From: a virus
Strand: one strand, 5' to 3'
IMG/VR virus record: IMGVR_UViG_3300020463_002645
Coordinates: 1-35,501 of that record
Length of the DNA stretch: 35,501 nt
Part shown: in pieces, positions 1 to 35,501 of the stretch
Numbering within the stretch: position 1 is the stretch's first letter
How the letters are laid out: each line of letters starts with the position of its first letter
The notes under the pieces: generated by a model
Database searches by the model: none
The model's input: the letters and a program-made list of their open reading frames with translations, nothing else
What the model was told of the DNA's origin: nothing
Made by a program: the position numbers and the translations under genes

Positions 1-2
1 AA

Positions 3-350
3 ATAATAAAATATTGGAAAGACTATTACAAAAGATACACGCCAAAAAGAACTCAGCAATGGCCAAGCATGGACGTAACATCTGCTATTGCTTTAAAGGT
101 TCTAGGTCTCGAAGATTATGCCGTTCATAATCAAGACACTATTCCTGTTGTTCATTTAAAACCAAAGATACAAGGTTTTGTAAATCCACCAAAACTTTGT
201 AGTGATATCTTTAACACTTACGTAGATCAAAAAGGAGACATATATGTTGCTAATTTTAAACAACACGGCATTGTGCATTATGTAGAACCTCAAATGTTAA
301 CAGAAAATAATATTAATATGCTTGAGAAAATATACGAGGAGCAAAACTAA
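3..350 (+). CDS. C-terminal part of a glycosyltransferase-like protein, cut by the left edge
   Basis: The frame is open to the left edge: from base 3 there are 22 sense codons before the first ATG at 69, so the ATG at 69 is probably internal and the gene begins outside the window. The visible product (about 115 residues) starts with WKDYYKRYTPKRTQQWPSMD and continues with DVTSAIALKVLGLEDYAVHN, a valine/proline stretch ending in HLKPKIQGF, and a tail with GDIYVANFKQHGIVHYVEPQ. This arrangement resembles, from memory, the C-terminal end of GT-A-like proteins in marine phages (a 'HMKP.IQGW' motif followed by 'N..QHG.FHY'). The catalytic half is not visible, so the assignment is tentative. It ends with a TAATG overlap onto the next gene, indicating co-transcription. 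Confidence 0.6.
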   Translation: MIKYWKDYYKRYTPKRTQQWPSMDVTSAIALKVLGLEDYAVHNQDTIPVVHLKPKIQGFVNPPKLCSDIFNTYVDQKGDIYVANFKQHGIVHYVEPQMLTENNINMLEKIYEEQN

Positions 351-877
351 TGGCAGAATTTTTTTTAACTTTTAACAAAGATACCGGAACGATACTTTCC
401 GTAGGTAGAGAACATGGTGACAATTTTATTCAAATCTCAGAACGTCAGGCTATTGAATTTCTTAATTTAGAAAAGAACACAATTGATTATCATGTCGTAT
501 GGAAAAATAAAAAACATACACTAGAAGAAAAAGCAAAAGTTCAGGTCAGTGAAAGTATAGTGGCGACGAACGATCATTATCAAATTCCGGAAAATAATAA
601 GGATTGTAACCTAATTTTCACACAAGACGAAAAAAATAATAAATGGATTATTACTGCAAATGATGACTTTATTACTGAAGTGACCAAATCCCCGGGACTA
701 TTTCAGAACATCTTTGTAACTGCACAAAATAATCCAAATATTTACTATGGATCAATAAGGGTTGATTTTGATTTTTTGAAAAATAAAAAGGAACTAGTTA
801 TCGAAAGCATGGCTGGAAAAAATTGCAGTCTTTATTGTAAAAATGTATATAACAATTATCAACACGTGAGGATGTAA
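350..877 (+). CDS. Hypothetical protein (175 aa), unknown function
   Basis: I do not recognise this protein. It starts on the last base of the upstream stop (TAATG) with a good Shine-Dalgarno (GAGGAG about 8 bases upstream) and its stop directly abuts the next ATG, so it is a real operon member. The sequence is rich in Asn, Lys and Asp with alternating hydrophobic residues, suggesting a mostly beta-strand soluble protein. No signal peptide, membrane segment or metal-binding cluster is visible. Two Cys near the C-terminus (NCSLYCKN) stand out. Lying between two glycosyltransferase-like genes, it may be a structural or accessory protein of the same surface or glycan module, but this is only positional inference. 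Confidence 0.7.
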   Translation: MAEFFLTFNKDTGTILSVGREHGDNFIQISERQAIEFLNLEKNTIDYHVVWKNKKHTLEEKAKVQVSESIVATNDHYQIPENNKDCNLIFTQDEKNNKWIITANDDFITEVTKSPGLFQNIFVTAQNNPNIYYGSIRVDFDFLKNKKELVIESMAGKNCSLYCKNVYNNYQHVRM

Positions 878-1798
878 ATGCAAAATTTTAAGGTCAAGGA
901 TTGTGATATTTTTTATTTGAGTTATGATGAGCCAAATGCAGAAAAAAATTATCATGACATATATCAAAAAGTTCCATGGGTAAAAAGAGTTCACGGTGTA
1001 AAAGGCTCAGATGCCGCTCACAAAGCCTGTGCAGAAAGATCAGATAAAGAAAGATTTATAACGGTAGATGGAGATAACATAATAAATGAAAAGTTTATTG
1101 ATGTATCTGTACCGTTTGATGATGATATTAATCTAGCAAATTGCGTAATAAGTTGGTGTGGATATAATGTTGTAAATGGATTGATATACGGCAATGGTGG
1201 ACTTAAATGTTGGCCAAAAGAATATGTTCTTAATATGAAGACTCACGAAAACGCTGATCCAGAAGACGTTGCTTCTCAAATAGATTTTTGTTGGGACATA
1301 AGATATCTACAAATGAACCACACTTACAGTGATGTATACAACAATCATACACCAGGGCAAGCCTGGAGAGCAGGTTTCAGAGAGGGAGTGAAAATGAGTC
1401 TTGATAGAGGTGCTAGAGTACCTATAGAAGAATTTAAAAAGAATCATTGGAAAAATTTAAATCGAATGTATATTTGGCAAATGGTCGGTGCAGATGTTGA
1501 AAATGGTATATGGGCAGTGTACGGCGCAAGGCAAGGCACTTATATGACAATGTGTACTGACTGGAATATTGTGCATACAAGAGATTTTGAATATCTAAAT
1601 GAGATGTGGCGAGATATTGAAAGCAAAATTTCGTTAAATAGCATTGAGGAAGAGATAATAAAGTTGGGTAACGACCTAATTGGAGAATTAGATATTCCTA
1701 TATCGCCAAAACCGTTGGATCCCCAGCAAAGTTCATTTTTTAAGAAAGTTTACAAAAATCCTTCCAGGGGAGTTGAGAGTTTTATCTCAAAAGAGTAA
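878..1798 (+). CDS. GT-A-like glycosyltransferase (306 aa)
   Basis: Probably a nucleotide-sugar-dependent glycosyltransferase. The N-terminus (residues 9-14, CDIFYL) begins a Rossmann-like strand. It is followed by VKRVHGVKG (35-43), then RFITVDGDN with an Asp-Gly-Asp at 64-66, which fits the metal/nucleotide-binding DxD motif of GT-A enzymes. NVVNGLIYGNGGLKCWP (97-113) and TPGQAWRAGFREG (158-170) follow and probably form the acceptor side. The same block order appears in the gene at 7068, so the two are paralogues. The start follows the upstream stop directly, with GAGGA nearby; the stop overlaps the next ATG (TAATG). The C-terminal 70 residues have no counterpart in the shorter paralogue. 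Donor and acceptor sugars cannot be inferred. Confidence 0.75.
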   Translation: MQNFKVKDCDIFYLSYDEPNAEKNYHDIYQKVPWVKRVHGVKGSDAAHKACAERSDKERFITVDGDNIINEKFIDVSVPFDDDINLANCVISWCGYNVVNGLIYGNGGLKCWPKEYVLNMKTHENADPEDVASQIDFCWDIRYLQMNHTYSDVYNNHTPGQAWRAGFREGVKMSLDRGARVPIEEFKKNHWKNLNRMYIWQMVGADVENGIWAVYGARQGTYMTMCTDWNIVHTRDFEYLNEMWRDIESKISLNSIEEEIIKLGNDLIGELDIPISPKPLDPQQSSFFKKVYKNPSRGVESFISKE

Positions 1799-4005
1799 TG
1801 GATAAAAAAGTTGTTTGTGCGATACCATGGATGCATTTGGCATTCGAACCTAGCGGCAAAGTAATACCTTGTTGTTTAACATCAACATTTGATTACTTTT
1901 CGGGCGATCTAAAAACACAAGCATTACCGGAAATTTGGAATAGTAAAAATCAACGTGACCTACGTTTGCAAATGATGAAAGGTGAAAAACCTGAAATTTG
2001 TAAAAAGTGCTACAAACAAGAAGACGCCACAGGACAGTCCGGACGTACACATCACAACAAACAAAACGAAGATTTAATAAAATTAATTCCGCAAATAACT
2101 GAAAAAAACGGTGCAGTGCCTGACATGAAATTGCGTTATTGGGATTTTAGATTTAGCAACTTATGTAATTTTAAATGTAGATCATGTGGCCCGAGATATA
2201 GTTCTTCTTGGGTACCTGATGCAAAAAAAATGGGTTGGATTACCGAACACGCAGAAAAAAAAGTTTTAAATATTGACGAAACAACCTTTCCTTCAAAACT
2301 TGATTTCCTCGAAGAGCAAGTAAAATACGTTAAAAGAATTTACTTTGCAGGCGGCGAACCCTTAATGATGCCAGAACATTGGAAAGTTCTTGAAATGTTA
2401 GATGCTAATAAGAAATATGATGTGCGTATTGATTACAATACAAATGTTTCTAAATTAGATTATGCAGGTAAAAATGTTATTGATTATTGGAAAAAATGGG
2501 ATACACACAACGGACCAAGAATAAATGTTTGGCCCAGTATCGACGAAATAGGACCACGTGCAGAAGTTATTCGTTCAGGCACAGTGTGGTCACGTGTAGA
2601 GGCAAATTTGAAAAAACTTGCAGGTTTAAAAAAACATATTGCTATAGAACCATCAATCACAGTGGGAGCAATGAACGTATTCAGATTACCAGAAATTATT
2701 AATCATTTGACTGAACTCGGTGTTATTGGTGAGCACCCTTATCAAAGTTATGCAAACTTTTATTTAAATTTATTGGAATGGCCATCACATTTCCATATGC
2801 ACATCTTAAGTAATAAATTTAGAGCACAAATAAAAGAAAAATTAAAGAAATTTGTTGGCGAATATAATAAGAAATGGGACACAGACATAGGCCCTAGATT
2901 CGATCAAATATTTGTAGAACTAGATAGATCACACAACGTAAAACAGGCGAAACTTTTTCTAGAAAAGACTAATCAATTAGACACAATTAGAGACGAGTGG
3001 ACTTTTAAAACTATTCCAGAGATGGAAGATGTGAGAAGATTTTACCCAGGTATCTATAAAAGGTCAGAGATGATAGAAATTAAGCAGGCCAAATCTGCAT
3101 TTTACTTAACATGGGTCATTAATAATATTTGTACAAACAAATGCAGTTATTGTCCACCTAGTCTGCATAACGGAAAAAATCATCACTATGATTGGAATCA
3201 GGCCAAAAAATTTATTAACAACTTGTTTGCAAAACATAAAAGCATACATTGTTCTATCGCAGGCGGTGAGCCGTCGGTAAGTCCATTTTTTCCTGAACTT
3301 GTAAAAATGGTTCACAATAAAGGACACACTGTTGGAGTCACAACTAATCTTGCAAAGAGTATTAGATATTGGAAAGAAGTATCACCATATCTAACTTACG
3401 TATCTTCAAGTTATCATCCTAGTTTCGAAGACAAAGAATTTTTAAAAAAAGTTTTGGTGTGTGCAAGAAGCACTAAAACTTATGTTAGAGTAATGATGGA
3501 TACAAGACATTGGGACAAGGCAGTTGATATGTACGAAACTTGTAAAGAATTAAAATATGTGACAACAGAGCCGGTAAAAATATTAGATTGGAATGAAGGT
3601 GATTTTACAGGATGTGATTACAACAAAGAACAACTGGAATGGTTTGAGAAAAATTCAAAAATTAATGGCGAATTCAAAGAAGCGATCTATAGAAAAAACA
3701 ACATAGGTGGCCATTTTTATTATTCAGATGGTACAATAGATGAATATGGCGATGCAAACGAACTTGTTAATAAAGGGAAAAATGATTTTAGAGGTTGGTC
3801 TTGCGACATAGGATTGAAAAGTTTATTTGTAGATTACAATGGAAGCATAAGGAAAGCAAATTGTAGACAGGGAGATATAGTAGGTTATCTGCAAAAACAA
3901 GATGACATTGTTTGGCCAAAGCAACCTGAGATATGTTCGATTAAAAGATGCCATTGTTCAACAGATGTATATGTAGACAAAAGGAAACCAAAATATGGAC
4001 AGTAA
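1798..4005 (+). CDS. Double radical SAM protein: twitch-rSAM fused to rSAM-twitch (735 aa)
   Basis: Two complete radical SAM enzymes in one chain. Residues 1-75 carry an N-terminal cysteine module (C7, C25-C26, C68 and C71, with a PEIWNS helix between) of the N-terminal twitch/SPASM type, expected to hold an auxiliary Fe-S cluster. The first radical SAM core has C123/C127/C130 and AGGEP at 184-188. That half closes near 400-420 with a 'KTIPEMEDVRRFYP' segment like the C-termini of the stand-alone members downstream. A second core follows: C445/C449/C452, AGGEP at 488-492, and a C-terminal module with C669, C689, C713, C718 and C720, matching the stand-alone gene at 8697 in layout. The join therefore looks like a fusion of two family members. 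Substrate unknown. It overlaps both neighbours (1 and 11 bases). Confidence 0.92.
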   Translation: MDKKVVCAIPWMHLAFEPSGKVIPCCLTSTFDYFSGDLKTQALPEIWNSKNQRDLRLQMMKGEKPEICKKCYKQEDATGQSGRTHHNKQNEDLIKLIPQITEKNGAVPDMKLRYWDFRFSNLCNFKCRSCGPRYSSSWVPDAKKMGWITEHAEKKVLNIDETTFPSKLDFLEEQVKYVKRIYFAGGEPLMMPEHWKVLEMLDANKKYDVRIDYNTNVSKLDYAGKNVIDYWKKWDTHNGPRINVWPSIDEIGPRAEVIRSGTVWSRVEANLKKLAGLKKHIAIEPSITVGAMNVFRLPEIINHLTELGVIGEHPYQSYANFYLNLLEWPSHFHMHILSNKFRAQIKEKLKKFVGEYNKKWDTDIGPRFDQIFVELDRSHNVKQAKLFLEKTNQLDTIRDEWTFKTIPEMEDVRRFYPGIYKRSEMIEIKQAKSAFYLTWVINNICTNKCSYCPPSLHNGKNHHYDWNQAKKFINNLFAKHKSIHCSIAGGEPSVSPFFPELVKMVHNKGHTVGVTTNLAKSIRYWKEVSPYLTYVSSSYHPSFEDKEFLKKVLVCARSTKTYVRVMMDTRHWDKAVDMYETCKELKYVTTEPVKILDWNEGDFTGCDYNKEQLEWFEKNSKINGEFKEAIYRKNNIGGHFYYSDGTIDEYGDANELVNKGKNDFRGWSCDIGLKSLFVDYNGSIRKANCRQGDIVGYLQKQDDIVWPKQPEICSIKRCHCSTDVYVDKRKPKYGQ

Positions 4006-4729
4006 AACTTTTTTCATACAAGGATGTAGCCATTGTAGTGGTGCAGAATTACCTGGAGATACAGGCCATGGTTTAGTATACGATAAAAGTTGGCCAAATA
4101 AAGTAGCCACAAATTTAAATGCAGGAGAAATTGTAAATCGTGCTTCACCTGGCAGTTCAAATGACTGGATTATTGAGGATACAATAAATTATGTGCTTGA
4201 TAATAAAGATAAAGATATTTTTGTATTACTTGGGTTCACAGGATCGGATAGAATATATTTAAAACATCTGGCGTATCAAAATTCAAAACCATATGGAAGG
4301 GCAATTTTAACGCCTGGAATAATCGACGACAAAAAATTCCAGGATGAAAATCTACTCACAGAACATCATGATATGTATAAAAGTTTACTCCAAACAGACT
4401 GGGGCACATGGCACCAAATACAACTTAGATTTTTTAGACAAGTAAATTATATTCAAACCTTTTTACAAGATAACAATATTCCTCATTTGTTCGTAACAAC
4501 AATATTTCCACTAGATGCTAGGTATAAAAAATTTGGTGAATTTAAATGGCTATATGATAAAATGGATAAGAAAAATTTATATGGAGATTTTAGCAAAGAC
4601 ACTTGTTACTACGAAATACTTAAAGATAAGTTTAGGGTAAACGAAATGTTTCATATAGGACAAGAAGGACAAGATCATTTTGCGAATTTAATTACGGAGT
4701 ATATAAAAACAAATGATTTACTACACTAA
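3995..4729 (+). CDS. SGNH-hydrolase-like protein (244 aa)
   Basis: Likely an SGNH/GDSL-fold esterase or deacetylase-like protein. The N-terminus FFIQGCSHCSGAEL puts Ser12 right after the first strand, in the block I position of the fold. RASPGSSND (49-57) supplies a block II Gly/Asn. LLGFTGSDR (78-86) resembles block III of phage versions, and MFHIGQEGQDHF near residues 218-229 resembles the C-terminal His block. The usual Asp two residues before the catalytic His (DxxH) is not clear, so activity is uncertain. The start has an AGGAA ribosome binding site and overlaps the double radical SAM gene by 11 bases; the end overlaps the next gene by 17. In glycan clusters such enzymes often remove or transfer O-acetyl groups, which fits the neighbours but is inference. 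Confidence 0.65.
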   Translation: MDSKTFFIQGCSHCSGAELPGDTGHGLVYDKSWPNKVATNLNAGEIVNRASPGSSNDWIIEDTINYVLDNKDKDIFVLLGFTGSDRIYLKHLAYQNSKPYGRAILTPGIIDDKKFQDENLLTEHHDMYKSLLQTDWGTWHQIQLRFFRQVNYIQTFLQDNNIPHLFVTTIFPLDARYKKFGEFKWLYDKMDKKNLYGDFSKDTCYYEILKDKFRVNEMFHIGQEGQDHFANLITEYIKTNDLLH

Positions 4730-5930
4730 AAATCCTGAAAATTATTTAAGGGATGGATGGAAAACATATCCCAGTGAGTATCGTGAATTAAATGAAGAAA
4801 TAAAATTTCCGTTTGTGGAACATTTTACATCTAGTCTCACAATTCCTGATGAAAATTTTATATGGTTTTTTGAATTAAGACACCCGTTTATTTTAAAAAA
4901 TTTAGACAAGTATGTTTTTCCACCAGAAATAGTAGATGCAATTAAGGAAAAAACCTGTAAGATATTAGTGCTAGGGTGGATGGAAAATTGGGGCATAAAA
5001 GAATTTAAAATTCTATTCGAATATTTTAGTAAACAGATACCAGATCTTGAACACAATGATTTTGTATATGCAACTGCCAGTGCAGAAGATTACAGTGATG
5101 AAAAGTTTAATCATTTCTATGCTAACAGGATGGAAAGACAATGGCATGAAATTTTTTATCCTAAAATTGCCAGAAAAGCAAAAAAATTTAAAAAAATAAA
5201 AGATTTTATTTGTCTTAATCGTAGACCTGCATGGCATAGATTTTTGACTGTCTCATTGCTCTGGGAATGGAGGCGTTTAGGCTACATCAGTCATCTCGCT
5301 AAAGATTCAAAACTAAATGATGATTACTATGGTACGGAAACAGCAGAAAATCATTACACAAAGGCATTTGATGTGTTTAAATCATGCGATCCGTTTCCGC
5401 ATACGATTAGCAAAAAATTTACACGACAAGTTGAAAAAGAATTGCCTATGATTTTAAAACATGATAGACATAAAATACTAGAAGGAGCAAATCCAAACAA
5501 AGACACAGATGCACCAAAATATCTTGAATCATGGATCCATATTGTCACAGAAACAAGAATGGAAACGCATACGGAAATGGACGGCTTGGTAGATAGATTT
5601 GTAAGTGAAAAAACTTTTAAACCCATGTTTTACAAGCAACCTTTTATAATTGTAGGACAATACAAGATACTAGAATCATTGCGGAAATGGGGATATAAAA
5701 CCTATGGTACTTTTTTTAATGAAGAATATGATAACACTAAAAATGGTTCCTTTCGTACGCAAAAAGCGATACAAAATATGCAAAGGTGGTTGAGTCTCAC
5801 GCCGGCGGGCAAGGAAGCAATGTACAAAGAACATGAACACGTGTTTGAACATAATTTTAATCATCTAATGAAAAGGGGAAAAGAATTAGAAAAGAATTTA
5901 CACGAGCACATACAAGGAGTTTTCAAATGA
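4713..5930 (+). CDS. Putative glycosyltransferase with SEK..KP motif (405 aa)
   Basis: Probably a glycosyltransferase of the broad GT-B-like class that includes fucosyltransferase- and exostosin-like phage and mimivirus proteins. FICLNRRPAWHR (165-176) forms the start of the nucleotide-sugar-binding half. FVSEKTFKPMFYKQPFIIVG (296-315), followed by a GYKTYGTFFNEEYD-type segment to residue 340, is the recognisable C-terminal block, in which Glu299 and Lys300 would contact the donor. The last 60 residues are charged and helical. It overlaps the upstream gene by 17 bases and the downstream ATG by 4 (ATGA), so it is translationally coupled to the sugar dehydrogenase that follows. The exact GT family was not resolved; an inactive or regulatory homologue is possible. 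Confidence 0.6.
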   Translation: MIYYTKNPENYLRDGWKTYPSEYRELNEEIKFPFVEHFTSSLTIPDENFIWFFELRHPFILKNLDKYVFPPEIVDAIKEKTCKILVLGWMENWGIKEFKILFEYFSKQIPDLEHNDFVYATASAEDYSDEKFNHFYANRMERQWHEIFYPKIARKAKKFKKIKDFICLNRRPAWHRFLTVSLLWEWRRLGYISHLAKDSKLNDDYYGTETAENHYTKAFDVFKSCDPFPHTISKKFTRQVEKELPMILKHDRHKILEGANPNKDTDAPKYLESWIHIVTETRMETHTEMDGLVDRFVSEKTFKPMFYKQPFIIVGQYKILESLRKWGYKTYGTFFNEEYDNTKNGSFRTQKAIQNMQRWLSLTPAGKEAMYKEHEHVFEHNFNHLMKRGKELEKNLHEHIQGVFK

Positions 5931-7075
5931 AAGTTTCATTTATAGGACTAGGTAAACTTGGTATGCCTTGTGCAGAAACTATTGCAAAAAGAGGTTGGAA
6001 CATCGTAAATGGCTACGACATCGTAGATAAGAAAAGTAAGTTTGTAAAGATTAAAAAGAATTTAGCAGATGCAGTCAAAGGATCCGAGATAGTTTTTGTG
6101 GCAACACCAACTCCACATGACAATGATTATGGAGGAGAAAAACCTGTAAGTCATTTAGAGCCTAAAGATTTTGATTACAGCAGTGTTATAGAAGTTCTAA
6201 AACAATGTAATAATCTAATGAATAAAAAACAATTACTTGTTTTAGTTTCTACAGTGTTACCAGGCACGACTAGAAAGAATTTCGCCCCACTAGTCACAAA
6301 AACAAATTTTGTTTACAATCCTTACCTAATTGCAATGGGCACAGTGAAGGAAGACTTTTTGAATCCAGAAATGATAATGATAGGAACTGAAAAGGGCGGA
6401 AAATCAAAACAGGCCTTAAAATTAACAGAATTTTATAAAAATGTTCTAGGACATGAACCAAGGACAGAGTATTGTACCTGGGACGAGTGCGAGGCAATAA
6501 AAATCTTTTACAACACATTTATAAGCACAAAAATTGCTTTGGTAAACATGATACAAGATGTTGCAGTAAAAAATGGAAATATTAATGTTGATAATGTAAC
6601 CAAGGCTTTAAGTGCCAGTACAAATAGGATTATAAGTCAGAAATATATGACGGCAGGTATGGGAGACGGCGGCAGTTGTCATCCACGTGATAATATAGCA
6701 TTACGTTGGTTATCAAAGCGATTGAACTTGAATTATGATATATTCAGTGCTATAATTGAAGCGAGAGAGATGCAGGCAAAAAATATGGCAACAGAAATTT
6801 TAAAGCATGGTAAAGTAATACATTTTACATCAGATTCATACAAGCCAGGTACTACAATGACGGATGGATCGTATTCATTATTAGTACAACATTACATTAG
6901 AGAACTAGGTGGTGTAGTGTCATATGGTTTTGATCAGCCAATAGATGTACACGTTCTTACACACCCGGGTGATAGTGTTGAATTATCTGACGGAAAAGGA
7001 ATTATTTTTGATCCATGGAGAAAGTATCCTAAGGGTAGCAACGTTATTCATTATGGAGACAACGACAATGTATGA
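5927..7075 (+). CDS. UDP-glucose/GDP-mannose 6-dehydrogenase family (382 aa)
   Basis: NAD-dependent oxidation of a nucleotide sugar to the uronic acid. The N-terminal Rossmann motif is GLGKLG (residues 7-12). STVLPGT at 108-114 and NPYLIAMG at 131-138 match the conserved family blocks. EAIKIFYNT around Lys192 gives the active-site lysine, and GGSCHPRD (248-255) contains the catalytic Cys251; most members read GGSCFPKD, so the His after Cys is unusual. At 382 residues it is slightly shorter than typical Ugd (about 390-450), with the C-terminal sugar-binding domain reduced. A strong AGGAG sits 8 bases before the start. It is flanked by two glycosyltransferase-like genes, consistent with supplying an activated uronic acid. 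UDP-glucose versus GDP-mannose or an N-acetylated sugar cannot be told apart here. Confidence 0.88.
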   Translation: MKVSFIGLGKLGMPCAETIAKRGWNIVNGYDIVDKKSKFVKIKKNLADAVKGSEIVFVATPTPHDNDYGGEKPVSHLEPKDFDYSSVIEVLKQCNNLMNKKQLLVLVSTVLPGTTRKNFAPLVTKTNFVYNPYLIAMGTVKEDFLNPEMIMIGTEKGGKSKQALKLTEFYKNVLGHEPRTEYCTWDECEAIKIFYNTFISTKIALVNMIQDVAVKNGNINVDNVTKALSASTNRIISQKYMTAGMGDGGSCHPRDNIALRWLSKRLNLNYDIFSAIIEAREMQAKNMATEILKHGKVIHFTSDSYKPGTTMTDGSYSLLVQHYIRELGGVVSYGFDQPIDVHVLTHPGDSVELSDGKGIIFDPWRKYPKGSNVIHYGDNDNV

Positions 7076-7748
7076 TTGTGTTTTTATAAGTTACAAAGAA
7101 ACAAACAAAGAAGAAAACTGGAAAAAGTTGTCTAGCAGATTCCCTATGTCTAAAAGGGTTGATGGCGTACAAGGAATACACCAGGCACACATTGTAGGCG
7201 CAAAATTGTGTAATACAAATATGTTTTGGATTATAGACGGAGATGCAGTGCTTACAGACGAATTCGATATGTCGTATGTTGCAGATTCTTGGGATGAAGA
7301 TATTGTCCATGTATGGAGGTGCCAAAATCCTGTCAATGGATTAGTGTACGGATATGGCGGAGTGAAATTATTTCCACGTCTGTTAACTATTAACATGGAT
7401 ACTAATAGAACTGACATGACAACAAGTATAAGCAACAAATTTAGAGCAATGCCAAAAGTAAGTAACACAACAAACTTTAATACGTCACCTTTTGAAACTT
7501 GGAAGTCTGCGTTTAGAGAATGTTGTAAGTTATCATCTAAAATTATTGATAGACAAAAAAATACAGAAACTGAATCAAGATTGAATACATGGTGCAGTGT
7601 TGGCTATGATTCTCCGTTTGGTGAATATGCAATTAAAGGTGCAAAGCAAGGGAGACTGTTCGGAGAAACAAATAAAAAAGATGTTAGTCAACTTAAGAAA
7701 ATTAATGATTTTAAATGGCTAGAAGAAAGATTTTATGAAAACGCATGA
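7068..7748 (+). CDS. GT-A-like glycosyltransferase, short paralogue (226 aa)
   Basis: A paralogue of the protein at 878. Shared blocks in the same order are DCVFISY (3-9), KRVDGVQG (29-36), FWIIDGDA with the Asp-Gly-Asp at 57-59 (putative DxD), NPVNGLVYGYGGVKLFP (87-103) and SPFETWKSAFREC (140-152). The frame is open upstream to 6945, but I chose the ATG at 7068: GGAG lies 9 bases before it, the conserved strand begins immediately after it, and it leaves only an 8-base overlap with the dehydrogenase. An alternative start is 7053. It lacks the long C-terminal tail of its paralogue. It probably transfers a sugar from a nucleotide donor, possibly the uronic acid made by the upstream enzyme; this is inference from position. 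Confidence 0.72.
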   Translation: MYDCVFISYKETNKEENWKKLSSRFPMSKRVDGVQGIHQAHIVGAKLCNTNMFWIIDGDAVLTDEFDMSYVADSWDEDIVHVWRCQNPVNGLVYGYGGVKLFPRLLTINMDTNRTDMTTSISNKFRAMPKVSNTTNFNTSPFETWKSAFRECCKLSSKIIDRQKNTETESRLNTWCSVGYDSPFGEYAIKGAKQGRLFGETNKKDVSQLKKINDFKWLEERFYENA

Positions 7749-8496
7749 ACTTTTAGATAGATTAGAATTACTATATCCTGATAATGAAATGTTACAGGAT
7801 CTCAGACGTGCATTTGTAGACAACGACAGGAATAGTTTGCAAAGACTTATCGGCAATATTAATCCAACAGAAATTACAAACGCAGTAAGAATGCTTGAAG
7901 GCAACAAAGATTTTGTAGAGGATTCTTTATCACAAGGACAAATTAAAAGTAAACTTTGGTTAATAAATGAATTAAAAAAATTACAACTAGATTTGGGCAC
8001 TGTTTTTTTATGCGCCGGCTGGTATGCTATATTGGCAACTTTAATATTCGAAAATAATATTAAAGTTACTAAAATTAGAAGTTTTGATATAGATAAAACT
8101 GTGTTAGCCATTGCTGAAAGATTTAATAAAAAATGGGTATTAGAAGATTGGAAATTTAAACCTGCTTTGTATGACATACATGATATAAATTTTAATGAAT
8201 TTACGTACAATGTTACTAGAACAGATGGACAGGTGAGAGAACTTACAGATAAACCAGACACAATCATTAATACTTCATGTGAACACATTGAGAATTTTAG
8301 TGATTGGTATAGAAAAATTCCTGCAGGTAAACTTTTAATATTACAAACCAACAATTATTTTGATCTTCAAGAGCACGTAAACTGTTCGGACAGTCTAGCA
8401 AGTTTTGGAGACACAACACCAATGGAACAAGTGCTGTATGAAGGATCATTAGATTGTGGACAATATGTGAGGTTTATGCGAATTGGCATTAGATAA
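7735..8496 (+). CDS. SAM-dependent methyltransferase-like protein (253 aa)
   Basis: Probably a class I Rossmann-fold methyltransferase. An N-terminal helical region (1-85) precedes LGTVFLCAGWYAILATLIF (87-105), where AGWYA stands in for the glycine-rich SAM loop. SFDIDKTVLAIAERF (116-130) supplies the acidic residue Asp118 at the end of strand 2. KPDTIINTSCEHIENFSDWY (173-192) fits the motif IV region, and GKLLILQTNNYF (198-209) fits a later strand. The glycine-rich loop is less regular than usual, so the substrate and even catalysis are uncertain. It overlaps the upstream gene by 14 bases and ends one base before the next ATG. Possible roles are sugar or peptide methylation in the same pathway. 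Confidence 0.65.
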   Translation: MKTHELLDRLELLYPDNEMLQDLRRAFVDNDRNSLQRLIGNINPTEITNAVRMLEGNKDFVEDSLSQGQIKSKLWLINELKKLQLDLGTVFLCAGWYAILATLIFENNIKVTKIRSFDIDKTVLAIAERFNKKWVLEDWKFKPALYDIHDINFNEFTYNVTRTDGQVRELTDKPDTIINTSCEHIENFSDWYRKIPAGKLLILQTNNYFDLQEHVNCSDSLASFGDTTPMEQVLYEGSLDCGQYVRFMRIGIR

Positions 8497-8497
8497 T

Positions 8498-8704
8498 ATG
8501 ACATTGCGAGAACTACAAAAAGAAAGTGCCAGAGTCTTGGCGACAATAGATTCTACAAGTGTTGGTCTGTCAAAGTTTAATAAACTTGCACACCATAACA
8601 GCCTCAATTGGTATAAGGCAGTCGTTCAAAGTTATATAGATCAATATGGTGATTTGCCAAGCAAGGTTGGGCCTGGAAAGGATGTAAAGTTAATCAATGT
8701 TTAA
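8498..8704 (+). CDS. Small hypothetical protein (68 aa)
   Basis: Not recognised. I start it at the ATG at 8498, one base after the upstream stop; a TTG at 8483 in frame would add five residues but has no better support. The protein is basic and mostly helical at first (TLRELQKESARVLATID), then NWYKAVVQSYIDQYG, and ends in a Gly/Pro/Lys-rich tail (LPSKVGPGKDVKLINV). It has no cysteine, signal peptide or membrane segment. The reading frame overlaps the next radical SAM gene by 8 bases, so its position is constrained. Small proteins beside radical SAM enzymes can be substrate peptides or recognition proteins, but no leader/core organisation is evident here. Confidence 0.6.
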   Translation: MTLRELQKESARVLATIDSTSVGLSKFNKLAHHNSLNWYKAVVQSYIDQYGDLPSKVGPGKDVKLINV

Positions 8705-9629
8705 ACTTACTAATGATGCTCCAAACACAGTCGTAATTGATTGGCTGATTAATAATATTTGTAATTATAAATGTTCTTATTGTATTCCTGAACTTAATGC
8801 TGGTTCTAATATTGAAACTCCCAGCACAGAAATATTTAAATATTTTAAAAAATTAGAAGAACATTTTTCCGGTCAAGATAAAATATTAACTATAAGTGGT
8901 GGCGAACCAACTCTGTACAAATATTTTACTGAACTTGTTAATCAAATTTGTAGCAATTTTAACAATTGGTATATAGAAATTTTAACTAACGGAAGCAGGA
9001 CTATAAAATGGTGGGAAACTTTTGCAAAGCAAAATGAATTTAAAAACTTACGTGTAAACATCAGTTTTCATCCTGAGTTTGCAGATGCTAATCATTTATT
9101 AGAAGTGTGTAAAATTTTACATAATAATATTGATACATCAGTTCAAATACTTTATAAGCCTCAGTATAAAGAAAAATGTAATCATTTTTATACTGAATTA
9201 GCAAATAGTGAATTATCGTTGTTTGTAAAATATAAATCAATAAAACAATTTGACGAAGACGGAAAAACTTTGGATTACAATGAAAATGATAAAAAGGAAC
9301 TATCTAAATATTTTAAAACAAGGATAGATACAACTAGGTGGCCTATACCTCGTAATCTTATAATAAATGATGATGCTAAACCTTTTAATCACATATACGA
9401 AATAGTCGCCACACAAAAAAATAGTTTTAAAGGCATGAATTGTGAGATAGGAAACAAAAGATTTTACATTGTACCATCTGGTGATGTGTTTGGTGCAACC
9501 TGTACAACAGCACAAAAAATTAACCTAGGAAATATGTATAAGCACACATTCAAACCAATTAAGAATGCAATATGCCAAAATAATTGGTGCCATTGTTTGC
9601 CAGACATCAAGATACCAAAATATGTATAA
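8697..9629 (+). CDS. Radical SAM protein, C-terminal twitch/SPASM type (310 aa, architecture C)
   Basis: Radical SAM enzyme with C22/C26/C29 (CNYKCSYC) binding the 4Fe-4S cluster, and SGGEP at 67-71 for SAM methionine binding. The C-terminal module begins at NCEIG (C249) and continues with VPSGDVFGATC (C269) and CQNNWCHC (C293, C298, C300), a pattern expected to hold an auxiliary Fe-S cluster. Its core and tail have the same layout as the second half of the fused protein at 1798. It is the shortest member of the array, with a compact middle. It overlaps the small upstream gene by 8 bases and the next radical SAM gene by 8. Substrate unknown; such modules usually act on peptides, carbohydrates or other non-nucleotide substrates. 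Confidence 0.92.
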   Translation: MFKLTNDAPNTVVIDWLINNICNYKCSYCIPELNAGSNIETPSTEIFKYFKKLEEHFSGQDKILTISGGEPTLYKYFTELVNQICSNFNNWYIEILTNGSRTIKWWETFAKQNEFKNLRVNISFHPEFADANHLLEVCKILHNNIDTSVQILYKPQYKEKCNHFYTELANSELSLFVKYKSIKQFDEDGKTLDYNENDKKELSKYFKTRIDTTRWPIPRNLIINDDAKPFNHIYEIVATQKNSFKGMNCEIGNKRFYIVPSGDVFGATCTTAQKINLGNMYKHTFKPIKNAICQNNWCHCLPDIKIPKYV

Positions 9630-10698
9630 AATTGAAGATATAAAAAGTATACACTTAGAAATAACACAGAATTGCCAGGCGGCCTGTCCGATGTGCGATC
9701 GTAATATGAATGGCGGTGCAGTGAATCCACATATTAATTTAGATGAATTATCCTTAGATGATTGTAAAAATATATTCACGCCTGCATTTATCAGGCAACT
9801 TTCTAAATTGTATATGTGTGGAAACTTGGGTGACCCAATAATAGCAAAAGACACACTAGAAGTTTTTGAGTATTTTAGAGAACATAATCCAAATATTTGG
9901 TTGAATATGCATACAAACGGTGGCGCAAGAGAAGAGGATTGGTGGAAAGATATTGCTAAAGTTTTTAAACAAAAAGGAGATATAACTTTTTCTGTGGACG
10001 GCCTCGAGGATACGAATCATCTGTATAGACAAAATGTTCAATGGGCAAAAGTAGAAAGGTCTATCAAAGCATTTACAGGCGCAGGTGGCAGGGCAAGATG
10101 GGACTTTTTAATTTTTCAACATAATCAACATCAAGTTGAACAGGCCAAACTTGTTGCGAAACAATGGGGCGTCGAAAAGTTTGTATCAAAAAAAACTGGG
10201 AGATTTATAAGTGCTAAATCAGAAAAGAAAGAACAACATCAAGCAGTCAATAGAAAAGGACAAGATACTACTACTTTAAAAAAGCCAGAGGTCAAATATC
10301 AAAATAAAGAATTAAGCAAATACGATTTGCTAATTGAAAAATATGGATCTATGGATTCATATTATGACGTAGTACCAATAAATTGCAAAGTCAAGGATGA
10401 AGGTAATTTGTTTATTACAGCAGAAGGACTTGCACTGCCCTGCTGTTGGACCGCGGGTAGGATGTATAAATGGTGGCAAAAAGATCCAAAGGTGGAACAA
10501 ATTTGGCAGTTTATAGATCATGTTGGCGGAAAAGAATCATTGGACGCAACTAAAGGACTTGAAAAGGTATTTGAGACAGGAATATTTGACCTCATTGAAA
10601 ATAGTTGGGAAACCAAAGGCTGTTCAAACGGAAAACTTAAAGTATGTGCAATGAAATGTGGAAAGGAGTTTGATCCTTTTGGATCACAATACGTGTAA
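9622..10698 (+). CDS. Radical SAM protein, GNxGDP variant (358 aa, architecture B)
   Basis: C18/C22/C25 (CQAACPMC) form the radical SAM cluster site. The usual GGEP is replaced by CGNLGDPI (66-73). Further class marks are HTNGGAREEDWW, SVDGLEDTNHLYRQNVQW and FQHNQHQVEQAK, followed by a C-terminal cysteine module starting at INCKVKDEGNLFITAEG and LPCCWTAG and ending with CSNGKLKVCAMKCGKEF. I chose the ATG at 9622 rather than the first in-frame codon at 9565, because it gives an 8-base overlap with the preceding gene and starts in the same place relative to the cysteine motif as the other B members (MYKFYDIED, MYHSVESIKD). It is followed directly by the alternative oxidase (TAATG). The reaction is unknown. 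Confidence 0.92.
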   Translation: MYKIEDIKSIHLEITQNCQAACPMCDRNMNGGAVNPHINLDELSLDDCKNIFTPAFIRQLSKLYMCGNLGDPIIAKDTLEVFEYFREHNPNIWLNMHTNGGAREEDWWKDIAKVFKQKGDITFSVDGLEDTNHLYRQNVQWAKVERSIKAFTGAGGRARWDFLIFQHNQHQVEQAKLVAKQWGVEKFVSKKTGRFISAKSEKKEQHQAVNRKGQDTTTLKKPEVKYQNKELSKYDLLIEKYGSMDSYYDVVPINCKVKDEGNLFITAEGLALPCCWTAGRMYKWWQKDPKVEQIWQFIDHVGGKESLDATKGLEKVFETGIFDLIENSWETKGCSNGKLKVCAMKCGKEFDPFGSQYV

Positions 10699-11303
10699 TG
10701 AAACACAAACGCCCTAGAGATTTTGGAGACAAGTGTGCATTATGGTTCACGATGAGACTGCGATGGATTGCTGACACATTTTTTGCTAAACGTTACGGAC
10801 ACAGAGCAGTCGTGCTAGAAACTGTTGCAGGTGTGCCGGGCATGGTTGCAGGTATGTGGAATCACTTACGTAGTTTAAGGAAGATGAAACCAGATGACAG
10901 AGGTTGGATCAGAACTTTACTAGAAGAAGCAGAAAATGAACGTATGCATCTAATGATATTCATTGAGATAGCAAAACCCAATTGGTTGGAACGTTGGATG
11001 ATAATTACTGCACAATTTTTATTCTGGCACTTTTATATGTTCCTTTATATTTTCTTTCCTAAGGTTGCACATAGAATGGTTGGTTACTTTGAAGAACAAG
11101 CAGTCATAAGTTATACATCTTATCTCAAAGCAATTGAATTAGGCAAAATCAAAAATATTGATGCTCCTGAAATTGCAAAAAATTATTATGCGTTAAAACC
11201 AGATGCAAAACTACGAGACGTGGTGATCGCTGTCAGAGAAGATGAGCGAGGCCATGCACAAGAAAATCACAGAATGGCGGATGTAATAGAGGAAGACAAG
11301 TAA
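10698..11303 (+). CDS. aox: Alternative oxidase, mitochondrial/proteobacterial type (201 aa)
   Basis: Diiron quinol oxidase that reduces O2 to water without proton pumping, attached to the inner face of the membrane. All iron-ligand motifs are present: LETVAGVPGMVAGMWNHL (Glu41), LEEAENERMH (Glu81 and His84), YFEEQAVISYTSYL (the Glu132/133 region) and REDERGH (Glu183 and His186). A hydrophobic stretch at 101-120 (IITAQFLFWHFYMFLYIFF) is the monotopic membrane-binding region. The wording follows mitochondrial/proteobacterial AOX, not the plastid PTOX carried by cyanophages. It lacks the long N-terminal extension of mitochondrial enzymes and starts within about 40 residues of the first ligand, so it looks complete for a bacterial form. 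It sits inside the radical SAM operon, sharing one base with the previous stop. Confidence 0.95.
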   Translation: MKHKRPRDFGDKCALWFTMRLRWIADTFFAKRYGHRAVVLETVAGVPGMVAGMWNHLRSLRKMKPDDRGWIRTLLEEAENERMHLMIFIEIAKPNWLERWMIITAQFLFWHFYMFLYIFFPKVAHRMVGYFEEQAVISYTSYLKAIELGKIKNIDAPEIAKNYYALKPDAKLRDVVIAVREDERGHAQENHRMADVIEEDK

Positions 11304-11927
11304 ATGAAACAATTACCAGTATATTTTTTTAACACAGATCCTTATCCTAAAATAGCAAATAAAAATTTTAAGTTTGGCAAAGTTGATAACGTAGACACGG
11401 TGTTTACTTTAGCATCTGGATTCAAAAGATACAAATATAGTATTTTATATCAACCAAAGAAACTTGTTGTTTATGATCTTAATCCTTATGCAGTTGCACT
11501 ACATAGGCGCATTGACGATCTTGAAAAAATTAACTTTGAAGCAATATGCGAATTATATTACGAATACGAGAAAGAAAAAATTAATGCAGTGTTATCTGAT
11601 TACAAGTTGCCAAATCTTATTACCCTATCTGTTGAAAAGCAATTGAAACTGAATTGGGATATTGAATGCCAACGTTGGGGAGGTGAAGAAAACTTTGTGA
11701 CTGCTTTTTTATATTTCAAGCAACAAAAAAGGATTTACGAAACACTAGATGTAATACAAGGAAGAGATGATATTAAAAAACATCTAGGTAAAACAAATTT
11801 TATACACATAAGCAATATTTTTTCTTGGACGCATAATCCTAAGTTTGATCGAATTGCCTTAAAAAAAGAGAAAGAAGAATTTGGAGAATTTTGTTGGAAG
11901 AATAAAATAGGAGTAGCAAATGATTAA
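11304..11927 (+). CDS. Hypothetical Rossmann/methyltransferase-like protein with ASGFK motif (207 aa)
   Basis: Not assigned to a known family. Residues 30-60 read VDTVFTLASGFKRYKYSILY, then KKLVVYDLNPYA, the layout of a Rossmann beta-alpha-beta unit with an acidic residue (Asp58) at the end of strand 2, as in SAM-dependent methyltransferases. The protein at 30608 contains the same core (IDTFIGVASGFKPLLFL then MYLFDTNKDM), so the two define a small family. The C-terminal part has GKTNFIHISNIFSWTHNP, the place where methyltransferases carry strand 4/5. The ATG directly follows the upstream stop, and a GAGGAAG lies upstream. It overlaps the next gene by 8 bases. Function remains unknown; a methyltransferase role is inference from fold-like pattern only. 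Confidence 0.7.
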   Translation: MKQLPVYFFNTDPYPKIANKNFKFGKVDNVDTVFTLASGFKRYKYSILYQPKKLVVYDLNPYAVALHRRIDDLEKINFEAICELYYEYEKEKINAVLSDYKLPNLITLSVEKQLKLNWDIECQRWGGEENFVTAFLYFKQQKRIYETLDVIQGRDDIKKHLGKTNFIHISNIFSWTHNPKFDRIALKKEKEEFGEFCWKNKIGVAND

Positions 11928-12585
11928 TGATATATTAAACTTTATTAAAGATAATAAAAATTACGGGTTACCGTGGAAAGCACAATCATTGCAAGAAAAA
12001 TGGAAAGATCCTGAAGTTAGTCATATTAAGATAGATTTCAATATAGACACAAATGATATGTATTGCGAATGCGTAGCAGTTGCAGATAGATTTGTAGATC
12101 ATAGAAAGGGTGACTATGCACACGATGGTTGGCAAGGCTTGACGTTACATGGAATCTCGGAAGGTAAGACTGAAGATTTCAATGCATATGGATTCAAAAC
12201 ATTTGAAGATGCAAATTATCATTGGACAGAAGTATCTAAACAGACACCTCATATTAAAAATTTTGTTGAATCATTACCGTATGAATACCTAAAAAGGGTA
12301 CGTATAATGAAATTAAAGGCAGGTGGATACATTGCTCCACATAATGATGGCGAAGGTAGATTAATGGGTCCACTTAATTTTGCAATAAATCAGCCAGAGG
12401 ATTGTGAAATGGTTTTTGAAAATAAAGGTTTAGTTCCTTTTTCAAACGGAGTTGGATTTTATTTAGACGTTGGTAGGCGGCATTGTGTAGTGAATAATAG
12501 TAATGAAGATAGGTATCATCTTATCATTCACGGTAGACGCAACAATGACTTTTATACCAGATACGACGACAAAAAAAACGGATAA
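11920..12585 (+). CDS. Aspartyl/asparaginyl beta-hydroxylase-like Fe(II)/2OG oxygenase (221 aa)
   Basis: The second half is a clear double-stranded beta-helix of the Asp/Asn hydroxylase kind. RVRIMKLKAGGYIAPHND (127-144) has the metal-binding His141-x-Asp143. It is followed by GPLNFAINQPEDCEMVF, GLVPFSNGVGFYLDVG, RRHCVVNNS with the distal His188, and EDRYHLIIHG with Arg198 for 2-oxoglutarate binding. The N-terminal 120 residues are less conserved and may shape the substrate site. AGGAG precedes the start. It closes the sub-operon with the oxidase and is separated by 10 bases from the long radical SAM run. The gene at 33055 is a close relative in architecture. The substrate could be a peptide side chain, but sugars or lipids cannot be excluded. 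Confidence 0.82.
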   Translation: MINDILNFIKDNKNYGLPWKAQSLQEKWKDPEVSHIKIDFNIDTNDMYCECVAVADRFVDHRKGDYAHDGWQGLTLHGISEGKTEDFNAYGFKTFEDANYHWTEVSKQTPHIKNFVESLPYEYLKRVRIMKLKAGGYIAPHNDGEGRLMGPLNFAINQPEDCEMVFENKGLVPFSNGVGFYLDVGRRHCVVNNSNEDRYHLIIHGRRNNDFYTRYDDKKNG

Positions 12586-12595
12586 GTAGTATTAT

Positions 12596-14029
12596 ATGAG
12601 TAAGAAAGTACCGAACGCGGTATTACCATCAAATACTTTTTGTGTTTTACCGTGGATACATTTATCAAGCAGACCGGATGGCAGTATGAGAACTTGCTGT
12701 ACTTCGAACGCAAGTGCCGTGCAGGATCCAGATTCAAATAAAAAAATTGGCGGAGGTCAGGTTGGCGTTGTAAAACGTGAGGACGGCGCACCAGCAAACT
12801 TTAACACCACAACATTAGACGAAGCATGGAATAGTACGTATATGCGTAATGTAAGGAAAATGATGTTACGTGGAGAAAAACCTGCGCCTTGTTTAAAATG
12901 CTATAAAGAAGAAGATGCAGGGCATTTGAGTAAACGTGTATGGGAGACCGAGTATTGGGGTAAAAGATACGACATAGAAAAAATAATTAAAGAAACGCAG
13001 AAAGATGGATCTATACCTCCAAAAATAAGATATATTGATTTAAGGTTGGGAAGCAAGTGCCAATTAGCCTGTGTTATGTGTTCACCACACGATAGTTCGG
13101 GATGGATCAAAGAATGGCAACAGATACATCCTCAGATACAAAATGAAAAACTAAAAAACACAAGTCAATGGTACAATAAAGGAAAAGTTGATGGTGCAAG
13201 TTATAATTGGCACCTAAACAATCCAAAATTTTGGAACGATCTTATGGATCAAATTCCTCATATGTATCAATTGTATTTTGCTGGAGGTGAGGCACTTATC
13301 ATTAAAGAACATTATGATTTACTAGAAGAGTGTGTCAAAAGAGGACACGCAAAAAATATAGAATTACGTTATAACTCTAATGCTGTAGAATGGAGAGATG
13401 ATCTTTTTGACCTTTGGCACGAGTTTAAACGTGTTAGATTTCATTATAGCATTGATGCTTTTGGTGAACAAAATGATTACATACGTTATCCAACAAAATG
13501 GGATCACCAGGAAAAAGTATTTTGGGAACTGGATAACACCGAGGACAAAATTGAGATTACAACAGCAACAACTATAATGGCTTTGAACATAGCATACTTG
13601 CCTGAATTTACAAAGTGGAAAGTCAATTCGGGATTCAAAAAACTAAACAAATGGCCGTTAGGTGCTGGAGGTATTAACACACACCTTGCATATTGGCCAC
13701 CACAATTGAATGTTAAAGTGTTACCACCACACATCAAAAAGCAAATTAAGGACAAATATGAAAATGAATTTTACCCATGGATAGAAGAAAACTGGCAAAA
13801 GTTTACAGGGGTGCAAGAATCAGGAATAGACAAAGATACTTTTATAGATGCCAAGTATGGAATTAAAAGGTTCAAAGGTATTATCAATTTTATGATGTCT
13901 GAGGATTGGACAGAAAGGCTCGATCAAACAAAAGAATGGATCACCTTATTAAACAAAACAAGAAATTGGGATAATAAATTTTTAAAGGTATTTCCAATAT
14001 TTGAGGATGTGATTAATGGCCCTAGATAA
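12596..14029 (+). CDS. Twitch radical SAM protein (477 aa, architecture A)
   Basis: N-terminal cysteine module with C16, C34-C35, and C99/C102 after an LDEAWNS helix, then the radical SAM core C155/C159/C162 (CQLACVMC). AGGEA at 229-233 replaces the final Pro of GGEP with Ala. HKNIELRYNSNA-like and FHYSIDAFGEQNDYIRYPTK segments follow, as in the other A proteins. The N-terminal module carries a Gly-rich insert (residues 45-70) not seen in its neighbours. No Shine-Dalgarno is obvious in the short gap upstream (12586-12595), so it may depend on readthrough from the oxygenase gene. It is the first of fourteen contiguous radical SAM genes and overlaps the next by 14 bases. Confidence 0.92.
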   Translation: MSKKVPNAVLPSNTFCVLPWIHLSSRPDGSMRTCCTSNASAVQDPDSNKKIGGGQVGVVKREDGAPANFNTTTLDEAWNSTYMRNVRKMMLRGEKPAPCLKCYKEEDAGHLSKRVWETEYWGKRYDIEKIIKETQKDGSIPPKIRYIDLRLGSKCQLACVMCSPHDSSGWIKEWQQIHPQIQNEKLKNTSQWYNKGKVDGASYNWHLNNPKFWNDLMDQIPHMYQLYFAGGEALIIKEHYDLLEECVKRGHAKNIELRYNSNAVEWRDDLFDLWHEFKRVRFHYSIDAFGEQNDYIRYPTKWDHQEKVFWELDNTEDKIEITTATTIMALNIAYLPEFTKWKVNSGFKKLNKWPLGAGGINTHLAYWPPQLNVKVLPPHIKKQIKDKYENEFYPWIEENWQKFTGVQESGIDKDTFIDAKYGIKRFKGIINFMMSEDWTERLDQTKEWITLLNKTRNWDNKFLKVFPIFEDVINGPR

Positions 14030-15356
14030 GAAAAATTTTTGCGTTGTGCCTTTTGTACAACTTAATACCCGAGGAAAAGGTAACGCAAGGGTATGTTGTA
14101 GTATTGGTGGTTTAGATTATGGTATACCAAAGGACTACACTGTGGATCAATTGAATCCAGAAAATTACAACAGCAAAACAAAAGTCTATAATTTAGGCAC
14201 TGATAAAATTGAGGATATGTGGAATTCTAAATTTATGAAAGATTTTAGAATGAAAATGTTAAACAATGAGAATATTCCTAATTGTGAGTTTTGTCATAGA
14301 ATGGAAAAAAGCGGTTTGACAAGTAAGCGCCTGAGTAAAAATAAAACATTTTTCAAAAAGACCGAACCAAAATTAGATGGTTACAAACAAACAGGTGGAG
14401 TAGTGGACATGATGCCGCAGTGGTGGGAGATACGTTTATCAACGAAATGTAATCTATCATGTATTATGTGTGCCCCTGGTTTGAGTACCATGATGTTTAA
14501 CGAATTCAAGAAATGGGAAAAAGAAGGCCGGATATTAGATCACATGGCAGGCAGTTTACAGATTGCCAAACAAAGTGGTGTTGAGTATCTATCCAAGTCT
14601 ACATATTTCTTAGAACAGTTGAGAGACAACTTAAAGAATGTTGTCTTTATGGAATTTAGAGGTGGAGAAGTATTTGCTGACAAGCATAGCATTGATTTTA
14701 TAGATGAAATAAGCAAAACAGAACACGCAAAAAACATTAGACTTGACATTAGTACCAATTCAACAATCCTAGATGAACGTATTCTTGAGATACTGAATAG
14801 ATTCAAAGGCGGAAAATTAAGATTTAGTATTGATGCCTACAAAGATAAAGATGAATTAATTAGATACCATACCAAGTGGGATAAGGTTGTTGCGAATATG
14901 CACAGAGCAAATAGATTACTAAAAGACAGTTGGATATTTTGGAGTCAAAGCACAATACAATTGGCAAACTGTATGTACATGGATGAACTATGTTGGTTCT
15001 TTGACGACTTTTGTAAACAAACAAATAATAATAGATTTTATCTAGGATTTACATCAGTAAGAGCAAAGGATTGGCTAAGACATGAAAATATGCCATTAGA
15101 AACTAGATATGATCAAGTTGAAAAAATTAAAAAATTTTTTAATAAAAGTTATCTATGTAACGACAACGTAAACAAGGAATGGCATATTAAATCAATAAAC
15201 GGTTTGATATCTGCTTTAAGTTCTCCTTGTTATGAAAACAAAGATTATAATTCACGTGCAAGAGGTTACTTTGACAAAATGACAGAACTTAGAAAGCAGG
15301 ACTATTACGAAGTGTATCCTGCATTAAAATATTTAAAGGAGTACGATGCCACATAA
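14016..15356 (+). CDS. Twitch radical SAM protein (446 aa, architecture A)
   Basis: Cysteine module C9, C27-C28, C90/C93 with an EDMWNS helix, then core C145/C149/C152 (CNLSCIMC). The GGE motif is FRGGEV (214-219), with Val in place of Pro; the Arg before GGE is shared with the gene at 27148. FSIDAYKDKDELIRYHTKWD follows. Its C-terminal half lacks the 'PHxLxVxxLPxxxK' segment seen in the members at 12596, 15346 and 21301, so it belongs with 27148 in a sub-branch. GAGG precedes the start, which overlaps the upstream gene by 14 bases. Substrate unknown. Confidence 0.92.
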   Translation: MALDKKNFCVVPFVQLNTRGKGNARVCCSIGGLDYGIPKDYTVDQLNPENYNSKTKVYNLGTDKIEDMWNSKFMKDFRMKMLNNENIPNCEFCHRMEKSGLTSKRLSKNKTFFKKTEPKLDGYKQTGGVVDMMPQWWEIRLSTKCNLSCIMCAPGLSTMMFNEFKKWEKEGRILDHMAGSLQIAKQSGVEYLSKSTYFLEQLRDNLKNVVFMEFRGGEVFADKHSIDFIDEISKTEHAKNIRLDISTNSTILDERILEILNRFKGGKLRFSIDAYKDKDELIRYHTKWDKVVANMHRANRLLKDSWIFWSQSTIQLANCMYMDELCWFFDDFCKQTNNNRFYLGFTSVRAKDWLRHENMPLETRYDQVEKIKKFFNKSYLCNDNVNKEWHIKSINGLISALSSPCYENKDYNSRARGYFDKMTELRKQDYYEVYPALKYLKEYDAT

Positions 15357-16719
15357 TTGGAGAGATACAAAACTTTGTCCTATACCTTGGATGAGCACCG
15401 GACTTAGAGCCAATGGTGATATACGGGTATGTTGTCAGGCACAGCACGGACCTACTGGTGGCATTTTAAAAGATGATACAGGTAAGTCTTATCACGCCAG
15501 CAACGCAAATTTATCAGATGTGCGTAATAGTAAACTTTCAAAAGAAATAAGGGTGGCAATGATGAATAACAGATGGCATCCTGAATGTGTAAGATGTAAA
15601 AGAGAAGAAGATGCTGGTATGGCCTCGAGGCAGACTTATGAAAATGAAATTTGGGTAGACAACGGACCCTTTGATTGGGAGACACTATTAAAACATACTG
15701 ACAAAGATGGTACAATAAACAGCAATGCAATTGATTGCAGTTTCTATGATGTGCGTTTTGGAAATTTATGCAATCTCAAATGTAGAATGTGTGGACCCAC
15801 AGATTCCAGTCAATGGTATGAAGACCAAGTTTTACTATGGGGAGACAAGTACAAAGATAGTCATGGAACAGTAAAACTTGTTAAAAATTCCAAAGGCAAA
15901 TATGAACCAGAGAACAATGTGTATGATTGGCATGACAGTGAGCACTATTGGAAACAGATGGAAGTGCGTATACCTCAGATCAGAAAATTATACATCGTTG
16001 GTGGAGAACCTTTGATGATAGATCGACACTATGAATTTCTCAAAAAATGCGTGGACAGAGATCAAGCAAAAAAAATAATTGTTGAATATAACAGCAACAT
16101 AACAAACATACCACAAAGGGCATGGGACATATGGAAACATTTCAAAAGAATCAACGTTGGTGCAAGTATAGATGGTGTAGGTGATATCAATTACTATATG
16201 CGTCCACCTAGCAGATTTAACAAGATACATGAAAATTTACAAAAATTAAGCACAGCAGAAGGAAACTTCAAGGTTTGGATTGCTTGTACTGTCAATGTGT
16301 TTAATGTTTTGCACCTTCCAGAATTTATGGAATGGGCATTATTGAACAAGATGCCGAGAATAAACGACGATAACATTAAACCGATATTGACTCCACACCC
16401 TTTGCATGGTCCTAAGTTTTATAATATAAGGATGTTGCCCGATTACGCAAAAGAATATGTAAAGAAAAAATACGAAGACTATAAAGTAAAACTTTGTAAA
16501 ATTATTGACAAAAGTGATTTTACAAACGATCGTAAAGATGCAAGTAGACGTGAAGCGGTGAGAATACTAGACCAATACATAGAATTCATGTACGCCGCGG
16601 ATTACAGTGACCAGGTACCTAGATTCTGGGACGCAACAGAGCGGCTTGACAAAATAAGGGGGCACAGTATAAAAGAATATATTCCTGAGTTGTATTCTCT
16701 GTTGAAACAAAATGCCTAA
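15346..16719 (+). CDS. Twitch radical SAM protein (457 aa, architecture A)
   Basis: Cysteine module C11, C29-C30, C81/C84, then core C142/C146/C149 (CNLKCRMC) and VGGEP near 218-222. Further along, GASIDGVGDINYYMRPPSRF and LTPHPLHGPKFYNIRMLP are typical of the A proteins at 12596 and 21301, and RGHSIKEYIPELYSLL closes the protein. A good AAGGAG lies 5 bases before the ATG. It overlaps the upstream gene by 11 bases and the downstream gene by 8. Nothing in the cofactor sites appears damaged, so it should be an active enzyme; the substrate cannot be read. Confidence 0.92.
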   Translation: MPHNWRDTKLCPIPWMSTGLRANGDIRVCCQAQHGPTGGILKDDTGKSYHASNANLSDVRNSKLSKEIRVAMMNNRWHPECVRCKREEDAGMASRQTYENEIWVDNGPFDWETLLKHTDKDGTINSNAIDCSFYDVRFGNLCNLKCRMCGPTDSSQWYEDQVLLWGDKYKDSHGTVKLVKNSKGKYEPENNVYDWHDSEHYWKQMEVRIPQIRKLYIVGGEPLMIDRHYEFLKKCVDRDQAKKIIVEYNSNITNIPQRAWDIWKHFKRINVGASIDGVGDINYYMRPPSRFNKIHENLQKLSTAEGNFKVWIACTVNVFNVLHLPEFMEWALLNKMPRINDDNIKPILTPHPLHGPKFYNIRMLPDYAKEYVKKKYEDYKVKLCKIIDKSDFTNDRKDASRREAVRILDQYIEFMYAADYSDQVPRFWDATERLDKIRGHSIKEYIPELYSLLKQNA

Positions 16720-18058
16720 AGTTTATTCTCAGAAAACCAAAGATCTTGCCAAATGGGTCAAGCACGAATCAAAAGTGTGCTTTCATGCGTACAAGGGTTT
16801 TGAGATCAGATATGACCACAGGGTAAGGCCATGCTGTTGGTACAGAGAAGACTGGAGAGATTTGTACGACAACTTTGAAAACCCACAAGAATACATAGGA
16901 AGCGATTTTCAAAAAGATATACAGACCAAACTTGACAAAGGCCAATGGCCAAAAGGTTGCAAAGATGTATGCGGCAAAACAGAAAGCAAAGGACTATTAA
17001 GTAGAAGGCAAAAGGATACTGTTGCTTACATTAAACGTTTAGAAAAAACACCAGAGACCAAAGAAGAACTATACGAAAATCTACGCAATAGTGACGATAT
17101 GTTCTTAGATATGAGACTTAAGACACTTTGCAATTCAAGTTGTATTACCTGCTCACCATACCTCAGCAGTAAAATTGAAGAAGAAACAGAGAAACATCAT
17201 GCCGACACAATGGACCATTACCTACAAGGATTGAGGAACGTCAAAGATGCAGAAAAAAAACATAGGGAATATGGCTTCAAATTTAAAACAGGAATGGCAA
17301 ATGAATACTTTGAAAAACTCTGGTCTATAAGAGGCAAGTCAGGAATAATAAGGGCGACAGGTGGTGAACCGTCTTTAAACAAAAGTTTATTCAATTTGTA
17401 TGAGGAAATCCTTAGAACCAATGGCCCAGAAAGTCATACTATAGAATTTAACAGCAACTTTCAAGCATTTAATGAAAAATGGATCAAAATGATAAGTCGT
17501 TTTAATAATGGTAGGATGTCTATTTCTGTAGATGGTTTTGCAGAAAGAAATGACTTTTTACGTTACGGCAGTGAATGGGCAACGGTAGAAAAAAATATTA
17601 AACAGTGGTTAAAAATGTCTCCACCTGGCTGGCATTCGACAATTTCTCCCACAGTATCAATTTTAAACCTGTGGCAACTGCCAGTGCTTGAACAATGGGC
17701 GACCAGTTTAGGAGTGAAAGTGTCGTACATAAACATTTTAAGATTTCCTGAAGTATTCAGTGTAGCAAGTATGGATACAAGAATGAAAGAGTCTGTGCTT
17801 GAACATTTGACAAGATGGTATGAACGTAAAAGAGATAACAGTAATCTCTTTAATGAGTACCAGGTCAAAAATCTATTATCTTACGTTAAAAACTATGATG
17901 GAACCACAGATGGCCACATGGGCAAGTACATGAAAAAAAACAACATAAAAAATCCGTTTGAAATGTTTGTAGAGCAAATGCAAAAAATATCAAAACTGAG
18001 ATACCAAGACGAAAATTATTGGTTAGAAGTTATGCCGGAGTATCGATCATATGTCTAA
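16712..18058 (+). CDS. Twitch radical SAM protein, CxxxC variant (448 aa, architecture A)
   Basis: The N-terminal module has C23, C41-C42 and a C83-x3-C87 pair, instead of the CxxC found in the other A proteins. The core is C140/C144/C147 (CNSSCITC) and TGGEPS starts near 217. A helical, Lys/Glu-rich insert (150-200) separates the cluster motif from GGEP. SISVDGFAERNDFLRYGSEW follows, and the C-terminus ends with YWLEVMPEYRSYV. The altered cysteine spacing could change auxiliary-cluster ligation. It overlaps the genes on both sides by 8 bases. Confidence 0.91.
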   Translation: MPKVYSQKTKDLAKWVKHESKVCFHAYKGFEIRYDHRVRPCCWYREDWRDLYDNFENPQEYIGSDFQKDIQTKLDKGQWPKGCKDVCGKTESKGLLSRRQKDTVAYIKRLEKTPETKEELYENLRNSDDMFLDMRLKTLCNSSCITCSPYLSSKIEEETEKHHADTMDHYLQGLRNVKDAEKKHREYGFKFKTGMANEYFEKLWSIRGKSGIIRATGGEPSLNKSLFNLYEEILRTNGPESHTIEFNSNFQAFNEKWIKMISRFNNGRMSISVDGFAERNDFLRYGSEWATVEKNIKQWLKMSPPGWHSTISPTVSILNLWQLPVLEQWATSLGVKVSYINILRFPEVFSVASMDTRMKESVLEHLTRWYERKRDNSNLFNEYQVKNLLSYVKNYDGTTDGHMGKYMKKNNIKNPFEMFVEQMQKISKLRYQDENYWLEVMPEYRSYV

Positions 18059-19253
18059 ATTATGTTCAGCACCATATGTAGGTATACAGGTAGACACAGA
18101 TAAAACTGTGAGACCCTGTTGTATGGCCAAGGCCTACACAGACGATCAAGGTAGTCCGCTTAAATTTGGACCGGGATTTGATTGGAACAAATTAAAAGAA
18201 AACAAGTCCTATAAAAGGATCACGCAGTCCTTGGACAATGGCAAATATCCACCAGAATGCAAAGCCTGTGTGTCTGACCCAACTCCATATGCCCATACCT
18301 ACTTGAAAAGATATGACGTAGAAAAATACAGTAAAGATCCTGAACTGCAATACATGGATTTGAGACTGAGTAATCTGTGCAATTTAAAGTGTAGAATGTG
18401 TTGGCCGGGTGCAAGTAATCAGATACAGAAAGATTACAACAACTGGTCCAAGGTGGACACCGGAAACAAATGGATGAATGATCACTTTAGATATAGAACA
18501 TTCGAAGAAGATAAAAGGTATATTGTTCATGATCCTAAAACGATACTGAAACAGTTTCCGTGGGAACATCTGAAGACACTTGCACTCTATGGCGGTGAAC
18601 CTTTATTGATTAAAGACTATGAAGTTGTGATGGATTATCTCATTGAAAACGATCTTTCTAAAAATATTACCTTTAAGATGCATACTAACTGTACAAAATG
18701 GACACCTGATTTTCAAAATAAAATTAATAAATTTAAAGAGACTGTGGTGTATTTTAGTATGGAGGGTGTGGGTAGGATCAACGATTACATTAGATATCCA
18801 TCGCGATGGGCAACGTTAGAGAGAAACTTTAGAAATTATTTAGAAAATAAACTATCAGCCACTGGATGGTTTGGCATTAGTATTGCATTGACTCCAATCA
18901 CTTTGTATTATCTACATGAAGTCGTAGATTGGTTAGACAACATCTGTCAACAGCACAAAATAAAAAGAATAGATCTGCGACCTTCGTGGTGCTTTTATCC
19001 CTATCCACAATTGGCCAACGTTTTGACTGATCAACAGAGAGATAAAATTGTAACGCAATTGGACAACCAAAAAGCAAGATACTATATAAATGGTTTAGAT
19101 TCCTATATAGACAAAATTAAAAAAGTTCAATACAAACCAGAGATGGCAAAAAACTTTCAACAAATTTATGCATTTTTTGATAAAGAAAGAAACCAGGATG
19201 GACAAAAGTCAGCGCCTGAATTCTTCAAAGAATTGGAGCAAAATGTTTTATAA
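18051..19253 (+). CDS. Twitch radical SAM protein (400 aa, architecture A)
   Basis: Compact member: C5, C23-C24, C70/C73, then core C110/C114/C117 (CNLKCRMC) with GGEP at 181-184. MDLRLSNLCNLKCRMCWPGA is very close to the equivalent stretch in the gene at 24804 (IDLRFSNLCNLGCVMCNTGS), and both share the following 'SNQ' and a reduced N-terminal module, suggesting common ancestry. VYFSMEGVGRINDYIRYPSR carries Met-Glu in place of the more common Ile-Asp of this region. It overlaps the upstream gene by 8 bases and the next gene by 11. Substrate unknown. Confidence 0.92.
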   Translation: MSKLCSAPYVGIQVDTDKTVRPCCMAKAYTDDQGSPLKFGPGFDWNKLKENKSYKRITQSLDNGKYPPECKACVSDPTPYAHTYLKRYDVEKYSKDPELQYMDLRLSNLCNLKCRMCWPGASNQIQKDYNNWSKVDTGNKWMNDHFRYRTFEEDKRYIVHDPKTILKQFPWEHLKTLALYGGEPLLIKDYEVVMDYLIENDLSKNITFKMHTNCTKWTPDFQNKINKFKETVVYFSMEGVGRINDYIRYPSRWATLERNFRNYLENKLSATGWFGISIALTPITLYYLHEVVDWLDNICQQHKIKRIDLRPSWCFYPYPQLANVLTDQQRDKIVTQLDNQKARYYINGLDSYIDKIKKVQYKPEMAKNFQQIYAFFDKERNQDGQKSAPEFFKELEQNVL

Positions 19254-20268
19254 CTTACCATTGGACCATATTGATATAGAACTCACTACAAGATGTAACG
19301 CCGCGTGTCCTATGTGTTTTAGAAACAATCACGGAGACAGGCCAAATCCAATGTTAGTTGAAAAAGATTTTGAATTGGATTTATTAGAACAAATAGATGT
19401 GCCAGTCAAAAAATTAGCATTGTGCGGGAACTATGGAGATCCAATAATGCACAAAGAATTGCCACAAATAATTGAGTATTGGTTTAAGAATAAATCTCAA
19501 AATATTGTAATGATGACAAACGGTGGTGCAAGGTCTAAGCAATGGTGGACTGACTTGGGAAAGTTAACAAAAGGAAAAATGCGAGTGACATTTGGAATAG
19601 ACGGACTTGAAAATACCAACCATTTATATAGGAGAAATGTGCGTTGGGATAGATTAATGCAAAACACAAAGGCATTTATTGATGCAGGTGGTGATGCAAG
19701 ATGGAAGTTTATTATATTTAAACACAATGAGCATCAAGTACTAGATGCAAGGACATTGGCAAATAAAATGGGATTCAAATTGTTTGAAACTGTGGTTACA
19801 AATAGATTTGCAAATAGATACAACTCAGATAAGTTTCCTGTTTTCAACAAAGATAGTGATTTACAACACTACTTAGAAGCACCTTCTAAAAAAGGCACAA
19901 AAGTATTTCACAATGAAGTCAAAGATTATAAAGCAAAAAATGAATTGCGTATCAAGAAAACAAAAAAAGAATGGACAGGTGATATTAGTTGTTATGCCAA
20001 ACGACAACAAAGTGTATATGTGGCGGCAGACGGCAGGGTGTATCCTTGTCCAAATACAGGCTATCATTTTTCACGTGGACAGGAAAATGTACTATGGATG
20101 CAAAACAAATTTTATGATTTACACGTGAATACTTTAGATGAAATAATACGAGGAGCATTTTTTTCTAAAATCGAAAATTCGTGGACAAGCAAAGATACCT
20201 GTGTGCATACTTGTAAGCAGGTATGCGGAATAAAAAGAGATAACTTGAATAAGGTGGTAGAAGCATAA
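19243..20268 (+). CDS. Radical SAM protein, GNxGDP variant (341 aa, architecture B)
   Basis: Core C18/C22/C25 (CNAACPMC), with LCGNYGDPI (60-68) in the GGEP position. MTNGGARSKQWW, GIDGLENTNHLYRRNVRW and FKHNEHQV follow. The C-terminal module contains CYAKRQQSVYVAADG, VYPCPNTGYHF and CVHTCKQVCG. I use the ATG at 19243 (GGAG 4-8 bases upstream, 11-base overlap) rather than the in-frame ATG at 19168, because the shorter form aligns with the other B members. It is very similar to the next gene, including the VYVAADGRVYPC block, so the two look like a tandem duplication. Confidence 0.92.
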   Translation: MFYNLPLDHIDIELTTRCNAACPMCFRNNHGDRPNPMLVEKDFELDLLEQIDVPVKKLALCGNYGDPIMHKELPQIIEYWFKNKSQNIVMMTNGGARSKQWWTDLGKLTKGKMRVTFGIDGLENTNHLYRRNVRWDRLMQNTKAFIDAGGDARWKFIIFKHNEHQVLDARTLANKMGFKLFETVVTNRFANRYNSDKFPVFNKDSDLQHYLEAPSKKGTKVFHNEVKDYKAKNELRIKKTKKEWTGDISCYAKRQQSVYVAADGRVYPCPNTGYHFSRGQENVLWMQNKFYDLHVNTLDEIIRGAFFSKIENSWTSKDTCVHTCKQVCGIKRDNLNKVVEA

Positions 20269-21308
20269 TGTATAAATTTTATGATATAGAAGATATAAAT
20301 GACTTGCATTTAGAACCAACAACAAAATGTAACGCCGCCTGTCCTATGTGTTTGCGTAATCAGAGTGGAGATAGGATTAATAACAAATTAGTTGAACAAG
20401 ATTTTGATCTTAATTTACTAAAAAATATAGATATGAATATCAAAAAACTTACTCTTGCAGGAAATTATGGAGATCCAATTCTATCAAATAAATTGTTCCA
20501 TATAATAAAATGGTTCAAAGACAAACATAATGGCAAAATCGTACTGCAAACTAACGGTGGCGCAAGAAAGACCGACTGGTGGAAAGAACTTGCAAATATC
20601 GGTGGTGATAATCTAAGAGTCATATTTGGCATTGACGGATTGGAAGATACAAATCATCTGTACAGGCGTAACGTTCGTTGGAATATATTAATGAAGAATG
20701 TAAAAAGTTATATTGAAGCAGGCGGACAAGCGTCATGGAAGTTTTTGGTTTTCAAACACAATGAACACCAGATAGAAAATGCAGAACAACTATCAAAAGA
20801 TTTAGGCTTTAAAAGTTTTCAAAAGTTATTGACTAATAGATTTTTAAAATCTGCAAAATGGCCCGTTATCAATAATAAAGGAAAAACAGAATACTATTTA
20901 GAAGAACAAGAAAAGTTCAATAATTTTACAGTTAGAAACAAATATAGACCAAAACAGTCAACAAAACAATATAAGAAACTTGAAAATGTAAAAATAAAAG
21001 AATTTAGGAAAATGAATCTTCAATTCAATATTGATTGTTATGCCAAGAGAGACACCAGCGTATATGTTGCGGCCGATGGGAGAGTGTACCCTTGTTGCAA
21101 TACAGGATATCATTATAATATCACTATAGATGAACATCAAAAAAATAAAAAGTTTATTAGTTTAAAAGATAAAAAATTAAGCAAAATTGTAAACGGAGAC
21201 TTTTTTGAGTACATTGAAAATAAATGGGACAAACAACCATTAAAAATATGTGCAGTAACTTGCAATTTAAAAAGAGATAATTTACTACAAGAGGTGTGGA
21301 ATGATTAA
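20268..21308 (+). CDS. Radical SAM protein, GNxGDP variant (346 aa, architecture B)
   Basis: Core C21/C25/C28 (CNAACPMC) with LAGNYGDPI in the GGEP position, then QTNGGARKTDWW, GIDGLEDTNHLYRRNVRW and FKHNEHQIENAE. The C-terminal module has CYAKRDTSVYVAADG, VYPCCNTGYHYN and CAVTCNLKRDN. Compared with the preceding paralogue it carries an extra Lys-rich stretch before CYAKR and reads PCCN rather than PCPN. It starts on the last base of the upstream stop (TAATG). The close pairing suggests successive steps or different substrates for nearly the same chemistry. Confidence 0.92.
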   Translation: MYKFYDIEDINDLHLEPTTKCNAACPMCLRNQSGDRINNKLVEQDFDLNLLKNIDMNIKKLTLAGNYGDPILSNKLFHIIKWFKDKHNGKIVLQTNGGARKTDWWKELANIGGDNLRVIFGIDGLEDTNHLYRRNVRWNILMKNVKSYIEAGGQASWKFLVFKHNEHQIENAEQLSKDLGFKSFQKLLTNRFLKSAKWPVINNKGKTEYYLEEQEKFNNFTVRNKYRPKQSTKQYKKLENVKIKEFRKMNLQFNIDCYAKRDTSVYVAADGRVYPCCNTGYHYNITIDEHQKNKKFISLKDKKLSKIVNGDFFEYIENKWDKQPLKICAVTCNLKRDNLLQEVWND

Positions 21309-22551
21309 AACTAAAGACACTTTTTGTTCTATAGCCTGGAATCATCAATTTATAGGACCTGACGGTAATATTAAACCTTGTTGCAGATATTCTATGCCAC
21401 CTACTTTACGTAAACCAAATATTAAAACTGAAAAAAGTTTACAAGATGTGTTTATGGGAGACTTACAAAATAGGATACGTGATGATTTAAGCAAAGGAAT
21501 AAAACACGGCGGCTGTAGGAAATGCTGGCAGGAGGAATCTGCAGGCAAAGGTTTATCTATAAGACAAAACTATAACAGAGATGTTCCGTTGTTGAAAGAA
21601 CTGCACGAGGACTTAGATAAAAAAACTCCAAAAATTACTTGGCTAGAATTAAGTTTCAGCAACAGATGTAATCTAAGATGTAGAATGTGTGGCCCTGTGT
21701 ACAGCACCAATTGGTATAAGGATTGGAAAGTGGTGAAAAAATATGTGCCTACCGCGGGCAATATACCAATGAATTCACCAGACGAAGATATAGATAGGGT
21801 AATCGCTAGATATAACACAGAAGGACTCACAGATATGTCCAAACTAGACTCTGTACTTCCCAACATAAGGCATTTAAAAATGACGGGCGGAGAACCATTT
21901 ATAATTCCTGAGTATAAACAGATTTTGCAAAAAATAGTTAAACTAGGCACAGCCGGAAATGTGTATCTTAATTACAGCACCAATGCAACAGTAAAACCAG
22001 ATAAAGAATTGCTTAAATTATGGTCACACTTTAAAGAAATACAGATTGCAACAAGTATAGACGGAGTGGGTCCTGTAATAGAATATCAAAGATTTCCTAC
22101 AAAATGGACAGTTGTTGAACAGGTTATTAAACAACTGATGATGCTCAGCAAGGAAATGCCATTGACGATAGGTACAAGGCCAACAATTACACTTATGAAT
22201 GTATTAGACGTGCCAAATATTACAAATTGGTGGGCAGATATGATGAACAAATATTATAAAAACAACTTTGATGAAAATGCTTGGTTAAATCACACTCATG
22301 CTTTGGTTCCGCACCACTTAAATCTCACAGTTTTACCTATGTGGGCCAAAGATATTGTGCAAGAAAGATTGTTAAACGCACCAACTAAAAAACAACAGGC
22401 AAGTTGGGACTATCTAGTCAAGGTATGTTACAGTGCAGATAATTGGGAGAATCAAAAAGATAAGTTCAAAGATTTTACAACAAAATTGGACTCGGCGAGA
22501 GGAGAAAGTTTTGCTGATGTCATACCTGAATTTAAGGAGTTGTTAAAATGA
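21301..22551 (+). CDS. Twitch radical SAM protein (416 aa, architecture A)
   Basis: Cysteine module C9, C27-C28, C72/C75, then core C123/C127/C130 (CNLRCRMC) and TGGEP at about 195-199. ATSIDGVGPVIEYQRFPTKW and LVPHHLNLTVLP place it with the members at 12596 and 15346, and the end GESFADVIPEFKELLK is the standard C-terminus of this branch. A strong GAGGTG precedes the start. It overlaps the previous gene by 8 bases and the next by 4 (ATGA). All cofactor residues appear intact. Confidence 0.92.
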   Translation: MIKTKDTFCSIAWNHQFIGPDGNIKPCCRYSMPPTLRKPNIKTEKSLQDVFMGDLQNRIRDDLSKGIKHGGCRKCWQEESAGKGLSIRQNYNRDVPLLKELHEDLDKKTPKITWLELSFSNRCNLRCRMCGPVYSTNWYKDWKVVKKYVPTAGNIPMNSPDEDIDRVIARYNTEGLTDMSKLDSVLPNIRHLKMTGGEPFIIPEYKQILQKIVKLGTAGNVYLNYSTNATVKPDKELLKLWSHFKEIQIATSIDGVGPVIEYQRFPTKWTVVEQVIKQLMMLSKEMPLTIGTRPTITLMNVLDVPNITNWWADMMNKYYKNNFDENAWLNHTHALVPHHLNLTVLPMWAKDIVQERLLNAPTKKQQASWDYLVKVCYSADNWENQKDKFKDFTTKLDSARGESFADVIPEFKELLK

Positions 22552-23681
22552 AGTACTTAGATATAAGTGAAGTAAGGAAAATACAAATAGATCACAACTC
22601 TACTTGTAATTTAAGGTGTCCGCAGTGTGCAAGGACAGTAGATGGTGGTACTAATCCGGATCTGCCATTGGACCAACTACAGGTAAGTGACTATGAAAGA
22701 ATATTTGATGGCATAACAAAACAATTAGACTCCGTGATATGGTGCGGAAACTATGGCGAGGTTATATTTTCTCCTACTTTTTTAGATTCCATATCATGGG
22801 TACGTGAGAATGGATATGATGGCAATATAATTATAAACACAAATGCATCAGCCAGAAGTAAAGACTGGTGGATCAAGTTAGCGGAAATAATCGGCAAAAG
22901 AGGGCAAGTTAATTTTAGTATAGATGGTCTAAAGGATACCAACCATTTGTATAGAGTGAATGCAAACTTTGACAAGATTATGGAAAATGCGGAAGCGTTT
23001 ATCGGAGCCGGCGGAAACGCTAGGTGGGACTACCTAGTTTTTAAATACAACGAACATCAAATAGACGAGGCAAAAATTCTTGCAAAAAAAATAGGTTTTA
23101 AAAAAATGCAGATCAAAAGAACAAACAGATTTGTTAATGATACCCAGTATCAAGGCGTGAAAAAAGATGTTGAAGGTAAAGAAGTGGTAAAAACACGTAA
23201 AGCACAATACGATCTAGAGGCTAGTAAAAAGGAAGACAGGAGTCTAAGTCAGCATGATTTGATTATACAAAAGTTTGGCTCTTGGAAAAACTATTTAGAT
23301 ATCACAAATATCAAATGTAGATGGAAACCAATTGGGCAAATATTTGTTGACTTCCAGGCTAGAGTTTGGTCATGCACTTGGACTGCAAGTGGCATTTATC
23401 ACCATGGTGAGAAGAATACACAAAGAGTACAGGCGAGAAAAGTATTAGACAAATACGGATGGGATTTCAACAATTTAAGGAAGCACAGTTTCAAAGATAT
23501 ACTTAATCATGAATACTTTGGGAAAGATTTTTGTAGTAGTTGGCAAGGCAAAACAAGTGATGAAGTTCCTAAATTAATAGCCTGTGGCAGAACTTGTGGT
23601 ACTGATTATGTTTTTTCTAGTATACACGGTAAGAATTCATCGATGATTGATTTTACAAAAGAGGTTGCTAATGTATCATAG
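22548..23681 (+). CDS. Radical SAM protein, GNYGEV variant (377 aa, architecture B)
   Basis: Core C20/C24/C27 (CNLRCPQC). WCGNYGEVIF stands in the GGEP position, diverging from the GDP of its relatives. INTNASARSKDWW, SIDGLKDTNHLYRVNANF and FKYNEHQIDEAK match the B class. The C-terminal half has IKCRWKPIGQIFVDFQARVW, then CTWTASGIYHHG and CGRTCGTDYVF, and is closest to the genes at 9622 and 23671 (shared SxHDLIIQKFGS-like segment with 9622). AAGGAG precedes the start; it overlaps the upstream gene by 4 bases and the next gene by 11. Confidence 0.92.
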   Translation: MKYLDISEVRKIQIDHNSTCNLRCPQCARTVDGGTNPDLPLDQLQVSDYERIFDGITKQLDSVIWCGNYGEVIFSPTFLDSISWVRENGYDGNIIINTNASARSKDWWIKLAEIIGKRGQVNFSIDGLKDTNHLYRVNANFDKIMENAEAFIGAGGNARWDYLVFKYNEHQIDEAKILAKKIGFKKMQIKRTNRFVNDTQYQGVKKDVEGKEVVKTRKAQYDLEASKKEDRSLSQHDLIIQKFGSWKNYLDITNIKCRWKPIGQIFVDFQARVWSCTWTASGIYHHGEKNTQRVQARKVLDKYGWDFNNLRKHSFKDILNHEYFGKDFCSSWQGKTSDEVPKLIACGRTCGTDYVFSSIHGKNSSMIDFTKEVANVS

Positions 23682-24807
23682 TGTAGAATCAATAAAAGAT
23701 ATGCACGTTGAAATTACAAACAGATGTAATGCGGCGTGTCCTATGTGTGCAAGGAATCACTTTGGCGGAGCAACTAAAAAAGATTTAAGGCTTGACGAAT
23801 GGTCAACAGAAGACGTGAGAAGAATATTTGATCCTCGTTTAAAAAATTTAGAAAACGTTATGTTTTGTGGTACACATGGTGATCCTGTTGTTGCGGCTAA
23901 TAGTTTAATTGCAATAAATCATATTAAACATAGTACAGATGCCACTGTTGAATTTTATTCAAATGCAAGTTTGAGGAAGCCGACTTGGTGGCGAGAACTG
24001 GGTTCATTGATGTCTACGAGGAAACCCGATCATTGGCACTATAACAAACACGACCTTGCTATATTCAGCATAGACGGATTAGAGGACACTAACCACTTGT
24101 ACAGGAGAAAAACAAATTTCAAGAATATTATTAAGAATGCAGAAGCATTTATAGGTGCTGGAGGATTTGCTAGGTGGGACTTTATTGTATTCAAACACAA
24201 TCAACATCAAGTAGAAGAAGCAAAGAAATTAGCGGATAAGATGGGATTCAAAGAATTTAGGATAAGAAAAACAGCAAGATTCACTTATAGTCCCGATGGT
24301 CCGATGAAATGGAGAGTTCAAGACAAACACAAAAACATAGAATACTACTTGCAACCACCCACAGATAAAAATTATTACAACGCTGAACAAGACAAGTGGA
24401 CTGAAATAACAAAAACTGATGAAGGTAAACATGATTATTTGAATAACACACAAATTTCTTGTCTATACAAAAATAAATTTAGGAGAATTTATGTCAATGC
24501 ATATGCGGATGTTTTTCCTTGTTGTTACATAAGCAACGACGTATATCCTGGGAAAAATTCAATAGTCAAAGATTCTCAACAAAAAATATTTGACAGGTAC
24601 CAAAAGCACTTTAATAGCCTAAGACATCATTCGTGGGATGACATATTAGAACACGAGTGGTTTGCAAACGAAATTGAAAACAGTTGGAACACAAATTTAG
24701 AAGGAGGAAGGTTAATGAGATGTGCGAGGACGTGTGGAGCAGGGTTCAAACCCATCACTACACAGAGTCACACACAAAAAATTAACTCGGTAAGTACAGT
24801 ATCATGA
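23671..24807 (+). CDS. Radical SAM protein, GTHGDP variant (378 aa, architecture B)
   Basis: Core C19/C23/C26 (CNAACPMC), FCGTHGDPVV in the GGEP position, then SIDGLEDTNHLYRRKTNF and FKHNQHQVEEAK. The C-terminal module includes ISCLYKNKFRRIYVNAYADV, FPCCYISNDVYPG and RCARTCGAGF. The Asn seen in other B members (GNxGDP) is Thr here. The start is taken at 23671, where GAGG lies upstream and the overlap is 11 bases, and not at the in-frame ATG at 23647. It overlaps the next gene by 4 bases. Confidence 0.92.
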   Translation: MYHSVESIKDMHVEITNRCNAACPMCARNHFGGATKKDLRLDEWSTEDVRRIFDPRLKNLENVMFCGTHGDPVVAANSLIAINHIKHSTDATVEFYSNASLRKPTWWRELGSLMSTRKPDHWHYNKHDLAIFSIDGLEDTNHLYRRKTNFKNIIKNAEAFIGAGGFARWDFIVFKHNQHQVEEAKKLADKMGFKEFRIRKTARFTYSPDGPMKWRVQDKHKNIEYYLQPPTDKNYYNAEQDKWTEITKTDEGKHDYLNNTQISCLYKNKFRRIYVNAYADVFPCCYISNDVYPGKNSIVKDSQQKIFDRYQKHFNSLRHHSWDDILEHEWFANEIENSWNTNLEGGRLMRCARTCGAGFKPITTQSHTQKINSVSTVS

Positions 24808-25976
24808 GTGATTTTAAAGATTGGCCAAAGGAGGCTTGCCTAGCACCATTGACATCATACCTTGTAGGTACCAGTGGTAAGTACAGGCCTTGTTGTTGGT
24901 ACACAGAAAAGTTAGATTCTAATCATGTCAGAGCCGCGGAACAAATGTTGACATTGCAAGAATACAGAGAACAAATATTATTTCCTATGTATGAGGAAAT
25001 GAAAAAAGGAAAATATCCAGATGCCTGTAAAAGATGCGCCTTGCCCGGGTTCAAACGTTCACAAAATTATGAAAGATTTAGACCCGACGTAGAACAGATT
25101 GAAAAAACCAAAGAAGTAAGATATATAGACCTGCGTTTTTCTAACCTGTGTAATTTAGGTTGTGTGATGTGCAATACTGGCTCCAGCAATCAATTTCACA
25201 AACAAGCAGACCAAGGAAAGTATATGCCTGAGAGTGTGTATTGGATGGGACCAAAAACTAGGCGTAGTAAACATTATACCTGGACCGCCAATAAAAAAGT
25301 AATGACAGAACTTTACAAACATTTAGAAACTGCCACACACATCTATATTACAGGAGGTGAGCCAAGCATCAATCCGGATGTGTTAAAAATGATGGAGTAT
25401 TGCAGAGATAAAGGATTTAACAATCGTATTAAACTTGAATTTAACACTAATTGCACCAATGCAAACGATAAGTTTGTAGATCTACTGCATTCCTTTACTA
25501 CTCAAGTGATGTTTAGCATAGATGCTGTAGGCGAACTTGGCGAGGCCGTAAGGTATCCTAGTAAGTGGGACTATGTTCAAAAAGCAGTTTGGGAAATGAT
25601 AAGCAGAGGTGGACCAAGGGCAAAATTTACTTGGGCACCATCTATCCATGTTTACAACTTTTTTAAATTACATGAACTTGTGGCATATTTTAAAAAAATT
25701 GAGAAGCAATGGTTAGATAAAGATATCAATACGAATTGGAATGTGATATTCCAACCATACTACCAAAACGTCAACAATATTCCTAAAGATCTCTTCAATG
25801 AGTACATACACAAACACAAAGCAGAACTTGGATCATCGTTGATAACAAAGTTAAATCAAAAGAAACATGGCCTGGAAAATGAAAATATGGATTGGGAAAA
25901 AACATTAGAAATTGGAAGAAAATGGTTTGCAACGAGAGGATATAATCCTAAACTAACAGGAATACCGGGGATATAA
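24804..25976 (+). CDS. Twitch radical SAM protein (390 aa, architecture A)
   Basis: Cysteine module C12, C30-C31 (RPCCWY), C75/C78, then core C116/C120/C123 (CNLGCVMC) and TGGEP near 183-187. MFSIDAVGELGEAVRYPSKW follows. RPCCWY is shared with the gene at 16712 (RPCCWYRED), and the core resembles the gene at 18051, so these three form a branch within class A. The C-terminal end lacks the IPEFxxLL signature. ATGA overlap at the start; one base separates its stop from the next ATG, with GGGGAT serving as ribosome binding site for that gene. Confidence 0.92.
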   Translation: MSDFKDWPKEACLAPLTSYLVGTSGKYRPCCWYTEKLDSNHVRAAEQMLTLQEYREQILFPMYEEMKKGKYPDACKRCALPGFKRSQNYERFRPDVEQIEKTKEVRYIDLRFSNLCNLGCVMCNTGSSNQFHKQADQGKYMPESVYWMGPKTRRSKHYTWTANKKVMTELYKHLETATHIYITGGEPSINPDVLKMMEYCRDKGFNNRIKLEFNTNCTNANDKFVDLLHSFTTQVMFSIDAVGELGEAVRYPSKWDYVQKAVWEMISRGGPRAKFTWAPSIHVYNFFKLHELVAYFKKIEKQWLDKDINTNWNVIFQPYYQNVNNIPKDLFNEYIHKHKAELGSSLITKLNQKKHGLENENMDWEKTLEIGRKWFATRGYNPKLTGIPGI

Positions 25977-25977
25977 A

Positions 25978-27144
25978 ATGCAAAATGAAAACAAAGCAGT
26001 AGCACACTACTTCAAATACAACTATTCTGGTGCATTATCAGTAGACTGGTACATAGGCAAAAGGTGTAACTTTGACTGTACCTATTGCGTAGACTATCTA
26101 CACGACAACGTCAGTAAGCACGTGCCTTTAGAAAACATGAAAAAATTAGTTGATATCATATACGAGAGAGAAAAAGAAAATGTGTTTTGGAGCCTAACAG
26201 GCGGAGAGCCTACTGTAAATCCAAAGTTTTTAGATCTTTGCAAATACATTAAAGAAAAAGGAGCAAGGTTTATAAGTGTCACCACAAACGGCAGTAGGAA
26301 AGCGGAATACCTTTGTGATTTATATCAATACCTGGACGGAATAACATTGTCTTTCCATTTCGAACATATGCAACACAGGATTGATGAATTCATTGAAAAG
26401 TGTATCAAATTAGAAGACTGGAGACGTGCATGGAATGAAGAACAAAAGAAAAATCCTAATTTTCCAGATCATGACAGAGGTTACATACCAAAAACATTAA
26501 TATTACGATTCATGGTATACCCAGGACAATTTGCTAACATGGAAAGAATGGAGAAGGCTTTTTTAGATCATGGTATTACAAACATAGAACATAGATACAT
26601 CAGGGCACCACATGGTGGATCTAATGAACTTATGCCAACAAAAAAATTAGATTACAGCAAAGACAATGACAATATGGAATTGAATCAACTTACCGATATT
26701 CCAACAAAATTAAAAAGTATTGTTCAAAAACAAGAACAATTTTACACAGTAGAGGAAAAAGAAAAAATTAAAGTAAGATACGAAAACAAAAGTGCTGACA
26801 AAAAAAAATTAAAAAGATGGTTCGAAAAAGAAGGAGAATTACTTGATCGAGACTATCATTATAACGAGTTAAATTGGGATAAAGGAAATAATTTTTTAGG
26901 TTGGCAGTGTTATGCTGGAATGAAGCACGTCAAGGTAACTCCACCGGGAGACATCTATATAGGAAGTTGTCACGTTGGCGGAAAAAGAGGTAATATATAT
27001 GAGAAAGATACAATTGACTTGCCAAAGGTTCCTGTAATATGTCCAAAGAACAGATGTACAGATAACACAGATTTAAAAGTACCTAAAATAAAAAATGAAA
27101 AATACTATCATCTGATCAAGGACATGATGGAATGGCGAGGTTAA
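25978..27144 (+). CDS. Radical SAM protein, C-terminal twitch/SPASM type (388 aa, architecture C)
   Basis: Core C30/C34/C37 (CNFDCTYC) with LTGGEP, then VTTNGSRKAEYL and ITLSFHFEHMQHRIDEF. The C-terminal module starts at GWQCYAG and continues with VTPPGDIYIGSC and CPKNRCTDNTDLKVPK, the same layout as in the proteins at 8697 and 28451 and the second half of the protein at 1798. A charged 70-residue helical insert (about 230-300) makes it longer than the 8697 member. Four bases or fewer separate it from its neighbours on either side. Confidence 0.92.
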   Translation: MQNENKAVAHYFKYNYSGALSVDWYIGKRCNFDCTYCVDYLHDNVSKHVPLENMKKLVDIIYEREKENVFWSLTGGEPTVNPKFLDLCKYIKEKGARFISVTTNGSRKAEYLCDLYQYLDGITLSFHFEHMQHRIDEFIEKCIKLEDWRRAWNEEQKKNPNFPDHDRGYIPKTLILRFMVYPGQFANMERMEKAFLDHGITNIEHRYIRAPHGGSNELMPTKKLDYSKDNDNMELNQLTDIPTKLKSIVQKQEQFYTVEEKEKIKVRYENKSADKKKLKRWFEKEGELLDRDYHYNELNWDKGNNFLGWQCYAGMKHVKVTPPGDIYIGSCHVGGKRGNIYEKDTIDLPKVPVICPKNRCTDNTDLKVPKIKNEKYYHLIKDMMEWRG

Positions 27145-27147
27145 ATT

Positions 27148-28458
27148 ATGTTTTGCAAGATACCCTTTCATGGATTAAATTTACGTAATGACGGTACAAT
27201 AAGAACCTGTTGTAGTTCTATTGGCCAGATGCAAGGTATTAGAAATGACAACAACAAGCCTATTAATATAACCGACTTTGATAGTCTAAACACGGCGTTC
27301 AACAGTAAAGAATTAAAATCATTGAGAATATCCATGCTTCAAAATGACGAAGAAGGATATAAGAATCACTGTAAGCATTGTATACATCAAGAGTCTTTAG
27401 GCATTAATTCTGTAAGAACAAAACACAATAAGTTTTATAGGGACAGTAATCCTTTGGTTAACGATGACGGCAGTATGGACGCAGATAATTTAAAAATGTT
27501 AGATGTAAGGCTCGATACAGTGTGTGATCAGGCTTGTATTATGTGTGGACCTTATAGTAGCACCATGTGGGAAAAAGAAATTAAAAAAGATATTAACAAA
27601 TGGTCAGGTAAAGTTGTTGACGAGTTCAATTGGGTACAGAAGTATAATAAAAATACTCTAACTCCTGAGCATCTTTTTGACAAATTACCTAATCTAAATC
27701 AAATTGAATTCAGAGGTGGGGAACCATTAGTTGATAAAAAAGTCATCCAACTTATAGATTATATGATTGATAAAGATTACGCAAAAAACATATACCTAAG
27801 TTTAGTGACAAATACGCAAAGTGCATCAAGAGATATTGTTAATAAACTCAAAAAATTTAAGGGAGGTATAATCAGATGTAGTGTTGATGCAATAGGTAAA
27901 AAAAATGAGTACCACAGATATCGTAGCAAATGGAACAAGATTGAACAAGGATTAACGAATTTATCAGATCTCGTACCAGCGAAGGAAGACAGACTATCAA
28001 CATTAGAAAGATTTCATGATAGGTGGTTGTTGATTATATTACCCACTATGACCACTTATAATACTTTGCAATGGAAAGAATATTTTGAATACTTTGATAA
28101 CTTTTTTGAACAAAACAATATGAGAGCCTTAATTGCATTGAACAGCATTAAAGATAGGCCAGAAATGTTTCATACCATTGTTGATTACGAAGCACGTATT
28201 AAACACGTGCAAGAACTTAAGAATTTACAAGGCAAACTTAAAATGCACCAATGGACTGACGGGTTCGGCCAACGTAATCTATCATACTTTAATAAATTAA
28301 TGAAGGCTTTATCTAGACCACAGGAAAAAAATTCTACAGAATTAGTTGAAAAGTTTTTAAAATGGTGTTATACTATAGAAATAAACAGAGAACAGAAAGT
28401 TTATGATTATTTTCCAGAACTTAAAATTTTGGAAAAACAAAGGGCATTATATGAATGA
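27148..28458 (+). CDS. Twitch radical SAM protein (436 aa, architecture A)
   Basis: Cysteine module C3, C21-C22, C75/C78, then core C126/C130/C133 (CDQACIMC; Asp replaces the usual Asn after the first Cys). FRGGEP follows, with the Arg-Gly-Gly-Glu seen also at 14016. IIRCSVDAIGKKNEYHRYRS comes after that, and the end YDYFPELKILEKQRALYE fits the class. The first Cys at residue 3 makes the module as short as possible, and there is no in-frame extension. GAGG precedes the ATG across a 3-base gap. It overlaps the next gene by 8 bases. Confidence 0.92.
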   Translation: MFCKIPFHGLNLRNDGTIRTCCSSIGQMQGIRNDNNKPINITDFDSLNTAFNSKELKSLRISMLQNDEEGYKNHCKHCIHQESLGINSVRTKHNKFYRDSNPLVNDDGSMDADNLKMLDVRLDTVCDQACIMCGPYSSTMWEKEIKKDINKWSGKVVDEFNWVQKYNKNTLTPEHLFDKLPNLNQIEFRGGEPLVDKKVIQLIDYMIDKDYAKNIYLSLVTNTQSASRDIVNKLKKFKGGIIRCSVDAIGKKNEYHRYRSKWNKIEQGLTNLSDLVPAKEDRLSTLERFHDRWLLIILPTMTTYNTLQWKEYFEYFDNFFEQNNMRALIALNSIKDRPEMFHTIVDYEARIKHVQELKNLQGKLKMHQWTDGFGQRNLSYFNKLMKALSRPQEKNSTELVEKFLKWCYTIEINREQKVYDYFPELKILEKQRALYE

Positions 28459-29575
28459 TTTGAAATGGAGTGACTATGATTTTACTAAAATCCCTTATGA
28501 TGAAATTGTTAAAGTCGGACAAAGGACGCTCTTATACAGAGATCTGTTTACTGTCAGTTGGCTTCTTGGTCGCTTTTGCAACTATCGTTGCAGTTATTGT
28601 TGGCCATACGCCAGATCAGATAAAAAAGATCACAGGCCAACAGAGTTATGTCTTTCTACGATCGATGAGATAAAGAGACAAGCACGTGACAATGGTTTTA
28701 ACAGTTTTCATTTTTCTCTCAGCGGTGGCGAGCCTACCTTTCACCCTGGCTACTTGGCCATTCTCGACCATCTCGGTGATGATGTTAGCAATACTAATTA
28801 CACTTCTGTTCACATGACAAGCAACTGCTCCAGAAACATGAAATGGTTTGAAGAATATGTCAAAAAAGTCGCACCGTTCCATAGAGCCAGTATCACGGCC
28901 TCATACCACAGGGAACACGTTAACACACAAGAAAAAAGAGAACAATTCGCAGACAAGTTATGCTTCGTCCAAGAACATGACGTACAAGTCACAATCAACC
29001 AAGTTATGGTTCCAGAATGGTTCGATGAACTATATGAGGAATCATTATATTTCCACAACAGAGGTATTAACGTTACGCTCAAACCTCAATCGGATCCAAC
29101 AGCGTCGAGAGTTGTTGAAGGGTACTCGAAAGAGATGCTTGACAAGTTATACAATGGAATGCCTCAGCGAGGATTCACAGAAGTCAAAAACAAATATGTC
29201 AGCAGACCTAAACCTCAGTTTCAATTACCTCCTACCACTGTTAGCAAAAACATGGAGAAGGTTCCTGCTCACTTTCAAGTAGAATTCGAGGACAATAAAG
29301 GAAAAAAATGGTATATGGATCAAGCAGAAAGATTTAATGCATTTAACTTTAATAGATTCAAAGGATGGAACTGTAATTCGGGTTATCAAGGAATAATAAT
29401 TCGGGAGCCTGATGGCTCTATAAAAAGATCGTATAGTTGTGACGACAAACCCTTGGGTAATATAGAGACTGGATTTAAATTATTCGATAAACCTCAGATG
29501 TGTATTACAAAATCGTGCGTATCTAGTGCTGACAGTAAGATTCCAAAGGAAAAAGTAAATGGCATCAATTTATAG
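28451..29575 (+). CDS. Radical SAM protein, C-terminal twitch/SPASM type (374 aa, architecture C)
   Basis: Core C43/C47/C50 (CNYRCSYC) with LSGGEPTFHPGY, then ASITASYHREHV and a C-terminal module GWNCNSG, SYSCDDKPLGNI and CITKSCVSSADSK. The spacing follows the other C members, though the final CxC of 8697 becomes a single Cys followed by Val-Ser-Ser. The start at 28451 gives an 8-base overlap; an in-frame ATG at 28403 would overlap by 56 and is less likely. Between about 28560 and 29100 G+C and codon use are visibly higher than in the neighbours, which may point to a different recent origin. It is the last gene of the radical SAM run. Confidence 0.9.
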   Translation: MNDLKWSDYDFTKIPYDEIVKVGQRTLLYRDLFTVSWLLGRFCNYRCSYCWPYARSDKKDHRPTELCLSTIDEIKRQARDNGFNSFHFSLSGGEPTFHPGYLAILDHLGDDVSNTNYTSVHMTSNCSRNMKWFEEYVKKVAPFHRASITASYHREHVNTQEKREQFADKLCFVQEHDVQVTINQVMVPEWFDELYEESLYFHNRGINVTLKPQSDPTASRVVEGYSKEMLDKLYNGMPQRGFTEVKNKYVSRPKPQFQLPPTTVSKNMEKVPAHFQVEFEDNKGKKWYMDQAERFNAFNFNRFKGWNCNSGYQGIIIREPDGSIKRSYSCDDKPLGNIETGFKLFDKPQMCITKSCVSSADSKIPKEKVNGINL

Positions 29576-30608
29576 CAATGGCGTTTTTGATAACAAGCCT
29601 AATTGGTTCCATTGGGAAGTAAACGGAGTTAAATGGGGCAATCTAGCAGATGTGGTAAAGTCGGGCCACGAAATAACAGATTGTAGTTTTTATGCCCAAC
29701 AGTTACCTAAGGATGTTGATGATCTAAGAACAGAATCTGAAAGATACATAGATTCCATAATTAAGTCTTGCGGTTACAAAAAGTTTGCAGTATTGCTGAG
29801 TGGTTTAGATAGTGAAATTATTGCAAGGTATCTTTGTAAATTAAAATTAGATGTAGAGTTTTGGTATTGCAAATTTTGGTTTGAAAATGACGACAATTTA
29901 AATTTAGTAAAAGATATTGCCAAAGAATTGGATAGGAAACTCCATGTTGTAGAATGGGATTGGTACAAAGACAGAAATAAAATGTTTCAAGCGGCACTTG
30001 ATCACCTGCAACCATGCACAGTAAAGAATACACACGGAAACACAGTTGAACATATACCTCAAGATAGATATGTTTTTATTGGATCCAGAAATATAGAAAT
30101 ATATTTTAATGCACGTTATCTTAAACAAATAGCACAAGAAGGCGGACATAAAAATTTTCACAAACCCGGAAGAAAATGTTTTATAGACACTAGACAATTT
30201 TCTCCCAGGACTGCTTTGCAAAAGTTAGAAAGACACGGAACATCTATATTCTGGAACAATGATGCCAGATGTGCTAGTAGTATTTTCAGAGACAAAAGAT
30301 TTATTGTATACGATTCTGGTGATGCCGCTGGAGATATGCATGACAAGGATATATTTTTCGAACTATGGCCAGACTGTAAGTTTAAAGATAAAACTGACCC
30401 GTGGGTTGGAGGTAACATGAAATACATATGGGAAAACAAATTTCCCGGATATAGAAAAAGCAGAGAAAAAGCGTGTGTAGAAATGCAGAGACGATATATG
30501 CAAATGAAGTATGGGCAAGTAAAAAGTGTTTGTGGACACGTTCAGGTTCCAATATACGATAATCTTTGGGTATTTGGCGACCTGATGAATATAGATGAAA
30601 TACTATAA
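29559..30608 (+). CDS. PP-loop ATP pyrophosphatase-like protein (349 aa)
   Basis: AVLLSGLDSEIIARYL (77-92) matches the PP-loop of N-type ATP pyrophosphatases (SGGxDS in asparagine synthetase, NAD synthetase and related adenylating enzymes), with Leu in place of the second Gly and a following Glu. VEFWYCKFWFENDDNLNLVK and a HVVEWDW segment fit the next strands of that fold. No glutaminase domain precedes it, so ammonia or another nucleophile would be needed. The C-terminal 200 residues show no family I can name; RYVFIGSRNIEIYFNARYL probably contributes the substrate pocket. It overlaps the last radical SAM gene by 17 bases and shares one base with the next ATG. Carboxylate adenylation is a reasonable guess, not a demonstrated role. 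Confidence 0.65.
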   Translation: MASIYSNGVFDNKPNWFHWEVNGVKWGNLADVVKSGHEITDCSFYAQQLPKDVDDLRTESERYIDSIIKSCGYKKFAVLLSGLDSEIIARYLCKLKLDVEFWYCKFWFENDDNLNLVKDIAKELDRKLHVVEWDWYKDRNKMFQAALDHLQPCTVKNTHGNTVEHIPQDRYVFIGSRNIEIYFNARYLKQIAQEGGHKNFHKPGRKCFIDTRQFSPRTALQKLERHGTSIFWNNDARCASSIFRDKRFIVYDSGDAAGDMHDKDIFFELWPDCKFKDKTDPWVGGNMKYIWENKFPGYRKSREKACVEMQRRYMQMKYGQVKSVCGHVQVPIYDNLWVFGDLMNIDEIL

Positions 30609-31678
30609 TGACTAAATTTATACATAAAAATGAAGTGGTATTAGAAACAAATCATACATCTCCGCACGAGATTGAAATTGACGAATATGATATTAATACC
30701 AGTAATTGGTTTTTCTTAAAAAATAATATTAAAATATATGATAGAATGGAAGGCGTACACCAAAAAGACAATGTTGAATTTGTTTTGATTGAGAATTCAA
30801 AAACAGATGAAAGAATTAGAACACTTGTAGAAGCAAACCTACAAAACATGGTGCCATGGGCACCTGTGGTACGTAAACCAAGCAATCATAGACACCAAAT
30901 TATTGTTCATGATAATGTGTTGTTGCCTAAGGACTGGTTCCTCGAAATATATCATAAAATTAAAACTGCAAAACAAAAAATTAAAATTATAGCAAAAGAT
31001 CTAACTGAAGTTACCATATTGCAAGATATTAGGCAGGCCAATACATGGATGGACACATTCAATAAATGTTTTCCATTCAACAATGAAAGATTGTTTAACA
31101 CCTTTATTGATCAAACAAAAGAACCAATAGATACTTTTATAGGAGTGGCAAGTGGCTTCAAACCTTTGTTATTTTTAAAAAATATAGGTTATACTCCTAA
31201 CACTAAGATGTATTTGTTTGATACAAATAAAGATATGTTGGATCTTAAAAAATGGACATACGAAGATTGGAATGGCGAAAAGGATTCTTATATTAATCGA
31301 ATTGAAGGCATCGATTGTGTAAAACAAAATTACAATAAAATGTGGAGCAGGGATTTTTCTATGTTTGGATATGACATGAAAGCGGACCTAGCCGAAATGT
31401 TTTTCTATATTAAACCTAAACTTATAAATGATAGCATCACACATTTTAAAGAATATGTTGAACCAGTTGGTAAAACTGTGATCTGGTGGGACGGAGTATT
31501 CAAATATCCTCCCTACTTCTACAACAAAACTAAAAAACACATAGATAATGAATTCGAGCAATTCTTACAAGGCATAGAAAAAATGGACAAAAACTGCATT
31601 TGCTACGGTAATGACCCATGGAAATACAGTTATAATAATGTGAAAATAGATGTGCTTAGATCTAAATTATATAAATAA
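30608..31678 (+). CDS. Hypothetical protein with ASGFK Rossmann-like core (356 aa)
   Basis: Unassigned. Residues 172-210 (EPIDTFIGVASGFKPLLFL, then KMYLFDTNKDM) closely match residues 29-60 of the protein at 11304. The pattern is a glycine-containing turn after a hydrophobic strand and an acidic residue ending the next strand, as in SAM-binding Rossmann folds. The first 165 residues form a separate domain absent from the shorter relative, including HRHQIIVHDNVLLPKDWFLE. GKTVIWWDGVFKYPPYFYN near the C-terminus corresponds in position to GKTNFIHISNIFSW of the relative. The 3' end carries a TATAAATA late-promoter octamer for the next gene. Start by TAATG overlap. Confidence 0.7.
   Translation: MTKFIHKNEVVLETNHTSPHEIEIDEYDINTSNWFFLKNNIKIYDRMEGVHQKDNVEFVLIENSKTDERIRTLVEANLQNMVPWAPVVRKPSNHRHQIIVHDNVLLPKDWFLEIYHKIKTAKQKIKIIAKDLTEVTILQDIRQANTWMDTFNKCFPFNNERLFNTFIDQTKEPIDTFIGVASGFKPLLFLKNIGYTPNTKMYLFDTNKDMLDLKKWTYEDWNGEKDSYINRIEGIDCVKQNYNKMWSRDFSMFGYDMKADLAEMFFYIKPKLINDSITHFKEYVEPVGKTVIWWDGVFKYPPYFYNKTKKHIDNEFEQFLQGIEKMDKNCICYGNDPWKYSYNNVKIDVLRSKLYK
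31670..31677 (+). promoter_or_regulatory. T4-type late promoter octamer
   Basis: TATAAATA is an exact match to the T4 late promoter -10 element, which is recognised by the phage sigma factor gp55 family without a -35. It overlaps the last codons of the upstream gene, and transcription would begin about 31683, at the edge of the palindrome. It lies 48 bases before the ATG at 31718, which has its own strong ribosome binding site. An octamer this AT-rich can occur by chance in such DNA, so its position is the main support. Confidence 0.55.
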
Positions 31679-31682
31679 CAGC

Positions 31683-31700
31683 AAATATAACGTTATATTT
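31683..31700 (+). repeat. Perfect 18-bp palindrome in the 5' leader
   Basis: AAATATAACGTTATATTT reads identically on both strands. As RNA it would fold into a 7-bp AU hairpin with an ACGU loop at the predicted 5' end of the late transcript, ahead of the Shine-Dalgarno at 31704-31709. As DNA it could be an operator. A 5'-terminal hairpin is a known mRNA-stabilising arrangement in T4-like phages; its use here is inference. Confidence 0.55.
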
Positions 31701-31703
31701 TAA

Positions 31704-31709
31704 AGAGGA
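31704..31709 (+). promoter_or_regulatory. Strong ribosome binding site
   Basis: AGAGGA within AAAGAGGAA, with 8-9 bases to the ATG at 31718. It is one of the best Shine-Dalgarno sites in the window and belongs to the only + strand gene that is not translationally coupled to the gene before it, which fits independent high expression. Confidence 0.7.
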
Positions 31710-31717
31710 ATAAAACC

Positions 31718-32056
31718 ATGGCAACAATACAACATAAAGTAAGTTACACGAGAGCGAATGCAGAAACACCATTCTTTCACGCTTATGAAGGAAAGTCAAC
31801 AGACATGGATGCTTTGGCGACGCATATAAAAACTAACTTTGAAGATACTGCTAAAACTAGCAATGCAATAACTACTACTTCTTCAGATTTTCTTACACAC
31901 ACGGTCACTAGAAGATTTAAAGACGAAGCAACTTTAAATGAGTTCTTAAATGACGGTAATGTAAGTTCTTTTATCACTGAAAGAAACAATTATTGTAATG
32001 CTAATGGTATCACTAAAGATATCGAAGTATCAGAGCAAGACGACTTAACTTTTTAA
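31718..32056 (+). CDS. Small late-expressed protein, unknown function (112 aa)
   Basis: Not recognised. It starts MATIQHKVSYTRANAETPFF and is rich in Thr, Ser, Asp and Asn. TVTRRFKDEATLNEFLND and FITERNNYCNANGITKD suggest beta-alpha-beta elements, perhaps a small ferredoxin-like or dimeric alpha/beta fold. There is no signal peptide, membrane segment or cluster motif, and only one Cys. It has its own late promoter candidate, palindromic leader and strong ribosome binding site, and is separated from both neighbours, unlike nearly every other gene here. This fits an abundant late protein such as a minor virion component, or a small protein that the surrounding enzymes act on. Both ideas are inference. 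Confidence 0.75.
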   Translation: MATIQHKVSYTRANAETPFFHAYEGKSTDMDALATHIKTNFEDTAKTSNAITTTSSDFLTHTVTRRFKDEATLNEFLNDGNVSSFITERNNYCNANGITKDIEVSEQDDLTF

Positions 32057-32074
32057 GACGTTTTGTAATTACAG

Positions 32075-32103
32075 TTCATACCACCAATAAATATTGGTAT
32101 GAA
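32075..32103 (+). repeat. 9-bp inverted repeat covering a start codon
   Basis: TTCATACCA (32075-32083) is the exact reverse complement of TGGTATGAA (32095-32103), with an 11-base loop between (CCAATAAATAT). The ATG of the oxygenase gene (32099-32101) lies in the 3' arm, and there is no Shine-Dalgarno upstream, so a hairpin would hide the start. The loop holds AATAAATA, one base off the late promoter octamer. No U-tract follows, so a rho-independent terminator is unlikely. Confidence 0.55.
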
Positions 32104-33058
32104 ACATAGAATTTATCTGGACGAGATTCCAGAACAGCACACGATACAAACTTACATTCGTGAGTCAACAGATTGGTTAGAACAAAGATCAAAAGTTGAC
32201 TCACGTTTTTCTTACGACAATACTAAAATTTGGAAAGTTACAGGTCTTGATCTAGATCTAGAAAAACTTAAAGTATCTGCTTATGAGTCGTTTGACAAAT
32301 ATGGATCGGGCAAAGGACAAGGATATATTTTCATCACAAAGGAAAATCAGGAAGGTATTCCTACTGATGGTGTAGATGTTTACACTGCCATGAGCACAGT
32401 GTACAATCAAGACCACATAGAGAAACTTGATCCAAACAAAAGTACACTAGGATCTAGAACTAGGAGTAAGCAACAGTATTACAGAGGCGGCAAAAATAAA
32501 GAATCTGACAAACCAAATTTGCCAAGTGTCTTAAGAAACTCATATTATGATTCTTGGGCATTCACAAAAACAACACCTGCTTTGTCGCACGGAGAACTAG
32601 GTAAACTTTCAAGCAATATTTTAAGAAGAAGCCAAATACGGGGCAGGATGGGTATGAGTAATGCCAAAAATTATACATATGATAAATTTAAGTTTGATGG
32701 AAATTATAGTGTGAATCAAAGTTGGCACAGAGACGAACCTGTATATGAAAATTTAAGAATAATGATTCCTATTAATACCTCAGAAGAATTTAGACTAGGA
32801 ATAAAAGGCAGAGCAGAGGATATAAACCTTGATCCTGGAAGCGCCTATATATTAGATACTCATAATGTTCACAGGGTATATCCAATGAAGTATGGAACAA
32901 ATACCAGAATTACAGTGATATATGGTACAAGTCCGTGGTTTGATTATGATGAACAAAATCGTTGCTGGACCTCAAATGAATTTTATGGAAAATTACATCC
33001 TTTTGAAATGTTAAAGGAACATTATTTCAATGCAGATGTAGATGTAGAAGTGATATGA
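32099..33058 (+). CDS. Putative Fe(II)/2OG-type oxygenase (319 aa)
   Basis: The C-terminal third reads as a double-stranded beta-helix oxygenase. NQSWHRDEPVYENLRIMIPI contains His210-x-Asp212, DPGSAYILDTHNVHRVYP has the distal His258, and TRITVIYG has Arg270 at the 2-oxoglutarate position. The first 200 residues form a domain of unknown role, with a Lys/Arg-rich stretch (SRTRSKQQYYRGGKNKESDK). The start has no ribosome binding site and lies in an inverted repeat. It overlaps the next gene by 4 bases, so the two oxygenases are co-translated. It differs in wording from the Asp/Asn hydroxylases at 11920 and 33055 and may act on another substrate. Confidence 0.72.
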   Translation: MKHRIYLDEIPEQHTIQTYIRESTDWLEQRSKVDSRFSYDNTKIWKVTGLDLDLEKLKVSAYESFDKYGSGKGQGYIFITKENQEGIPTDGVDVYTAMSTVYNQDHIEKLDPNKSTLGSRTRSKQQYYRGGKNKESDKPNLPSVLRNSYYDSWAFTKTTPALSHGELGKLSSNILRRSQIRGRMGMSNAKNYTYDKFKFDGNYSVNQSWHRDEPVYENLRIMIPINTSEEFRLGIKGRAEDINLDPGSAYILDTHNVHRVYPMKYGTNTRITVIYGTSPWFDYDEQNRCWTSNEFYGKLHPFEMLKEHYFNADVDVEVI

Positions 33059-33681
33059 TAAAAGACTTTATAAAACAAAATGACTTTGTAAAAGAGTATT
33101 CATTAGAAAATTATTCAGATTACGAACAAGTAATTAGAAACAAGGTTGGATATATCAAAGTAAATTTTGATTTTCCTGCTTTACTTTTTATGGATGAATG
33201 TATAAGTTTGTTTGACAAGAGAAAACCTTTCACGTACACAAGACATCAGGAACTGCCAGATGCTCCAGGATGGGCCGGTGTTATTTTAGCAGATAACGGC
33301 AAACCGAGGGCAACGCCGATGTCAGAAGCACCTAAGTTAGTGGAATGGTTCAAAAGCCACGAATGTTTTGACTTTTCAAACAAAGATAAAACTAGGATAC
33401 ACATACACTATTTAGAACCAAAGTCATTTATACCTATACACCAAGATTACGAAAATGATATGTGTAATGGTTTAAATTTTGCTATAACACAACCACCAGG
33501 CTGTAAATTTTATGTTGAAGATTACGGAGTGATACCTTTCAGCCAACCGGGAGATGTTTATCTATGCCAGATAGGCAAAAGACATTGTGTATATAATGAT
33601 AGTGATGAGATAAGAATTCATATATTACCAAAAGGTCCTTACCTTGACAAACAAAAAATTCTTAAGTATATAAACCCTTAA
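33055..33681 (+). CDS. Aspartyl/asparaginyl beta-hydroxylase-like Fe(II)/2OG oxygenase (208 aa)
   Basis: Same architecture as the gene at 11920. RIHIHYLEPKSFIPIHQDYE has His129-x-Asp131; NGLNFAITQPPGCKFYVEDY, GVIPFSQPGDVYLCQIG, GKRHCVYNDS with His177, and EIRIHIL with Arg187 follow. Compare FAINQPEDCEMVF, VPFSNGVGF and RRHCVVNNS in the other protein. The N-terminal 110 residues diverge, suggesting a different substrate. It starts with an ATGA overlap and converges on the minus-strand gene, their 3' ends overlapping by 20 bases. It is the last + strand gene in the window. Confidence 0.82.
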   Translation: MIKDFIKQNDFVKEYSLENYSDYEQVIRNKVGYIKVNFDFPALLFMDECISLFDKRKPFTYTRHQELPDAPGWAGVILADNGKPRATPMSEAPKLVEWFKSHECFDFSNKDKTRIHIHYLEPKSFIPIHQDYENDMCNGLNFAITQPPGCKFYVEDYGVIPFSQPGDVYLCQIGKRHCVYNDSDEIRIHILPKGPYLDKQKILKYINP

Positions 33682-34150
33682 TCCAATTGATTTCATCATC
33701 ATCAACTTGACTTGGTTTTTGATTTTTAAATATTTCCGTTATATTAGTTTCATTCTTAATTGCACTGTGTTGTTTGCAAAACGAATTCAAAACTATTGCG
33801 ATTTGTTGCGGTGAAAACTTAATCTTATAAGGTAAAGGCCTAAATGAAGATTGAAATAAATCATCAAGTACTAAAATTTTTTGTGTCTTAATTTTGTAGT
33901 TGTTTAATGCATCTGCATTTACAACAATTAAATTTATTTTTGAATTAGTACGCAACTCAAAAAATACTTTATCTTTTAAAGCACTGTTTTTTGGATATTC
34001 ACAATCAGCACTTGCTACTATGCAGTCTATAAAATGATCATAGACGTAGTCCAAAAAGTGTCTTGCACTTTCTTTGTTCTTACATAACACAATGTTTTTA
34101 ATTGGTGTTATATTTGCTATATGCTGGTATTCCAAGTCCACTTTTTGCAT
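33662..34150 (-). CDS. Hypothetical protein (162 aa)
   Basis: Not recognised. It is read leftward, downstream of the AsnB-like gene, which it overlaps by 53 bases if the ATG at 34150 is used; a later GTG or TTG start is possible. NIVLCKNKESARHFLDYVYD and DCIVASADCEYPKNSALKDK, then INLIVVNADALN and KILVLDDLFQSS, give a repeating strand-helix pattern that could be a small alpha/beta (Rossmann-like) protein. The C-terminal segment KFSPQQIAIVLNSFCKQHSA is helical. No catalytic motif is evident. Its 3' end overlaps the + strand oxygenase by 20 bases. Confidence 0.65.
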   Translation of the reverse strand: MQKVDLEYQHIANITPIKNIVLCKNKESARHFLDYVYDHFIDCIVASADCEYPKNSALKDKVFFELRTNSKINLIVVNADALNNYKIKTQKILVLDDLFQSSFRPLPYKIKFSPQQIAIVLNSFCKQHSAIKNETNITEIFKNQKPSQVDDDEINWIKGLYT

Positions 34151-35396
34151 ACTCCCATGGTATAGTTGTCATCTCAGGCCACAATAGCCTATAGATATTT
34201 TTGTCTTTATTACTAATAAATTTTATACTACTTGTCCAATTAACGCAAGAATTAATAAATTTAAAGTCCGTGTATGGATGAATCCATTTCAATTCCTTGT
34301 CTTGATTGTAAGCAAACACTCTAAAAGCACTTTCTTCTTTTAATCTACAGAACAAAAGTTTGTTTATCTCATCTGGATGCTTATTATTTCTTAATTGTGC
34401 TTCAAAATATTCATAACACCTTTTATATTCTTCTGGTGAATTCAGGTACTTTAAAGCATCGGGTTTTGTACTTCCAATACGTCTGTGACTCCCACATATG
34501 TTAACAGCAAACTTTGCCATTGCTTCTATGTTAAATCCTTTTTGTGCAAAGTATTGCAATACGTATCTACTTTGCATATTGCCAACTCCAACCTCACCAC
34601 TCCAACATAGATGATCGGATATACCTAAATCAAATATTGCTTTTCTTTTTGCAGAGTAAGTGTTCTCGATCCAATGGCTAAAAAAGTGTTCGTTTGTGTC
34701 TTCGTCAAATATTTGTCCACTGTACTCTATTGGTACAAACTGCACATCAATTTGTAGTTGGCTCGCTATTCGGGTTACAGGTTCTTTTTCGTGTTGTTTT
34801 GCTTTAGGTGACCACAAACTAATAAATTTAAATTTTTTTTCTAACCCTAGTTTTTTGATGATGTGAGCAAGGGTAGTTGAATCTTTTCCACCACTCAGGA
34901 ACAACACATTTTTTTCAGCAACATTTTTTTGAATTAAATTTTCAAAATGTGTTTTGATTCCTTCTATAGAATTGGTTGACAACTTGTCATCTATCAGGGT
35001 CTCCTGTTCTATAATTTTTGTCTCACCATTTTTTATATGAATCATTGCGTCGGTGGGTACTCGTTTGATATTTGAATATGGAGTTTTGAGACTGACAGTA
35101 AATCCACCCATCATTTTCCTTTCATTAAAAAACGAATCATCTCTTTCTAAATTATTTGTTCGTTTAACTAGATCATGGTAAAACCAGTCATAGTCATTGT
35201 CGGTAAACCATATTGGATATGAAGAGAAATGATCGCTTATGTAATAACGTTCGTTGTCACTTAAAATCACCACACAACCATAGTTTCCTCGCGGTTTAAC
35301 GCCTGTACACACGTCTTTAATGAAGTCTGGGGTGTTTGATGGCAGATCACCTCTCCATAGCACTGTAACCCCGTTATATTGGGTTTTATTGATCAT
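34098..35396 (-). CDS. Asparagine-synthetase-like protein lacking the glutaminase Cys (432 aa)
   Basis: VLFLSGGKDSTTLAHIIKKL has the PP-loop (Ser168 to Ser173) of the asparagine synthetase domain, which adenylates a carboxylate. ISDHFSSYPIWF (53-64) resembles the second half of a class II glutaminase domain (the 'D..G.RPLYY' block). The catalytic Cys2 that must follow Met1 is replaced by Ile and the whole N-terminal domain is shortened, so glutamine hydrolysis is unlikely. RVPTDAMIHIKNGE (112-125) corresponds to the 'PG....' strand joining the two domains. It is 432 residues against about 550-630 for full AsnB. With Ugd upstream, amidation of a uronic acid is an attractive idea, but only by analogy with O-antigen AsnB-like enzymes. 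ATGA overlap with the GNAT fragment. Confidence 0.8.
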   Translation of the reverse strand: MINKTQYNGVTVLWRGDLPSNTPDFIKDVCTGVKPRGNYGCVVILSDNERYYISDHFSSYPIWFTDNDYDWFYHDLVKRTNNLERDDSFFNERKMMGGFTVSLKTPYSNIKRVPTDAMIHIKNGETKIIEQETLIDDKLSTNSIEGIKTHFENLIQKNVAEKNVLFLSGGKDSTTLAHIIKKLGLEKKFKFISLWSPKAKQHEKEPVTRIASQLQIDVQFVPIEYSGQIFDEDTNEHFFSHWIENTYSAKRKAIFDLGISDHLCWSGEVGVGNMQSRYVLQYFAQKGFNIEAMAKFAVNICGSHRRIGSTKPDALKYLNSPEEYKRCYEYFEAQLRNNKHPDEINKLLFCRLKEESAFRVFAYNQDKELKWIHPYTDFKFINSCVNWTSSIKFISNKDKNIYRLLWPEMTTIPWEYAKSGLGIPAYSKYNTN

Positions 35397-35501
35397 AATG
35401 TTTTAAGTACGTAGCAGTTTGGTCCAAACTCTACTCCCTCATCAAAGAAATCACCTTGCTTGACATAACCAAATTTTTCATAGGCTGGTAAAGCGGCTTT
35501 T
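35393..35501 (-). CDS. GNAT acetyltransferase, C-terminal fragment cut by the right edge
   Basis: The complementary strand reads KAALPAYEKFGYVKQGDFF, then DEGVEFGPNCYVLKTL and a stop, with the frame open to the right edge. 'A..AYEKFGY...G..F.E......Y.L.K' is the typical last strand-helix-strand of GNAT N-acetyltransferases. The acetyl-CoA-binding part lies outside the window. The stop overlaps the AsnB-like ATG by 4 bases (ATGA), so this gene leads the leftward operon seen here. Confidence 0.7.
   Translation of the reverse strand, partial: KAALPAYEKFGYVKQGDFFDEGVEFGPNCYVLKTL

Follow-up and report, generated by a model that had tools for sequence, protein, structure and literature searches.

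Two radical SAM domains in a single polypeptide are known from FO synthase FbiC, in which they are fused and cooperate, while elsewhere they occur separately as CofG and CofH (PMC11917521). Among phages, radical SAM cassettes are found near tail fibres and glycosyltransferases in the host recognition clusters of pelagimyophages, which are rich in glycosyltransferases (PMC7029224), and 12 radical SAM genes have been reported from a T4-like phage genome (PMC5332604). The portions of these two phage papers available to us do not describe pairing or fusion of the two enzyme types discussed here, which we call A (twitch domain ahead of the radical SAM domain) and C (twitch domain behind it). A literature search directed at fusions of radical SAM enzymes returned none.

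The stretch of DNA analysed, hereafter the window, is a 35,501-base record of a marine virus of bacteria. Its gene at 1798-4005 (2208 bases, plus strand) forms one uninterrupted frame of 735 amino acids with no internal stop. The first-pass annotation had read it as two radical SAM enzymes of different architecture in one chain, and frame, motifs and family matches agree; the two-part layout was kept, but its limits of residues 1-420 and 430-735 had to be redrawn, with a short tail/linker between the halves (Table 1). Both CxxxCxxC and both GGEP motifs are unbroken, and each half has the CxxxCxxC, the GGE and the PF04055 match expected of the superfamily (Radical_SAM, 67.5 bits over the chain in two stretches, the best at residues 440-603). 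The likeness to FbiC is one of layout only, i.e., two radical SAM domains per chain that are separate elsewhere; unlike FbiC, both halves of the fusion carry extra Cys-rich, twitch-like regions. No CofG, CofH or FbiC model matched either half at E values up to 0.001 in the complete match lists. The window as a whole holds 17 radical SAM genes between 1798 and 29575 (18 domains including the fusion, three architectures, 35 kb), against the 12 given for the T4-like genome. Two aspartyl/asparaginyl beta-hydroxylase-like genes (PF05118) lie within (11920-12585) and after (33055-33681) this array.

Table 1. Coordinates of the fusion gene, its parts, its neighbours and the other A>C pairs in the window.
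Feature	Position	Strand	Basis
GT-like (glycosyltransferase-like) gene with DGD motif; stop overlaps fusion ATG by 1 nt	878..1798	+	homologues fused to A elsewhere
A half, residues 1-413	1798..3036	+	NF033640 match; model pLDDT 83, pTM 0.84
Putative auxiliary-cluster cysteines of A half: C7, C25, C26, C68, C71	1816..2010	+	alignment, Pfam SPASM 7-72, BtrN twitch
First radical SAM motif CNFKCRSC, residues 123-130	2164..2187	+	motif, alignment
GGEP of A half (SAM-binding), residues 185-188	2350..2361	+	motif, alignment
A tail/linker, residues 414-424	3037..3069	+	comparison with L009
AAAAGG, Shine-Dalgarno-like candidate, 6 nt before internal ATG	3058..3063	+	read in sequence
In-frame ATG (Met425)	3070..3072	+	aligned with stand-alone C starts and ATGA-overlap relatives
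C half, residues 425-735 and stop	3070..4005	+	Pfam Radical_SAM 440-603; model vs BlsE
Second radical SAM motif CTNKCSYC, residues 445-452	3130..3153	+	motif, alignment
GGEP of C half (SAM-binding), residues 489-492	3262..3273	+	motif, alignment
Putative auxiliary-cluster cysteines of C half: C669, C689, C713, C718, C720	3802..3957	+	alignment
DUF6071 gene, overlaps fusion end by 11 nt	3995..4729	+	downstream neighbour
Second A>C pair: A 24804-25976; C 25978-27144	24804..27144	+	radical SAM gene survey
Third A>C pair, overlapping: A 27148-28458; C 28403-29575	27148..29575	+	radical SAM gene survey

The A half belongs, over its full length, to the N_Twi_rSAM family (NCBIfam NF033640; 366 bits where the cut-off is 170, residues 4-411 on model positions 2-396), with an N-terminal twitch/SPASM-like domain, a radical SAM domain and a helical tail in this order. 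The family model spans this half only, and the fusion adds a second radical SAM enzyme. The cysteines listed for the N-terminal domain, where the Pfam SPASM match lies, are invariant across 28 aligned A proteins. The only PDB sequence match of the A half is the auxiliary domain of the twitch radical SAM dehydrogenase BtrN (E 1.9e-5), which resembles the A N-terminus, but the twitch of BtrN is C-terminal whereas that of the A half precedes the radical SAM domain. The closing segment of the A half, LDxIRxExxFxxIPEM, resembles the ends of stand-alone A proteins, and the start of the C half, MIEIKQ...WVINNICTNKCSYC, resembles the starts of stand-alone C proteins; both likenesses had been pointed out from the first reading and were borne out.

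In the C half, the five C-terminal cysteines in Table 1 are invariant across 31 C proteins, and the structure model aligns over nearly its whole length with BlsE, an enzyme of blasticidin S biosynthesis and the top fold match (Z 17.7, 3.6 A over 263 residues, spanning 432-730). Both observations would fit a twitch/SPASM region, yet no SPASM model matched this half. Identity to BlsE is 12% and SkfB follows within 1 Z unit (Z 16.8); therefore, no function follows from this match. BlsE also comes first for the A radical SAM domain (Z 11.7), tied with anSME and others, and the fold matches of the two halves tie with the peptide-acting SkfB, anSME and SuiB. The full chain, whose modelling together with the halves had been proposed at the outset, gave a pLDDT of 85.6 and a pTM of 0.67 with well-modelled linker residues. 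A viral fold search retrieved relatives of the halves, and no fused relative was evident among the 50 matches listed. Models of other radical SAM families fell short of their cut-offs, i.e., viperin (NF038283, 180 bits; chain 58, C half 32), MoaA (TIGR02666, 284 bits; chain 42.6) and QueE (TIGR03963, 260 bits; chain 46.5). The prediction for each half is a [4Fe-4S] cluster that cleaves SAM, a single auxiliary cluster, and a radical reaction of its own. That both enzymes are active is inferred, as are the consecutive reactions, the sugar substrate and the biological role proposed below.

The same fusion was found intact on a contig of 46,940 bases (L009; L170, equally long and part of a MAG named Rickettsiales bacterium MED657, is apparently the same record) and on another contig of this MAG (L171, open frame of 742 codons); the MAG name is a label only and no indication of host. 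Between the window and L009/L170, the gene has 97.9% nucleotide identity, with 47 substitutions in 2208 positions, 35 of them at third codon positions, and no indel. The additional copies share about 97-98% identity with the window, and most of the differences are silent. Within the fused frame, both halves are under purifying selection (dN/dS of 0.057 for A and 0.101 for C). In a collection of 50,697 phages, no record covered most of the fused protein; a DNA search of annotated phages gave no close relative of the window, and their protein matches to the fusion were limited to Vibrio phages K566/K567 (22.5% identity) and one marine virus fragment. An alternative oxidase gene in the window (10698-11303; PF01786, 264 bits) is absent from the otherwise 97% identical L009. 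It is a single-gene insertion, both flanking alignments sharing 9 bases of L009, and a 56% identical gene, labelled hypothetical, occurs in phage C48C1 (Kyanoviridae).

Related phages carry homologues of the halves as separate neighbouring genes in the order A then C, as the first-pass annotation had proposed to look for. In L010 and L011, relatives with identities of 52-53% and about 46% to the fused halves are same-strand genes separated by a gene of 338-339 aa, which we call X. Within the flanking DNA examined, a C gene lies at most 3.5 kb downstream in 32 of 70 distinct A genes and a strong C gene lies upstream in none of the 70. Directly adjacent genes are ordered A>C 29 times and C>A 8 times across 77 non-redundant loci, against an expectation of 17 each when radical SAM labels are permuted within loci (29 was reached in 0 of 2000 shuffles), with the proviso that these counts are not independent, as loci share ancestry and many were retrieved via A or C matches. 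Separate pairs often overlap by 4-20 nt, and in L013, L026, L030 and L032 the A stop and C start share an ATGA; such overlaps suggest coupled translation. The identity of the window's two other A>C pairs to the fused halves is only about 30%, and no A gene immediately precedes the C gene at 8697. A cellular case comes from a MAG named Bdellovibrionales, whose A>C pair overlaps by 8 nt. A Bdellovibrionales MAG (L226, 6944-9175) also encodes, near an A>C pair, a double radical SAM protein of a second kind, which is 743 aa long and matches radical SAM and SPASM twice each.

A second A-C fusion was found on one contig (L074/L106). It has 794 aa and lies away from the window fusion in both the A and the C tree. 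Placing all fused proteins in one clade is rejected by the C tree (p 9.6e-5) though not by the A tree (p 0.50), and two independent origins are thus likely, not proven, from these trees. A profile scan with C of another 80 loci yielded no fusion beyond the known ones. A and C distances correlate weakly across 20 non-redundant pairs (Mantel r 0.26, p 0.037). The functional tie between A and C that was proposed from the fusion finds support in the ordered A>C neighbours of many phages, their overlaps, the placement of the two fused lineages on separate C branches and the two more A>C pairs in the window, and we are fairly confident that A and C are functionally paired.

The junction may record how the chain arose. 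Met425 stands where stand-alone C proteins start, and codons 414-430 have zero nucleotide differences between the window and L009. Its ATG is probably a fossil, or still used, C start codon. The simplest origin of the fusion would be a small frame change at an A/C gene overlap; separate pairs commonly overlap by 4-20 nt, so that one indel could join the two. We hypothesize that A and C were ancestrally neighbouring, overlapping genes in one phage operon, that a local reading-frame change at the overlap made them one chain, leaving the old ATG as Met425, and that each half would do its own radical reaction, one after the other on a single sugar or glycan intermediate. The fusion would also fit a need for co-expression, for a set stoichiometry or for a supply of electrons, or a near-neutral event that joined overlapping genes. 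We give consecutive action on one substrate an even chance.

The ease of such a joining also favours a simpler history, in which the frame change was tolerated and the halves serve one pathway with no direct substrate hand-over. About 70 A and 66 C proteins yielded only two fused lineages, their linkers are unlike (about 11 residues in the window and about 40 in L074), and free C may still be made because the ATG and the Shine-Dalgarno-like site persist at the old start. However, the A>C order conserved in many lineages and the fusions of A and C to other partners, described below, point to a working unit, and both halves evolve under purifying selection in the fused frame. We consider this history possible, if somewhat unlikely.

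The wider neighbourhood extends the pair. In the GT-like protein encoded upstream, D64 and D66 are invariant inside the DGD motif. PHROGs and Pfam give it no significant family match, and its similarity to GT2 is weak (E 0.097 to a single member), so the glycosyltransferase assignment rests on the motif and this similarity. GT-like-A fusions occur in L113, L115, L118, L120, L151 and L154, whereas L120, L126 and L144 have C joined to an X-like protein. In different phages, the fusion partners of A are thus GT-like proteins and C, and those of C are A and X, so that a module GT-like > A > (X) > C may be proposed. The GT-like-A protein of L151 (4297-7248, 984 aa) has a repetitive-looking N-terminal region before its GT-like and A parts. 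Another unusual protein, in L139 (3341-5782, 814 aa), has a C-type twitch region ahead of the radical SAM domain (model positions 236-314 at residues 482-565, then 16-196 at 609-809); the twitch seems to be permuted or part of a preceding unit. Upstream of the module lies a conserved tandem gene pair of about 280 aa, with tail-fibre-like genes farther upstream, and the window has a UDP-glucose/GDP-mannose dehydrogenase gene at 5927. Made up of the GT-like gene in front, A and C, and the X gene that other phages place between these two, the module would stand beside tail-fibre genes, and its sugar or glycan intermediate could serve surface glycan remodelling.

Sugar chemistry is suggested by several leads: BtrN for the A twitch, the BlsE fold matches, the dehydrogenase at 5927 and the glycosyltransferase-rich host recognition clusters (PMC7029224). 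It is a lead rather than a result, because BlsE is tied with SkfB, anSME and others, and we judge the chances of a sugar substrate to be about equal either way. A peptide or virion protein as substrate, in RiPP-like or tail-protein maturation, would suit the peptide-modifying SkfB, anSME and SuiB among the fold matches and the position of the module after tail-fibre-like genes. The nucleotide-sugar dehydrogenase and GT-like proteins nearby, and BtrN as the sole PDB sequence match of A, argue against it, and we regard it as unlikely. Alternatively, one half would do the main reaction, assisted by the other through electron transfer or substrate binding. The conserved auxiliary-cluster cysteines of each half are compatible with such a redox or regulatory partnership, and the radical SAM enzyme PapB is re-activated via intermolecular electron transfer (PMC10470005). 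Both halves, however, keep all SAM-cluster and GGEP residues, like their stand-alone relatives, and this division of labour seems quite improbable to us. An assembly or sequencing artefact joining two genes merits practically no credence, because two further contigs carry the fusion in frame with mostly silent differences, and a different fusion exists in L074.

Our preferred reading is that of a genuine bifunctional enzyme, whose A and C halves most likely act successively on one sugar or glycan intermediate, a view we hold as evenly balanced. Against it are the A tree, which allows one fused clade, the weak coevolution, the about half of A genes without a close C gene downstream in the flanking DNA covered, and the lack of a significant family match for the GT-like protein. 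A bolder version, which we find doubtful, is that A and C form an obligate radical machine in two steps, in which, throughout phages and in some bacteria, each partnered A makes an intermediate that its own C finishes, with the GT-like > A > X > C line building a novel sugar and phages stacking diverged copies to vary the surface glycan. Radical SAM clusters are recurrent in marine phages, and the literature searched gave no function for them. Together with the conserved A>C order, the fusion singles out a testable partner pair among the 17 radical SAM genes of this virus, and an opaque radical SAM cluster would thereby become a defined reaction of two enzymes that can be assayed.
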